A DNA stretch of 64,000 nucleotides from Ulva prolifera (lineage: Eukaryota; Chlorophyta; Ulvophyceae; Ulvales; Ulvaceae), in assembly GCA_023078555.1 (NCBI GenBank), contig CM041200.1, positions 8,114,807 through 8,178,806 on the forward strand, in the 5' to 3' direction. The position numbers were made by a program, and so were the translations under genes. Of the stretch, positions 1 through 64,000 are shown one piece after another. The notes under the pieces are model-generated. The model saw only the letters and a program-made list of their open reading frames with translations, was not told the DNA's origin and ran no database searches. The stretch's first letter is position 1. The number at the start of each line of letters is the position of its first letter.

Positions 1-569
1 GGTGCTACCTGTCCTTGTAACACATGCGGAGGCAGTGGCACGCAACAATGACTAATAGATGCCACGCGTGTGTCACCAGCATGCTTGTGCACAAGCACTG
101 CAGTCCCCAGTTGGGGCAAAATCACAACTTGAAGGCCGTCACTTCCACAATCGCAACAGTTGAAGGCCGCCACCACATCTTGAAGGCCGTCACTACATCT
201 ACCTCAACTCCAACGCCAGCCGAGATGGCCCCGACCGCACCACCCCAACCTCAATTGGCAACTACTAATCCAACCCAGCCACCACTCCACTTTGCGTGCC
301 CCCGGCCGGTTGGACCGGTTGGACCGGTTGAACCACAGCGCTGCTCTGCGGCATATGCACGACACCCGCCACACCGCCCCTCGAGGTGATCAGCACTGAA
401 GGCTAATGTCACAGTCAGTAATGTGTACTCACCCGGTGGGCATCAATGGCAAGATGCAGCAGCCGTAATGTCGCGTGTCATGCATTGGCTGCGTCGGGTG
501 GTGAAACGCAGATCAGCAGCGGCTGCGTGGCGTGTGCTAAGCACTTCGTAACAAGCACCAGACACAACC
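1..569. other. No gene recognised
   Basis: I see no convincing exon. Four short direct repeats of the type TTGAAGGCCG(T/C)CAC lie at about 129-203. The open frame on the + strand is low-complexity (Thr/Pro/Ala-rich) and has no family resemblance. Confidence 0.5.
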
Positions 570-2130
570 TCAACCAATGCCGTCACTCCTGTGGCTAGAC
601 TCACACGTGGCTGGCCCTGGACCTGTCCACAACCTAACGCTACACCTACGCCCCCGCCTCACGTGCGCCCTCAAGCCTCCTCGTTGCCGGGCTCTGTCAA
701 ACACTAGTACTTCCATGAGAGTCCCAGGCCGGCACACTGCCACATCGCCACCGCAAACCGCCTCCGCCGACACTTTCCGCCCGCATAGATGGCAATGCAT
801 GTGCATCGGCTCGAGATCCCCAAGCCACCCCTGGGCCTGAGATTCGCCCGCATCTCCTGCCGGATCTGCTCCGCGGAGGCCGCGTCTGAAGCGTCCCGCT
901 GTGTGCACAGTGCTGACTGCCGGCCTGCTTTGTGCCTCACACAAGGTGAAACGGGCACTCAAAGGACCACGACCTGAAGCAGCCATTCAACGCGACTAAC
1001 GCCCCGTGCCGGAGTGTGCACGTGCGTACACAGCCACGCTCGCATCTCTGGAGGCATCTTTCTCCGCGGTCTGCGACTTGAACATCGTCAGGGGCGTACA
1101 CGGGAGTCTGAACGGCGGTCTGCGCTCCGGCCTCAACGCCTTGCATCGCTGTGCTGCCCGCGTGTTGTGCGCTGTGCGCGAAGCGATCTGCGCTCCCGCC
1201 GGGACAGTTGTCAAAGCAAATTGTCGTCGCCCCTTTTCGGGTGAACGCGCTGTTGTGCACACAAATGCAGATGCACATGTTGCTGCATCTGGTGCTACCG
1301 GACACGCCTTCGTCTCCATCAGGGGGGGGGTCCATGGGTGCCTGCCCCGCGAGAAGGGTGGGCCGCGCATCGCTTTCGCCGCCTTGGGTCTCCGGGCTGC
1401 CCGCGTGCTGTGTGCCGTGCGCCAGGGGGTATCGGCACTGGGCGGGACAGTTCTCAACGCAGCGGTTCAACGTGGCTTTCGGGGCATCCAGGAGCTTGGT
1501 CACACCCGAGCACGTGCATGCGTCGAGGCATTTGCCCGTGCTGGATTCGACTTACGGGCCGGGGTCCTGCGCGAGTGCTGCCCGGGTCGGCGATCTGGCG
1601 CAGTGCAGATGGGCTTCTGCCTGTAGTGCGCGGCTGCCGAGTGAAGGGTTTTCTCCGCACCCCGTGGACGCCTGGACACAGTGTGCACCTCAGCCACGCT
1701 ACAGTGCCCACGCGGGCACCTATAGCTACAAACCTGAGGGCGCACAGGCAGCTGCCTGGTTGCGACTGCGGGATCGCAAGGCCCCACGTGCGGCAAGCTC
1801 ATGCAAGACACAGCGGCCCACACACGAGCGACCCCTGTGGCCATTCAACAGCGCCGCTGTGACACCGCTCGCCTTGCGAATCTGCGCTGCTGCGTGTGTG
1901 TAACGCATGGAACTGTGCCGGGCGTGATGACTTCAAATGACTGATTTTTTTACAGCAGCACGCCCAGCACGCAAGCACAGCATGCACGGCACCCTGCGGT
2001 GCTGCCTGCGTCTCCTACTGTGTACTTGCACAGCATGCAAAGCATGCGCAGCGTGCAGCGGGTGCACGTTGCGGCGTCGCTGTCGCCCCGCATCTGCACG
2101 TACTACACCAACACTCAGAACAGCATAATC
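570..2130 (-). pseudogene. Degenerate partial tandem copy of the GT14 gene 3' end
   Basis: This stretch resembles the segment at about 3800-5060, which carries the last exon and last intron of the GT14 gene upstream. Shared blocks on the minus strand are the exon-5 acceptor region (about 1640-1690, reading RPRGAEKTLHSAAA against CPKGVVKTLRSAAA), the acidic EQIxxEMRANLR block (about 835-880), the MHMHC(x)LxGRKVSAEA block (about 775-815), and intron sequence with the CCCCGCATCTGC stretch (about 1900-2100). The blocks lie in different frames separated by stops; the first ends at about 1500 and the last is read in two frames. No GT14 donor-binding or acceptor region is present. I infer a truncated, decayed tandem duplicate rather than a working gene. 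Confidence 0.65.
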
Positions 2131-2210
2131 TGGCATGCATGATCACACGCCGTGGCACACAGGCCGGGCCTGTGTCACAGGGACGCCACCATTTGCATGA
2201 GCAGGGGTTG

Positions 2211-2706
2211 TCATCGGGCCACCACCTGCAGAGCCGCCCCTCGCCGGCCTCGCAGCACAACTGCGTCACCGCGCCATCTCGTCCACGTTAGCGCTATGGC
2301 TGCTCCCCGGCCCCGAATCGCCCTTCGCCTGCCGGTGCAGGCCCACGTTGCGCGGGCTGCCGGCGACCGGAGAATCGAGGACGTCGTCCGACCGTTCTGT
2401 GAGGATGTGTGCCGTGTCCGCGCTCGGAATCGCCGCGAGGGCGGCCGGGGAGTCGGCGGGGCTCGTGTGTGCGGCGCGGGACGGCGCAATGAGATCCGGG
2501 GAGTCCACGGCACCGGGGGCCTCCGCGGGCGCGGCAGCGGCGACTGCGCGATCCCCCTTCGACTGCATGCCGCCTTGCGTGAGGACCCTGGGTCTGCGTG
2601 TCTGTCGACAGACCTGCACAGGTGGCCGGGCGCAGGCGTGTGTGCGGCCAACGTGTCGCTGCCTGTGTTTATGGATGTGGCCTGTGGTGTTGGTATTTGT
2701 GTGCAT
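2211..2706 (-). other. Possible hydrophilic exon, unassigned
   Basis: A 146-codon minus-strand open frame reads as Ala/Ser/Pro/Asp-rich, with stretches such as DSPDLIAPSRAAHTSPADSP. This is compatible with a disordered protein segment, but both strands stay open here because the DNA is GC-rich, so it may be chance. It sits upstream of the degenerate GT14 copy on the same strand. No family is recognised. Confidence 0.15.
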
Positions 2707-2849
2707 CGGTGTGGGTGCCGCGGCCCCTGTTCCGTCTAGGTCGGCAGTGGGGTGCGTCTCTCATGTACATACTTGTTCACTTGGGTGCGGGTGTGTCTGT
2801 GTTCTATCAGGAGCTCATACGTGCAAGCCTCTCTAGCATCTCTATCCAG

Positions 2850-2937
2850 CAGTGTTGGGTCATCAGGCCCGATCACATGGAACAACTCCGAATATGCAGA
2901 TCTAATTTCGGGGTGGCAGTGCCGGAAATGCTGCATA
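2850..2937 (+). repeat. Dispersed ~88-bp repeat, copy A
   Basis: Begins CAGTGTTGGGTCATCAGG and ends GGAAATGCTG. Two diverged copies lie at 7851-7937 (same strand) and 6401-6488 (opposite strand). The core shared by all three includes GGCCC, ACAAYTCCGRATA, TCTAATWT and AATGCTG. The repeat flanks and enters the GT14 gene. No coding potential or tRNA-like box is seen; a small non-autonomous element is likely. Confidence 0.6.
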
Positions 2938-3468
2938 GCAACCGAACACTGCTATCCAGACACTGCTATCCAGAAGCTCGCAGGAGCATGCTACCGAGAC
3001 AGACCGATCTACAAACATGTCTACGAACGTTCTGCCTGCTCCCATGAACCGCAATGCAGAGGCCGTCGCTACGCTCGAGCCCCAGCACGCGGCCGCAACT
3101 ACTACATCTCACAACCCCACAAACATCATCTCGAACGATGCCCCAGTGGCGGCGGCACCACATGTCAGTCACTGCACCTACCCCACATACCCCGCCACAG
3201 GAGTCGGCGGCACCGTCATCCCTCGACGCCGAAGTTCCGCGCCCTTCAACGGGCAAATTGCTCAACATGTCCGCAACCCCGTTTTGTCCACAAGGCAGAC
3301 TGCGATTGTGAGAGTCTGTGCACATCTACAGCATGGTTTGTAGCCCCAAGCACTGGCGTGTTGGAGGAGCAGAGTGGACTCCACCGTGTGGGCGGGTCTC
3401 ACCATCACCAGATGTCAGTCTCGCCAGACGCCGCATCAGCCCCGGCCACAGCTTGCCCCCTGAGTCAG

Positions 3469-3573
3469 CGGGCAAGTCCCCGCTCTGCAGCATGCATGCC
3501 GCGCGGGCAAGTCCCCGCTCTGCAGCATGCATGCCGCGCGGGCAAGTCCCCGCTCTGCAGCATGCCTGCCGCG
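3469..3573 (+). repeat. 35-bp tandem repeat, 3 copies
   Basis: Three near-perfect direct units begin CGGGCAAGTCCCCGCTCTGC at 3469, 3504 and 3539, each containing GCATGCATGCC (GCATGCCTGCC in the last). It lies downstream of the GT14 stop codon. It translates in several frames on both strands, which explains the repetitive peptide-like open frames here. Confidence 0.9.
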
Positions 3574-3847
3574 CATCATGTGATCCAGTAGCATTAGAGA
3601 TCAATATACACATGCCATAAATGACAACATGCGACGGCCCGACTGCCAAAGCCGAAGCACCGGCTCAGATTGAGCAGTGAGATGAGAGATTAGCTGCTGT
3701 ATGGCATACTCCATGAATTATATGACAGGCACCAGCTGCACCTCATCACGCGCTGTGGCTAGACTCATTCGCGGGTGGACCCCTACAAGCGCTGGACCCC
3801 TACACGCAGGCTGTGCAACTCCTACACGCGCCTCGCGCATGCGCCCC

Positions 3848-6800
3848 TTAACCCCCCTGGCCACCCGACTCTGTCAAACACTCCCACGAGAACCCCAGGC
3901 CATCACACCGCCACGCCGCCGCCGCAAACTGCGGCATCGCCTCCGCCGACACCTTCCGCCCGAACAGCGGGCAGTGCATGTGCATCGGCTGGAAACCCCC
4001 GAGCCACCCCTGGGCCCTGAGATTCGCCCGCATCTCACGATGGATCTGCTCCGCCCAGGCAGCATCCTGGGCGTCCTTCTCAGGCCCAAACTCCGGCACC
4101 TGGACTTCGTCAGGGGCATAAATGGGTACCCGCTCCGCGAGAATGGCAGGCTCTGTACCAGTCTCCTTGCCCTGGGCTTCTGTTGCAACGGGGGTAGGTG
4201 TGTTTCGGATCTGTCTGCCGGCAAGACGGCCCGGAGCGCCGTCCGCAGTCAACGTATCTCGCAGGGTCGCAGCAGGTCCGGAGCCGTCCGTGAGGCCACC
4301 GTGAAGTTCCCGCTCTGCCGCGCCCGGCAGCCCTGTCGGGGCTGCTCCGGGAGGCACATGCTGTGCTGCGCGGTCCTCAGCACACGCCGTGCTGCAGCCC
4401 CGCACGCAGCCGTAACCGCCGTCGGCCTGGCAGGTGCGCACGCAGCCGCGCATGCATGTGGATGCGCATTCGGGACGCGCGGGCGCATCGTGTGGGCCCG
4501 GGTGCTGTGCGAGTGCCCGCCGGCGCTTCGGCTTGTTGCCGCGGGGCGGAGGCTTTGCTTTGGTGTGTGGCGACCGCTTCAATGGTGGCAGGCGGTCAGG
4601 GGCGTAGTCGGTGCGGCCGCCCGCGGGTGCCGTGCAGGAGGGGCTGTGCTTGAAGAGGGCCGCTGCCGAGCGTAGGGTTTTCACCACACCCTTTGGACAC
4701 CTGAACACAGCGGGCCGCTGAAGAATGACACTGGCGCTTGGACTCCTGCGCAGGCACTCTGACCGGTGCACAGACAGCTGCCTGGTCCCAAATGCGGCTT
4801 TTCAAAAACACAACACACCTGATCGCTGCAGACGTGCAACACGGCCATTCCTACAGGAGTCGGTTCAGAGAACTGCGCTGCATGCATGGGGCATATGCTA
4901 CTGGGCCAGCGTCATAACGGCAGCACAGCTTGCCCAGCACGCACAGTATTCCCAGCGCGCGTATCATGCACAGCATGCACAGCATGCACGTGTCGATTGC
5001 GGGAAGCGCACATGGTGGTGTCGCTGCCGCCCCGCATCTGCGCAATGTGCTCCGCCGCATCGCCGGGATAGAATGTCGCCGGGTGCCAGCCGCCGGCGCC
5101 CCACTCGGTGAAGGTCACGCGACCGAGGCGGTCGATGGATTCCACCATGTCGTGCGCGCTGAGCAGCGAGGCGACGTAGTGCTCGTCCGCGACGCACAGG
5201 CGCGACCGCCCGGGCTCCTCGCAGTCCTCCTGCACAGCATGCATGCATTGCATGCATGTGTGTAGATGCCAAATCGGCAAAGATAGGCCAAGAGTTTGAA
5301 TCAACGCACACTCGGGATCGTAGTGACCCATGTCACGCGTGCTTGTGAAGCGCCACGTGTTGTCAGGCAGACCGACAATCCGTTGAAGGGAAACAAGGCC
5401 TGGTAAGATGCGCTGGAAACAAAGGCACATGTGCGCGTCTGAGACGGGGGGCCGGGATGCAGACGCAGCACAGCACGGCGGCGGGAGCGCACCAGCGTGC
5501 GGCAGAACTGCGCGAACTGCGGCCACACGTGCTCGTCCTCGACGACGAGCTGCGCATGCATGCGCGTCAGCGACGACCACTGCGCGCTCTTCCGGAAGTG
5601 CATGCCCCAGAAGTGGTCTGTGTGCATGTTGCCGTGCCACCTCCAGCCATTAAATGTGCCCTGGCTGACGCGCGAGATGTGCGACTCGGCGATGAGCTGC
5701 GACCAGATGGCGGCCGGGTGGTACAGGGGCACACAGCTCTCGGACAGCAGCACAAACATGCTGTTGCGCGGGTCCTGCAGCGCGGCCGCGAGGAGGGCAC
5801 GGTGCGCGGCTACAAGGGTCGGCTCGGCGTACTCTGTCGCAATCCTGCACCGCCGCACCAGTTGGACAGCTCGAACAACGATGCGTACGATGGCGCATGC
5901 GCTCCATGCATGTGAGCAGCCTTGGGCTCGAGCGCAGGGCAGCACTCACACCACCAGGCATGACTCTTTGGCTGTTTCCACGAAGTGCGCAGGACGAACT
6001 GACCACAAGATTCTCAATCTGTCTATGCGGCATTCAGATCGGCCATGCTCTGTCGCATGTGCCCCAGAGCGGCTCGTTCAAACGAAATCAGACCGCAACC
6101 ATCGCGGACACCAGGGGTAAGTCCTCATGCAGGCGGACGCAAGAAACAAATCTGGGAGGAGCTGCAGGGGGTGACCGCGGCCCTGGCGCACCTGTTGTTA
6201 ATATCTCGCGAGGCAAAGATACTGTCCGGTGGCGCGGCCCGCGAGCCCGCCCTGCGGTGCACGTACATCGAGAAGAGGTCTTGCCGCGTGTACAGGTCGT
6301 GGCCAGAGGCGGCTGTGCTGCACTGCCACTGCACCCACTTTGTCGCATTTGCAATCGGCGGGGGCACCTCACCTGCACACACCAGCGTCGGGTCGCCTGC
6401 CAGCATTTTTGGGCCTGTCATCCAGAAATTAGAGCTAAATATCCGGAGTTGTTGTGCGTGACAGATCCCGGCCGACGCAACAGTGGCGCGCACCTGCACC
6501 GGCGTGCTGTAACAACGGGTGTAATATTCACATGCATATGCACCATGCATGGCATGCCAGTGCCGGTGTCTGGCGAGAGAACGGCATGTGTTCGGGGAGA
6601 GGGGCCCACACGCGGTGGGAAACCTCCTGTCCCACCACAGGCGCCAACAGGCAGCAGACATCCTCCACAGCTCCCAAAGCGTCCCATGCTTCTGTGGCAC
6701 TGTTAGGAACTGCCGGTGCACTTTTGGGGCGTAACTCCAGCGACGCAGCAGCATTGGTATGATTGTTTTTAGTATAAACAGCAGGCTCGCCGGCTCAGTG

Positions 6801-7034
6801 CACACCTTCGTACGGCGGCGATGGCTGCAGGTGCAGTGGGACGCTCCAGCCATGCTGCCAGCAGTCCGCGTCCAGATTGGCGGGGTCAGGCTCGATGGGG
6901 GGGAGGTGCGGCGGCGGGGACGGTTGCGTCGGCGGCACCGGCCGCCGCAGCGCGAGCTCGCCCGCCGCCGCGATGAAGGCCGCCCACACCGGCTCCGAGG
7001 GGATCTCGTCAACGACGAGAAACATCAGCGCCAC
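3848..7034 (-). CDS. GT14 (Core-2/I-branching type, plant DUF266-like) glycosyltransferase, 5' end unresolved
   Basis: Predicted Golgi type II glycosyltransferase of CAZy family GT14. Five phase-consistent exons are visible: 6806-7034, 6192-6312, 5493-5844, 5012-5229 and 3848-4700 (591 codons). The start and likely signal anchor lie upstream of 7034 and were not found; exon 7034 opens at a GCAG acceptor in frame with VALMFLVVDEIPSEPVW, the usual N-terminal strand. Next come LFSMYVHRR (family pattern FSIYVH), FVLLSESCVPLYHP (the hallmark FVLLSESC-PL), the SQWxxLxRxHAxLVVED region, then CVADEHYVASLL and GGWHPATFYPGD (family CYVDEHY and HPATF). The last exon carries PKGVVKTLRS and ends near CPLFGRKVSAEA, matching the family C-terminus CFLFARKF. 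Between those two sits a long low-complexity insert (Lys/Arg/Pro, then Cys-rich) not usual in the family. Donors are GTGTGC, GTGCGC, GTGCGC and GTGCGC. Family assignment is confident; the sugar substrate is unknown. Confidence 0.85.
6401..6488 (-). repeat. Dispersed ~88-bp repeat, copy C (inverted)
   Basis: The reverse complement of this stretch matches copies at 2850-2937 and 7851-7937. It lies in the intron between the GT14 exons 6806-7034 and 6192-6312, in the same sense as that gene. Confidence 0.6.
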
Positions 7035-7850
7035 CTGCGACAGGGTATCAATGAGCCTGCAAGAGCTTGAGTGCCATTGCATGGTAGTGCGCACGGGCTA
7101 TGGCACGACACGGAAGCAGAATCCAATTTTAATGAATTTCTCGGCCTATTATAGAAGATTTTGCGTTGTTTTGCGTTTTTGTACGTTCTCGTTTTTTTTC
7201 CCGATCTTTTCGTTTTTTCTCGCTGAAGCGTCTGGAGAGCACGAGCTCGAAACCTACTCTAACTGCGCGCCAGCACCTCCGGCTCTCAGGCCGCAAAACG
7301 AATCACGTCCGAAGCGCCTGCTGGCACCGGCACATGTGGCGCCAGTACCGGCAGTGCCACCGCAATCATGCACGTGACATGCACGTTGGAATTGAAATAT
7401 TCACTTCTGGCGGTGTCGACTGCGCTCCTGGTATAGCAGTACTAGCGACCTGGCAGCCTCACAAGGGCAACAGCTACGGCGGCAATGGCTGCAATGAAAT
7501 GTCACCGACCCGTTTCAGCACACCGACATCTAGGTTGTATGCTGTGCCAGTCGACGTCGCAGTGTGCCGCCTGAGGATTCTCTTCCACAAGCTGTGCCGA
7601 GAACCGGGCATCTTCAGATGCATGGTCCAGCCAAAAAGCCTGTGTGAAGCATTACCGGGCAAGCAAGTAGTTCTACCTCGAATCGGGGGGCACAGTCACA
7701 ACCTGAACGAAGACGGCCACTCATCACGTAGATGTGGCTATGAGACCGACCATCCTATGTGAGCCTGAGAGGCCCCCCGACATCCCTGTGGGCTTGAGTC
7801 AAGCACGAGCCACAGCCGCTGCGTCTGGGGCCGAGGGCGCATGCATTGCG
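7035..7850. other. Expected location of the GT14 first exon; nothing firm
   Basis: The GT14 gene must start upstream of 7034, but I found no convincing signal-anchor exon. A T-rich run lies at about 7160-7210 and a minus-strand open frame at 7474-7662 shows no family resemblance. Confidence 0.3.
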
Positions 7851-7937
7851 GCATTGTTGGGTCGTCGGGCCCGGTCACATAGAACAATTCCGATTACTCG
7901 GGTCTAATATCCGGATGGGAGCCCCGACAATGCTGCT
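7851..7937 (+). repeat. Dispersed ~88-bp repeat, copy B
   Basis: Begins GCATTGTTGGGTCGTCGGGC and ends CCGACAATGCTG; similar to 2850-2937. It is immediately preceded by GAGGGCGCATGCATT (7833), the sequence that starts each unit of the minisatellite at 8073, so the repeat may have inserted beside or within a longer ancestral array. Confidence 0.6.
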
Positions 7938-8072
7938 TGGCGCCCCAACACTGCATTGCAGTACGGACAAAGTGTGACGCCACACTGCCCGCACCTTGGC
8001 GTTGGAGAGGTGTGAATGGGCAAGTGAGGTATGAACAAGTGAGTTGCAGTATGGGCAAGTGCGGTGTGGCCT

Positions 8073-8420
8073 GAGGGCGCATGCATTTGTGTAGTATGGG
8101 CGAGGCGTGGCGTGAGGGCGCATGCATTTGTGCAGAATGGGCAAGTGCGGTGTGGCCTGAGGGCGCATGCATTTGTGCAGAATGGGCCAGTGAGGTGTGG
8201 TCTGAGGGCGCATGCATTTGTGTAGTATGGGCGAGGCGTGGCGTGAGGGCGCATGCATTTGTGCAGAATGGGCCAGTGAGGTGTGGCGTGAGGGCGCATG
8301 CATTTGTGTAGTATGGGCGAGGCGTGGCGTGAGGGCGCATGCATTTGTGCAGTATCGGCAAGTGCGGTGTGGCCTGAGGGCGCATGCATTGGTGCAGTAT
8401 GGGCCAGTGGGGCGTGACGC
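8073..8420 (+). repeat. Minisatellite, 8 units of alternating 41 and 45 bp
   Basis: Units begin GAGGGCGCATGCATT at 8073, 8114, 8159, 8204, 8245, 8290, 8331 and 8376, giving spacings 41, 45, 45, 41, 45, 41, 45. The 41-bp type continues TGTGTAGTATGGGCGAGGCG; the 45-bp type continues with TGTGCAGAATGGGC and an AGTGNGGTGTGG block. Units are directly joined with no spacers, so this is not CRISPR. The long minus-strand frames over it (His/Cys/Pro repeats) follow from the repeat itself. Confidence 0.92.
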
Positions 8421-8655
8421 CAGAGCCGCACCTTGGCGTTGCCAGGCGTGGGGATGCCTTCGGACAGGCACGGCCGCGCGCCGGCCATCACGGCCCGGTC
8501 CTGTGTCCAGCAGTCGAGCCGCAGCGCAGCGCCGGCGGCTTTTCTGGCGGCAGCGGCAGCCCCTGCAAACAGCATCGGTCCTCTATGTTGATGAACGTAG
8601 CGTAGGTCGCGCCTGCCATGACTGGGCCCCGGCCGGGCAGTACTGCCAGCGCTAC

Positions 8656-8766
8656 ATGTGCAAAGCGCATGGCTGTGGTCGCACACGCTGCAAGTGGTGT
8701 TGTATGTACAAAGCACATGACTGTGGTGTGGCTGTGGTCGCTTACACTGCAAATGGTGTTGTATGT
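8656..8766 (+). repeat. Imperfect two-copy tandem repeat
   Basis: Two adjoining units share RTGYRCAAAGCRCATG, GCTGTGGTCGC and the end CTGCAARTGGTGTTGTATG. The second carries an internal extra ACTGTGGTGTGG. No coding meaning is seen. Confidence 0.7.
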
Positions 8767-8900
8767 CAGCGGCACGCCGCTCTGCGCTAGTATTGTATTT
8801 CTCACCGTGGTGCGTGGGACTCCAGTCCAACCGCACCAGGGGGCTAGTGGGCGCGGTGCAGCCAGCGCTGCCATGCATCAAAGCAGTCTGTGTAGAAGCA

Positions 8901-8958
8901 GTAAAGTAAAGTAAATCTGAATGTACTGAGCCGTATCCTATTGGACATTGAGCAGTCT
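8901..8958 (-). mobile_element. Retroposon fragment (3' end, TTTAC tail)
   Basis: Read on the minus strand it matches the 3' part of the elements at 49680-49932 and 62950-63024: TCAATGTCCAATAGGATACG, then GCTCAGTA, CATTCAGATTTACTTTACTT, ending TACT. The match begins abruptly and ends in about three TTTAC units, as expected for a 5'-truncated retroposed copy with a simple-repeat tail. Confidence 0.6.
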
Positions 8959-11900
8959 GTGTCGTGCTGTGATGTTGGGATCTCGCTCAGACTCTAGCCA
9001 CCGCACTGAATATAGCAAATGACCTGGATCTAGCAGCGGCCATCCGAGGCTAGGAGTTGTGTGATCAGGCCAGGCGGCGCAAGCTGACGATCAGCCCCAG
9101 CCTGATCAACAAGCGCAGGGCTGTACGGCTGTAGTCCTGTCAACTTACATGCTGGCACGCATGCAGACTGCAGGGGCATGCATGCAGCCACTGCTCAAAT
9201 CGCCAACAGCCTAGCTGTTTGTCTACTCGGTGTGGCCTTGTGTTCGGCATGCATGTGAACCAGGGCCCCATTGGCCATCAACGCCGTATTCATTTATTCA
9301 TTTATTACGGTTGAGGTGAAGCCACCTTGTGGCAAATCGCCTCATGCACAAGCTCAACAACCAGGTCATACGAAACAGGGCAACATGAGTCAGCATATCT
9401 CACAGAGATACAGGGGCAGTCGGCATTCCGGGCGCTGACCTGGCGAGGTGGGGTGTGCACCGGGGGCATCATCTCGCGGACTGGCTGTGTCTAGCACGCG
9501 GTCCCGGCGTCTCCCAGCCTCCTGCACACACAGTCCTGTGTTGCGTCCAGCGCTGCTCAGGTGCTGCTGCCCGTGACTCGTAATAAAAGCCCACAGCAAG
9601 CGTTTGGCTATATTTCCGATGACGGGCTATTTAGCCGCTTACTTGCTGTACCTACGGAATTTAAAGTCGGAGAAGAAAATACAAATATCTGTGGGCTCCC
9701 CTCTAGCGTGCCTACGGTGCGGGCAGTGGATGAGTCCAGCTTAAGTAATTACTGCTCCTGTGAACCGCGTGAACCTGAGGCCTGGTGGCTTGTAGACCTG
9801 AGTGTGCACCTTCTCTCTCCACATCACAATGATACATCAAGATGATATGTGGGAGGATTCCCACATCGTCTCTGCCTTTCAGAGCCAGGCTGAAGACAGA
9901 ACAGTGACATGTCTGCAGAGATGCCCAGCAAGCGCTTACTGGCTGCCATGCAGCGAGGCATGATCTTTGTGGCTATATGATTACGCGCATTGGTCACCGC
10001 TGGCGTAAGGGCTGTGCACGCGGCTGTTTGCCTGTTGTTTGCGTCAGCTGGTGCTACATGGTGGTAGGACGGAGCTCCGGCGCTACATGGAGCTGTTGTC
10101 CCAGGCTGGGGACGTGCAGGCATGGACCCAACTGCAACATCTATGCACAAATATCCGACTGGGTGTAAAGGAAGACCTGTAGGATGTATAGGTTGTCGGC
10201 GGTCGCACCTCCGGTTGTGAATTCGTCGATGTGGCGCTGGTTGCCAGCGAGACGAGGACGTGACTTGGAGCCTGGAAGGCGCGACCGTACTCCTACACAT
10301 ACAGTCACAGCACTAAGCAAGCGTTGAGGCTACAGGCGAATCCGTCACGCAGGCTGTGAAGATGTGCGACAGATTCAAATTCACAACAAGCTCGTGATAC
10401 CAACGAAGGCAGTGGCCTTTGCTTTCAGAACATGCAGAAACATTCTCAAGCCTGGGCGGCGTTTGACGATGATGGCTTGCGTGTGCTGTGTGCATGTTCT
10501 CGTGGTCCGTGCCGTTGCTGCCGTGCTACCTGCCTCTCCAACTTTGCCCTTTTAACACACGTCGTGCTCGCGAACTCATTCGCCGGGCCACGACCAATTG
10601 ATCTTCCGACAACAGAGCGTACATGCATGCATATATAGAATATCGCAGCATAGCTTCGTGCAGCGGGTAAGAGGTGCGAATTGCAGTGCCTCCCACATCG
10701 ACGCAGCTGCGCAGAGGCGTCAAGAGTACACGCACCGCAGACCAAAGCGACCAAAAGGAGTGAACACAGCTCTTACAAGGTACTCGATGACTAAGGGCTA
10801 CCACACAATACTTTCGTGTGCGTGCATGAGCGTGCTGTCCCAAGTCGGGACTCAAACACAACATCGTGACGTCGATGACCCTTCGTGCCGGCCCCCGAGA
10901 AGGTCAGATATCTGTTCGAAGACGATGCATGGCAAAAGCTATCATCAATGCGCGTACTTCTTTGACGGTCGAGTTTGTAACATGTCAAAGCCACTAGCTC
11001 AATTCATCATGGTGACAGAAGCGATGTGCATGCGCAATTGATTGCAGCATCCCCGCATCCACAGATGTATCGTGAGAAAGCTGGGCGACTCCAATGGAGA
11101 CAGACTGCATCCACAAACTGATCTGCGGACAGTCATATCCATGTGGCGTTTTGTATTCGATGCCTTGAATGTGTACAGCCGAGGTCTGCCGGCACTGACA
11201 CTGACCTCGTAGCTATGGTGTTCAATCGTTTTCCACTGGACTCATTGTCGCAATAGGACTTGCCTGTTGAAAGCACGACTGATTTTGGTGCACGGCTGTG
11301 CCTGCTGCTATCCCCATGTGGCCACTGCTCGTTTCTGTCCGCTCGGACTTCGAAACAAATGGTATTGCCCTGTACAATTTGACCTGACGAGATAAAGGTA
11401 TACACAATTTCGTGGGGACAGACGCGCGGCAACAAGCGCTAAAAGACCATGGTGACAAGCCTCTTTCAGGCGAACGTGTTGTGCAGCTCACCTGCAGTAG
11501 CATCGCAGCATAGGTTCCTGCAACAGCAATCCCGAGGCAGAAAGCAGCCAGCCACGCCCTTCCAGTAGGCCATAACCTCATTTCTCCGGCCCTAGCTTCA
11601 AAAGCCGCTTCACTAGCTGGTCTGCGCGGCAGCTTGCCGCACAGCGGCCACAGCAGCCAAGCCGGCCAAAACGCTCCACATACCTCACCCGATGTCTCTC
11701 AGACGTATCTTCCTACTTCAAAAGACTGTGCACGTCGGCAAGGTCGACCACTTGCACGCAAGCGCTGCTAAACACCACAGCTCTTGCTCTGCATAGATTC
11801 CAGCGTAGGTTGATGAAGGACATCGATGGCCTGGTAATCTGAATTGAAGAGCTCAATGACAAATTGATCGTGGCCGGAGCGTGCAGACTTATGTAGCGTT

Positions 11901-13254
11901 GCCTCAAATGTACGGGCGTGTTTTTGCGTAACCGCTCAACTTTGAAACTTGCGGAAGCGCTGCAATCATGATCCGAAACAAATATTTGGAAAATCCGGTG
12001 CGTTTTCTCATAGTCTATGGCTCTTGAATAGTGGCGCAATGCGCTGATGGTTGACGCTCACAATATTTGCAACAGGCCTCCTCTGGCCTCGTTGATGACG
12101 CGCTGCTCTGAACTGCTGCAGCCGCGTGCATACAGCATGCATCTCCGTCATCACGTGTGTTCAGCCTGCTTATGCATCCTCTGCCCTGATCCGTTCACCA
12201 TCAAATTCGGTAACTCGAACATAGATCAACACCAGCAGACTGCTTTGGCACCATGCGGGTCCCTCCGGCTTGAACTCGCTGTGAGGCCACAACCTCACAT
12301 CGTACGCAAGCCCATTGCCTCCTTCGATAGGTCGGCGAATTGTCAAGCCCGCGCGCGGCCGCGATGCATCGCGATGGGACTGCGCATGCGCACACTAGGC
12401 ATGTCCTGGGACTGTGCACAGGTCCTAATGCGTCCGCACCACGGCCACGCTGAATGTGCACTTGGTAATGCGCACGGGCCATGCGGCATGGCTCATCCTC
12501 ATCAGAACTGCTCCTGAGCAGAAAGCTTTACATTGTAAGCATGCATACCTACCAACCAACATACATCGATGTCGATCGACATACATCTGCGCAATTTTGG
12601 AGACACAAACTTGCCAATGTACACTGTAGATTGCGCACCCAGCTAAGCCCAGCTGCACCGACGCCAAACTATCAAACAGGTGGAATTCAGCACATGAACG
12701 CATCAGCCTCAACCTCAAGACAGGGCAGCAGCGCCCTGACGGAGCCCTGCCATACACTGTGGCAAGAATCAATATCAATGTGGCAGCTGTGGTGAACTCA
12801 TGCGAGAATGTTCCTCAACTACTGCACTCATGCCCAAAATCCACAACCAATTCTCAGCAGGAACGCCAAGGCAGTCAGACGCCTGACTCATGACTCCACA
12901 TGTCACATGAGTCAGAATCATCTGCCATTCACAGGTGCACCAGTGGTGCAGTTGCTTGAGAGTTCCCATACGCCTGACACGGTGCCAGTCGCAGGAATGC
13001 CTCACAGAGTGCTACAAAAGCACCATCACACAAAAGCAATCAAGCAGCATATATGCATCTGCATGAGCCTCCTACTCTTCCAGCCCAGCAATGTAAGAGC
13101 CCACATGCTACAGTGGTCTCGCACTTCCCTCGCCCCCCCTCCCCTCAGGAAATTCAGAATGCGCGACAGGTACCTGACAAATGCCTCTCAGCAACATCGT
13201 GCTCCCGCCAATCCTAGCCCCCATCTGCATGTGACCACAAAGCCGCAGCCAAAA
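8959..13254. other. Gene-poor stretch
   Basis: No conserved domain was recognised on either strand over about 4.3 kb. Open frames are short, lack plausible neighbouring splice sites, and base composition falls below that of the neighbouring exons. One isolated candidate exon (11492-11581) is listed separately. Tandem ATTCATTTATT units lie at about 9287-9307. Confidence 0.4.
11492..11581 (-). other. Possible first exon encoding a signal peptide or anchor
   Basis: A 30-codon frame starts at an ATG (MRLWPTGRAW) and runs into a hydrophobic core LAAFCLGIAVAGTYAAMLLQ, ending exactly at CTGCAG|GTGAGC, a good donor. No downstream exon with family resemblance was found at lower coordinates, so this may be a fragment of an unrecognised secreted-protein gene or chance. 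Confidence 0.2.
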
Positions 13255-13596
13255 CTAAAGAAGCGACCGCGCGCGGTGGAACGCTGTGTGCGCACCGCAG
13301 CCACAACACTCGGCCGGGAGCACTCCCACCGCCGCGGCGCAAAAGGCCATGATGCACACTGCAGCAGCATGAGCCCACCGCCGCATGGGCAGCCGCAGGC
13401 ATGCGTGCGCCCCCGCACGCGGCTGTGGAGGTTGATGATGCCGTCCGCGGATTGTCCCGGCCTGGGCTTGTGGGACTGCGCCGGACTTCCATCGCAGCAC
13501 GTGAGCGCTCCCGGCTGGCGCACAGGGTGCCGCAGCAGCGGAGGCTACAGCTTGATCCGCAGCTACCAAAGCTGGCATGACTGCAAAGGAAGCCAT
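13255..13596 (-). CDS. Hypothetical 113-residue ORF
   Basis: ATG-started frame in a GC-rich island just downstream of the enoyl-CoA hydratase gene on the same strand. It is Ala-rich at the N-terminus and has a hydrophobic stretch (HAAAVCIMAFCAAAVGV) near residue 80. Overlapping frames on both strands are open over the same DNA, so coding status is doubtful. No family recognised. Confidence 0.15.
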   Translation of the reverse strand: MASFAVMPALVAADQAVASAAAAPCAPAGSAHVLRWKSGAVPQAQAGTIRGRHHQPPQPRAGAHACLRLPMRRWAHAAAVCIMAFCAAAVGVLPAECCGCGAHTAFHRARSLL

Positions 13597-13750
13597 CTGC
13601 CGCAGCTACAGGTGCTTGTAAGCGGGCTTACAGGCTTGCAAAGAAAACGGAGTGACCGCACGCTCGCGGCCAGCGTGGCGGCTATCGGTGCTTGCAGGCG
13701 GGTTTTCCTGTGCACGGCATATGGGCCGCACTCTCACGCCGGCGCGGCGG

Positions 13751-16700
13751 CTACCGGTGCTTGAAGGTGGGCTTGCGCGCCTCCAGGAAGGCTTCGAGGC
13801 CCTCGTGGGGGTCCTCAAGCGCGAACGACGTCCAGAACTCGCGTTTCTCGAGCATGAGGCCCTCCTCGAGCGGCATCTCGAAGCTCGCATTGATGACCTC
13901 CTTCGCCATCGCGACGACCGGCTCCGACAGCATCACGAGTTCCTGCGCCTTTTCAAACGCGAGCATCACGACCTCGCCCGCGGCGACGACGCGCGTGCAC
14001 AGGCCGTACCGCTTCGCCTCAAATGCATCCATCCTGCTCACATATGCACACTTTCGCGGGGGCGGTGAGCTGCATATCACGTGCGTACAGTTGTGATACG
14101 GTGCGGGTTTGAGTGTGAGTGATGATGGGAGTGACAACAACAGGGCAGGAGGCACGTCTGGGCTGCACACACGCTATCGCTGACTTGCTGAGGAGCCTGA
14201 GTGCAAGTCTGATGCGGGCCGACCGTATCAAGCTGCCCACCTTGAAAAGCGCAACAGGTGCGAAGCGGAGCACGAGACCAGCACATGAGATCTAGGCCAG
14301 GTATGAATTACGCTGCGGGGGAAGTGGTCCTTTCATTTCAATATGGTATTTTCATTCCCTGGAGCACCAGGAGGATCAACAACAGCGGGTCCAGCACGAC
14401 AGGTATGAATGCTGACTATACTGCGCAGGTGAGCGTTCATGGAGTCCACTTGTGCTCAATGAAGGCAAGTACATTTGGATGTGCTGGCCAAGTTCTAATC
14501 GGATGATCCTCTGAACATACGAACCCCGTGCGGTGTGTATGGTGCGGCACCCTGCCGTGCGCCCTGCTGTGCGCTGTGGGACCCGATTTGTAGGCCACGC
14601 TTACTGCTTAATGGCTGTGGTTTGATCGATGGGGCTGCTTCTGAAATGCAAACTTTTTTCAGCTAGGGGCTGGGAGCTCCGGCGGGTGTGCAATGAAGGT
14701 TCAGACTTGACCGGGTGACGGAAGGTGTACAAGCTTTGCAAGAGTGAAGCAGAGCAGTGATCATGCTGGAAGATTTATGCAAGAAAAGAGTGTATACAGC
14801 ACAAAGCGCAAGACACAGCGAGTGGCCATGTTCATTGTATGTGTGACGGTCTGCGTTGACAACTGGCAGGCTAAGAAGAGTCTGTGTCAAGATTTACAGG
14901 CATGCAGAGCTCCAGCCGGGTGTCCATGAGAATATAGAATGCAAGGGCGTCCTCATCAGGATACAGCGTCAGTAGGCTGTGCAGGCCATACACTGCAGAC
15001 AGATCCCACAAGCCACGAGACAGGGGAAGCGCCATCCCAGTATGGAAATGATCGGATGTGTAAGGAGCATGCTTGGTATGAGGGAGCGCACGATTCACCC
15101 AAGAGGATCATCTCCATGGCTCGTGCCTTGCCAACCCTTCTGGTCAGGCGCTGGGTCCCTCCGCCGCCTGGAATCAGCCCTACCTTGATGTCGGGCAGGG
15201 CAAAGGTGGATTGCTGCGAGGCATACACGATGTCGCAGGCCATGGCGATCTCCAGGCCGCCACCAAGACACTCTCCGTCCACTGCTGCGATCAGTGGCTT
15301 CCTGATCGACATGACTTCCTGCCAGAACTCCAGCAGCCGTGCACGCTGAGCCTGCACAAGATGGGGGCGTTGTCAGCCTCATGGCAGGCGACATGTATCA
15401 CTGTGAGCGACCGTACGTGATCAGCTCCCAGCTCATGAGGATGTGCTTGTATTGAATGTCGATTGTCGATTATACTGGCAGTTTGAATCGATCTCAGCAT
15501 GTCTGAGGAGGAAACTCACAGAGACGAGGTGCACACATGCTCATAGACAGCAGAGGAGTCGATGTTGATGATGTGGGGACGTTGGAGGTGTCTGAAGACA
15601 TGACCGAGCATCAGCGGTGCGGAAGAGATGACAGCATGTGATGGGGCTGTGTGCCTGTGGCACTGGGGTGCAATGTACTGTGTTGCGCTGTGTTGTCAGG
15701 GGCTAGCACAGCCAGAGCTCTGCATGTGGCGCGTCGGTGTAAGAGCATCCTCGACATTGCAGTGAGGAAGAGGTTAGGCAGGCGGCGGGAATTCTCATTG
15801 ACAATCTTGACATAGTCCCTGTACTGTAGCTTGCATGCTGTCCGCTGCCAGTGAATTAATGGGCAGACGACAAGAAAACAGACCTTGGCATGCCAAACAC
15901 CCGAGCACACATGATATGAGGTGACCTGTGCATGATGTGTCTGATGAAACGGTGTCCCGATAACATGACTGGCTCAGCTGCTGCAGTACATAGCCTGGTA
16001 CAGCAACAGCTGGGTGGAACTCTCAACAATAAAGACAGCCGAGATCCGAGAACAGATAAGGCGCACTTCACCATATGTCTTCACAAGAGAGAGTTCTTTC
16101 ATATCAGCACCGACGGAGAAGACACCATCGGTGCCAGTCAGGATGATAGCTTTGATCTTCTCATCGTTGTCACACTCCTTCATCTGCCGAAGTATTTCTT
16201 TCATGAGCTGCATGACATCATGTCCGTCCATTCGAGCACACAAGCGTATCACTGTCAACTCAAACGCCGAACGTTGCACCGTGGGGGTTGACTTCTTCGT
16301 GCTATGCTGAACAGGCAAATGTTCGATGCGTGACATGCTACGGAAACACCATCGGGACAACATTACGGAGATGTTGTTCCGATGGCGAGCCGAATGGTGG
16401 GCCGAAAAATATGACACAATCGCCACACCTCCTCGTTCAGTGCGTTGCCGGAGGCCGATCTGTTCATCGTCAAGCAAGCCGCTCCCATCTTCCTGTGCTG
16501 GACCACAGGATCGGCATTATTCTCCAACATTGCTATCCTTTCCTCATCGAACTCTGTTGAGCAAGTTGTAATGCTCGTATTAAAGCTGTGCCGCTGCGCG
16601 TCAAGCTGCTGCAGTCGAGATGGGACTATCGCGGACTTCCGGATGGCCAGCTTGGACTCTACAGCTGCCGTTAGGTCTACGCCCACACTGGCGTGAACTA

Positions 16701-16761
16701 GCGATCGCAGGCACGGAAGTAGCGCCCCAGATGCAAAGTATGAAGCTCGTTGTAGAATCAT
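13751..16761 (-). CDS. Enoyl-CoA hydratase/isomerase (crotonase fold), probably mitochondrial
   Basis: Hydrates trans-2-enoyl-CoA in beta-oxidation or branched-chain amino acid breakdown. Four exons join with matching phases: 16429-16761, 16067-16207, 15092-15351 and 13751-14033, giving 338 residues. The start at 16761 gives an Arg/Ser/Ala-rich N-terminus (MILQRASYFASGALLP) typical of a mitochondrial transit peptide. Core features in order are NALNEE, then KIKAIILTG and SVGADMKELS (oxyanion-hole strand, family SAGADLKE), KPLIAAVDGECLGGGLEIAM with the first catalytic-type Glu in GGGLE, ACDIVYAS, LPDIKVGLIPGGGGTQRL, and a C-terminus EGLEAFLEARKPTFKHR. The second catalytic Glu of classical hydratases (PEI before the G-IPG loop) is Asp here (PDI). 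Donors are GTGTGG, GTGCGC and GTGCGC; acceptors are GCAG. Exact substrate unknown; an AUH- or ECHS-like member is equally possible. Confidence 0.9.
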
Positions 16762-18998
16762 GTGGTCGCGACGGTCTACATCTCGTGTCAACTGAACTGT
16801 GTCACCATTCCGACAGCATCAACCCTCACGCTCAACGAATAAGTTTCTGCGCAGTACAATCACTATTTGGCAGCACAGTCTGTGACTAGTGTCTCGTGAT
16901 AGCTGATTAGTTGTGTCCACAGCAGCTCCAGTAGATCACAATCACACTCAAACGAACGCTGTTCGAGCTATACGCGGCAAATGCTGCACTAAAGCGGAAC
17001 ATCCTACAGAAGTAGGTGGTAGAAGGCCTGCAGAAGCTATTATTGTGGAACCAAATGCACTGCTGTCCGGGCGGGGCTCCTATCGCGCCCTGTGGACTGA
17101 CGCTTATGCATGTCAAGACGCACCACGGTCGCTGTCAGGTACCACTGAGCGGCTGGGCTTCACATGCGCAATTGAAAGGGCGTACGAAGATGTTCTGCTA
17201 CAGGTAGATGCGGGCACGTCAAAAGTTGCTTCCCAGACGATAGACTGTGGTCGCGAGGCTGCAAAGCGTCATTCGCTGCACCACGACGGAGCTTGTAATG
17301 GCACACATGCTAAACAGTTAGGAAGGACGTCGTGAAATAGACATGCGAACAATTTCTGGCTGGATAATTTGGTGATTGAGGGAGAGCCTTGCCTTCGACC
17401 TGCCTGGTCTCACAAGCGACGGTGCTGGCCTTGCCGCGTGTGCAGCTCCGTCTCGACTGCACAAGAACTGGTTTGCAGCGACAGTCGCCCGAGCAAGTAA
17501 CTTTGAGTTACATTTGTCCTGAAGCACGTCGCAGGGGTGCATGGTCTGGCCGTTTCTGGATGGGCTCCAGGTGTTGAAAGTGCAGTAGACATACCACTGG
17601 TTGCCACGCCTGCACCTAACGATTTTACAGAACTCGGAATGCGACTGTCGCCCGATGATCTACCGTTGCACTGGATCATCGCTGAATATGCTATTGGCCA
17701 CACCCAGCCCTTTACTCTCGCTCCTGTCAGCCGTGTAAGCTGTACAGTGTGCTGGCGATCATTCGTCAACAGATCTAGAAGCGATTAACCTCTGCCAACC
17801 TGCAACTCCGCTGAGGCCTATTGTGCCACGACAATCGTCCATGCAATGCTGTGCTTTGAGTTTGCATTTGGGTCAGGACATCGGGACTCATGGTGGAGGG
17901 GGCCAGGGCCACATCTACCAGTCCCAGCTGCTCGCAAGATACATGGGTGGGGCAATCTACCTTGAGCTGGTGTGGGTGTTGGGCTGAATGAGTAGATCTG
18001 GACGGATCTTTGAATTGCTGCTTTTTATGCACTGCTTGAAAGGTCGTTTGGTGCACTGCCATGCAATGGCTCGAGTCCTCATAATGGGTGACTAGCCAGT
18101 TGTGCATGTCTACATCTGGTGTTTGTACAATCCCCGCGCTGCTAACATTGGCAGTGATGCTGGCCATACAAGACACGTGTATCACAAAAACCACGATGAC
18201 TGGCAGTCATGCTCCATGGTACGTGCTGCAGCCCTGATAAGCGGCAACCACCTCAGCTTCTGCCACACCTCATACATCCGCAAGCATGCAGAGACTGCTG
18301 ATCCCATCACAGCGCATCCGTATGCTGTAGGCCAAATTGAGACACTGTGATATGCATCCGAGGCAGTGCTCAAGTTGCGGCCCACGTTGAAGTGTTTATA
18401 CTCAAGCATGCATCAGCCGGCAGCCGGTGATGCCATGCATTGCATGAACATTCTGGAACCAGACCTGGCTAGGCCCGGATACTACTGCAGGATATGCAAA
18501 GGCAGCCACGGTATGGTGGGCATGTGGCGAAGCGGCATGTTTTGCAGCGGTGAAGTGACAATGTGGACCGTGGCAAGATGGCACGTGGCCATGCTGCATT
18601 GAAGCTTAGATGTCTGCAGTGAAGAGGCATTATATTGATAGGGATAGGCCTGAGTCGGCGCCAGGCAGAGTCACCTGTGTATTCTGGATACATTCAGCCT
18701 ATTTCAAATCACCTGGCACACTGTGCAATACTCAAACCGAAGGTAAACCACCCCGGCTGCACAGACCATCACCAGCAGGTGCCTGCAAGTACACAACCAC
18801 ATATCTTCCCCTCTCACGCAGCCACACACCTGCCACCACACAAAATCGCACCAACACCCACATCCTTTCAGTCACATCCGCGCCGTTGGGCACCACCCAC
18901 CGGGCGCGGATCAGCCAGCCAGAAATCACCGCTACCGCAATCAGCAGCACCCCGCACCAGCATCTCGCAAGTTGTGAGTCACAACAGCTTGCAGCAGC
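16762..18998. other. No gene recognised
   Basis: Region between the enoyl-CoA hydratase start and the copper-ATPase stop codon. Open frames on both strands are short, without conserved motifs. It should hold the hydratase promoter and the ATPase 3' flank; no defined element is visible beyond several GCATGCA palindromes. Confidence 0.4.
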
Positions 18999-21900
18999 CT
19001 ACGCGTCCGCGGACTTCAGGCCAGGCACCACCACGGCGTCAGGCCCCTCGGCGCCGCATGCAGCCGCCCCCCCGGCACTCTCGACCGTCACGAGCGACGG
19101 CCGCGTGCCCTCCCGCCGCAGCAGCAGGCTGTTGCCCATCACCGCCAGCGACGACACGCCCATGAGCGCCCCGGACATCGACGGCGTGAGCATCAGGCCG
19201 AACTGCGGCAGCAGCGCCCCCGCAGCCACCGGCACGCCGACGAAGTTGTACCCGAAGGCCCACACCAGGTTCTCCCGGATCTTCTGTAGAGTCGCGCTCG
19301 ATAGCCCAAACGCGTCCACGACCTGCGTCGGGCAGTCCCGCAGCAGAATCACGTCCGCGATGTCCCCGGCGGCCTGCATGCATGCATGTGTGTCATGCAT
19401 TGGCATCCCACGGCGACATGGCAAAAGACCACGGCACGAGTGCACAGGCCGGCGTGTCACCTGCCTCCGGGCCGCTGAACTATTTTGGGAATGCAGGTGG
19501 GCAGCAGGACCGCTGTCCAGAATGTCAAACACATCCGAAATATCCAAAGGCACACTGAACTCCTGCATGTCCCTCCACTGAGCCTAGCAGCAGTGCAAGC
19601 AGCGATGGCCGCGAGGGGAACGAGCGGAGGAGCTGCAGAGTTGCGACAGGCTGTATTCCAACCACAGTCATACTGCAATGTGCAACATGGTGCGGCGGTG
19701 ATGCCGACATGTGCGAGTCTCCAGGGGGTGAACTCCCCTCATATGGATCAGATGCTGCCACCTCAGGCAGTGCAGTCAGGGGCACCACCATTGGATGCTA
19801 CGCCGTCAATCGTGAGGCGAGTTGTGATGTTCTATCATTCCACACAGAAGCAAAGCGGCTGGGTGTGCAACAGCTGAGCCGGCCACGCACCTGCACGCCG
19901 CCGCCCATGGCAATCCCGACATCTGCCGCCGCTAGCGCCGACGCATCATTGATACCGTCCCCGACCATCGCCACCTGCGCGCCACCCTCCCGCAGCTCCT
20001 CCACCTTGCCGAGCTTGCCCTCTGGCCGCACCCCCGCAAACACGTCGGCCTCCGGCAGCCCAAGGGCCTTGCCGACCGCGAGCGCCGCGGCGGGCGCATC
20101 CCCGGTGAGCATGATCGTGCGCATGCCCCGCTCGCGCAGCGCCGCGAGCGCCTCGCGCGCCCCCGGGCGGATGCTGTCGACGAGGTCGATGTGGCCACAG
20201 GTGGCGCCGTCGACGGCGACATAGACGCGGGTGACGCCGGCGGCCGGGGTCGCGTCGTGGAGCGAGTCGCCGTGCGCCGCGGCGGCGCCGTTCGCGGCGA
20301 GCCACTCTGGCGTCCCGACGGTGACACGCCGCTTGCCGACGACGCCGGTGATGCCGGACCCTGGCTCCTGCAGGCGCCGTGGCAGGTCAGCGCCGATGAA
20401 TGTTTTTGAACACATACAGCACACGCGCCGTCCGGGAGTGCATTATACATGTGCCTACGGACACGCTCGTATGGCATGGCAGTCGTGCACTGCTGACATA
20501 AACGTAACATTCCGTCACCCCTTTGCAAAGCACCATGCCCTCACACACTCCTTCCTGGCTCAAGCCCCAGGGCATAAGTTCGTCGAGTCTCGCACATCAT
20601 GGCGCCGCAATCCCCACGACACAGCGCACATGTCGCTACCGCTTCTGATTTGGTTGGTTCAGGACCTCGGACCTCCAGCTAGACTCTGTAAATCTGCGCA
20701 GATCACAGCACACCGCACGAACTGTCGCACCTGCACGAGCGTGCCGTCTTCAACGTCCAGCGGCGCGAGGCCACGTGCGGTGCGCTCCCCGGAGACCGCC
20801 TTTGCGAGCGGGTGCATTGAACCGTCCTCCACGGCCGCCGCCAGCTGTAGCAGCTCAGCCTCCTCCAGCGTACCGCCGGCACCGGCGCGGGCGGGTGTGA
20901 GCGTGATGCCCGCCACCACCGGCCGCCCCTCCGTCAGCGTGCCCGTCTTGTCAAACACGACCGTGTCGATCGCCGTCATGCGCTCGAGGACGTCGCCGCC
21001 GCGCACCAGCAGCCCGCGCTTCGCGGCCGCGCTCGTGCCGACGAGCACCGCCGTCGGGGTCGCGAGGCCGAGCGCGCACGGGCACGCGACGACGAGCACG
21101 TTGCACGCGAGCTGCAGCGGCAACAGCAGCCGCGCGGCGCCGCCGGCGCTCGCGGCGGTCGCGTACGACGACCCCGCGTGCGCGGCGGCCGCCGCGGCCT
21201 CGACGGCGTGCGGGAATAGCGACAGCCCCGCCGTCGCCCAGAAGGCAAACGTCGCAGCCGAGAGGCCCATGACGGCGAACGCGAACTTCCCGGCGACGGC
21301 GTCCGCGGTGCGCTGCACGGGGGCGGTGCGCGCCTGGGCACCCTCGACGGCACGCACGATGTCGGCGATCACGGTCTCACCGCCGGATGCCTCGCTGCGA
21401 ACCGTGATCACGCCTGCATGAAGAAGTTCAGTCAAGATCCATGGCCACTTGCATATGGTTGGGGGGGGGGGGGGGGGGATGATTTCTTCCCGTACATGAT
21501 GGGATGCAGGATGTGTCAGCGGGGCCTTGACGCCGGCCACAGTCATCGGAAGATCGTGGAGCAGTGACTGGATCATGTGTACCTCCAAGAGTGCACTGGT
21601 GGCGAATGCCAGGCATGTGCTCCAGGTCGAGCGGAAGCGGGAACACGCACACGGCAGCGCTTCCAGCTGGCCAACACCATGACAGGGCCCGGTCCCTCTT
21701 CTAGCCACCAGGCACTGGGCAACCGCTCGCACTGCTGCTGCGCCCGGCCCCGTGGGCCCGTCTCACAGCCCTCACACGCAGTGCGTGCGCAGTGCAATCA
21801 CCCGTCTCACTCTGCAGCCAGGTCACAACATGCCACGCCGCAGAGGATTGACACCCACACAGCCTTCCAACGCACCAATGGCTGCGAGGGTTTCTGCTGC

Positions 21901-24854
21901 ACGCCGCGAGCACAGGCCGCAACGGCATGGGATCTGCTACATCGCGTGGAGAATACAACAGGGAAGACAGGCAGCGGCAGCGCACCGTCGACGTTGACCG
22001 TGCCCGCGGTGACCCCGGCGCCCTCGCCCTTCGTGACCGGCATCGGCTCACCCGTCAGCGCCGACTCATCCACCGTCGTGCGCCCCGACACCACGGTGCC
22101 GTCGACTGGCAGGCGGTCGCCCGGCAGCACCCTGATCAGGTCACCCTTGCTGACCGCGTCTGCCGGAACCTCCCGGACCCCGCCCGACCCCTCCAGTACG
22201 AGGCGCGCGCGGGAGGGGAGCAGGTCGTACAGCGCCACCATGTCTGCTGACGCCTGCACGCACACACCTGGGTGAATCACACGGCATGACGGCGGCGGTG
22301 GCTGAAACTGCTGCCCTGCATGGCCGAGCCGACTCGCATGCCCTCGGAAGAATTGTACGTCCGGGGGTTACCGAGGGGTGCGCATACGCGTTCTCGATGC
22401 AGAGGAACGTGCGCTCTGATGGCAAGCACTGAACGTGAGCATCTCCTGTGTGCATGCACTCATAAGGGGACGGGCCGCGTGCTTCCGGACACAGCGGCTG
22501 CCAACGCAATGCGCACTGGACGTGCTGGCCCCGAGCATACCGGACATGTGAGCGTGTGCCCAAACGCATGCAGCATTGCACACGCAGCCACCATGAATCG
22601 AGCTGTGCAGCCATACTCTTGGAGTGCGGCGTGGCCGGGGATCCACATGCATGAGATGCATGCATAACATGCGCAGCCAGCCTCACAGCCACACACCTGC
22701 AGCTTCGCGCGCTCCTCCAGCGTGCGCCCGAGCAGCACGACGGACAGCAGCATCGCGGGCTCCTCGAAGAACGTCCGCCAGCCGAGGGCCGGCAGCGCGG
22801 CCGCCGCGGCGCTCACGCCGAGCGCTGACACCGCGCCGAGCGTCACGAGCGAGTTCATGTCCGGGCGCCCGCGCGCTAGCGCGACTGTTCCGTCCACGAG
22901 GATACCGCGGCCCGGGCCCAGCAGCGTCGCGACGGAGAGCGCGGCGTGGAGGGCCGGAGATGCAAGGAAGCGGACGGCGGCGGGCGCGTAGAAGATGCCC
23001 GGCCAGCAGTGCAGGAGGTGGCCGGCGAAGCAGGTGAGCGCGAGCGCCCAGGAGACGACGAGAGCGCGCGTCGACGCGGCGAGCCGCGCCTCGCGCTCGC
23101 CGCGCTTCTTCAGGATCGTGGCGGCGACGGCGGACGAGGGCGCGTCGGGGTCACGGACGGTCGAGGTGAAGCCCGCGGCGGTGAGCAGCTGCATGCGGGG
23201 CCCCATACTCAGCCAGAGGGGAGCGGGGGGCACATGGGGATAGCGGCGATGCTGACACTGGTGTGGGTCGCTACCGGGTGGCACCGCCGTGTAACAAAGG
23301 CAGAGGCTGGATTGAGGCCCATCCAAGGTGGCTGCCGTTCCCGCGTGCTGGAACTTCGGCAACCAGGGATCCGCAGGAATGCATGCGGTATGATCGCTGC
23401 TGCGGCTGACCCAAGGATAGCCACAATGATGAGCCCGCAGATGTCAGACATGAGGAGTCAAACAGCACATGGCAGGGGGGGTGGCAGCCTCCGGTCTCTG
23501 GAAGCAGGCAGACCGAGGTGGCGGTGCGGCACAGAGGGCAATCACGGGCACACCTGGGCGAGCTCGGAGCTCAGTGTCATGATGGAGTTGGCTGTGCAGT
23601 CTTGGCCAGCAGGGATCAGAACCCGGACAAGCGCAGTTTCAGTGGCAAGGTTGACCGAGGCGGTTGTGACAGCCTCATGTCCTTCGAGCACGCGCTTCAC
23701 ACGGGACACGCAGCCTCCACACATCATATCTGCAGCACTGCGCTTGTCAACAAGTGGTGGACCTGTGGTTGTGGCTGGGAGTCACCTTCGGAGGGGATGC
23801 GGCTGCCTTGGCAGTTCTGCAAGCAGAAGCAGCATACACAACGGGCACAGGGCACAGACCCGCTCATCGATGTCTAGGCAGTGAGGATATGAGTGGGGCG
23901 TGCTGGCGTCAGCTTCCAGGCTTCGAGATTCGTTTGAACTCATCTGCAATGCCTTGTCACTGCAGGTGGGAAGCTACTGCGCGATTGCAAGATTCGACAG
24001 CCAATGAAGTGGAAACCATCCAGTCCAGCTAGCAGTAACATATGAAGGCACTGTGACCAGGACGTGTACGCTCGAGATCGGATGCAGGGCGACGCAAGCA
24101 ACGGCGAAAAGAACTGTCACAGGTGGGTGCTTTCGGCCAAGCGCAGACTAGCATCAGATCATTGATACATGTGTACGTGCAGCGACCTCGCCACCCGCTG
24201 ATCATAACTTGTGCACCACTGAACAACCGACCCACTGCACGCGCAAGCCACATGCAAGCAGCCAATTGTACGAGACGCGTTTGGGCACAGCTGGAAGTCA
24301 TTCGGAGCCCTCTTTGTATTTCTTCATGGCCATAATGCGGACAGGATGATCGGCCATGGCAAGATGCTGTGGGTGCCTAGAGGCAGAGACTGGCGAGTCC
24401 ATAGCAGACTGCGCGATATGCACACAAGACCCTCATAAAACAGACAATGGGCCACACCTGAGACGTCTAGAAGGATGACTTCCTCACTGCCCAGCTGTGG
24501 TGCTGAAGAAGCAACTGCAGACAGCGCCCGTGACGCTCCGAAGGCACCACCACCTCCCCAGCCCCCAAACCAATTGCTGCCGTTGCGAGGTGGAGATGTA
24601 CCTCCTACTCCTGGGAGAGTTCGCGTGTGGCATATCTCACATCGACGCCTTTGACGCGGAAATGCATTTGATCGGACAGACCTGGGCAAAACGGGGTGCC
24701 CACTTTGGGGGTCAAGAGTGGCTCTCGAATGAGCCTTAGAGCTCCGAGATCTACAGCAACATTTCTGGAAGACACCATTCAAATGGCATTCGCGTCGCCA
24801 GGCAAGCCCAGCTGGATGGGCTAGCATCCGGCTACTTGCCGACACTGCCGACAT
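18999..24854 (-). CDS. HMA8: Cu(I)-transporting P1B-type ATPase, plastid PAA2/HMA8-like
   Basis: Pumps Cu(I) into the thylakoid lumen for plastocyanin, by analogy with plant PAA2. Seven exons fit in phase: 24458-24854, 23554-23729, 22697-23188, 21986-22253, 20731-21413, 19891-20367 and 18999-19373, giving 955 residues. The first exon is Ser/Arg-rich, like a plastid transit peptide, and ends LGSEEVILLDVS at the start of the metal-binding domain; exon 2 continues MMCGGCVSRVK (CxxC). Transmembrane segments follow, with RTFFEEPAMLLSVVLLGRTL and EERAKLQASADM close to plant PAA2. Then come TGEPMPV (actuator), the VVACPCALGLATPT metal channel (CPC), phosphorylated Asp in DKTGTLTEGRP, HPLAKA (HP locus), a GVVGKRRVTVG nucleotide-binding segment, MLTGD and MVGDGINDASALAAADVG. 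The C-terminus has the last two helices (YNFVGVPVAAGALLPQFG). PAA2 is preferred over PAA1 because of CGGCV(S/A)RVK and LGPGR plus FF(D/E)EP. Donors are GTGTG or GTGCG, and the last intron ends in CATGCATGCATGCAG. Confidence 0.93.
21460..21478 (+). repeat. Poly-G run in a copper-ATPase intron
   Basis: About 18 consecutive G on the + strand (poly-C in the transcript sense) inside the intron between exons 21986-22253 and 20731-21413. Length may be unreliable because homopolymers are hard to sequence. Confidence 0.8.
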
Positions 24855-26548
24855 GCTAATCTCTACGCTTCAGTTACAGGCCATCAGCAAGCCGATAGCT
24901 CAGCAGGCTGCGCGTTCGGCAGGCAAGGTATATCGAGCAGATATTCAACCACGGTGGCGATGTCCGCGAAGGAATTGACCTTGTTTGCAGGCATATGATA
25001 AACACAGGTACGCATTCACGTTGCGGCATCCGTCAGCTCAATACATAGTACGTTCAAGGCTGCGGTGTGTGCTCGTCATCAACAAATGCCACAGGTCGAG
25101 ATCAAACGTTGTGAGCACCCCTTCGCCACGCCACAGGATACGTGGTCATGTCAGCGCGTTGTATTCAGCACTCCTTGCCTTGCATGCCCTTCCAGGCTCC
25201 TGCAGGATGGCCGTGTGACCGTATGCTATCAGCCAATGAGCTTGATGGCGATGCAACATGTTCAGGGCAACAAGTTGATGGCTGCTGTTCGAAACAGACA
25301 ATTCAGCTCCAACACGATGCTTCCACTACAGGGCACTCGCGCATATGGAATTCAAGTATCTTTTATTGACGGCATGCGGTATCTTGCGGCAGTGTATGTA
25401 CATTCAGGTAAAGCCAACGATTTCCAGCTGCGTCCTGATTGCCCGATCAAATGTTGCTGAAGCTTGTCGAACAGCAAGGCTTGCACAACACACGACACTA
25501 GCAGCACGCACAGCCGGATTGTTTGAAAGTGAAGAGGAATTGGTGCTACGAGTCTGTATGTGATGACGGCATGCCCGACGTCCATTCCTGGCCGGATGGT
25601 GTATGCCGATGGTTGAGCTTACGGCATGGACACCTCTGCCAATCCTGCACTCGCCGACGCATCGACTAGGATAGTTCGACATGGAGACAGCGGCGAAAGA
25701 GCAGCAAATTTAATATAGTTAAAAGGCGTGTGCATCGATGCGCTTGATTCTCTTCCCAAAGAAAGAGGCGTCGGTTGAAATGATCAGCGCGATGCTTCTT
25801 TGACTTCCTTTGAAAATTATTAATGGTGATCCGAGACAAGGCCATCCAAGCGCATAGAATCAACCACTCTACAATCTGAACAGCCTTGCACTTCGCTGGC
25901 TGGGGATTTCCGCGATGGCTATGTGGGGTTGGCACTCGCCAGCTGATTGCATGAAGCTCCCCGTATGCATGAAAACGCTGTTGTCGTACACCGCCAAGCA
26001 TAGTTCAGCACTCTGCATGTGACTCAGGATGCAGATGTATCTCTGTTGAAGACGCCGCACATTCTATCTGTTACGTTTCGTCAGTCTCACAGAAGCGCCT
26101 GTTGCACGTTTTTCATCCTGGCACACTTCTGTCGACCTCCTGTTCGCATAAGGTCAAGTGGATCGCTGCTGCAGTAGACTAGACCAGTCAACTCTGTCGC
26201 TGGACGGGCAAACATGCCACCATCTGTTCGTAGTCACAACGTACTGCGCACTGCTTAGTACGTCTACAGCGTTCCGCCGAGCAGTACAGCAGCAGACCAT
26301 ATCAGGTAGTGACACTCGAGCCTATGTGAATTTAACTTGTTTACGCACCGCAGTCATTCTGACAGCATCGGTCCACATGATATAACAGCTTTCACGACGT
26401 GAGACGCACTCATCGGCCCGTAGTAAGCAGCAGGTGGCCTCGTCAAGATTAACACATCATGTTTTTTATGCAGAAGTTTGTAAGTCCATTCGGCTGTAAA
26501 TTGGCTTGATTCAGCCCTGCGGTGGCACCGGAAGCGAGCGAAACAAGC
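24855..26548. other. Divergent spacer; no gene recognised
   Basis: Spacer between the copper ATPase start (minus) and the SPRY-like gene start (plus), so it should hold both promoters. A + strand frame at 25065-25460 contains peptide-like stretches (VTVCYQPMSLMAMQHVQGN) but has no clear splice partner or family. No defined promoter element is visible. Confidence 0.35.
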
Positions 26549-29500
26549 ATGTCAACTCGCAGAGAGAGTGGGGGCCAGCGTCGGGATCAGACGGATGGAA
26601 ACGGCCGAGTCTCCTCCATGCAGGTAATTGCTAAGTCTGCTTACGCTCCTGCTCGTGATATAAACGGACAGCCAGCGTTTGGACCAGCATCCCTCATCAG
26701 TGGCGCGGCCTGGCAGCACGTCCTGACGCAAGCGTTTGCATCAAGCCATTTGAGGGCAAATCACGAATGTTCAGAAACATATGCGCCGTGAACCCGGCTG
26801 TATGCGCGTATAGCGGATGCAACCACGGCATCTTTGCAGGAACTATTCAGTATCAACTTCCCAACCTCGACACTGACTTTGTAGATCTTTACACATCAAG
26901 TGATGCAAACGTGCTTCGACTATGTAGGGGTCCGGGCTTGCCAATGTCCACAGTGATGCACGGGAAAATCGTGGCAAGGGCACCGTGGCCCAGGCAACTG
27001 CCGGACGGTCCCTGAGCCGTACAACGTCACCAACACCCAACGGTGGTAGTGATCTAGGTGGTGCAAGTGCCACGCATGGCGGCAGTCTTCGCTGGGGCTT
27101 TCTGCATCCAGATGGAGCCGTTGCATCACCGCGAGTAGGCCGTGGGGGAGGGGGCTTTTCTGCCCAGTGGTTCAATAATGATCCCAACTTGCCAGGGGGC
27201 GTCCGCAGCAGCAAGATTGGAAGCCATATGGGGATGTCGGGCCTGCAGCCAGTCCTGGGCGAATATGCGGGAATGAGTGGTAATGTCGAACAGTCGGGAG
27301 CAATTATGCCAATGGAGCTACCAAGGTACGCTGCTTGTGCTTGACTGGTGGTGACCACATGCAAGCTCTGTCCTGTTGTGTTGCATCAAAGATGTGGGTG
27401 GCATCTGGTGAACATGTGCGTCATCTGAGGTCATGTTGGTGAACCGGCTTCCTTTAACCTGCCTCGCCACCTGCAAAGCAGCATGATTTCTGCCATGTGG
27501 TTTCTGCTGTCGATGCACAGCTTTCATGCTACCTGCTTTTCATACCCCCTGGTACTGTGCAGCTGATGCACATGGATTGACCACACATTACATTTCGTCG
27601 GGAGGCAACACACGCACAACAGCAGCTGCTTGACCGAGTTGCCAAGGATGCGTGGCTCCAACATGTTATTCCTGCCCCCGCTGCTACATCGCTCAGTAAC
27701 ATGGCCATGGCGGCTGCAAATTGCTGCATTGGTTGCTGCATCCCCGCGTTGTTCCTCTAGCCTGGCTGCAGCAACAATGAGTCACCTGTCCAACCGATGG
27801 CACGCGTCCTCCCACGTGAATTTGTGCGACCACCACCCACGTGCACGCCTCGCGTACTCCACTGTGGTGCTCTCCCTGTCCCTGCGCAGTCGTTCATCCC
27901 CATCAGCCTCAGAATTGCCATAAGTGTGGAGGCATGCACCTGAGCATATGCCACAGCGGGCAGGTCCACACAGATAGCCCCGGCCACGGCGCCGTTGCAC
28001 CTGGCGTCCACCTGCTGCACACCTGACCTTCTCTCCACGCCCACTCCGCGGGCTGCTGTATCCGCCTCACTTGCGTCTGATGCAGAAGCTCGTTGCGCAC
28101 TTCCTCCGCAGCGGCGCCGTCTTTGCCGATTTCTGTTGGTTTCGCTGCGCCGAAACAATGTTTTTACAAGAAGCTGCTCGGTTTGTGTCTGTGACGCTCC
28201 CGCCCAGGCTGGTTGTCGCAACACCCCCACACCCCTGGCCCATGCCTTACCCAGGCTGTTCCTCTGCACTCACCAGCTCGAAGGTGATGCTCACAGATAC
28301 GGCACTGTTCATGTCGGCGAACCCGCGTCCTGACTGCCACAGCTCCCCCGCCACATGCATCCCACCCATGCATGAGCGCCCCGTGCGCAAGCGGCTGGTG
28401 TGCTGCGGCCGTGTGACACGCCACACGTACGCGTGCAGCCAGGCGATCGCGGGAGGCCACACCACGCGCGACCTAGGCAAGACGCTCTCGAAGACGCAGA
28501 TGGGCGACAGCATGACAAAGCCTTTCACGGAGGAGGTCGTGAGCTACAAGCACGGCGACAACATCATCCTGCACCAGTGGGCCGACACCGGCGACCTGCT
28601 CGTCAACTGCCAGAGCCCGACCCCGCAGTCCTTCATCTGCCAGGTGCGCCCACGCCGCCTCCCGCGTGCCATGCATGGGCCTCGCAGCATCATGCATGCT
28701 GTGGGTTTGCGTCTTGCGCAGCAGTCGCATGAAGAGCCTATGCGGCGGTCATGCGCCATCGTTTTTGAGTCTCTGTGTCGCCGGTCTTCGTCCCCACCTG
28801 GTTGTGCGGCGCTGGACACACCTCGGGAAATCCGCTCGTTCCTGTCGCCGCCCCTCTGCTCATCGCTCATCTCTCTCATCGGACCGATTTTTCTGCTGGG
28901 TTGTCAATTTGCACCAGGTGGCTGGGTTGACTGTTCTTCGGGGTTGTTGACTCGCAATAGCAGGGGACGGGGCTCGCACCACCTCGCGCCGTCAACAGCG
29001 GGATGACTACGGATGACTGTGCCGCAAACTCCAGCGCCGGCAGCCCGGGATGGCGCTTCGCCAGCTGCAGCGCATGTACTCGCGGGCGGGCTGCTGACAC
29101 CAGGCCGGCTGTGCGTGCAGTATGGGGTGTCCAAGGGGACGATGGCGTGGACGCTCGACGTCAGCCGCACGTGCGACAAGTTCTGGTTCGGTGTCACGAC
29201 GGACAAGGACCTCGACTGCAACGGCTGGATCAGCGACTGCGACGCCGCGTTCATGGTGTCTGAGGAGGGCGAGGTGCGCTCCGTGCTGCATGCTGTGATG
29301 TGTGCTGTGCCGCTGCGCGTAGCTGTGGTGTTCGCTACGTGTGGGCGGGTCGTTAGCTATGGAAGAGCCCCGATGCTAGGCACCGGTCTTGCGCGTGGAG
29401 GAGAGCGTGGGTTGCTCGGCGTTGCCTGTTGGTCGGCGCAGCGTTGTGGTTTTGCTCGGCACAGGCGCAGCGGTGAGAGGGCAGAACACAGTTGAAGGGG

Positions 29501-30894
29501 TCGTTGTGCTTGTGCTGAATGCCGGGACGCCGCCGCACACGGTGGGTGATGCTGTGGTGCGAGCCGGGGCCTCGCCGTAGGCACGCCAGCTGTGGCTGAA
29601 GCTGCCAATCACCCAGCGGACGCCCCGGGCGTGATGGTTTCTCCTGTGTGATCTTCTCCGCGCTTGGGTGTGTAGCCGACAGCGTGCACATACTCCGCGC
29701 TCTCCGACCGATTCAGTGTGCGTGATACTGTGACCTTTCGAACAGCATCTTGACCAGGAGCATGTGTGATTTGGCACGTTGCCATCTGTTTGGCTTCACG
29801 CCCTGTTTTCCATTTTCATCGGTTGACTGGCAGCTGCACCCATGGGCTTAGGAAAAAGGGGCGGCCCAATCTGGAGTAGGCGTGGCTCTGTATTCTGGTG
29901 GGTGAGGGCGTGGCAAAGACGCGGCGTTCACAGTGTGAGCGCGTGGCTGCAGGTGCCGGAGAGCACGTACGACAACTACGTGCCGCGCAGCGTGCGGGAC
30001 CGCCCGGCGCGGCCCAGCATGGTGCAGCTCAACGACAGCCCGCCGCGGTGGGTGCGGCTGAAGAGTTTCGCGCCCGCCGCCGGCATCCAGGGCATCTGGG
30101 CGAGCGTCGCGTTTGTGCTGGACATGGACAAGGGAGAGCTCCACATGCAGGTGCGCGCGGCAATTGAGTCTGATGCTCTTGCCTGCGCTGTCCCCGTGCG
30201 CTGTGCTTGCGTGTGCAACGCTTGTGGCCACTACGCTTGCACGCGCTGTGGTTGCATGCAGTGGGCTGGCGTGCGCTTGGCTTGCGGCCGCTGGGCTTGT
30301 GTGCGCAGCGCATGCATGCGTCGTCCTTGTATGCGTATGCATGGCTGTGCTCGCATGCGCTGTGTGTGCTGTGTGCGCATGCGTCCACCCGTTGTCAATG
30401 CACAGGGCGGCCACTGATTGCCAGGTGGACGGCCTGTTGAACTATCCTGCCTCCCCCTCCCCCCCTCCGCCCATACACCAAATGTTTCCATGCGGATCTC
30501 AGAAGGTCGGTGTGCTGCACTGCTTTACGGTGAATGCTGCAACAGGACACCGCCACCCATGAGCGTGCTGCGCTGTACCCATGACTGCGCTGTGCGCTGG
30601 GGTCAACAGGGCTGTGTCCAAGATGCCCTCAGAGCCCTCAGAGCGGCCGTGCCGTTCCTGGCTCACCGAGGGCGCGTGCGGCGTGGCTGCGGCCCATGCC
30701 GGCCTCGGCCTGCCGTGCTGAAGTGGCACGCTCACCCTGAGCATGCAGCCGTGGACGTGCAGGTGCGCAACGGCGATGGCGACACGTCGCCCAAGTGCAA
30801 GCTCTTCCGGGGCCTGCCCCGCGGCTTCACGCTCTTCCCGTGCCTCTCGATGTGCAACGCCGGGCAGGTCATCTTCATGAAGTACGGCGAGTAG
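26549..30894 (+). CDS. SPRY-like (B30.2-type) domain protein
   Basis: Predicted 364-residue protein from six phase-consistent exons: 26549-26623, 26994-27325, 28439-28643, 29121-29273, 29953-30150 and 30763-30894. The first two exons encode a Gly/Ser-rich hydrophilic N-terminus (MSTRRESGGQRRDQ...). The rest reads as a SPRY-type beta-sandwich: GTMAWTLDVSRTCDKFWFGV (family G-hyWEv-v-----w-iGV), then WASVAFVLDMDKGELHM (family V---LD---G-l), then LPRGFTLFPCLSMCNAGQVI (family PlfPavS---G). SPRY domains bind protein partners; no catalytic or RING/F-box module is seen. The ~1.1-kb intron 27326-28438 could hide another exon: a frame near 27610-27745 (QQQLLDRVAKDAWLQHV) looks protein-like but does not fit the phases. 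Donors include GTACGC, GTGCGC and GTGCGC. The C-terminal four exons are firm; the N-terminal two are less so. Confidence 0.7.
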
Positions 30895-33800
30895 TGGCTG
30901 CCGCGCGCTGCGCGTGCTGCGGCGGCGACGCTGCGGCTCTCTCAGGGACGCAGCGGTGCTGTTTTGCTTGCACGGGGCCCGGGCGCGCGCTCTGTGAGTG
31001 GTGGGCCCGGCGTGCTCCCCCGACAGAAGCGCATGCATGCGCGCACGCATTCTGGGGGATGCCCGGCCGCGTTCCTTGGCAGGGCAGGACGCCGAGGCCG
31101 TGCCGGATGCATCGCCATTGCGCATGTGCCGGGGGGGGTGGGCGTGTGGGGGGGGAGGGCCGTCACGAGGTATCAGGATCGGGGGGCCGTGGATCACATG
31201 TGGTGAAGCGCACGTCGGAGGCCGCACATCAGTGGGAGTGCGGCCACCGGTGCACAGAGCTTAACGCATGGGGAGCCGCAGCTGTGCCCCTGGCCCATGG
31301 GTGCCTCCGCATCGGTGCGGGGCTTTGTGATGCATGTTGTCTCTGCGTTGACGGCAGTTGACGTCGATTCCAGGGCTGTAGGCTGCTGATATTCAAGGGC
31401 CAGCCTTTGTTGGACCAGGCGTAGTCTCAGCTGTGGTCAGAATGACCGATGCGAACGTTCTGTCCGCACGGTGGAGGACGATCTTGGTGGCACGAGCTGG
31501 AGATCGGGGGGTTTGTTGAGTGGGCCGGCGGTTGAAGCCTCGGTGCCAGCATCATGTTGAGGCACTGCAACGGAGTAGTGCAGTAGATGTCACATACCGA
31601 CCCGAGGCGAGCCAGCCGCGACGCAGCGTTGCATTGTCCCTGCCGATATGCGCCAGGACTCTTTGGCTGACGGTGTCCACCTGATGCATGGTACTGTTCA
31701 GACTGCTGATATTTGCTGCATAGTTGCAGGTTGTATGGGCCCCAGGGCATAGACATGGCTGCAGCCGTGAGGGTGTTCCGTTGAGGCCGATGAGCTGTAC
31801 ATTCTGTGCGTGTCTGACATCTGTTCAATCCAATGATCACGTGAACTCAACGAGCAATACTGCTGCACCTGTTGCACTTGGTGAATGCCTCAGGAGCATG
31901 TCCGCACTGTGCTGCCCATGTTGTCCATGTTGCTGTGCGCTATCTCGTGGGAGATTGGTTTATTTGCTTCCTCATGGGAATTATAGGGCATATGCACTGA
32001 TTTCCTGACACGTCAGAATTGTGACTTTCTGTGTTGATCTCATGAGTCCAGCACATGATGTAACGTGTTCATCGTTTTCCGCATGCGTGCAGCATGATGA
32101 TAGCAATCACGCAGGATCAATGGAAAGATAGCGTGACAGAAACGACCACAGGCGCCAGGCAGACACTGCATCAGGAGGGATTTGCAGTTCCAGCTCTGCC
32201 TCGGTGGTAAGTCTGAGGATCTTGAGAGAACAATGTCAGCATAAACAGTCCTGGTGAGGTGTAATACCACAAATTTCTTACAGTAAATACACTAGTCTCG
32301 GGGTGACGCAATTCAAATATCTTCTGTGTGATCATCTACGCCACTGTTTCGACATAGTGCAAGCGGCACATATCACTCAGCCATAATTTGGTCGCATCTT
32401 TAATACAATAATTTGCGATTGCTTTAACATTGAGGCCTTGACTGTAGCCTTCAGTCATAGCGCTACCGAACGATCATGGATTGCAACATGCCCATCAGCA
32501 TGGCTGCTCTGAAGGCAGGACATACATACGTTTCCAGTTGTGCATTGAGGCATTGGAGCGTGGCTGCCTTGCCTGGACGACTTTATCAAACTGGACTTTC
32601 ATTGAGCATGTATAGAAGAAACGTGTGCCCAACTTTGGCACTGGCATGTCCAGGGCACTTGCCAATGGATACACGGGCTGACTTGATGCACACGTTCTGC
32701 CGGTGACTTGGCAAGCAGGTTTGCTCACAGGAAACAGTGACGGCAGTGCTGCGGCCAATCGTGAGACGTCGAATGCATACATCACTGTTACTCCTGTTCA
32801 ACATGGTGTCCATCACGTTACATGAAGAGCATATGATCATATGAATTGGTAGGACGTTAACAACGCCTCCTTGCACAACTGGAAACGTACAAAAGCACAT
32901 ACGACATCCTACTATCCCGTCGGCCATCCTTTTCAATGGTTCAAATCGCCCTTCACGATCCCTGTGGCAGAGTCTCCAGCCAGCAGTGGCGTCCCTCGCT
33001 CGCCTCCGAGTTCCTTCTGCCCACATGTGACATGGGGGTCACATCATTCCGAAATGATGCACGGAAATGAACTTGTGACACACGCATTCCACATCGCATC
33101 ACCGCCGTTCTGATGCCTCAGCACCCTCAAGAACTTTGCGGAGCACAAGACTACATGGGTGTACACGCAAAGGCATCGGCAGCAGCATCTGCTTCACTCA
33201 CGCAGCTCATTGACAGCAGCTGCTGCTTCACCCACGCAACTCATTGGCAGCAGCTGCTGCTGAACTGACCGCAGGACTGCAGTGGCTTCCAGCTGACTCA
33301 CGCAAAGATGTCACACGCCATGCAGCCATGAACGCTTTCAACAGGCTGTGTCTGTCCAGAGGGTTGGGCATTGCCGATGTGCTGTCACCTCCGTGCGAAC
33401 ACCCGGAGTGACAGTGTTCCGTATTACATATTGCCATCCCACTGCATTATCCCTGCTCAGAACTCCTTGCACATTCGTGCAGAAGCACACCATAGACTCA
33501 TGCGCATCACAGACTCATGCGAAGCACACGCCGCGAGTGCCATGGGGTGCGGGAGGGGCAGCTGGGGGCAGCTGCGGATGTTTGCCTGGTCGCCTTCATG
33601 CGATCAAGCCGGTCAACACTCCAGGCGTTGAAGACTGCTTGCGGCAGCCCAGGCCCATAGCATGAGCCCTGCCATGCACTGCTCACCTGCAGCTGCGGGG
33701 AGGGCCACGTGGGCCCCCACGCCACCACAGCTGCACCAGCACACACTGACACACCCACACAAACTCACACACACAAACACACATACACACACAACTCCAC

Positions 33801-34142
33801 TAACCCCGGCAGCCCGTGTCCTCGACGGGCGCACAATATCAATCTCCCACAGCTATTCTACCGTTTCCATAGTGAACCAGACAGAGCAGATTCCCGGGCC
33901 GCTGTGAGCCTGGGTGGGCTGGCATGGCACGCCGGGAACGGTCACGCCACGTTTGCGGACAACAGCAGCGGTGAAACGCAGGTCTGACACAGCGCGGACC
34001 AGGAATCACAACTCAGCATACAAGGGCTGTGGGGGCCCAGCAAGTTGCGTTCCTGCGTAACAGCAGCCCAGCGGGGTCACCAGAGGGGAGCAGGCAGTGT
34101 GCTAGGCACATCACCGCCACATCGCCTCGTCGCGGCGGGGCG
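30895..34142. other. Intergenic, no gene recognised
   Basis: About 3.2 kb between two convergent gene ends (SPRY-like plus, EAF1-like minus). Open frames are short and lack conserved motifs. A direct repeat GCAGCAGCTGCTGCTK with CACSCARCTCATTG recurs at about 3180-3260 into the 33-kb line (33180-33260), and a CA-rich microsatellite lies at 33738-33797. Confidence 0.4.
33738..33797 (+). repeat. Imperfect (CA)n microsatellite
   Basis: CA-rich run with interruptions (CACACACTGACACACCC, CACACACACAAACACACAT) of about 60 bp; non-coding. Confidence 0.85.
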
Positions 34143-37100
34143 TCAGCGGCCAGAGGGCGGCTGCTGTGCGGCCCCTGGGGGCATGCCCGGGTGCATCGCG
34201 GCCATGTGATGGTGCTGCTGCGCCTGCGGCACATGCATGATCCCCATCGGCGGCGCGCCCGCCATCTGGTCTTGCGCCATCATCTGCACCCCGGGGTGCG
34301 GCTGCGGGCCGCCGGGGTGGCCTGGCGGCCTGCGCGGCAGCTGCACGCATGCCCCGCTCAAGGTGCGCCCCCCTCCGCGGCCGCTGCCACAGCCACACCG
34401 CTGCTCGAGCACATCACGCACTTTGCAACCGCATTGACCATGACAGGGACGATGTATCACCATGGGTGTGAATGTGAAATCACATGCAGTCAAGAAGAGC
34501 GCAGCTAAGTAAATGTGGGCCTGGCACATGAATGCATTTCACATGCGGCCATGACGAGCCGTGATAGGAGGGGGCAGCAGGGTGGCGTATGCGGGGGCAA
34601 AGGCAGTGTCCGGAGGGAGCACCTGTTGCTGCACCTGCGGCTGTGAGGCATGCGCAGCGTCCATGTGCTGGTACTGCGGGTGCCCAGGGGCACCGAGAGG
34701 GGGCGTGCTGGCCCCATGCACCGGCCCCATCACCCCGGCCGGCCCCATCTGCATCGCCGGGTCGTCCGCCGGCACGGCCATCTGCCCCGCGCCCTGCGTG
34801 GGCATCCCCCGCTGCACATGCATGCTCGGCATGCTGCCATCCCGCGACACGGCAGCCGACGCCGGCGGCGGGACAGCAAGCTGCGGCCCGCCACCGGCGG
34901 GCGGCGGCTGCGGCGGCTGCGCCGCGCCGCCCCCGCCCCCACGCGCATCCCCCACAAACTGCACCGGCACGGCCCCCATCGCAGGCATGCCCCCGCCGGC
35001 GCGCCGCCACCGCAGCACGTCCACCGGGTTCGGCACGCTGCCGTTGAACGGCACCATTGCCTGCTGCAGGAAGACCTGCTGGCTCTTGTGCGCGGGCATC
35101 CCATGCATCGCGAACTCGCCGCGCTTGTTGTTCGCGATCTCCGTGTCGCTCTGCCGCTCCTGCGCCAGCCGCAGCGCGGAGGGCTTGATCGCCTGGCAGT
35201 ACTTGGCGACCGTCGTGCCGCTGCACGGCAGCATGTGGCGCAGCACGCGCCGCGCGTCCTCCTTGTTCACAGCGCGGCTCTTGTCCTGCACCCACTTCGT
35301 GCAGCTCAACGAGCGGAGCTCATGGACACCTTGTCTGTCATGGACACGGGGGACCCGCAAGCACCGGACCTCGCAAACTATGAAAGCAGGGACCCCACAA
35401 GCGCTCCTGCCGCTGCTGCCAGGCCCGTTGCTGGAGAGGCGTCCAGCTCGGGGCGGAAGATAGCACAACGTGGCCGCACGTCCACGCGAAACTCTGCCAC
35501 ATGTAGAGACGCCACACGAAGCCACATGCGCCTGCCAGCAATTCAACCGGCGCGGCACATGCGAACTGACGGGCGACCCTGAACATCTGCCGCTGCTGCA
35601 GCCTGCAGCCCCTGCAGACAGATCCGCAGGCAGAGGCGGCAGGACCGGCGGAAGCACCGCACCCGATTTGCGACGTGGCGGTGGGGCAGGTACGTGCCGT
35701 CGAGCCGGCGCAGGCTGTTGAAGACGTCGGCGACGAGGCGCGACGACTCGCCGAACTCTGCGATGAGGCACATCATCAGGCTGTCGTCCTCATGCGACAT
35801 GCCGCCGATGTCCGGCCGCCGCCCCGCGGCCGCCGCTTGCACGGCTGTCGACGGGTCGACGCTGATCTGGCGCGAGATGCCGGGCCGCCCCGCCTGCCAC
35901 GCCCGCCGCGACCTGCACACACCCCCGCAGCCCATGTTTCAACTCCGGCCCTGAACGTGCTTCTGCTGCTGAACCTACCTCTTGAGTCACGCACACACCA
36001 CTCCATTGATGCTCCCGCCGACTGCAGCTGCCGCGGCACCCAGTCCCTCAAAGGCCGAGCAGGTTGATGCGCCCCTGATCTGCCACCGTGATCTGCCACC
36101 CTGATCTGCCACCCTGATCTGCCACCCTGGTCTGCCCCCGTGATCCTCATCGACCCCCCAGCTGCAGAGGGTGCAAGCGGAAGGATCCAACGGCCGGCAT
36201 GCACCGGGGCAGCCTGCGGGCCAACACCCGCCTCCCCCCGACACAGCTATTCATCGCAGCCCATCAGAACACGAACCGATGCTGCAGTCCCCACATGCCG
36301 GCAGCACACGTTGCGGGCAGGCAAGCCCGGAGGATGGGGCGCACCAGCTGCCCTCAGCCATCGAGCTGGCGCGCGCAAGGCCGGAGCCCCGCTCGCCGTT
36401 CACCGCGACGCCGTCGGCCGCCGCGGCCCCGGGCATCGCGGACTTCGCGGAGTGCACGCGCAGCAGGTACTCGGCCTGCGCTGCCTCAAGCTCTTCCGCC
36501 GACGTCAGCGCCTCCTGCAGGCCCCACCGCCGTTGCAGTCCGGGACAAGAGATCTGGTGCCTGCGTGGTATGAGTCACCAACGCAAGCGGGGCGAGGCTA
36601 GATGAGCACCAATGATACAGCTATGCTATGGCCAACCAGCTTGCGTACGGACCTGTGGCAGCGAGTGACTTGGCCTGGCAGCATGCATTGGTCTCTCATG
36701 CGCAGCTCACGGCAAGGAGCATGCAATCATGGGAGGCAGGTTCCACAGCTGGCGTGGCTGCAGCTCAGCGGGTGGGCAGAGATGTAGCTCAACAGGATCG
36801 ATCAGAAACGGCTCTTTCCTCAGTTGCCTGTGGCCGGCGAACCTTTGCAGCGAGTTCAGCAGATACAGCATGAACAGCGTTGCAGAGCAGCGAGCGAGTG
36901 CCTGGGTTCAGGGCAGCACGACGGCGCGGCTGCGGGCGACAGTGGAGCAGCGGGAGGGGATGCGGGGCAGACGCACCACCATGCGCTTCACGTACGCCTC
37001 TTCTGTCGTTCGTATGACATACTTCAGCGCGCTGCGCAGCAGGGACCAATCATAGACGATGAACTCGGTGCAGGCGACCACCGGGACACTCTGGCAGAAG

Positions 37101-38238
37101 CCCGGGCTACCGCTGCCGTTCCGAGCAGCCTCCACGAGGGCGGTGCTGCTCCGACTCGTGCCATTGGCTCCCGCAAGCTGCGCCCCTGGCTCTGTTTTAA
37201 CGTGCACGGCGGAGTCTCGACTGGCACGCCCTCTGCAGTCACGGGAAGGCAGGGTTATGTGGCGGTGAGGTGATGTCAGCCGCCAGGAGCCCTAGTCAGC
37301 GTCAGATGAACCAGTGTGACACAGCTGGACCTCAATCCCCGCGTGACTGGGACGCAAACCAAAGCCGGCTACAAAGCATCCTTCTGCGTTTCATTTTCGC
37401 TGAATTGTGCTTTTGTATATCCGCAACACTACAATTTTCAGTGCACGCCATGGCAACATGGACAATGGCAATCGGGCATGAGAAGCCGGTGAGAACAGAA
37501 AGGCACCGCCATGATGACATGTAGCACTGAAAATGCAGTTGTGTATGGGAAACGAATGAGCTTGAGGTGGACACCATGTCACGCTTGTGTGAGCTGTCAA
37601 GGTGACAAACACCACCAGGAACCAGCCTGCTGAAGATGTCGCCACAGAGGAGCCCACATATAAGTGTGGCTATCTAGCGCTAGCAAAACTTGGTTGTGTC
37701 GGTTACGTGTGAACAGAAATGGGAACAGAAATGGCTATGGCTGTTCACACAATCAAGACAGGTGGCAGGTCAACAATCAGCACACCTCCGAGCGGACTGA
37801 GCAGGTCCAGTGCCGTCATGCACCCCATTGGCTTCAACATGCACTTTTCTTAGATTTTTGCGTGCATGCACGGCTTCGTGTGCGATGATGAATGCCATCC
37901 GCTTCTTCCACCTTCGCTCTAGGATGATGTCTTGATACATCCATTTGCATTCGTTCAGCAGATGATTCCAGTGAGTGTGTCTCCGCTGCTGAGGTACAAT
38001 GTAATGGTCTGGATCTATATGTCCCTCTCGCTTCCGCTGCAGAGTGACGTTTCTTGGGACTGCTTTGACCTGAAGTGCCCATTGGCACGCCAGTGTTGAC
38101 AGCTTCATCCGCGCCAAAGAAATCGGGACCGCGCACCTTGATCGCAACAGCTCTGGCTAAAATTGCATCTTCTTGAGCTCTCTGCTCTGCCACGCTGTGC
38201 GGCTTGTCCCTGTCGCCCCCAACCATCCCTTGTTGCAT
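34143..38238 (-). CDS. EAF1/VID21-like chromatin protein (HSA + Myb/SANT-like), NuA4-type
   Basis: Likely scaffold subunit of a NuA4/SWR-type chromatin complex. Seven phase-consistent exons: 38137-38238 (start at the internal ATG, MQQGMVGG), 37845-38069, 36977-37177, 36345-36514, 35663-35912, 34623-35285 and 34143-34340, about 602 residues. Exons 1-2 carry an HSA domain: QRAQEDAILARAVAIK, then THWNHLLNECKWMYQDIILERRWKKRM, shown here only as key residues HWNHLL, EC-WM and ERRWKKR (plant EAF1: HWDHVLEEM-WL--DF-QERLWK). Exon 5 has a Myb/SANT-like unit, SHEDDSLMMCLIAEFGESSR and LVADVFNSL (plant: FEDQALVVLVHDMG-NWELVSD). The C-terminus is Pro/Gln/Met-rich (QMMAQDQMAGAPP, QQHHHM), like the Gln-rich EAF1 tail. 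It is much shorter than plant EAF1 (~1,900). The frame stays open upstream of 38238; a tiny exon at 38321-38327 spliced to 38282 could supply an earlier ATG. Intron 37178-37844 might hide an exon. Confidence 0.7.
36076..36140 (+). repeat. 13-bp tandem repeat, ~5 copies
   Basis: Units TGATCTGCCACC(C/G) repeated about five times, the last slightly changed (TGGTCTGCCCCCG). Located in the EAF1-like intron between exons 36345-36514 and 35663-35912. Confidence 0.85.
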
Positions 38239-38788
38239 GGTCCCCAGTGGATGCCCGAAGGGTGACCACACCCTCACCGCGTCTGCACATACAGCCTACA
38301 TATCTCTTCTAATAGCACACCAGTCATTCCCCGAGCTGCTATGCCGATTGCGTATCAGATGAGCCCCGTCAGGCAATATTGCGACTGCGACAATGATTCC
38401 AATCTCCGCAAACGCTCAGCACCCTTCACCACTACTTTCTTGTCTCTGAGATCATCATCACAAAGTTTCGGGTCGTCTTATTGTCGCCTGGGTCAGATGT
38501 GGAGTGACCGCGGCGCGTCAGGCGCGTTTGGGTCACACGTGTTCACTTAAACCACGGCAAGCTGTTCTTCAGAATTGGTTGCGGCTTAGGCTGCGTAAGA
38601 ATGGGTATACTCTGATACTGACATGTTGGCAGGATTTGCGTGCCGTCCAACGACTGATCGTTCCTCTGATGGGCCTTTTCCTCAGCTGTATGTCCACAAT
38701 GTGTTATTGCTAGTGCCAGCTAGGCGCTGACCAACCTGCAGGCGAGCTACACCCCCTAGGGGGCCAGATATATTTAAATTGGTCTACC
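38239..38788. promoter_or_regulatory. Shared divergent promoter region of the EAF1-like and CSN4 genes
   Basis: Only about 550 bp separates the two oppositely transcribed starts. A TATATTTAAA stretch lies at 38769-38778, but only some 10 bases before the CSN4 ATG, so it may not be a TATA box. No other element can be named. Confidence 0.4.
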
Positions 38789-41700
38789 ATGGACCTGGCT
38801 CGTGTCGCCGAGGTGCAGGATCAGAAGGATAAAGCAAAGCTGTATGAACAGGCTTTGGACCATTTATTCAACACTCCGTCATTGGCGGATAGCAAGATAT
38901 TCATAGAGCATCGTGCGGTTCTGGCATCTATTGTCGCTGGCTCTCTGGGGTGTTCGTGATGTATGATTGGGTGCTTCATGCAGTAGCAAACAGCAATATC
39001 CCCCTGGTTGTCAGCAGACCGATATTGAGCCGCCTAGCTGCTGGTCTGGATCGTTTCCCCGAAGACATACAGTATGATGTGGCCACCTTGTGCGCCTCAC
39101 TCTTTCGCAATTATTGCTCTTGTCCGTGTTCATCAGCTCGGCTGGTCAAAAGCTCAGGCTGCAGACAGTTACCTGACCCGAAGCCAAAGCCTGCTGACAC
39201 TGGGCGTTGGTGAGTCACAGGTTTTCTGCAGATGAGCACTCATGAGCTGTTCCATCTTGCAGTGCATTAGCTACTCTCATCACTCGAGAGGTCAGTTTTG
39301 ATGATCAGGTGACAACGGTCAGGGAGTTCCTTGCGGGAAAGCTGCAGCAGCGCGAAGAATGGGGTGAGGCAGCCAAGGCACGCCTCTATGTGTGGCAGCT
39401 CGCGTATGATATGTTGATGGCATCATGGGTATTCAGCAACGACCGACGTCAGCATGCGCTCGTTTCTGGTACTGCCAGCTCTGAATCGTGTGTTCACATC
39501 TGCATCTCAGGTCAGTGAAGCCATGCTGCTGTTCCTTTCTCTGGTGAAACAATGCAGCCATGATAAAATCTCAGATGGGTCACACTTGACGGGACACAAG
39601 CCAGACCTGTGCTCCATGGTGAATGCAGCCAGTTGCCTCAACTGTCCAGGCTGTCGAAGAGCATGAACCTGTTCTATTTCACAAAAGGCGGCCTATGCGA
39701 CTGGCAGCATCGCAATAGGCGCAAGCCATCTGCTGTTTCCCGGACTGTATGTTGGCATGGTGTGGTGCAGATGTTGTCAGCCATGGATGTAGAGAGGGCC
39801 GGCCGTGACCTGGACGATACCAAGAAGCTGGAGCATTACATCAATGTGACCATGCTCTTCTTGGAGGATGAAGACTCCGTCAGTGCTGAGAGGTTTCTGG
39901 TCAAGGTGCCGCTCTGATCTGTTCATGAACGCCTTCATGCCGCTGCAGACCTTGTTAGCTGCGTGCCTGGCCCACTCTCGCTTTCCAACGCTGCCGTTGC
40001 TTCTCACGATGTGATCACGTCAGTATTATGCCGTTGCTTCTCGCTATGTGATCGCATCAGTACTGGTGATGTAATGATACATGCATGTGCGCTTCTTGCT
40101 GCGCAAACCAGGCCAGGCTAGGTATGGGCTACTGCATGCTTGCACCCTGTGCGGCCCAGGCTATGGCCAGCCAGTGTTGGCACAGTCAGACGTTTTGCAA
40201 AGTGTATGTCGGTAGAACTTCAGCAATGTGGCTTTGGATTCATTTCGCGACATGATGAAGTAACCATGCTACAGGCTCGCAACCTGATTGGGGAGGCGTC
40301 AGACGATAAGCTGAATCTGCGGTACAAAGCCTGCTATGCCCGCATCTGTGACAGCAAGCGCAAGTTTCTGGAGGCTGCAACGCACTACTATGACCTGTCT
40401 ACGTACAGCACGATCCAGTGCGCAACTGCTCGACTTCTGCTGCTGACAGCCTGTGTTTGGAAAGTGCAAGCCACAAAGATTTCCTGAATTCTGCTCATGC
40501 GGTATCAGACTCAGTGTAGCATTTGAACATAGAATTCGGCTCTTGCTACCTAGTGTGAGAATGCACAAACCAGTCTGTCCCATCAGAACAGACAGAATGG
40601 TCAGAAAAGAAGTGTCTGTGGTTGTGTGATCCCTATACATCTCGGACTCCGACCCCGGCACTGGTCAGCGCTGTGCAGGACAGAGGACTCCATTGCGCAA
40701 CTACTCCAAGCAGCTGTGACCTGCGCCATCCTACACCCTGCTAGCTTACATCGTAGCCGCATGTTGGCCATGCTGTACAAGGACGAGCGCGTCGCTGACA
40801 CAGCAGTCGTGCCACAGTTCCCCTTCCTCGAGAAGATGCTCATGGAGCGCATCATCACAACGTGAGCTCCAACGCTTCACCTGCAATAGATTCTGGCAGC
40901 ACAGGTGTTTACTGTGTATTGTGTGCACCGGTGCAGTGTCGACCTGGGCTTGTGCTCCTCTTGCAAGGTGACAAGGGGATTTTGTGTATCGGCTATATAG
41001 TCAGGTCGACACCGCTCTGCCGAGTGGCCTGTTGCAACTGATCGAGCCTGGTTACAGCCACTATTCCGCAAGCCTGAACCTGTGGGTGGCAACACAATAG
41101 TTGCAGCCACACACCTCCATCCTTGCTCAGGCATAGTGCTCCTGCATGAAATGCAGATGGACTGCAGATGCGCACAGCTACATTGTAGCCTTGTTTCTAG
41201 GCTGCGCTTGACCCGTTCGTAAGCTCTGAAGTCACGCAATCGTGCCGACATCACATGCCAACCATGCGCAGCACATGCTGCACACGCCCAAGGCAGCACT
41301 GTGGCATTTTCAAGGAAGCAAGCGATTTCCGGAGCTACGGCTGTGATGACACTGACGGCGGCATGATACATGCAGGGACGATGTGCAGGCGTTCGACAGC
41401 CTGCTAAAGGATCACCAGCGGGCACTGCTGCCGGACGGCTTCAGCGTGCTCGAGTCCGCGGTCATCCAGCACAACATCCGCTCGGTCGCGGGCATGTACG
41501 ACAATATCACGCTGGACCAGCTGGCAGCCCTTCTCGGGCTGTCGGTCAGCCGCGTGGAGACACTGACGTGCGACATGATCAGTGAGGGCCGATTGAAGGG
41601 CCATGTGGACCAGGTACGCGACCTGCCCTCCGCTTCTATGAATGCTCGGGCTAGAGTCACTGCAGGCCGAGACTGGGGTCCCGATTACAAACCTATGTAT

Positions 41701-42198
41701 TCGAAAATGGACGCCAGAGGGCCTGTGAAGAAAGAGAATTGCCAGGACCGTCGTTTCATTGTCTCACCACACATAGCTCACCATGGCGGCATCAGAGGAG
41801 ACCCAAACCAGGGCTTCCATCTGTCCACGGAAACAATCTTGAGCTGCTCCAGCGGTCAGTGCTGTCAATGGTCGCCATCACGTTTGCAGCTTTGCCATTC
41901 TGCCTCTTGCCTGGCATGCGTGTGGCACCATTACGTTCTTGGCGCACTTTGCATCCAAGCCTGTACATTCCGGTAAATCAAACACCTTGCAGAAGATAGG
42001 CTGCACTCGTTTCCGGACCGCAGTAAGTCTGCAGATTGCCTAGGCTTTCAATTATGAAGCGTGCTGCAGGTTGACAATGTGGTCTACTTTGAGGGAGAGC
42101 GGGGACACCTGGCACAGTGGGACGAACAAATTACTGGGGTATGCAACACAGTCAACACGATTGTGGACAAGATCGTTGAGCTGCAGAGCAAGGCGTAA
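38789..42198 (+). CDS. CSN4: COP9 signalosome complex subunit 4
   Basis: Subunit of the CSN complex that removes NEDD8/RUB from cullins. Eight exons join in phase: 38789-38912, 38984-39089, 39263-39389, 39771-39905, 40275-40417, 40679-40861, 41376-41613 and 42070-42198, giving 394 residues, close to the usual ~400. Family landmarks in order are VAEVQDQKDKAKLYEQAL (plant ITAIQDQRQKIEQYK), IPLVVSRPIL, EVSFDDQVTTVREFLA, EEWGEAAK, LEDEDSVSAERFLVK, LNLRYKACYARICDSKRKFL, LQAAVTCAIL, RSRMLAMLYKDER, then the PCI winged-helix part HQRALLPDGFSVLESAVIQH, YDNITLDQLAALLGL, and a tail VVYFEGERGHLAQWDEQI. The ATG context is TACCATGG. Exon 3 could instead end at 39377 (AAG|GCACGC, a GC donor), removing four residues that relatives lack. 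A TGTAA motif, the green-algal poly(A) signal, lies at 42267-42271. Donors are GTGCGG, GTGCGC, GTGTGG, GTGCCG, GTGCGC, GTGAGC and GTACGC. Confidence 0.95.
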
Positions 42199-43300
42199 CC
42201 TGACCAGATTAAATAATGCAATCATCGGATGCACAAGCATTCCAGCAATGTAGATCATAATGCTCATGTAACACAGACAGCATGTTATGCTTCCGGTCGG
42301 CCCGGCCGCTACCCTTCAAAACCAGGTCATGTGTCCATGTGCCTAAGTTGATAGAGATACAGCATAGGATCGCGCAAAACCCTTTCCAGTTTGTGTCCAC
42401 TCGCAAATGGGTTCTCTTGCTTGATCACCAAGTGCTGTACAAGTGTCGCTTCGGCCGGGCTAGCTAGCATGGATCAAATCATGCAACAAGTGAATGATGT
42501 TTCCCAAACCACTTGTCTCCCCGTTGTCCAGCTGGGTTTGTCGCAGTCTCATGGAAACCTGTCGCATCTGTAAGTTTGCGCACCTCGCTTGAAAAACCGT
42601 ACCAGTGTGCTGTGTCTCATCACGGCAGAATGAAATTATGGAAGCACAAGGTTTATGAGGCCCCTGGGTGTGTAGTTCCGCCTCGATGGAGGCTGAATTT
42701 GCTTCTCATATGCAAGTCATCAGCCAGTGTACACTGAGTTCGCTTCACCATTCAAGTGAACGACGGCCCCATCGCAATCCAGTGAGGGGGGAGAAACAAG
42801 TGATCAGAGATCTCGCCGGTCCGTCTGGCATTTTCTGCACACCCACAGGCGGACCGTCACACCAACAGACTCGGGACCCTGCTGCAGTCATGATTGTGAT
42901 CATTTGCTGTATTGGATCAGGCCCATTGAATGTGACAGCAGAGCAAATTTCCCCACTTGCTTCTGCGGGAACACCTTAACAGCGCAAAGGCTGATACATC
43001 GTTCCAGATGAATCATTGAGGATCAATTTCCACTCACTGAAGATCATTGTCCGCAACTGCCCTGAATGATTGAGCCTTGACGCTGCATCCTGATCAGTGT
43101 GACTTGACAAATTAAACATGCCACCTGCTGGCGTGCATCGACGCAGCCAAACTCAAAGTACTACTACCGCGCAGCCTGAAGCAGCGTTGGCACGTGGAGC
43201 ATCATGTCTTGATATTCGAATAAGGAAATCCTATCTACGACTGCTTCAAACTTTTCCGGTCAGCACTCGCGATTTGCGAACCACGTACGGTAGGCAGCAT
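42199..43300. other. Intergenic between convergent genes
   Basis: Lies between the CSN4 stop (plus) and the giant channel gene stop (minus). No exon or repeat recognised. Confidence 0.5.
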
Positions 43301-46300
43301 TCACCACCCCATGAGCCAGAACGCTTCACGCAGCCACGAGCGCGCCTGCTGGCACTGAGCCGAGCCCTCCAGCACCTCCTGCTGCGCCGCCAGCAGCCAC
43401 GATTCCAGCTGCTGCAGCAGCGCCCCCGCCAGCCGCACCCCAGCCACCTGCTCGCGCTGCCGCAGCACCGCCCGCTGAAGCCGCCGCAACCGCCGCCGCC
43501 GACGGTCAGACAGCGGCAACGCCTCTGCTGCCGAGACCTGCGCCAAGAGGCTCTGCACACCGGCATTCCCACTGCCTGCGCTGCCACCGCCACCACCTAT
43601 GAGACACTCCTGCAGGGTTTTCTCACCGACCAAGTTCCGGGCCGCTGAGACGGCCATGCGCACCGGCTGCCAACATGGCGCACCCCCTGTCCCGGTATGG
43701 GACTGCGTATCGCCGGCTGCGACAGTGTCACACGTGCTACGCTTCCTGTGGCCACGGCTGCGCCGCTGCCGCTGCGGCGCCTCTGAGTCGGCGCCTCCAA
43801 AATCCACCCCGAAATCAAACAATACGGTCGCCGCGACAGCCTCCACGAGGGTCGGGACGTGTGCCGGAGTGCTCTCCACCGCAGCATCCACTGCATCGTG
43901 ATGCTGTGCCGTGGCGCTCGCTGTGAAGTGGCTGTGGCGCGGCGCGGCCGTCTGACCAGCCCCAGACGATCGCTGATCTTTATTCGCACGCGGCCGCTGG
44001 CGTTTCCACCACTGTGCCAACATGTCCAAGTCTGGCAGCCCAGCCCCCTCGGCAGCCCCACTGGATGCCGTACAGCGGAGTCCACCACCACTGTCTACAT
44101 TCAGAGCACCGAACTCCGGGCCCAGTAGATCCACCGCTTGCCCTTCCTTGGAAGCAGGCCGTTGTTGTCTCATATCTCCGGCAGAGGCCATTGCGTTGCC
44201 TCCGAGGTCGGGTGCTGGGGTGATTCGAGACGAACTTCTGCTACGAGCGGCCGTCCTGGTGCGACACAGCCCGGGCAGCAGCATCCTTGCTAGACTGTCG
44301 AGCCAAGCAAGAATCGGCCCGCCCCAGAGCCGACGCGGGCGCCTCCTGCCTATGCACGAGCAGTGTGAGTGACCCTGCAACCCGCAAGTTCTGCGTCAAC
44401 AGATGCACGCATACGGCACAACACGCTCAGCGCTTGCCTCAGCAGTGAGCCAGCACACTCTAGGAATGCATGTTGCTGAATAGATCCAGTAAGACTGTAC
44501 AGCCTTTACGAAGATGGGTTCCGCTGCGGCCGGCAGCTCTGGCGAAACGAATAACGCATAACTATGCAAACGTATTCGAAGTTCTGCTGCAAGGGCGAGT
44601 GAGGGCGTCTGCACAAACAGAATCAAGCAGCAGGATCGCAGGTGCGCTATGTCAAAGATTGCGGCCGTGCACTGCCTCTGCATGTCTCGCGTAGGGATCT
44701 CTGCCGCGCGCAAAAGATAGGATGCTACCTGCGCCTCGATAGCAACGAGCGCCGCCTTCAGCCGGGCCACGCGCCGCCGCTGCTCGCTGTGCCGCACACG
44801 CTCCACGACGCGCTTCACCGCGCCCAGGCTGGAGCGCTCAGCACTCTCGGCAAGAGGCCGCATCTGCTCTTCGCCAGGAGCCTCTGGCAGCGCAGCGAGG
44901 AGGGTCGGAGGGTGCATGTGGTCCGCCGCGGTGGCAAAGGTGACAGGGTGAGGCAGGAGAGGCGGCAGCCTTGCGGCAGGGTTGGGAGCAGCCCTGGGCA
45001 GCGCCAGAGCGTCCGCTGTGGCGGAAACCTCTGACGGGTGCACCATGGACGCCCCTCTGGCGCCGCGGAGAAGCATGCTCGCCAGGCGCGACATGGTGAA
45101 GCGTGTTGAGCCGCGTATGTGGCGGGGGAACATCGGGGAAGCACAGGCTGAGGCGGCTGTCTCGCGTTCCATCCGGCGTAGCGTCTGGATCGCCATCCAC
45201 CTGCATATCGGCCCATGTGATCACTCATGAGTCAACAATCACACGCGTGCCGTGGGGACCTACTGAGTTCCATCCGACAGTAGCAGCCGCGGAGCTGCGC
45301 ATCTGTAGAAACACCGCAGGGTCAATCAGTGCGAAGACAGGAGTCTTTGAGAGACTAGTAGCTGTGGATCTACAGCAGAATATAAATCGATCATCCGTTA
45401 ACTCGTTGGCACATATGGCCAGAGCACAATCGTTGCAACTCAGAACCGTGGCACCTCCCAGCACTGACTCATGCATCATGTCAGGACACATTGGAGAGGG
45501 TATACAGGAGAGGCGCACCGTGCTTGCATGGTGCACATGAGTATGCTGGCAGCGCTGTGCGCTTCCAGCGCATCCCCAGCAGCAGCTGCCCCCTGGCCCA
45601 CTGTGGCAGCTGCCCCCGCACCCACCGTAGCAGGGCCTGTGCGCCCGCGGCCGGCAGTCATAGCCACCGGCACCTTCCACCGCAGCTGCGACTCCCGCCG
45701 ACACGACACCCCCCGGTCCAGCGCCTTTGCGATGAGCGCCGCACGGATCAGGGTGCCCAGCAGTGTGCGGCCCTGCGTGCCGCGCCGCGACAGGCCGCTG
45801 CGGCCGACGAACCGCAGCACCCTGCGCTTGCTGGTGCACAGCAGGCGCGCCAGCAGGCGCAGCGCAAGCAGGGACTGAGCACTGCTAGCGAGCACCTCTG
45901 ACAGCCACTGCGTTGCCGGCGAGGCTGCGGAGGTGGGCGAGGCGGCCGTTCGGTGGCTGTTGCGGCTGCGGGTGGGCAGCCGGACTCCACGGTCGGCGCT
46001 GCCGAAGAGCTTGAGACGCTGCAGAGGCGAGTGTCGTGGTGAGCAGTGGCCATGCAGAGTTTAGGTGAGGGCATGGGTGAATGCCTGATGCATCTACGCA
46101 GCCTGCTCTAATTGTGGGCCATGGATCCACCGTTGCAGCCAGTTGGGGCCCGCTTGTCGTGAGTGATCAGGATAACAGACTACCGGTAGTCAGGTACCGC
46201 TGCACGCTGTAACATTTCACGACCACTGAAGAGCTTCGCATGTGTGTGCCCGCACTGGCCGTTGAAGCGAGGTGACGAATCTGGCACAATCGCATTGCCT

Positions 46301-49300
46301 GTGAGATTGAGCAGACCTGCAACGTAGAGAGCTCGGCACCCCAGCCACTATGGTCTGCAGTGGAGGCATCCCCGGATTTGGCGATGCTGCGCTTGCTGAG
46401 GTAAGTGTCGACGAGGATGGAGATGACAAAGTTGGAGAAGATGATTGTGAACATGAAGGGGAACATAAACTGGGCGATGTTAGCACTCACGGCCGCGACG
46501 ATGCTGCTCTCTCGGGCTGGGGGGGCCAGAGCGTCCTTGATGCCAAGGAACGATCCTGCACAGTGCATGGGCAGATGTGTCACACCATATGCATGGCAGC
46601 CCTGCAGCTCAATGGAAACGCCGCGCATCACCTTGACGTCAGCAGAACATCAGATTGGACGATTCGAAATTTTCAGAGTCATGATGCTTGGGCCATCTCA
46701 ATTGGATGTACCAATGTTTGTCCGCGTATACTTCTTAAGCCCCCTGCCCCCTGCCACTGGTGTGCGGCATAACTGATCGCTCCCATGGCCAATTCTCTTC
46801 CCTCTTCCCTACTTAATTAAGTATACTTTAAAGATTAAATACTCCCTCCTGCAGTTCATCAACGTACACACAACACACTGGACCTGTTTCTGAGCGTGAG
46901 CCCGAAAGGTGCACCGCACCAGTGACCGCGCCGTTCAGCATGTAGGAGGGCAGCAGGCGGGCGCTGCTCATGCGCTCGTCCGCAATGCCCCAAAGCATGA
47001 GCACCAGGCTCATGGGCACCATGAGCACGACCGTCACCAGCAGGACCTCAAGGAAGGGCACCAGCGACGCTGCCAGTGCTGTCGTGATGACCCCGACCCA
47101 GGGCAGCGCCCCGAGGGCCTGCAGCGTCTGCAGCATGAGAAGAGCTCCCGCCGCGGCCTGCACGCATCTGAAGAAGAGCCACGCGTCGCCAGCAGCTTCT
47201 GCGGCCGCCTGTAGAGCACGTATGTTGTAAGCTACCACCACCACCACTGGCAAGTCATTACATATGTACAGTCACCAACAGCCTGTCTCAGGGGTAAATC
47301 GTAATCAAGACCATAGATGCACAGGCGGCTTCCTCTACGTCACCCTGCATGGCCGCCGGCCGCGACACAATACGCAGTGCCAGTGCAGTGCCACATTCAC
47401 GATACGCATGTGTAGGCCTGCCATCACGTGCATCCGATGAGTCATTGCAAGGAGGAATAAAAACAGGAAGAGAGGTCTTTGTTCGAACAAAGAACAAACA
47501 GATGCATGCTTTCAACATCACACCCATGCAACTCAGCCAGTCACGCCGCAGCTAACATACACGCGTTCGTGCGCAACCATAGCGCACAAACGCCCCATAG
47601 CGCACTGTAGTAGCTCGCACCAGCAGCTCCGCAAAGCGGTCCACCTGGGCCGAGTCATCCCTGAGAGACCACAGCGGAACGTCCACCAGAGCTGCGGCGA
47701 TGTCGACAATGCCCGTGACCGCCTGCACGCCCACCTCACACACCGTGCTGTTCCCGCTTCTGTGCGCCGCCTCAACCACCTCAAGCTGTGCTCGTCGCAG
47801 CAGCGGTGACGCAGCAGCCTTCGCCGGCAGCAGCCGCCGCACCGGCGACGCCAGGTCATGGTACGCATGCGCCAGCAGGTACTCAGACGCGTCCGTCCCC
47901 GCCGTGATGCTCTCTGCACTCTGTGCGGAATGGAAGCCTCTCAGCAGGTCCGATGCCTGGCTGCTGTACCGGGCTGACACTGTAAGGGATGCCACCAGGC
48001 CCACGGCCGTTGCGATAGCGGCCAATGCCATCCAGCCGTGACGCCGCGCAGGTGCACTCCGCACTTGCGGCGGCCACAATCCGCTCGCCTCCGATTCGCG
48101 ATAGCTGAGTCCATACGGGATGTCACCATCGACAGATTCATACAGAGGGCCTCTCGGATGTGCTCCATGCACACTGGGACCCCCACCGGCTTCCACGCCA
48201 GACCTTCTGCGGTCAAACGCTTCATGGTCGCCCAATCCGCTGCCCCTTTCGCCAATTATCGCGGCAGAGGCTGCCGCGTAGTGGCCGCGCGGATCCGCTC
48301 CGTCGGAGCCGCATTCTTCCAACAGGCCACTTGTCAGAGGATTGACACCACCCTCGCAACCGAAGCCAGGCCCGAATAGCGACCCAGCAGGGTCTCGGCT
48401 AACGTAGTGTGCTTGGATATGCGGGCGTGCAGGCTCAACGGCACTGCCACGGTAATCGTGAGAATCAGAACCTCCCAGACGCGCGGGCTCAAAGGCATGG
48501 CCGCAGTGCCCGTGAGGGCCGGAATCTCCCATAAGTATTGCCCGGCTGCCGCCACTCATGCGAGGAGTGGCCTCGCTGGTGGAGGCATGGGGTGCAAGCG
48601 CTGCGGTCCGACGCCTCTCGGCTGACTCAGCCACAGGCTCTCCGCCACGACTCCCCACAACGATATCAGCAACTGTGTGTATCTGTGCGAGTGCTGCAAG
48701 GCCCCAATCAGCTCTGCGGGGGGCCTCTGAGCTGGCGTCTGACCGCCTTGCAGCTTCACATGCACCCACACCGACTGCAGCGCGCCCGCCGCCATCCGGC
48801 TGCGCAATGTAAAGGTAGCAGACGTATGCGGCATTGGCGGCAATCAGCAGCAGAGACAGGGCTGCGCTTGCACCGCCGAGCGTCAGGCTCGCGTCGGCCA
48901 GGGGCGCCGTGGAGACGTGGGCGGTGCCGCGGAAGCTCCCGGCCGGCAGCGCGTGGATGTCGAAGCGCCAGAACGCGACAGAGGCAGTGGCAGGGTTGTG
49001 CGTTGCGAGGCAAAGGCGGAGGGTGTGGGAGTGCTCATCGAGGAAGAAGCCGTCCCGGAGCGTGCGCCACAGCTCGTGCACCGTGTGCAGGTCTGACGTC
49101 ACCTGCACGCCATCGCCACGCTTGGCTGAAGTCACCTGTGGTCACGCAGACCAATCAAGTGCCGTTTGTCTAGTGCCCGGCCTGAAGCATACAGTGGCAG
49201 AACTGCTGTATTGTTAGATTCTGGGGGCGCACCGGGAAGAAGACAGGGAAGCCGGGGGGGAAGCCAGGCACCGCCCGGGGGAAGAAGGCGGCAGGGTAGC

Positions 49301-52300
49301 CGACGGCGGTGAGGTCGTCGCTGCCGGCAGAGGTGTTGTAGTAGCGGTCCTCTGCACCAAGCGCGTCTGCGGAGAACAGACGGCTGCTCGGGTTGAACGC
49401 AGGGTCCTGCCCGAACGGGCTGACCTCCGAGCTTCTCTCCGCTGCGAGGCTGCGGGTGAAAGCCCCGCAGTCGAGCCGGAGCTTCGCGAACGTGCTGCTA
49501 CAGCCCTTGGCCATCGTGTTTGGTTGCCGGGTCTGCAGGAATGGCTACTTGAAACAGTTTTGAATGGAACTTGAACTGCGGTGAACCATGGTCTGATGTA
49601 ACAGCTTGCTGGGTAGTCACATGCATGTACGTCAGCATCAGGCATTGCTAAGTCATCTCATTTGACTTACAGATTGGGTCCAATGGGTTGAGGACGGTAT
49701 AAAAGCTACCCCCTCCGTTTCAGGAGGTCGTGGGTTCGATTCTGCGTGCGGTTTGGGGACCGAAACGGCCGTACGTGACCACCTCGCTTAGCACAGCAGG
49801 AGGCCCTGTGAGTTGCGTACGGTCGTCTGAGGGGGTTTTCCAGGTGGTTTACCCCTTCGGCATACGTGGTCCCGTTAACTCGGAGTTGTCAATGTCCAAT
49901 AGGATACGGCTCAGTAAATTCAGATTTACTTAACAGAAGCTAGCATGGCTGAATAAACAGTTGAGCAGAAGGATGCGTGGCAGGATGCGTGGGTGAATCC
50001 GCACCTGGTGCAAGAAGAGACCGCCCAGCAGCACATTGCCGAGCCCCACATACCGAGGCACCACCACGGCGCCCTCCTTCCGCGCCCCAGTAACATCCCA
50101 GTCGTCCACCGTCCACCCGAGCCCCTCAATCGTGGATGTCTGCACCGCAGCCCGCGAGCCGCCTGTGCCACTGGAGCTCTGTGCGGCTGCTCGGGCCTGC
50201 AGCCGCCTCGCCGCCCCCTCTCCCCGACTGCCGCCGCCCAAATCCACCAACAGCACCATGGTAGAGTTAACTTTGGCGCTGTCCTGTCGGAGTGCCTGTA
50301 TGATGGGCAGATTCGCAGGAGACGTGCCGTCCGCGGAGGCGGCTACGCCCGAGTGGCTGCGGAGGCTGTAGGCATAGGCTCCCGCGCAGGCGAATTCGAT
50401 ATCCTCAAGAATGGTGGCCACTGCAACGTTGTTCAGCTTCTCTGAAGCATCAATCACCAGCGCCTCGGTGGTGGCAAACACCTCCAGCACCGAGTCGGCA
50501 ATGTTGCAGCCCAGGGCGTCTGTGTTCGCCTCTTGCTCTAGTGCAGGCATCTCCGCAAACCTCTGCAATCTTTCAAACATTCTCATACCATAGGAGCACT
50601 TGCAGTGGCACGTACGCTGCACCATACCACAGGGACACCGCCCACCACCACAGCTCCGGCTTAGTGTCGTTTGCAGACGGGCCTACAGGTATCACACCAG
50701 CATCAACGCCGTCTCTTGGGCATCCTCCTGTGTCGCCGCGAGCAGTGCATTCAGCCCCGCTGCTTGCACCTCCTCCGCTGTCAGCACCCTACACGCATCC
50801 CCGCGCACAAATGAGCTGTCCAGTGCCATTCCCACGATCGCAGCCATCGTCTCCTTGTCCTCCTGCAGCTGCCACGCCGCATACAGACCGGAATCCCCCT
50901 GTAGCAGCCCCAGCTGACTGAGGCACATCGCTGTGGCCTCGCCAGTTGCATTTCCCCTCAGCCCGAGGGTGACTTGCATCTGCGCGGTGAGCTTCGCTGA
51001 GCGACCGTCCGCCGCCGCAGCTACAACCTCTGCATGCAGCAGCACACGGTCTGCAAAGCTATCGCACGCAGGCACCTCCCATACGCCCTGCCAGTACGCT
51101 GCGAGCAGAGAGCGCGCCAGCGGCGATGTCACGGCCGGGCCCTCCAGCCGCGCTGCGAGCTCCTCGACAGCTGCATTCGCCCCAACGTACCGGTCAGCGA
51201 GGGCGATGCGGTACACCAGGTCGGCCACAGACAACGTCTCCCACACGGACACTTGGACTGCGAGGGGCGCAGCGTCCTCACCACGGCCGTCTGTTGCTCT
51301 GAGCTCAAACTCGTAGGGCACTGCCGATGGCGGACACTCCCCGGCAGTCACCGCAGCGGCAGAACATGCAAAGCAGGCTCCGGGCGCAGCTGCAAAGCCG
51401 TCGCAGCTGCTACTTGCGGCCATCAGCCTGGGTGTATCAGCTAGCATCAACTCTGTGTGAACTGTGATCACGCAGGCGACACCGTTCGCGTCGAGGCCCT
51501 TCTTGGCAGCGTCATCGATGCAGGCAGGCAGCGGCAGCGCGCCGCGGCGCCCACACGGCGCACGAACTACTAGAGTGCCTGCCCCGCTGCCATCGTAGAC
51601 ATGATCCATACCAGGCAGCAGCAGCGACGCATTTACAATGATTGTGGGGGCTGGGGCGGTGGCTTCAGCGGGTGCGGAGGGCTCACGTATGGCGCAGGGT
51701 GTAGGCCCGCACTGCGCCGCTGCTCCCGAGCAGTATATGTCTGCAAAGGATGGGCATGGAGAGAGCAAGGAGATTGTCTTGGTGAGGGTGGCTTGAGCGG
51801 CGGGCATGTGAGAGTCAAAGACCACGAACGGCAATTCCCAGGTGGACCCGATTGGGGCACTGTCACTGTTGATGCCGCAGCCCTGGATGCCTGAATATAC
51901 TACCAAGTGTGAATTTGAGGCGAGGCTGCAAATTGGATTAAATACATGAATCATGCATGTTTCACGTGTACATGTAACGATTAAATGTTAGCTGTCACTC
52001 AAGTGCTCTGCACATGCATCCCACCCTCGTCATTTGACAGTCCACCCTCTTGGGTTGGCGGTGTCAGGTCATGTTACCAGTATCTAGATGCCTGTGTAGG
52101 CTGATTGCTCTGAACAGGCTCTTCATCATCTACATTGCGGTCAAATACACAGGCCTAAGGCCAGCCTGGTACCTGGCCACACCGAGCACACGAAGCCCAC
52201 AGCAGCACGGAGCATGTCACCCACACAATGACAGCGTGCACACCTTTCACCTGGAACTCGTGTCCCGGGCAGCCGAATGCTAAGCAGTCATCGGGCGGGC

Positions 52301-55300
52301 ACGCGAGCACCCGGGCCGTCAGGTCGCCGTCCTCCGGGTCAGTCGCCAGAACGCCGGACTCACACTTCAGTGACACGTCGGCTGCTTCATCGGCACTGCA
52401 CTTGCTATATACCAATCCCCCCTGCACCGCCACCTGTGCGATCTGGCCTTGTGGTAGCAGCAGCCGGGGCGCATGGTTGCCCGGGACCTGCAGCGCACCG
52501 CCTGCAGAGAGGCACAGCTCTGCGAGGGAGCACCGGAGGTCTGCGCATGAGAACTCGATCAGCCCGCAGGTGGGGTAGACGACGAGGCGGCGGGTGACGG
52601 AGGCCCGCAGGGAGGTGCCAGGGACGGTCACTGAGAAGGTGATGGAGTACACCCCGGGGGTGGAGGTGTCGTAGGTGCAGCCCTGGAGGCCGTGCTGGCT
52701 GAAGCGCACACCCGCCTTGCAGGCCTCCACGTAGGCCGTGATGTCCCCATCGATGGAGTGGAAGGCCCTGGCTCCCTGTGCGACAAAGAGCATATGAGGA
52801 CGGAAGTATGCGTTCGTAGAGTCGGCCCACGGACTGACAATCATGCTAACCTAGGCTGAGCCACGCACTGCCGCTTTGTATGTGTATGGCGCACGGCACA
52901 ATCGTACAAGCAGGATAGTTGTTTATCGTATCATGTGCATGTGGCGGCTCACCTGGTCGCAGACCATTCCGACAGGCCTCGGCGTCGGGCACTTGCTGTA
53001 CAGCTCGCCTTCCTCCACAAGCACCTCCTCGGCGCCCACGAGCTCAATCACCGGCTCCGGAATCTGTACCGCTGCAGCTTCATGCGCCATGCACAGGCCC
53101 TGAACGCTGCAGAACGCCCGGCCACTGGCATCCACGCAGCGTTGTTCCCCAGCAACGCACACAGCATGCACTGCACGCACCGCGTCCGCTGTGTTCCCAG
53201 CCGAATCGCTGACGCTGTACCGGATCACGTGCGGGCTTGCGGGGTCGGTGGGGCCGCCGGTGAGCACGGCCGCAGTGACCGCCGCCGTTCCGGCAGCAGC
53301 GACCGAGTGGGAGATATCCCCATCAATGTCATCGGTCGCTGCCCAGCCAGGCTCAGCATACGGCTGCCCAACAACGACCGATGTCACTACTATCTGCACC
53401 CCCCCATTGTCCAGGACCTCGTCCGCGTCTTTAGCATTCAGCACCAGTTCTGGCGGTGTGGTATCCACAGGTGGCTCAAAGATGTCCACAGATGCTGGAG
53501 ATGCAGCTGAGTCACCGATTGTACTCGGCAAACACAGCCCCCGGTCGCTGCATTTCCCATACTCCCAGCAGCGTATCTCACCGTCAGGGCAGCCGGTGTC
53601 GACGTAAATCCTGCGAGTCTCGTACGGGCTCTCATTTCCGGCATCATCCCGAGCCTGATACACAACAAGGAAAGGGCCGTGCACCGTGGTGGACCCAGGC
53701 CGCAGCGGGCCGAGGGCAGTGGCTGAGGTGGCAGCAAGCGCCACATCCACATCTGCGATACCAAGCGCTGCAACAGGAAGAATGACCCCTGAGGGAGGAT
53801 CGACCGCAAAGGCGCCTGCGTCGGTGTACGTGCCACCAAGGTGAATCGTCTGCGACACAGAGCCAGACACCTGGATCTTAGGAGGCAGGGTGTCCCGAGG
53901 GAGTGCGACTGCCGCTGGGGCTGCGAAGAGACGAATGTCAAAATTGAGCACCGATTCAGGTGGCGACGGGGGCTCTGGAGGCGCAGGAGAAGGCTGTGGC
54001 GCTGCAGGTGCAGGAGGAGGCGGGGGCGCTGAAGGTGGAGACGGCGGGGGCGCTGGAGGCGGAGACGGCCGGGGCACTGGAGGCGGAGACGGCGGGGGCG
54101 CTGGAGGTGGCGACGGCGGGGGCGCTGGAGGCGGAGACGGCGGGGGCGTTGTTGGTGATGGAGGAGGAGGGGGCTGTGGGGGAACAGCAGGACTTGGACC
54201 GGGGGAAGATGTAGGCGATGGAATCGCTGCAGGCAAAGGCGGTGCTGGTAGCGGGGCTGACGGGGACGGAGGCGTAGTCGCCATACCTGGTGGTGAAATT
54301 GGAGGAGGGAGTTGTGGTGGAGGCAGCGGCGCAGGGGGTGGTTGGGCTGGTGGTGGCGTGGACTGAGGCGTGGTGGGTATTGGTGGTGGTGGGAATGGCG
54401 ATGGGGACGGCGGTGGGGGTGTTGGTGGGGGCGGGCTTGCGAATTCTGGCGGAGGCGGCAGGACACTTGGACCTGATGGGGGAGGAGAGGGCTCTGCAAC
54501 AGTGGTGGGAGGTGGTGGAGGGGGAGGAGGGGGTGGTGATGGTGGCGGTGAGGGGGGGGGAGATGGTGGTGGAGGCGGAGGAGGGGGTGGTGATGGTGGC
54601 GGTGAGGGGGGGGGAGAGGGAGGTGGAGGCGGAGGAGGGGGTGGTGATGGTGGCGGTGAGGGGGGGGGAGAGGGTGGAGGTGGTGGAAATAATTGGGGAG
54701 AGGGAGGCGGTGGGGGTGGTGGCTGAGGCAGCGGCGGGGAGGGCGGTGGTAGAGAGGGTGGCGGAGGGGGAAACGCGAAGCCAGCGCCCGCGACCAGCGC
54801 CTCCATTGCGGCGCCGACGTCTGCGCTGCTGAGCGCGCGCTGCAGCACGTGGACCTGCCCTACCCGCAGGCTGCCGGCCATTAGCTTCCAGCCTTGATTC
54901 AGCGGCTGCATTAATGTGAGGGTCGCCCATGAGGCAAGCTCAGCCGCGAGCCACGGGGACGGCGACGGCGCGTCGAGCGGCGCCGCGCCGCCGCTGACAA
55001 ACCCGGACAGCTCGCCGTCATGCGTGACGGTGCACGCATACACCTCCCACGCCCCCGCGGAGGCCCGCGCAGAGATGCGGACCGCCGTGTCGATGACATC
55101 ACCCGAGAGCACCTGGCAGACGATGTCCTGCGAGTCAGCATCGACCGCGAGGCGCAGGCTGCGGTAAACAGATCCGCTTTCCTGCATTGACACCTGTGCG
55201 ATGGCGGCTCCACAGTATGAGACGGTGGACTGTGCATGCGCGAGGAGCGTGTACCCGCCGGCACTGCCGACGTCTGCCACCGCGAACGGCTGCGAGGCCA

Positions 55301-57375
55301 CGGGGTTCGTGCCCGCAGAAACAGAAAGGTAGAAGAGCGGGTGCGGGGGCATGCCGCTGAGTTCAGGTCGCGGGCCTTTGGTGGAGGCGGTGACGGCGTA
55401 TGGGGACCCGACGCCCCATGTCCGCAGGTACGTTGTGGGTGAGCCAAGCCAGTCCGTATTGTCATAGGTGTCGCGCGGAGAATCTCGGGTCAACTTGATG
55501 AGGTGCCGGGGGAGTGCAGCGCCTGCACGCAGTGACTGCAGTGGTGCCACGCATGCATGACACACTGTCCAGATCTGCAGAGGAAGTAGCAGGGCCCCGC
55601 AGGCATGTGCCGTCAAGGACGTGGATCTACAGCACAGCCAGTGTCTACGACAGCGCTTCAGTGCACACCTGGGAGGCATGATCAAGTTGAACCCAGGCAG
55701 CACCATCGTGCAGCACAGACCTGATTAGCTCAGGCGGTTGCATGGCAGAACACAAGGACAGACGTTGCAGCACTGCACTCAACAGCATGCGGAGCTACGC
55801 CTGTAGAAGTCAGTTGTTGCAACTGCGCATGCAGCTGTATGTATCCGAAACATGATATTGTGTAAGGCCCAGGCCCATGCTGCTCGCACATGCCACTGCC
55901 TTATTGGCTCCATGACAAGCGAGGTGCTGCGGCCGTGCGTGTGGCATGGAGGGCTTTCGCACTGGCCGAGCGTACCTTGGACAGTGGCATCGCAAGGTGT
56001 CATTCCAGCTGCGCTGGCAGAGTCGCTGAAGAGGCACTGGTCCAGCTGCATCATGTCCTGGACTGACATCGGGAAGTCAAAGAGGCCGAGATGCTTCAGG
56101 TCCCAGGAAGTGCAGGCGCCATGGTAGCCTCCAATCGACATACTGCCAAACAGTGTGTCTGGAAGCTCCAGGCCTGAAGTATCACTCTGCCACTGCAAGG
56201 CTGTCCCTCATGTAAGCCCATGTGGTTTGTAAGAGCTACCATATCGGGGATGCTGTGAATATACACAGATGTTCGAACATACAAGCAAGCTGACCCCCTC
56301 CAGAACACCGCAGTTTCCTACCAGACAGCGTATGGTGGACCATTTACTTTGCTCGCTTCGGTGGAGTTCCTCACTTGCACACTACGTAAACAAAGGCTGA
56401 ACAGCTTGCTGAGGAAGCAGACCTGAGTGTGCGCAGACTGTGAATTCCAGGTGACGAGCGATGTGTGCTTCCAGATGTCTAGTATTTTCAGAGCTGGTAT
56501 AATTCGGAAGGTGAGTGTGGCAAAGTGTCCTTCTGAGATCATCCCAGGTGCGGTGTAGGTCTGCCACATCACCGCAGAGCTCAACCATAGCTGCAGCCGC
56601 ACGCAGTTGCAGGAAGCATCAAATTCAATGTGGACCTTACGATCTGACACAAAGTCATCAGCCACAAATAGTGTCTGGTTCGATGCAAATGAATTGATTC
56701 GGAATGTTGCAGAGATGGACAAGCCCCCATGATGCTGAAACCGGATAATCTGCGCCGTTGTTGTTGACAGGCTCTGACATGAAGTGCTGGAGATCTGGTC
56801 CAGCCGCATGTAATCCAGGTCCACGGATGTGTCGGCCCAAGTGGGGATCGAGCCTTCTGACGGGGCGAACCAGATGTCCCCACATTGATGATGCGCAGAT
56901 TGGCTGGTCAGGAATGTGAACATCACCAGAACATCAAGCGGGTCTGCATGCAATTGTCACACTCAGCGGAGGCACTGGCACATGAACTACATGTTCGGCA
57001 CCCTGTCCTGGTCCACAAGAATGTGCTGCTCCCATACACAAGCTGGTCCACATGCTCCGCCCTTTCTTTTGAGATCCAAGACTAATACAGCCGATTTCAT
57101 TGAATGCTGTGCAGGACTTTGTACTTTGCTCATGCAGACAGGTTTGGGCACACAGAGGCATCCGCTTGGAGCAGGGGCAAATAGTGACTTTAGCCCCACA
57201 CAAATCGGTCACAGCTCAACACACCTGCTGGCAATGTACACGTCGTGAGCTTCCTCCCGTGCAGTGCCTGCTGGGCGTCAGCAAAGATTCTCCCATCTGG
57301 CAGCACAGACCACCAGCCAGCCGCAAGCACTGCCGTGACCAAGTAGGCACAGGCCCTTCCAAGCAAAAGTTTCAT
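43301..57375 (-). CDS. Giant LamG-like / proline-rich / polycystin-type channel protein
   Basis: Fourteen exons join with matching phase at every junction: 57225-57375, 56423-56943, 55976-56192, 52953-55522, 52251-52775, 50698-51882, 50005-50562, 49233-49532, 47588-49102, 46920-47208, 46317-46555, 45519-46018, 44673-45200 and 43301-44345; 3,380 residues. A signal peptide (MKLLLGRACAYLVTAVLAAG) is followed by LamG/concanavalin-like units (to ~540; LRVGQVHVLQRALSS is typical), a PPPSPPP rod (~545-815), and at least three Ig-like repeats with DIDGDI, SIDGDIT or DPEDGDLT, Y-V-D--GN and Cys-rich ends. A REJ-like Ala-rich part follows, then a polycystin (TOP) domain at ~1725-2080 (GLGWTVDDWDV, YVGLGNVLLGG, FFLDEHSHTLRL), a membrane segment at ~2082, a long loop, and the channel: S4-S5 region LQTLQALGALPWVGVITTAL, PFLEVLLVTVVL, then S6 IFSNFVISILVDTYL. 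The ~690-residue tail is basic and Ala-rich. A role in mechano- or chemosensory cation flow is inferred from the family. No S1 helix is evident before the TOP domain. Confidence 0.85.
49680..49932 (+). mobile_element. SINE-like retroposon with tRNA-type B box
   Basis: Sits antisense in the giant channel gene's intron 49533-50004. It contains GTGGGTTCGATTCTGC (49731-49746), close to the RNA polymerase III B box GGTTCGANTCC, preceded by GGGTTGAGGACGG, a weak A-box-like string. The 3' part (TTCGGCATACGTGGTCCCG, AACTCGGAGTTGTCAATGTC, CAATAGGATACGGCTCAGTA) is shared with 62950-63024 and inverted 8901-8958, and ends in ATTTACTT. The pol III head is inferred from a single box. Confidence 0.5.
53960..54780 (-). 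repeat. Proline-rich rod coding repeat (PPPSPPP)
   Basis: Within exon 4 of the giant channel gene. About 270 codons are mostly Pro with Ser, Ala and Thr, in units such as PPPSPPPSPPPPPP (centre about 54500-54700) and APPPSPPPAPPPSPP (54010-54150). Similar rods occur in hydroxyproline-rich green-algal wall proteins (pherophorins). The DNA is a G-run-rich minisatellite, so all antisense frames are open and Gly-rich; those are not genes. Confidence 0.9.
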
Positions 57376-58466
57376 GACGACCACATCGATATGGCATAAA
57401 TCTCGACAGCCACCAGGAACGTGATCTCCGCCCGACTTATGTGTTCCGTCGCATCGTCAGTACGTCTTGAGCCTTTGATCGCGGCCGGCCAAAAAGCAAC
57501 GTGCTGATGGCGAGCTGGCGACACTGTGACACACGCCATTATAATTTGTGAAGTCGCAGCGGCCCAACTCGTGTCGAGTCCGCAAACGCATCTGTCTGGG
57601 AAGCAAAGCGGAGCAGGCCAAGTTCGCGACAGCGTCTAACGTGAATAGCTCAAGTGCATGCAGTGGCTGAAAGCAGTCTGCGTTTGTGTAGCTGCTGATG
57701 CGGTCATACGCGATTTCGATTGTGTGGAGGTGCTGGCACATCCCGGCGCATCGGAAATGGACATCAGCCAAACAGTGACCTGAGGGACACGCCTATCGCC
57801 GAGATCATCCCGCGCGCTCGACGTACAATCGTCGTACAGCACAGTGGCAGAGAGCCTGAAGTTGAGAGTTGAGGGTCTCTGTTTATGAAAGCTTCGAGTG
57901 ATACAATTACAGACGTCGGGGAAGCACGGCAAGAGAGTATGACAGCAAGGTCATCACCTGTCGATACAAGCCGTGGATTCAACATCTGCAGCTGTAGAAG
58001 ATAGAAGTGCTCGGAGCAAACCGTCAAAGCTATCAGAGGGTCAGCGCAGTCACAGATGGCACCAATGAGATCGCGCGTTGCGTGTTCACTCTGGTAGTTC
58101 ATACCGCCATTGCCCTCATGTGGTACATGTGCATGTTGCTCCACTTCTGCAGCTATGATTACACACTGTTGAAAGGCTGACCCTGCCATGTGGTCAAGTG
58201 TGAGGATTGGGTAGCGGACTCGAGCAGTGCCATCGATATACGGAAATTCCAAGCCCAAACCAGCAACTCACTCACAGCATCGCATTGCACAGCTATGCAA
58301 GTGCGGCAGAATTGGACAACGATCGCACAGCAGCTTGACTGAGGCCTAGACTGAGGCTCATATGCTGGCGTGCTCATGAGGCCCCAATGTGCTGTCTACT
58401 TCGATAGCGCCGTTCGATCCCTACTGCACAGACCCCCAGTGATTCTAGCCATGACATCATCACCAG
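57376..58466 (-). other. Spacer with one unassigned ORF (57764-58258)
   Basis: Between the giant channel start and the HMCES stop codon, all on the minus strand. The 57764-58258 frame encodes a peptide-like sequence (FPYIDGTARVRYPILTLDHM, later CADPLIALTVCSEHFYLLQL) but begins at TTG, not ATG, and no family or flanking exon was recognised. It could be an exon of a small unknown gene; otherwise this is the giant gene's promoter. Confidence 0.25.
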
Positions 58467-60470
58467 TCACAGTTTTTCTTCCTTCACATCCTCCTTTACA
58501 CTTTCAGCCTTCAATTTGGCCTGCTTGTGGGGGGCTTCAGATTTGTCATCGGCATTAGAAGGGCGCTTCTTGTTTTTGAAAAACGAGGCGATGTTGCCTT
58601 GCTTGAGAGGCTTCGAGCAGTCTTCCTCTTTGTAGCCTGGCTTGTTCATTGCCCTAGTGACCGCGTGCCACACAAGGTCATCGCCATCGTACGGTGTGCA
58701 TAAACCCTGCAGTATTCACAGACCGGTGCTGCGAAGTTGAAGTATTGAGGTGAACAACTGAAATGGTTGGGCAGCAGTATGCACAGGATGCGCCAACAGC
58801 AGACGAGCGGGGCTTGAGGAACTGCATTGAGACTGGGACCTCACGCTTGGCACACACGTGATCACGTCAAGGCCCTGAAGCAAATGTGCCGTAGCACATT
58901 AAATTGTTATTAAAATTGATTGTAATCGTGGTAATGAATCATACTGAAGCCAGCATGTCAAATGCTGTGCCGGCAGAGCGTGCACAGCTGAAGCACCGCC
59001 ACAAAAGCACGTCCGCACTCACCCCAGGGGCAGCCCATTCGAACAGCCACATGCGTTGTTTCAGCTTTTTGTGGTGAAGTGTCAGCAGCAGAGGACCAGC
59101 CATGCCATGGAGCCGGCATGTGGCAAGAAACGTCCTGGCGCTTACAGACAAGGCAAGTGGACTACACTAAGCGGAATTCCATCATCACCCAGCTACATGC
59201 TGTCTGTGTCAGACATGCTGTGTGTCTGCGGCAGGATACATTAACATCTACAGCGTGTGCTTCAGTGGCGGTAGATCAATACCTGTATGTTCTTGTCAAT
59301 ACCAGATATCCAATCCATACAAGCCTGATGGTCAGGCAGTATGACAGGCATGCGGTCATGAAGACTTGAAAACCGCTTTGTAGCATCCGTGGTCAGAATA
59401 GTGTGGGTCATCATGGGAGCGTCACTACCCTCCTGCTTGCCATCATACCACTTGTCAAAGAGGCCTGCATGGCAAGAGAGCTCAGCGATGCATGCGCTAA
59501 GGCAACAGTGAGTCCAGCAAGCTAGTAGAAGTGATGTCAGGTCGTGTCTTGCAAATTTGTGGAGCCTGTACGCAATCACATGAGCTCTTGACGAATCCTC
59601 TGCTGAATGACCATCCACTGACCTGAAGTCTGGTAGGGTCACCTGAACGTCTAGCAGAGTGCCGCTGGTCAGAATTGTGGAAGCCTTCTAGCAAGGCCTT
59701 GCTCCACAAATACAATCATGATGCTACGTTAAGCTCTGACACATCGGACCGATGTGACCAATCGCTTTGACAGCACGACACTCGAATTAATGGATAAGTG
59801 AATGCTGAGCACACGAGGGGATGCCATTGGTATCCAGGACATCGTGAACTGCGCAGCGGGTTACTTGTTGCAGAACATGGCCATACCAAGCAAGCACACA
59901 CCTGCACAGAGCATTGGCCTGTCCTTGAAGTGAATGTAGTACGGTTGCTTTCCTTTGTGTTCATCTTTCCACTCATAGAATCCATCAATACATACAATGC
60001 ACCTGTTGGACTTCAGCAGTCTGCTGAAAATGGACTTGGTCGGAACAGTCTCGCTGCGGGCGTTGAACATGCGGAAAAAGTTGGGCTTCTCTCCAGCCTT
60101 TGTAAAGGAAGGCACAAGCCCCCACCGCATGCCCTCAAGAATGAACGCTTGGTGGTTGTCTTCAGCAAACCGCAGAACACCCATTCGCGCCCCAGGGCTA
60201 CAGTTCTCCGATGGGTAGTATGCATCCCTGCACTCGCCGTGATCAGATCCGGGTGGCCACAAAGGCTTTGCAAAGTGTGGCCAGAATCACGAGGGTCTCA
60301 GCCTGTCCTGGCAAGTCACCCGTGATGCATGACCATTACAATCTGAGAAATAACCAGGGTGCTGCAATATACTCTGAGACGTCTTCAGTCCGCAGGTCCA
60401 GCCGATATGCTTCTTTGCATGATTCGGCCATGCGTTGAGGTGCCATGCGAAAGCGTGTTCTTCCGCACAT
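58467..60470 (-). CDS. HMCES: HMCES/SRAP-domain abasic-site processing protein
   Basis: Forms a covalent crosslink with abasic sites in single-stranded DNA to protect stalled forks. Four exons join in phase: 60355-60470, 59902-60227, 59283-59464 and 58467-58706, 287 residues. The start is fixed by MCGR: Cys2 is the catalytic nucleophile of SRAP proteins after Met removal. Conserved parts follow: AYYPSENCSPG, MRWGLVPSF, FNARSET, CIVCIDGFYEWK (active-site Glu), YYIHF, LCAGLFDKW, THTILTTDA, LHDRMPVIL (active-site His) and PYDGDDLVWHAVTRAMNKP. The tail has QGNIASFFKNKKR, a perfect PIP box (Q-x-x-I-x-x-F-F) with basic residues, followed by a Lys/Glu-rich end. A frame at about 59018-59110 in the third intron was considered as an extra exon, but direct splicing fits family alignment better. 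The gene lies between two divergent channel paralogues. Confidence 0.93.
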
Positions 60471-61142
60471 GACTCGAATTGGACATGCCACTGCCTAACA
60501 AACCAACGGCAACACAAGGTGGCAAGCCCAAGAGTTCTGCGCAGTCGTCGCGACCATGGCCACTGCGATCTGTGCATCTTTGCAACAGAATACATCATAT
60601 ATACTTTTGAATCGACGCACAATACAATCTATTCCGATCTGTCAATCACAAATCGCATGCAGAAACGGCATGCAACCCAGTTGGCGCGGTATGCCCGGCG
60701 CGACATCTCGCAGACGGTCTGGACGTCTTCACACGTCTGGACCAGCTGGATGCCAGGTGCGCCATGATACGCTAGGCGACCGAGAAACAGCCGCTTGTGA
60801 TGTTAGAAAATTGCCTTACAACTGCAATGCATGTAGATACAATGAATGATGTCATCCAACTTTCACAGCGTTCACATTTTGTGCTGCAGCGTTGCCTGTT
60901 GCACTCGATGACCGTAGACAGATGCCTCTCGGAACTAAGCCTGCGAAGACCGCATTGAACCTGGTCGCAATCGCCAAATAACACTGCGTGTGTCTGCTGA
61001 AGTGCGATTGGCACACTGGTACAATCAGCTTGTGCGCCCAGACCAGCTGCAGGTACACGCGTGGTTCCGAAACACGTCGCGCTGGGAAGTGGACGGGATA
61101 TCGAACACTTTATGCTATAATGAGACCAACGTAAATGTAGTC
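60471..61142. other. Divergent spacer
   Basis: Spacer between HMCES (minus) and the second channel gene (plus); it should hold both promoters. No exon or named promoter element is visible. Confidence 0.45.
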
Positions 61143-64000
61143 ATGATTATGGCTGGTACAGCCTGTGCGTACCTGATCACGGCGGTGCTCTTCGTTGGCT
61201 GCCACTCTGTAGAGCCAGATGCACCATTCCCCATTGTCGCCAAGCGGCCATTGCATGGTAGGCAGCTGACAGCATGTACACTACCAGCAGGTGCGCTATG
61301 ATGCGTGACAGGCCTTTAAGGCTGTTACCGAGGCCTGCCTCTGCCACTGCTGGAGTTTTCGGCACTTGAACGCTTGTGCGAGCTGAAGACACAGTTGCAG
61401 CATCCACCGACCGTCAGTGCTCGAATTATGCATGCTCAAGGACTCTCGACAGTAAACTTGCTGCACGTTTTGGACTTTCACCAACGCAGCATGCAGCAGA
61501 CACGATCGTGTCACTGCGGAGTGTGATCAGCTCTATGCTTGCAGATCCGCTGGATGTGCTGGTGATGTTCACGTTTCTGGCCAGCCAGTCCACGTATCAT
61601 CAATGTGGTGATAAGTGGTTTGAACCATCAGCAGGGTCGATTCCAACCTGGGCTAATGCTTCTGTGGATCCAAGTTATATGCGTATGGAGCCAGTCTCAG
61701 GAACAGTGTGTCAACAATTGTCGACAACAGATGCAAAGACGATACGATTCCAGCATCATGGAGGCCTCTCCGTCTCAGCAACTTTCCGAATCAATTCGTT
61801 CACGTCCAGCCAGACGCTGCTTAGCGCTCATGACTACGTCACAGACCGAAAAATCCTCATCAGATTTGATGCTTCTTGTGACTGCGTGCGCCTGGAACTT
61901 TGGTTGAGCTCTGCAGTCATGTGGCAGACCTACACTGGACCTGGGACAATCTCGGAAGGTGATTTCGCCACACTCACCTTCAGAATTGTGCCAGCCTTTA
62001 ACATTCTGGACATCTGGAAGCAATCGTCGGTCGTCACCTGGGATTTGCAGTCTGTGCACACTCAGGTCTGCTTCTCCAGGTGTACCTCCAGTGATTGTAG
62101 TTGTAGCTCCAGTGTGGGTGCCTTCCCTACAGCTACCAAATGCACTTTATATGTCTAGTCTACAATGAGTCATGCTGTGTTGCTTAATTTTTTTTCTTGC
62201 ATAGCAGATCTGTTGCTCACAAATTCAGAGCAAGTACAGCCAATCATCCCTACATACATGCCTGCCCGGGCCTTGTCAAAACCGCTTCATTGCTAGGGTC
62301 AACGCATGCAGAATTCCTAAAACCTTTGTACCATGACAGTTGGAACAAACCAGATACATTGTGTCTCGGGTGTAGCTTTTGCAAAATCAGCGTGTGCGTG
62401 ATTAGCTTGCGCTTGAGAATCGCTTGCATGAGCTGTTCCGACTCAATGCAAGACATTGAAATTCATTCTTGTCACTGGTTGCTCACCCTGTCAACATGCA
62501 GAAAAGGCATGCGAAGTCCCTGTAGCCCGTGTTGGTGCCATTCTATCTATGACTAGCCACGCAGTGCCATGGCACTGGATCCATGTGACATGAGGGACGT
62601 TCTTGCAGTGGCAGAGTGACACGTCAGGCCTGGAGCTCCCAGACACGCTGTTCGGCAGTGTCTCCATCGGAGGCTACGATGGCGCCTGCACTTCCTGGGA
62701 CCTGAAGCACCTCGGCCTCTTTGACTTCCCGATGTCAGTCCAGGACATGCAGCAGCTGGACCAGTGCCTGTTCAGCGACTCTGCCAGCGCAGCTGGAGTG
62801 ACACCTTGCGATGCCACTGTCCAAGGTGCGCTCGGCCAGCGAGCACTAGAAATCCACACCAGGCCTCCAGCGCCGCTGCAGCACCTGCCGACCTCTCGTA
62901 GCCTCTCTGGTGACAGACCTACCTGCCGAGAGATACCACCATATTCGGCATATGTGGTCCCGCAAACTCGGAGTTGTCAATGTCCAATAGGATACGGCTC
63001 AGTAAATTCAGATTTACTTTACTTGACCATGAGTATGCCTGTAGCACAACTGCTGGCCGGAACACAAACGGACGTGATCCCACAGGCGCAGCCCTATTTC
63101 GTGAGATCCGCTATGTCCGATAAAAACCAGCAATTTGAACACATAGCTCCACTATGGTCTGTGCAGTGCTGCCGATGTCCCTGTGCTATGGCTACGTCAT
63201 CATGCGTACGTACATACCACATGCAGGTGCTGCACTCCCGAGGCACCTCGTCGACTTGACCCACGAATCGCCGTACACGACGTATGACTCCACGCTTCTT
63301 GGCGTCACCACCACCTACATGCAAACATGGGGCGTCGGTACCCCCTACGCTTCGTCAGCCCCCGCCAATGGCCCCAGACCCGAGTTCAATGGCTCGCTAC
63401 CCGGTCCCCGGTTCTCCTTGTCTGCGTCCGCTGGCACGACTCCATTCACGTCCGTGGACATCCAGCTCCCTGGCATCGGCAGTGCCGGAGGGTACACCGT
63501 CCTCGCGCACGCACAGTCCACTGTCTCAAACCGAGGAGCCATCATCGCGCAGATCATGATAGAATACGACGATGGCAGACAGCGCCGCCTCCGCCTCTCA
63601 GTAAGTGCACACACGCAGGACATCGTGTGCCAGGTGCGCACCACGGAAGTGGACGCTAGTGTCCGTATCGCGCCGGCGGAGTCCTCCGGCGCATGGGTGG
63701 CGTATGCATGCACTGTCACGCATGATGGTGAGCTGGCTGGATACGTCAGCAGCGGCATGGCGCTGGACCCACCCGTGCCATCGTCCTGGGTCACTGCAAA
63801 CCTGGGTCACTTCGGAAAGATGAAAATCGGCAGGCCGCTCAACGGCGGGCTGAACTTCATGGCGGGTACCCTGCGTGTCGGGCAGGTTCACGTGCTGCAG
63901 CGCGCCCTCAGCAGCGCAGACGTCGGCGGCGCAATGGATGTGGTGATCGCAGGAGCTTCCTCTGCCTTGCCTCCGCCGCCACCATCTGCGCCACCACCTT
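61143..64000 (+). CDS. Paralogue of the giant LamG/polycystin-type protein, 3' truncated by window end
   Basis: Four exons are visible: 61143-61290 (signal peptide, MIMAGTACAYLITAVLFVG, ending TLPAG), 61545-62065, 62609-62825 and 63228 to beyond 64000. Exons 2 and 3 are the same length (521 and 217 bp) as their counterparts in the minus-strand gene, and the first three exon junctions have the same phases (1, 0, 1). The encoded N-terminus is a LamG-like unit: CGDKWFEPSAGSIPTW, IRFQHHGGLSVSATF, WLSSAVMWQTYTGPG, then GGYDGACTSWDLKHLGLFDF (sugar-binding-like strand end), YMQTWGVGTPY and LRVGQVHVLQRALSSAD. The window ends as the proline-rich rod begins (ALPPPPPSAPPP). The rest, including any channel, is outside. 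Either ATG (61143 or 61149) could start it. Confidence 0.85.
62950..63024 (+). mobile_element. Retroposon fragment in the paralogue's third intron
   Basis: Matches 49855-49932 closely: TTCGGCATATGTGGTCCCG, AACTCGGAGTTGTCAATGTC, CAATAGGATACGGCTCAGTA, AATTCAGATTTACTTTACTT. It lies in the intron 62826-63227 in the sense of the host gene. The 5' part with the B box is missing or diverged; the tail carries two TTTACT-type units. Confidence 0.6.

Follow-up and report, generated by a model that had tools for sequence, protein, structure and literature searches.

A green-algal gene joining a long proline rod to part of a polycystin channel in Ulva prolifera

The gene and its head-to-head paralog

The window, a 64,000-nucleotide stretch of Ulva prolifera DNA (GCA_023078555.1, contig CM041200.1, positions 8,114,807 to 8,178,806), carries on its minus strand, at 57375-43301, a complete gene of 14 exons with 10,098 coding nucleotides including the stop, encoding 3,365 amino acids. 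The gene is real, and its product is a green-alga cell-surface protein with a long stiff proline rod and part of an ion channel. All 13 introns are GT-AG with consistent phases, and the sole in-frame stop is the terminal one. The features are as follows, in window coordinates.

57225..57375, minus: exon 1, start codon and signal-peptide-like N terminus (hydropathy, residues 8-26; paralog exon 1)
56423..56943, minus: exon 2, first LamG/ConA-like module, part 1 (LamG label by analogy with sister-gene modules); stop-free in the paralog, dN/dS 0.14
55976..56192, minus: exon 3, first LamG/ConA-like module, part 2; 94% amino acid identity to the paralog
52953..55522, minus: exon 4, 2570 nt in one open frame, with second LamG-like module, proline rod and HYR/Ig-like modules
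53961..54779, minus: proline rod, residues 545-817, 273 amino acids, 63% Pro, 15 SPPP
52244..53960, minus: Ig-like block, closing with exon 5; conserved in sister genes
52776-52952, minus: intron 4, inside the span of the Ig-like block
52244..52775, minus: exon 5, Cys-rich, Ig-like; supported by the paralog
50698..51890, minus: exon 6, Cys-rich, then unclassified ectodomain without REJ match
50005..50562, minus: exon 7, unclassified region, then first TOP strand RYVGLGNVLLGGLFLHQ at 50055-50005
49233..49532, minus: exon 8, N half of the TOP (polycystin) domain
47621..49102, minus: exon 9, C half of TOP, S2 (about 48862-48806), long loop, S3 (about 48034-47978), S3-S4 loop
46920..47208, minus: exon 10, S4, S5, pore region without LGD/E filter
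46317..46555, minus: exon 11, end of pore loop, S6
45519..46018, minus: exon 12, cytosolic tail
44729..45200, minus: exon 13, cytosolic tail; split in the paralog by an extra interruption
43301..44374, minus: exon 14, cytosolic tail and stop codon
61143..61290 (C5:8175949-8176096), plus: paralog exon 1
61545..62065 (C5:8176351-8176871), plus: paralog exon 2
62609..62825 (C5:8177415-8177631), plus: paralog exon 3
63227..64000 (C5:8178033-8180218, continuing beyond the window), plus: paralog exon 4, first part

The splicing program was run with start and stop fixed by hand and with codon scores trained on the long open stretches of the same gene. It recovered exons 4-10 whichever of three penalties was set and exon 11 under two of them, and when trained without the rod it split exon 4. 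Exon 2 was placed by hand and exon 14 was taken from the paralog, whose alignment replaced the start at 43951 by 44374. Set to a low intron penalty, the program cut the gene into too many exons (57), and stronger penalties gave 12 to 17; an exon 9 start at 49135 was ruled out because the paralog carries a stop at that point.

The paralog (C5:8175949-8190570) stands head-to-head with the window gene, 3.8 kb apart, and has all 14 exons in order, each with its best frame in the expected one and with no stops. dN/dS between the two genes is 0.37 across 3,043 codons, exon 10 is 89% identical, and the rod, 273 residues long in the window gene, has 149 residues in the paralog; all dN/dS values given here, and the intron figures of the same comparison, were computed with a shorter exon 14 starting at 43951. 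As judged by comparison of the two genes, the paralog is independent support for the gene model. Together with the 13 GT-AG introns, its same 14 exons bear out the complete 14-exon gene of an earlier sequence-only reading; the matching intron phases of that reading also hold, and its 10,143 coding bases are corrected by the present length. The gene is flanked by 35 ORFs of at least 200 amino acids to the left and 12 to the right; a scan of 10 of those to the left gave no Pfam match at E<=0.01.

A polycystin membrane part without S1 and LGD/E filter

An ectodomain of about 2,060 residues leads into a TOP domain and helices S2-S6, homologous to polycystins, and a cytosolic tail of about 700 residues whose only Pfam match is Death_3 (E 1.2). 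The family TOP profile (A1) finds MST3 (9B4H chain X) first in the PDB at E 1.4e-38, with animal polycystins at E 0.05-1.2 (best PKD1L3, E 0.047), and profile A2 also gives MST3 as its best match (E 1.7e-7); S3-S6 of the window protein are homologous to MST3. The 9B4H entry is the deposition of Dai et al., and its chain X has 8,572 residues, the length of MST3. The TOP domain of the window protein alone reaches a local score of 215 against MST3 (shuffles, 30.6 +/- 4.9) and 177 against the PKD2 of the same genome; the corresponding blastp scores are 46 and 32 bits. A profile from seven other members detects the window protein at 3.1e-49, MST3 at 2e-37 and own PKD2 at 1.6e-22, and one from the window pair alone detects MST3 at 2.6e-19 and own PKD2 at 1.1. 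In one-sequence searches, hhalign aligned the window protein with PKD2 over TOP (prob 98.8, E 5.4e-17) and over S4-S6 (prob 77, E 2e-5). A tree of 13 TOP domains did not resolve the branching.

These searches uphold a polycystin part, here TOP plus S2-S6; the sequence-only reading had proposed TOP plus S4-S6 and had named the lack of a PKD_channel hit in exons 7-11 as evidence against itself. The window's own sequence indeed matches neither PKD_channel nor Polycystin_dom in Pfam; the sister genes and the profile searches overrule this, as family members match PKD_channel in 2 of 4 cases (best 2e-7) and Polycystin_dom in 2 of 9 (best 1.7e-4), the window protein not being among those that match.

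No S1 helix is seen before TOP by hydropathy, and a PKD2 S1/TOP-N query (from C3:763k) matches none of the nine family loci but three PKD loci and C3:618k. The pore filter reads VTGS, against LLGE, LLGD and IMGD at the three canonical polycystin loci of the genome. The window protein is not a canonical PKD2 channel, for which an S1 helix and an LGD/E filter are the criteria, and the mechanosensitive pore of its own once ascribed to it is not supported; because both elements are missing, an accessory PKD1-like subunit fits better.

The ectodomain and a family of rod-bearing polycystins

The N terminus has a hydrophobic stretch at residues 8-26 by hydropathy, and that of the paralog is hydrophobic too. 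The proline rod of the earlier reading is confirmed; its longest P run is 10, and the XXPXXPXXP motif is absent from it. Pherophorins carry an SPPP-type rod, as the window protein does. The name "pherophorin-like" nevertheless falls away, since only rod composition is alike and the pherophorin domain DUF3707 is absent at E<=10 from the pieces scanned (E<=1 in one scan). Animal PKD1 is not known to have such a proline rod.

Downstream of the rod, the proposed Ig-like repeats are recovered by Bact_surface_Ig-like in three stretches (E 1.9e-16) and by HYR (2e-5). The REJ-like region is not: Pfam scans of the window protein gave no REJ match at E<=10. The LamG units fare in between. Laminin_G is not matched by the modules of the window protein and paralog, those of the window protein fall into no Pfam family at E<=10, and a profile from 11 LamG-like modules found nothing relevant in the PDB; among eight modules of sister genes, one lies above the Laminin_G_2 cut-off (9.6e-5) and another matches Laminin_G_3 below the cut-off (7.1e-4). 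The LamG identity of the window modules is therefore supported indirectly, via these weak sister-gene matches. Searches of the PDB with the Ig block (E<=1), the LamG-like pair and the exon 6-7 region (both E<=10) returned no matches.

The family comprises nine TOP members, eight of which have a Pro rod upstream of the Ig block, with rod and block in one open frame in seven of the eight. Six sister genes carry the rod at most 0.9 kb upstream of the same Ig-like block, with a polycystin TOP region, and this shared layout indicates that the rod-polycystin fusion is not a splicing accident. The first reading of a single long gene, in which a rod of the wall-protein type is joined to Ig-like modules and a polycystin membrane part, is supported. 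LamG-like modules lie upstream of the rod in several members, and the rods differ in length and make-up.

Possible partners are encoded in the same genome. The PKD2 gene at C3:763352-769618, the fullest read of three PKD2-like loci, shares TOP and S2-S6 with the window protein but has the S1, first part of TOP and LGD/E filter that the latter lacks; no rod is seen in the stretch read. A SIP-like candidate at C3:618101-619299 (1.2 kb read) has S1 and a Cys stretch, with no TOP-C or channel match at that locus; used as a query, the N terminus of the C1:12564k polycystin found no SIP. Radial-spoke genes are present, so cilia are likely available.

Likeness to MST3 and proposed role

The sequence-only reading did not know this arrangement as described, but its design was published in 2024: according to Dai et al., Chlamydomonas MST3 combines poly(hydroxyproline) helices with a membrane domain resembling PKD2, and the PKD domains of seven further C. 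reinhardtii proteins are incomplete, poly-Pro regions being present in six of the seven (PMC11015965). To this known design the window gene contributes a further member, along with a family of some size. A literature search, conducted largely outside subscription journals, found no description of this gene or of a LamG-rod-Ig polycystin.

MST3 (Cre06.g309951), the mastigoneme axis protein of C. reinhardtii, resembles the window protein in its poly-Pro rod, in the strand at which homology in TOP begins, in having S2-S6 but no S1, and in its long tail (PMC11015965). It has a signal peptide and an extracellular N terminus, to which the signal-peptide-like start of the window protein may correspond. 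It differs in its 8,572 residues, its 42 P13/P11(XXP)3 repeats binding MST1, against a window rod of 273 residues, and its C-type lectin in place of LamG-like modules. Judged by those repeats, which it lacks, the window protein is not an MST3 orthologue in the narrow sense. The seven predicted SIP binders of C. reinhardtii have, by the legend of Fig. S7, a large ectodomain and a PKD2-like domain completed by SIP in models; that legend lists LRR, SRCR, SEA and Cys-rich parts and states no LamG-rod-Ig order. Animal PKD1/PKD1L proteins, per Dai et al., likewise set a large ectodomain with lectin and Ig modules on a membrane part of the polycystin type, and PKD1 differs in five further membrane helices (PMC11015965). 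No REJ is detected in the window protein.

We consider that the window protein is probably an MST3-kind, PKD1-like accessory polycystin subunit, which together with SIP and PKD2 links a glycosylated rod and a cation channel. It would be a secreted-orientation (type I-like) subunit. By analogy with MST3, S1 and the initial TOP helices, which its chain lacks, would come from a separate small protein of the SIP type, and one pair of window protein and SIP would assemble with three PKD2 subunits into a tetramer. The absence of an LGD/E filter suggests that the protein would shape or gate the PKD2 pore rather than form a pore alone. Hydroxylation and O-glycosylation would turn the rod into a stiff polyproline-II spoke, some 85 nm long if each residue adds the 0.31 nm that the tip of MST3 implies, and the spoke would keep the distal LamG-like modules off the membrane, relaying load or ligand binding to the channel, which resembles the role attributed to PKD1.

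Other readings have to be weighed against this one. The gene model comes from genomic sequence, and two adjacent genes, for the ectodomain (exons 1-6) and the channel (exons 7-14), might have been joined, or an assembly fault might have done so; this is extremely improbable, as the paralog keeps the same order, sister genes on other contigs do so too as far as their parts were found, and the exon 6/7 intron is 135 nt long with both splice sites conserved. A complete homomeric channel, a mechanosensitive pore with its own rod as originally proposed, would accord with the homologous TOP and S2-S6 and the large ectodomain, but we regard it as distinctly doubtful: the three canonical loci of the genome carry the filter and match the S1 query while this gene has neither, and for MST3, its closest relative, a need for SIP and PKD2 has been proposed (PMC11015965).

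Two further readings concern the purpose of the rod. LamG-like heads on rods might mainly recognise glycans on other cells or on the wall, as an adhesion or mating receptor whose polycystin remnant is only a membrane anchor and sorting signal; the LamG-like modules that precede the rod in several members, the variable rods and the degenerate filter speak for such a receptor, which is nonetheless unlikely, since S4-S6 are under selection (dN/dS 0.26 in exon 10 and 0.21 in exon 11) beyond the needs of an anchor. Alternatively, the rod might serve to sense wall tension, linking channel and cell wall at sites other than cilia: rods of the HRGP type belong to the wall material, and SIP genes occur also in algae without MST1 or without cilia (PMC10846610). 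We give this little credence too, in view of the radial-spoke genes and of the report of MST3 from cilia, along with three of the other seven C. reinhardtii proteins (PMC11015965).

If the window protein is an accessory subunit of the MST3 kind, the family may have a wider meaning. The MST3/SIP split-channel model rests on one species, predicted complexes and mutant proteomics, and Dai et al. themselves call for crosslinking and structures (PMC11015965). Tentatively, a single alga might hold a set of nine or more split polycystin subunits, with rods visible in eight. All would share one framework of rod junction, Ig block, TOP and S2-S6, on which the type and length of the rod and the lectin-like heads are exchanged; a shared SIP would supply S1, and the rods would be rulers placing different sensing heads at fixed distances around a common PKD2 base in a combinatorial touch or glycan sensor array. 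The ruler role would follow from the close pair, whose rods would measure about 85 and 46 nm, and this head-to-head pair offers a natural experiment on rod length. Finding PKD2, a SIP-like candidate and nine related TOP-bearing genes, eight of them with rods, in a second genome would mark the split design as old and diversified; if so shown, it would be a green-algal way to hang long extracellular spokes on a polycystin channel.

Gene model and head-to-head paralog

The window spans C5:8114807-8178806, and the gene lies on its minus strand. All three frames of the region were read, and a small splicer, given a fixed start and a fixed stop and codon scores trained on open stretches of the very gene being modelled, recovers exons 4 to 10 at all three penalties and exon 11 at two of the three. 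The curated gene has 14 exons (10,098 nt including the stop, 3,365 amino acids), with GT-AG borders in 13/13 introns. The sequence-only reading, spliced by hand, had the same exon number and a coding length of 10,143 nt.

Exons of the curated model (window coordinates)
57375-57225, minus, exon 1
56943-56423, minus, exon 2
56192-55976, minus, exon 3
55522-52953, minus, exon 4
52775-52244, minus, exon 5
51890-50698, minus, exon 6
50562-50005, minus, exon 7
49532-49233, minus, exon 8
49102-47621, minus, exon 9
47208-46920, minus, exon 10
46555-46317, minus, exon 11
46018-45519, minus, exon 12
45200-44729, minus, exon 13
44374-43301, minus, exon 14

A Blast search with the gene, run on the DNA directly to its right, revealed an inverted copy starting at C5:8175949 (plus strand) on the same contig, head to head with the window gene and 3.8 kb from its start. 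This paralog holds all 14 exons in order, the best-matching frame being the expected one and stop-free in each. The pair has a dN of 0.16, a dS of 0.44 and a ratio of 0.37 (3,043 codons, computed with a shorter exon 14 version). The window gene is genuine and under selection. The paralog carries one extra interruption in exon 13, and its proline rod has 149 residues versus 273 in the window gene. Intron identity is 32 to 54% of the longer copy for 12 of 13 introns.

Divergence between the arms (43301-57375 and C5:8175949-8190570) is patchy, with dS of ~0.2 in exons 3, 5, 7, 8, and 10 and 92% identity in intron 4, versus dS >1.1 in exons 2 and 11. Gene conversion between the arms is likely. The 3.8-kb upstream region common to both divergent genes (57376-61142) could hold a bidirectional promoter. 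A ~260-bp stretch of intron 7 (49674-49931), 89% identical to C5:8191922-8191665, is perhaps a SINE, since it holds GGGTTCGATTC, which resembles a tRNA-type B box; ARAGORN found no tRNA in the window. Elsewhere, 8045-8416 is a tandem array (45-bp unit, 8.5 copies, higher-order periods 86 and 131).

Ectodomain and family

The Cys-rich Ig-like repeats proposed from sequence were borne out by Bact_surface_Ig-like matches in three stretches (E 1.9e-16) and an HYR match (E 2e-5). The two N-terminal modules are LamG-like by pattern and match no Pfam model; a search with them returns the pair only, and among eight sister-gene modules one exceeds the Laminin_G_2 cut-off and another matches Laminin_G_3 below cut-off. 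The supposed REJ-like region was not upheld: exons 6 and 7 have no REJ match and are left unclassified.

Searches of the genome (88.9 Mb, 44 contigs) with TOP, the polycystin extracellular domain, and channel parts revealed seven further loci, on contigs C6, C2 (C2a and C2b), C3, C7, C8, and C4; the C7 match is weak (E 0.007) and is backed by later searches. TOP is present in all nine members, and helices S4 to S6 were found in four (the C2a match is weak). A proline rod lies upstream of a common Ig-like block, on the same strand, in six of the seven further loci and both pair copies, 21 to 853 bases from the first block match, and shares one open frame with it in seven of eight rod genes (the exception is C8). 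No rod was found within the 20-kb stretch examined at C4, whose Ig-like matches lie at the stretch edge. Eight of nine rod rows in the family DNA examined are upstream of the block and one is elsewhere; two C3 rows overlap. LFAAPPPP follows the rod in C2a, C2b, C3, and C7, the window counterpart being LFAAPAAV. A second pair, convergent (L036/L037 and L034/L035; C2:1605k-1614k, plus, and C2:1632k-1644k, minus), differs in its rods: PPEVPPPAV repeats versus APAPSP followed by a Gly/Ser/Asp-rich linker.

Membrane part and SIP candidate

The canonical PKD2 of the genome, at C3:763352-769618, comprises S1, a Cys stretch, TOP and S2 to S6 and carries the selectivity filter LLGE; LLGD and IMGD stand at this site in two more PKD2-like loci (site read in four of five polycystin loci). 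The window gene has MLNGAVTGSF at this site. A PKD2 query comprising S1 and the first TOP part matched three PKD loci and C3:618164-619233, with two extra C1 rows (E ~0.2), and none of the nine family loci. Judged by its sequence, the window gene is without S1 and filter. A polycystin at C1:12564k-12569k (L050, L046, L004) has S1, a TOP helix, and VLDFDY as filter (C1:12568k); its TOP strand TTVLGPIRLRQLRV looks nearer to the animal PKD2 type than to the algal PKD2 at C3:763k.

C3:618164-619233 reads as S1 plus a Cys stretch; a PKD2 TOP-to-S6 query finds nothing there, and neither PKD_channel nor Polycystin_dom matches. Because this is the look of SIP, the small protein proposed to supply S1, we regard the locus as a SIP candidate and no more. 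According to PMC10846610, SIP has 361 residues and one membrane helix, resembles the PKD2 N terminus, and occurs in various green algae.

Relation to MST3

According to Dai et al. (2024, PMC11015965), MST3 is the poly(hydroxyproline) protein of the Chlamydomonas mastigoneme axis, with a PKD2-like domain that is missing S1, two TOP helices and an Ig-like domain; SIP is proposed to supply the missing parts, one MST3:SIP joining three PKD2. For C. reinhardtii they describe seven more proteins of this kind, six of which have poly-Pro. The rod-plus-polycystin arrangement, which had been thought undescribed, is therefore already described. The window gene is kin to MST3; both have a proline-rich rod and no S1.

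By analogy, the rod would be glycosylated and stiff and the N terminus would lie outside the cell; SIP may complete the window protein, which may join PKD2 in a heteromer, and the complex might sense load or glycans. The genome is taken to be that of a green alga on its content of SPPP rods, MST3-type genes and a SIP-like candidate. Cilia are possible in this alga, since two loci match radial-spoke genes (E 1.6e-38 and 1.6e-37). The novel elements are the specific LamG-like/rod/Ig build, a family of at least nine in a genome other than C. reinhardtii, the rod-length difference within a close pair, and PKD2 and a SIP candidate together in one genome.
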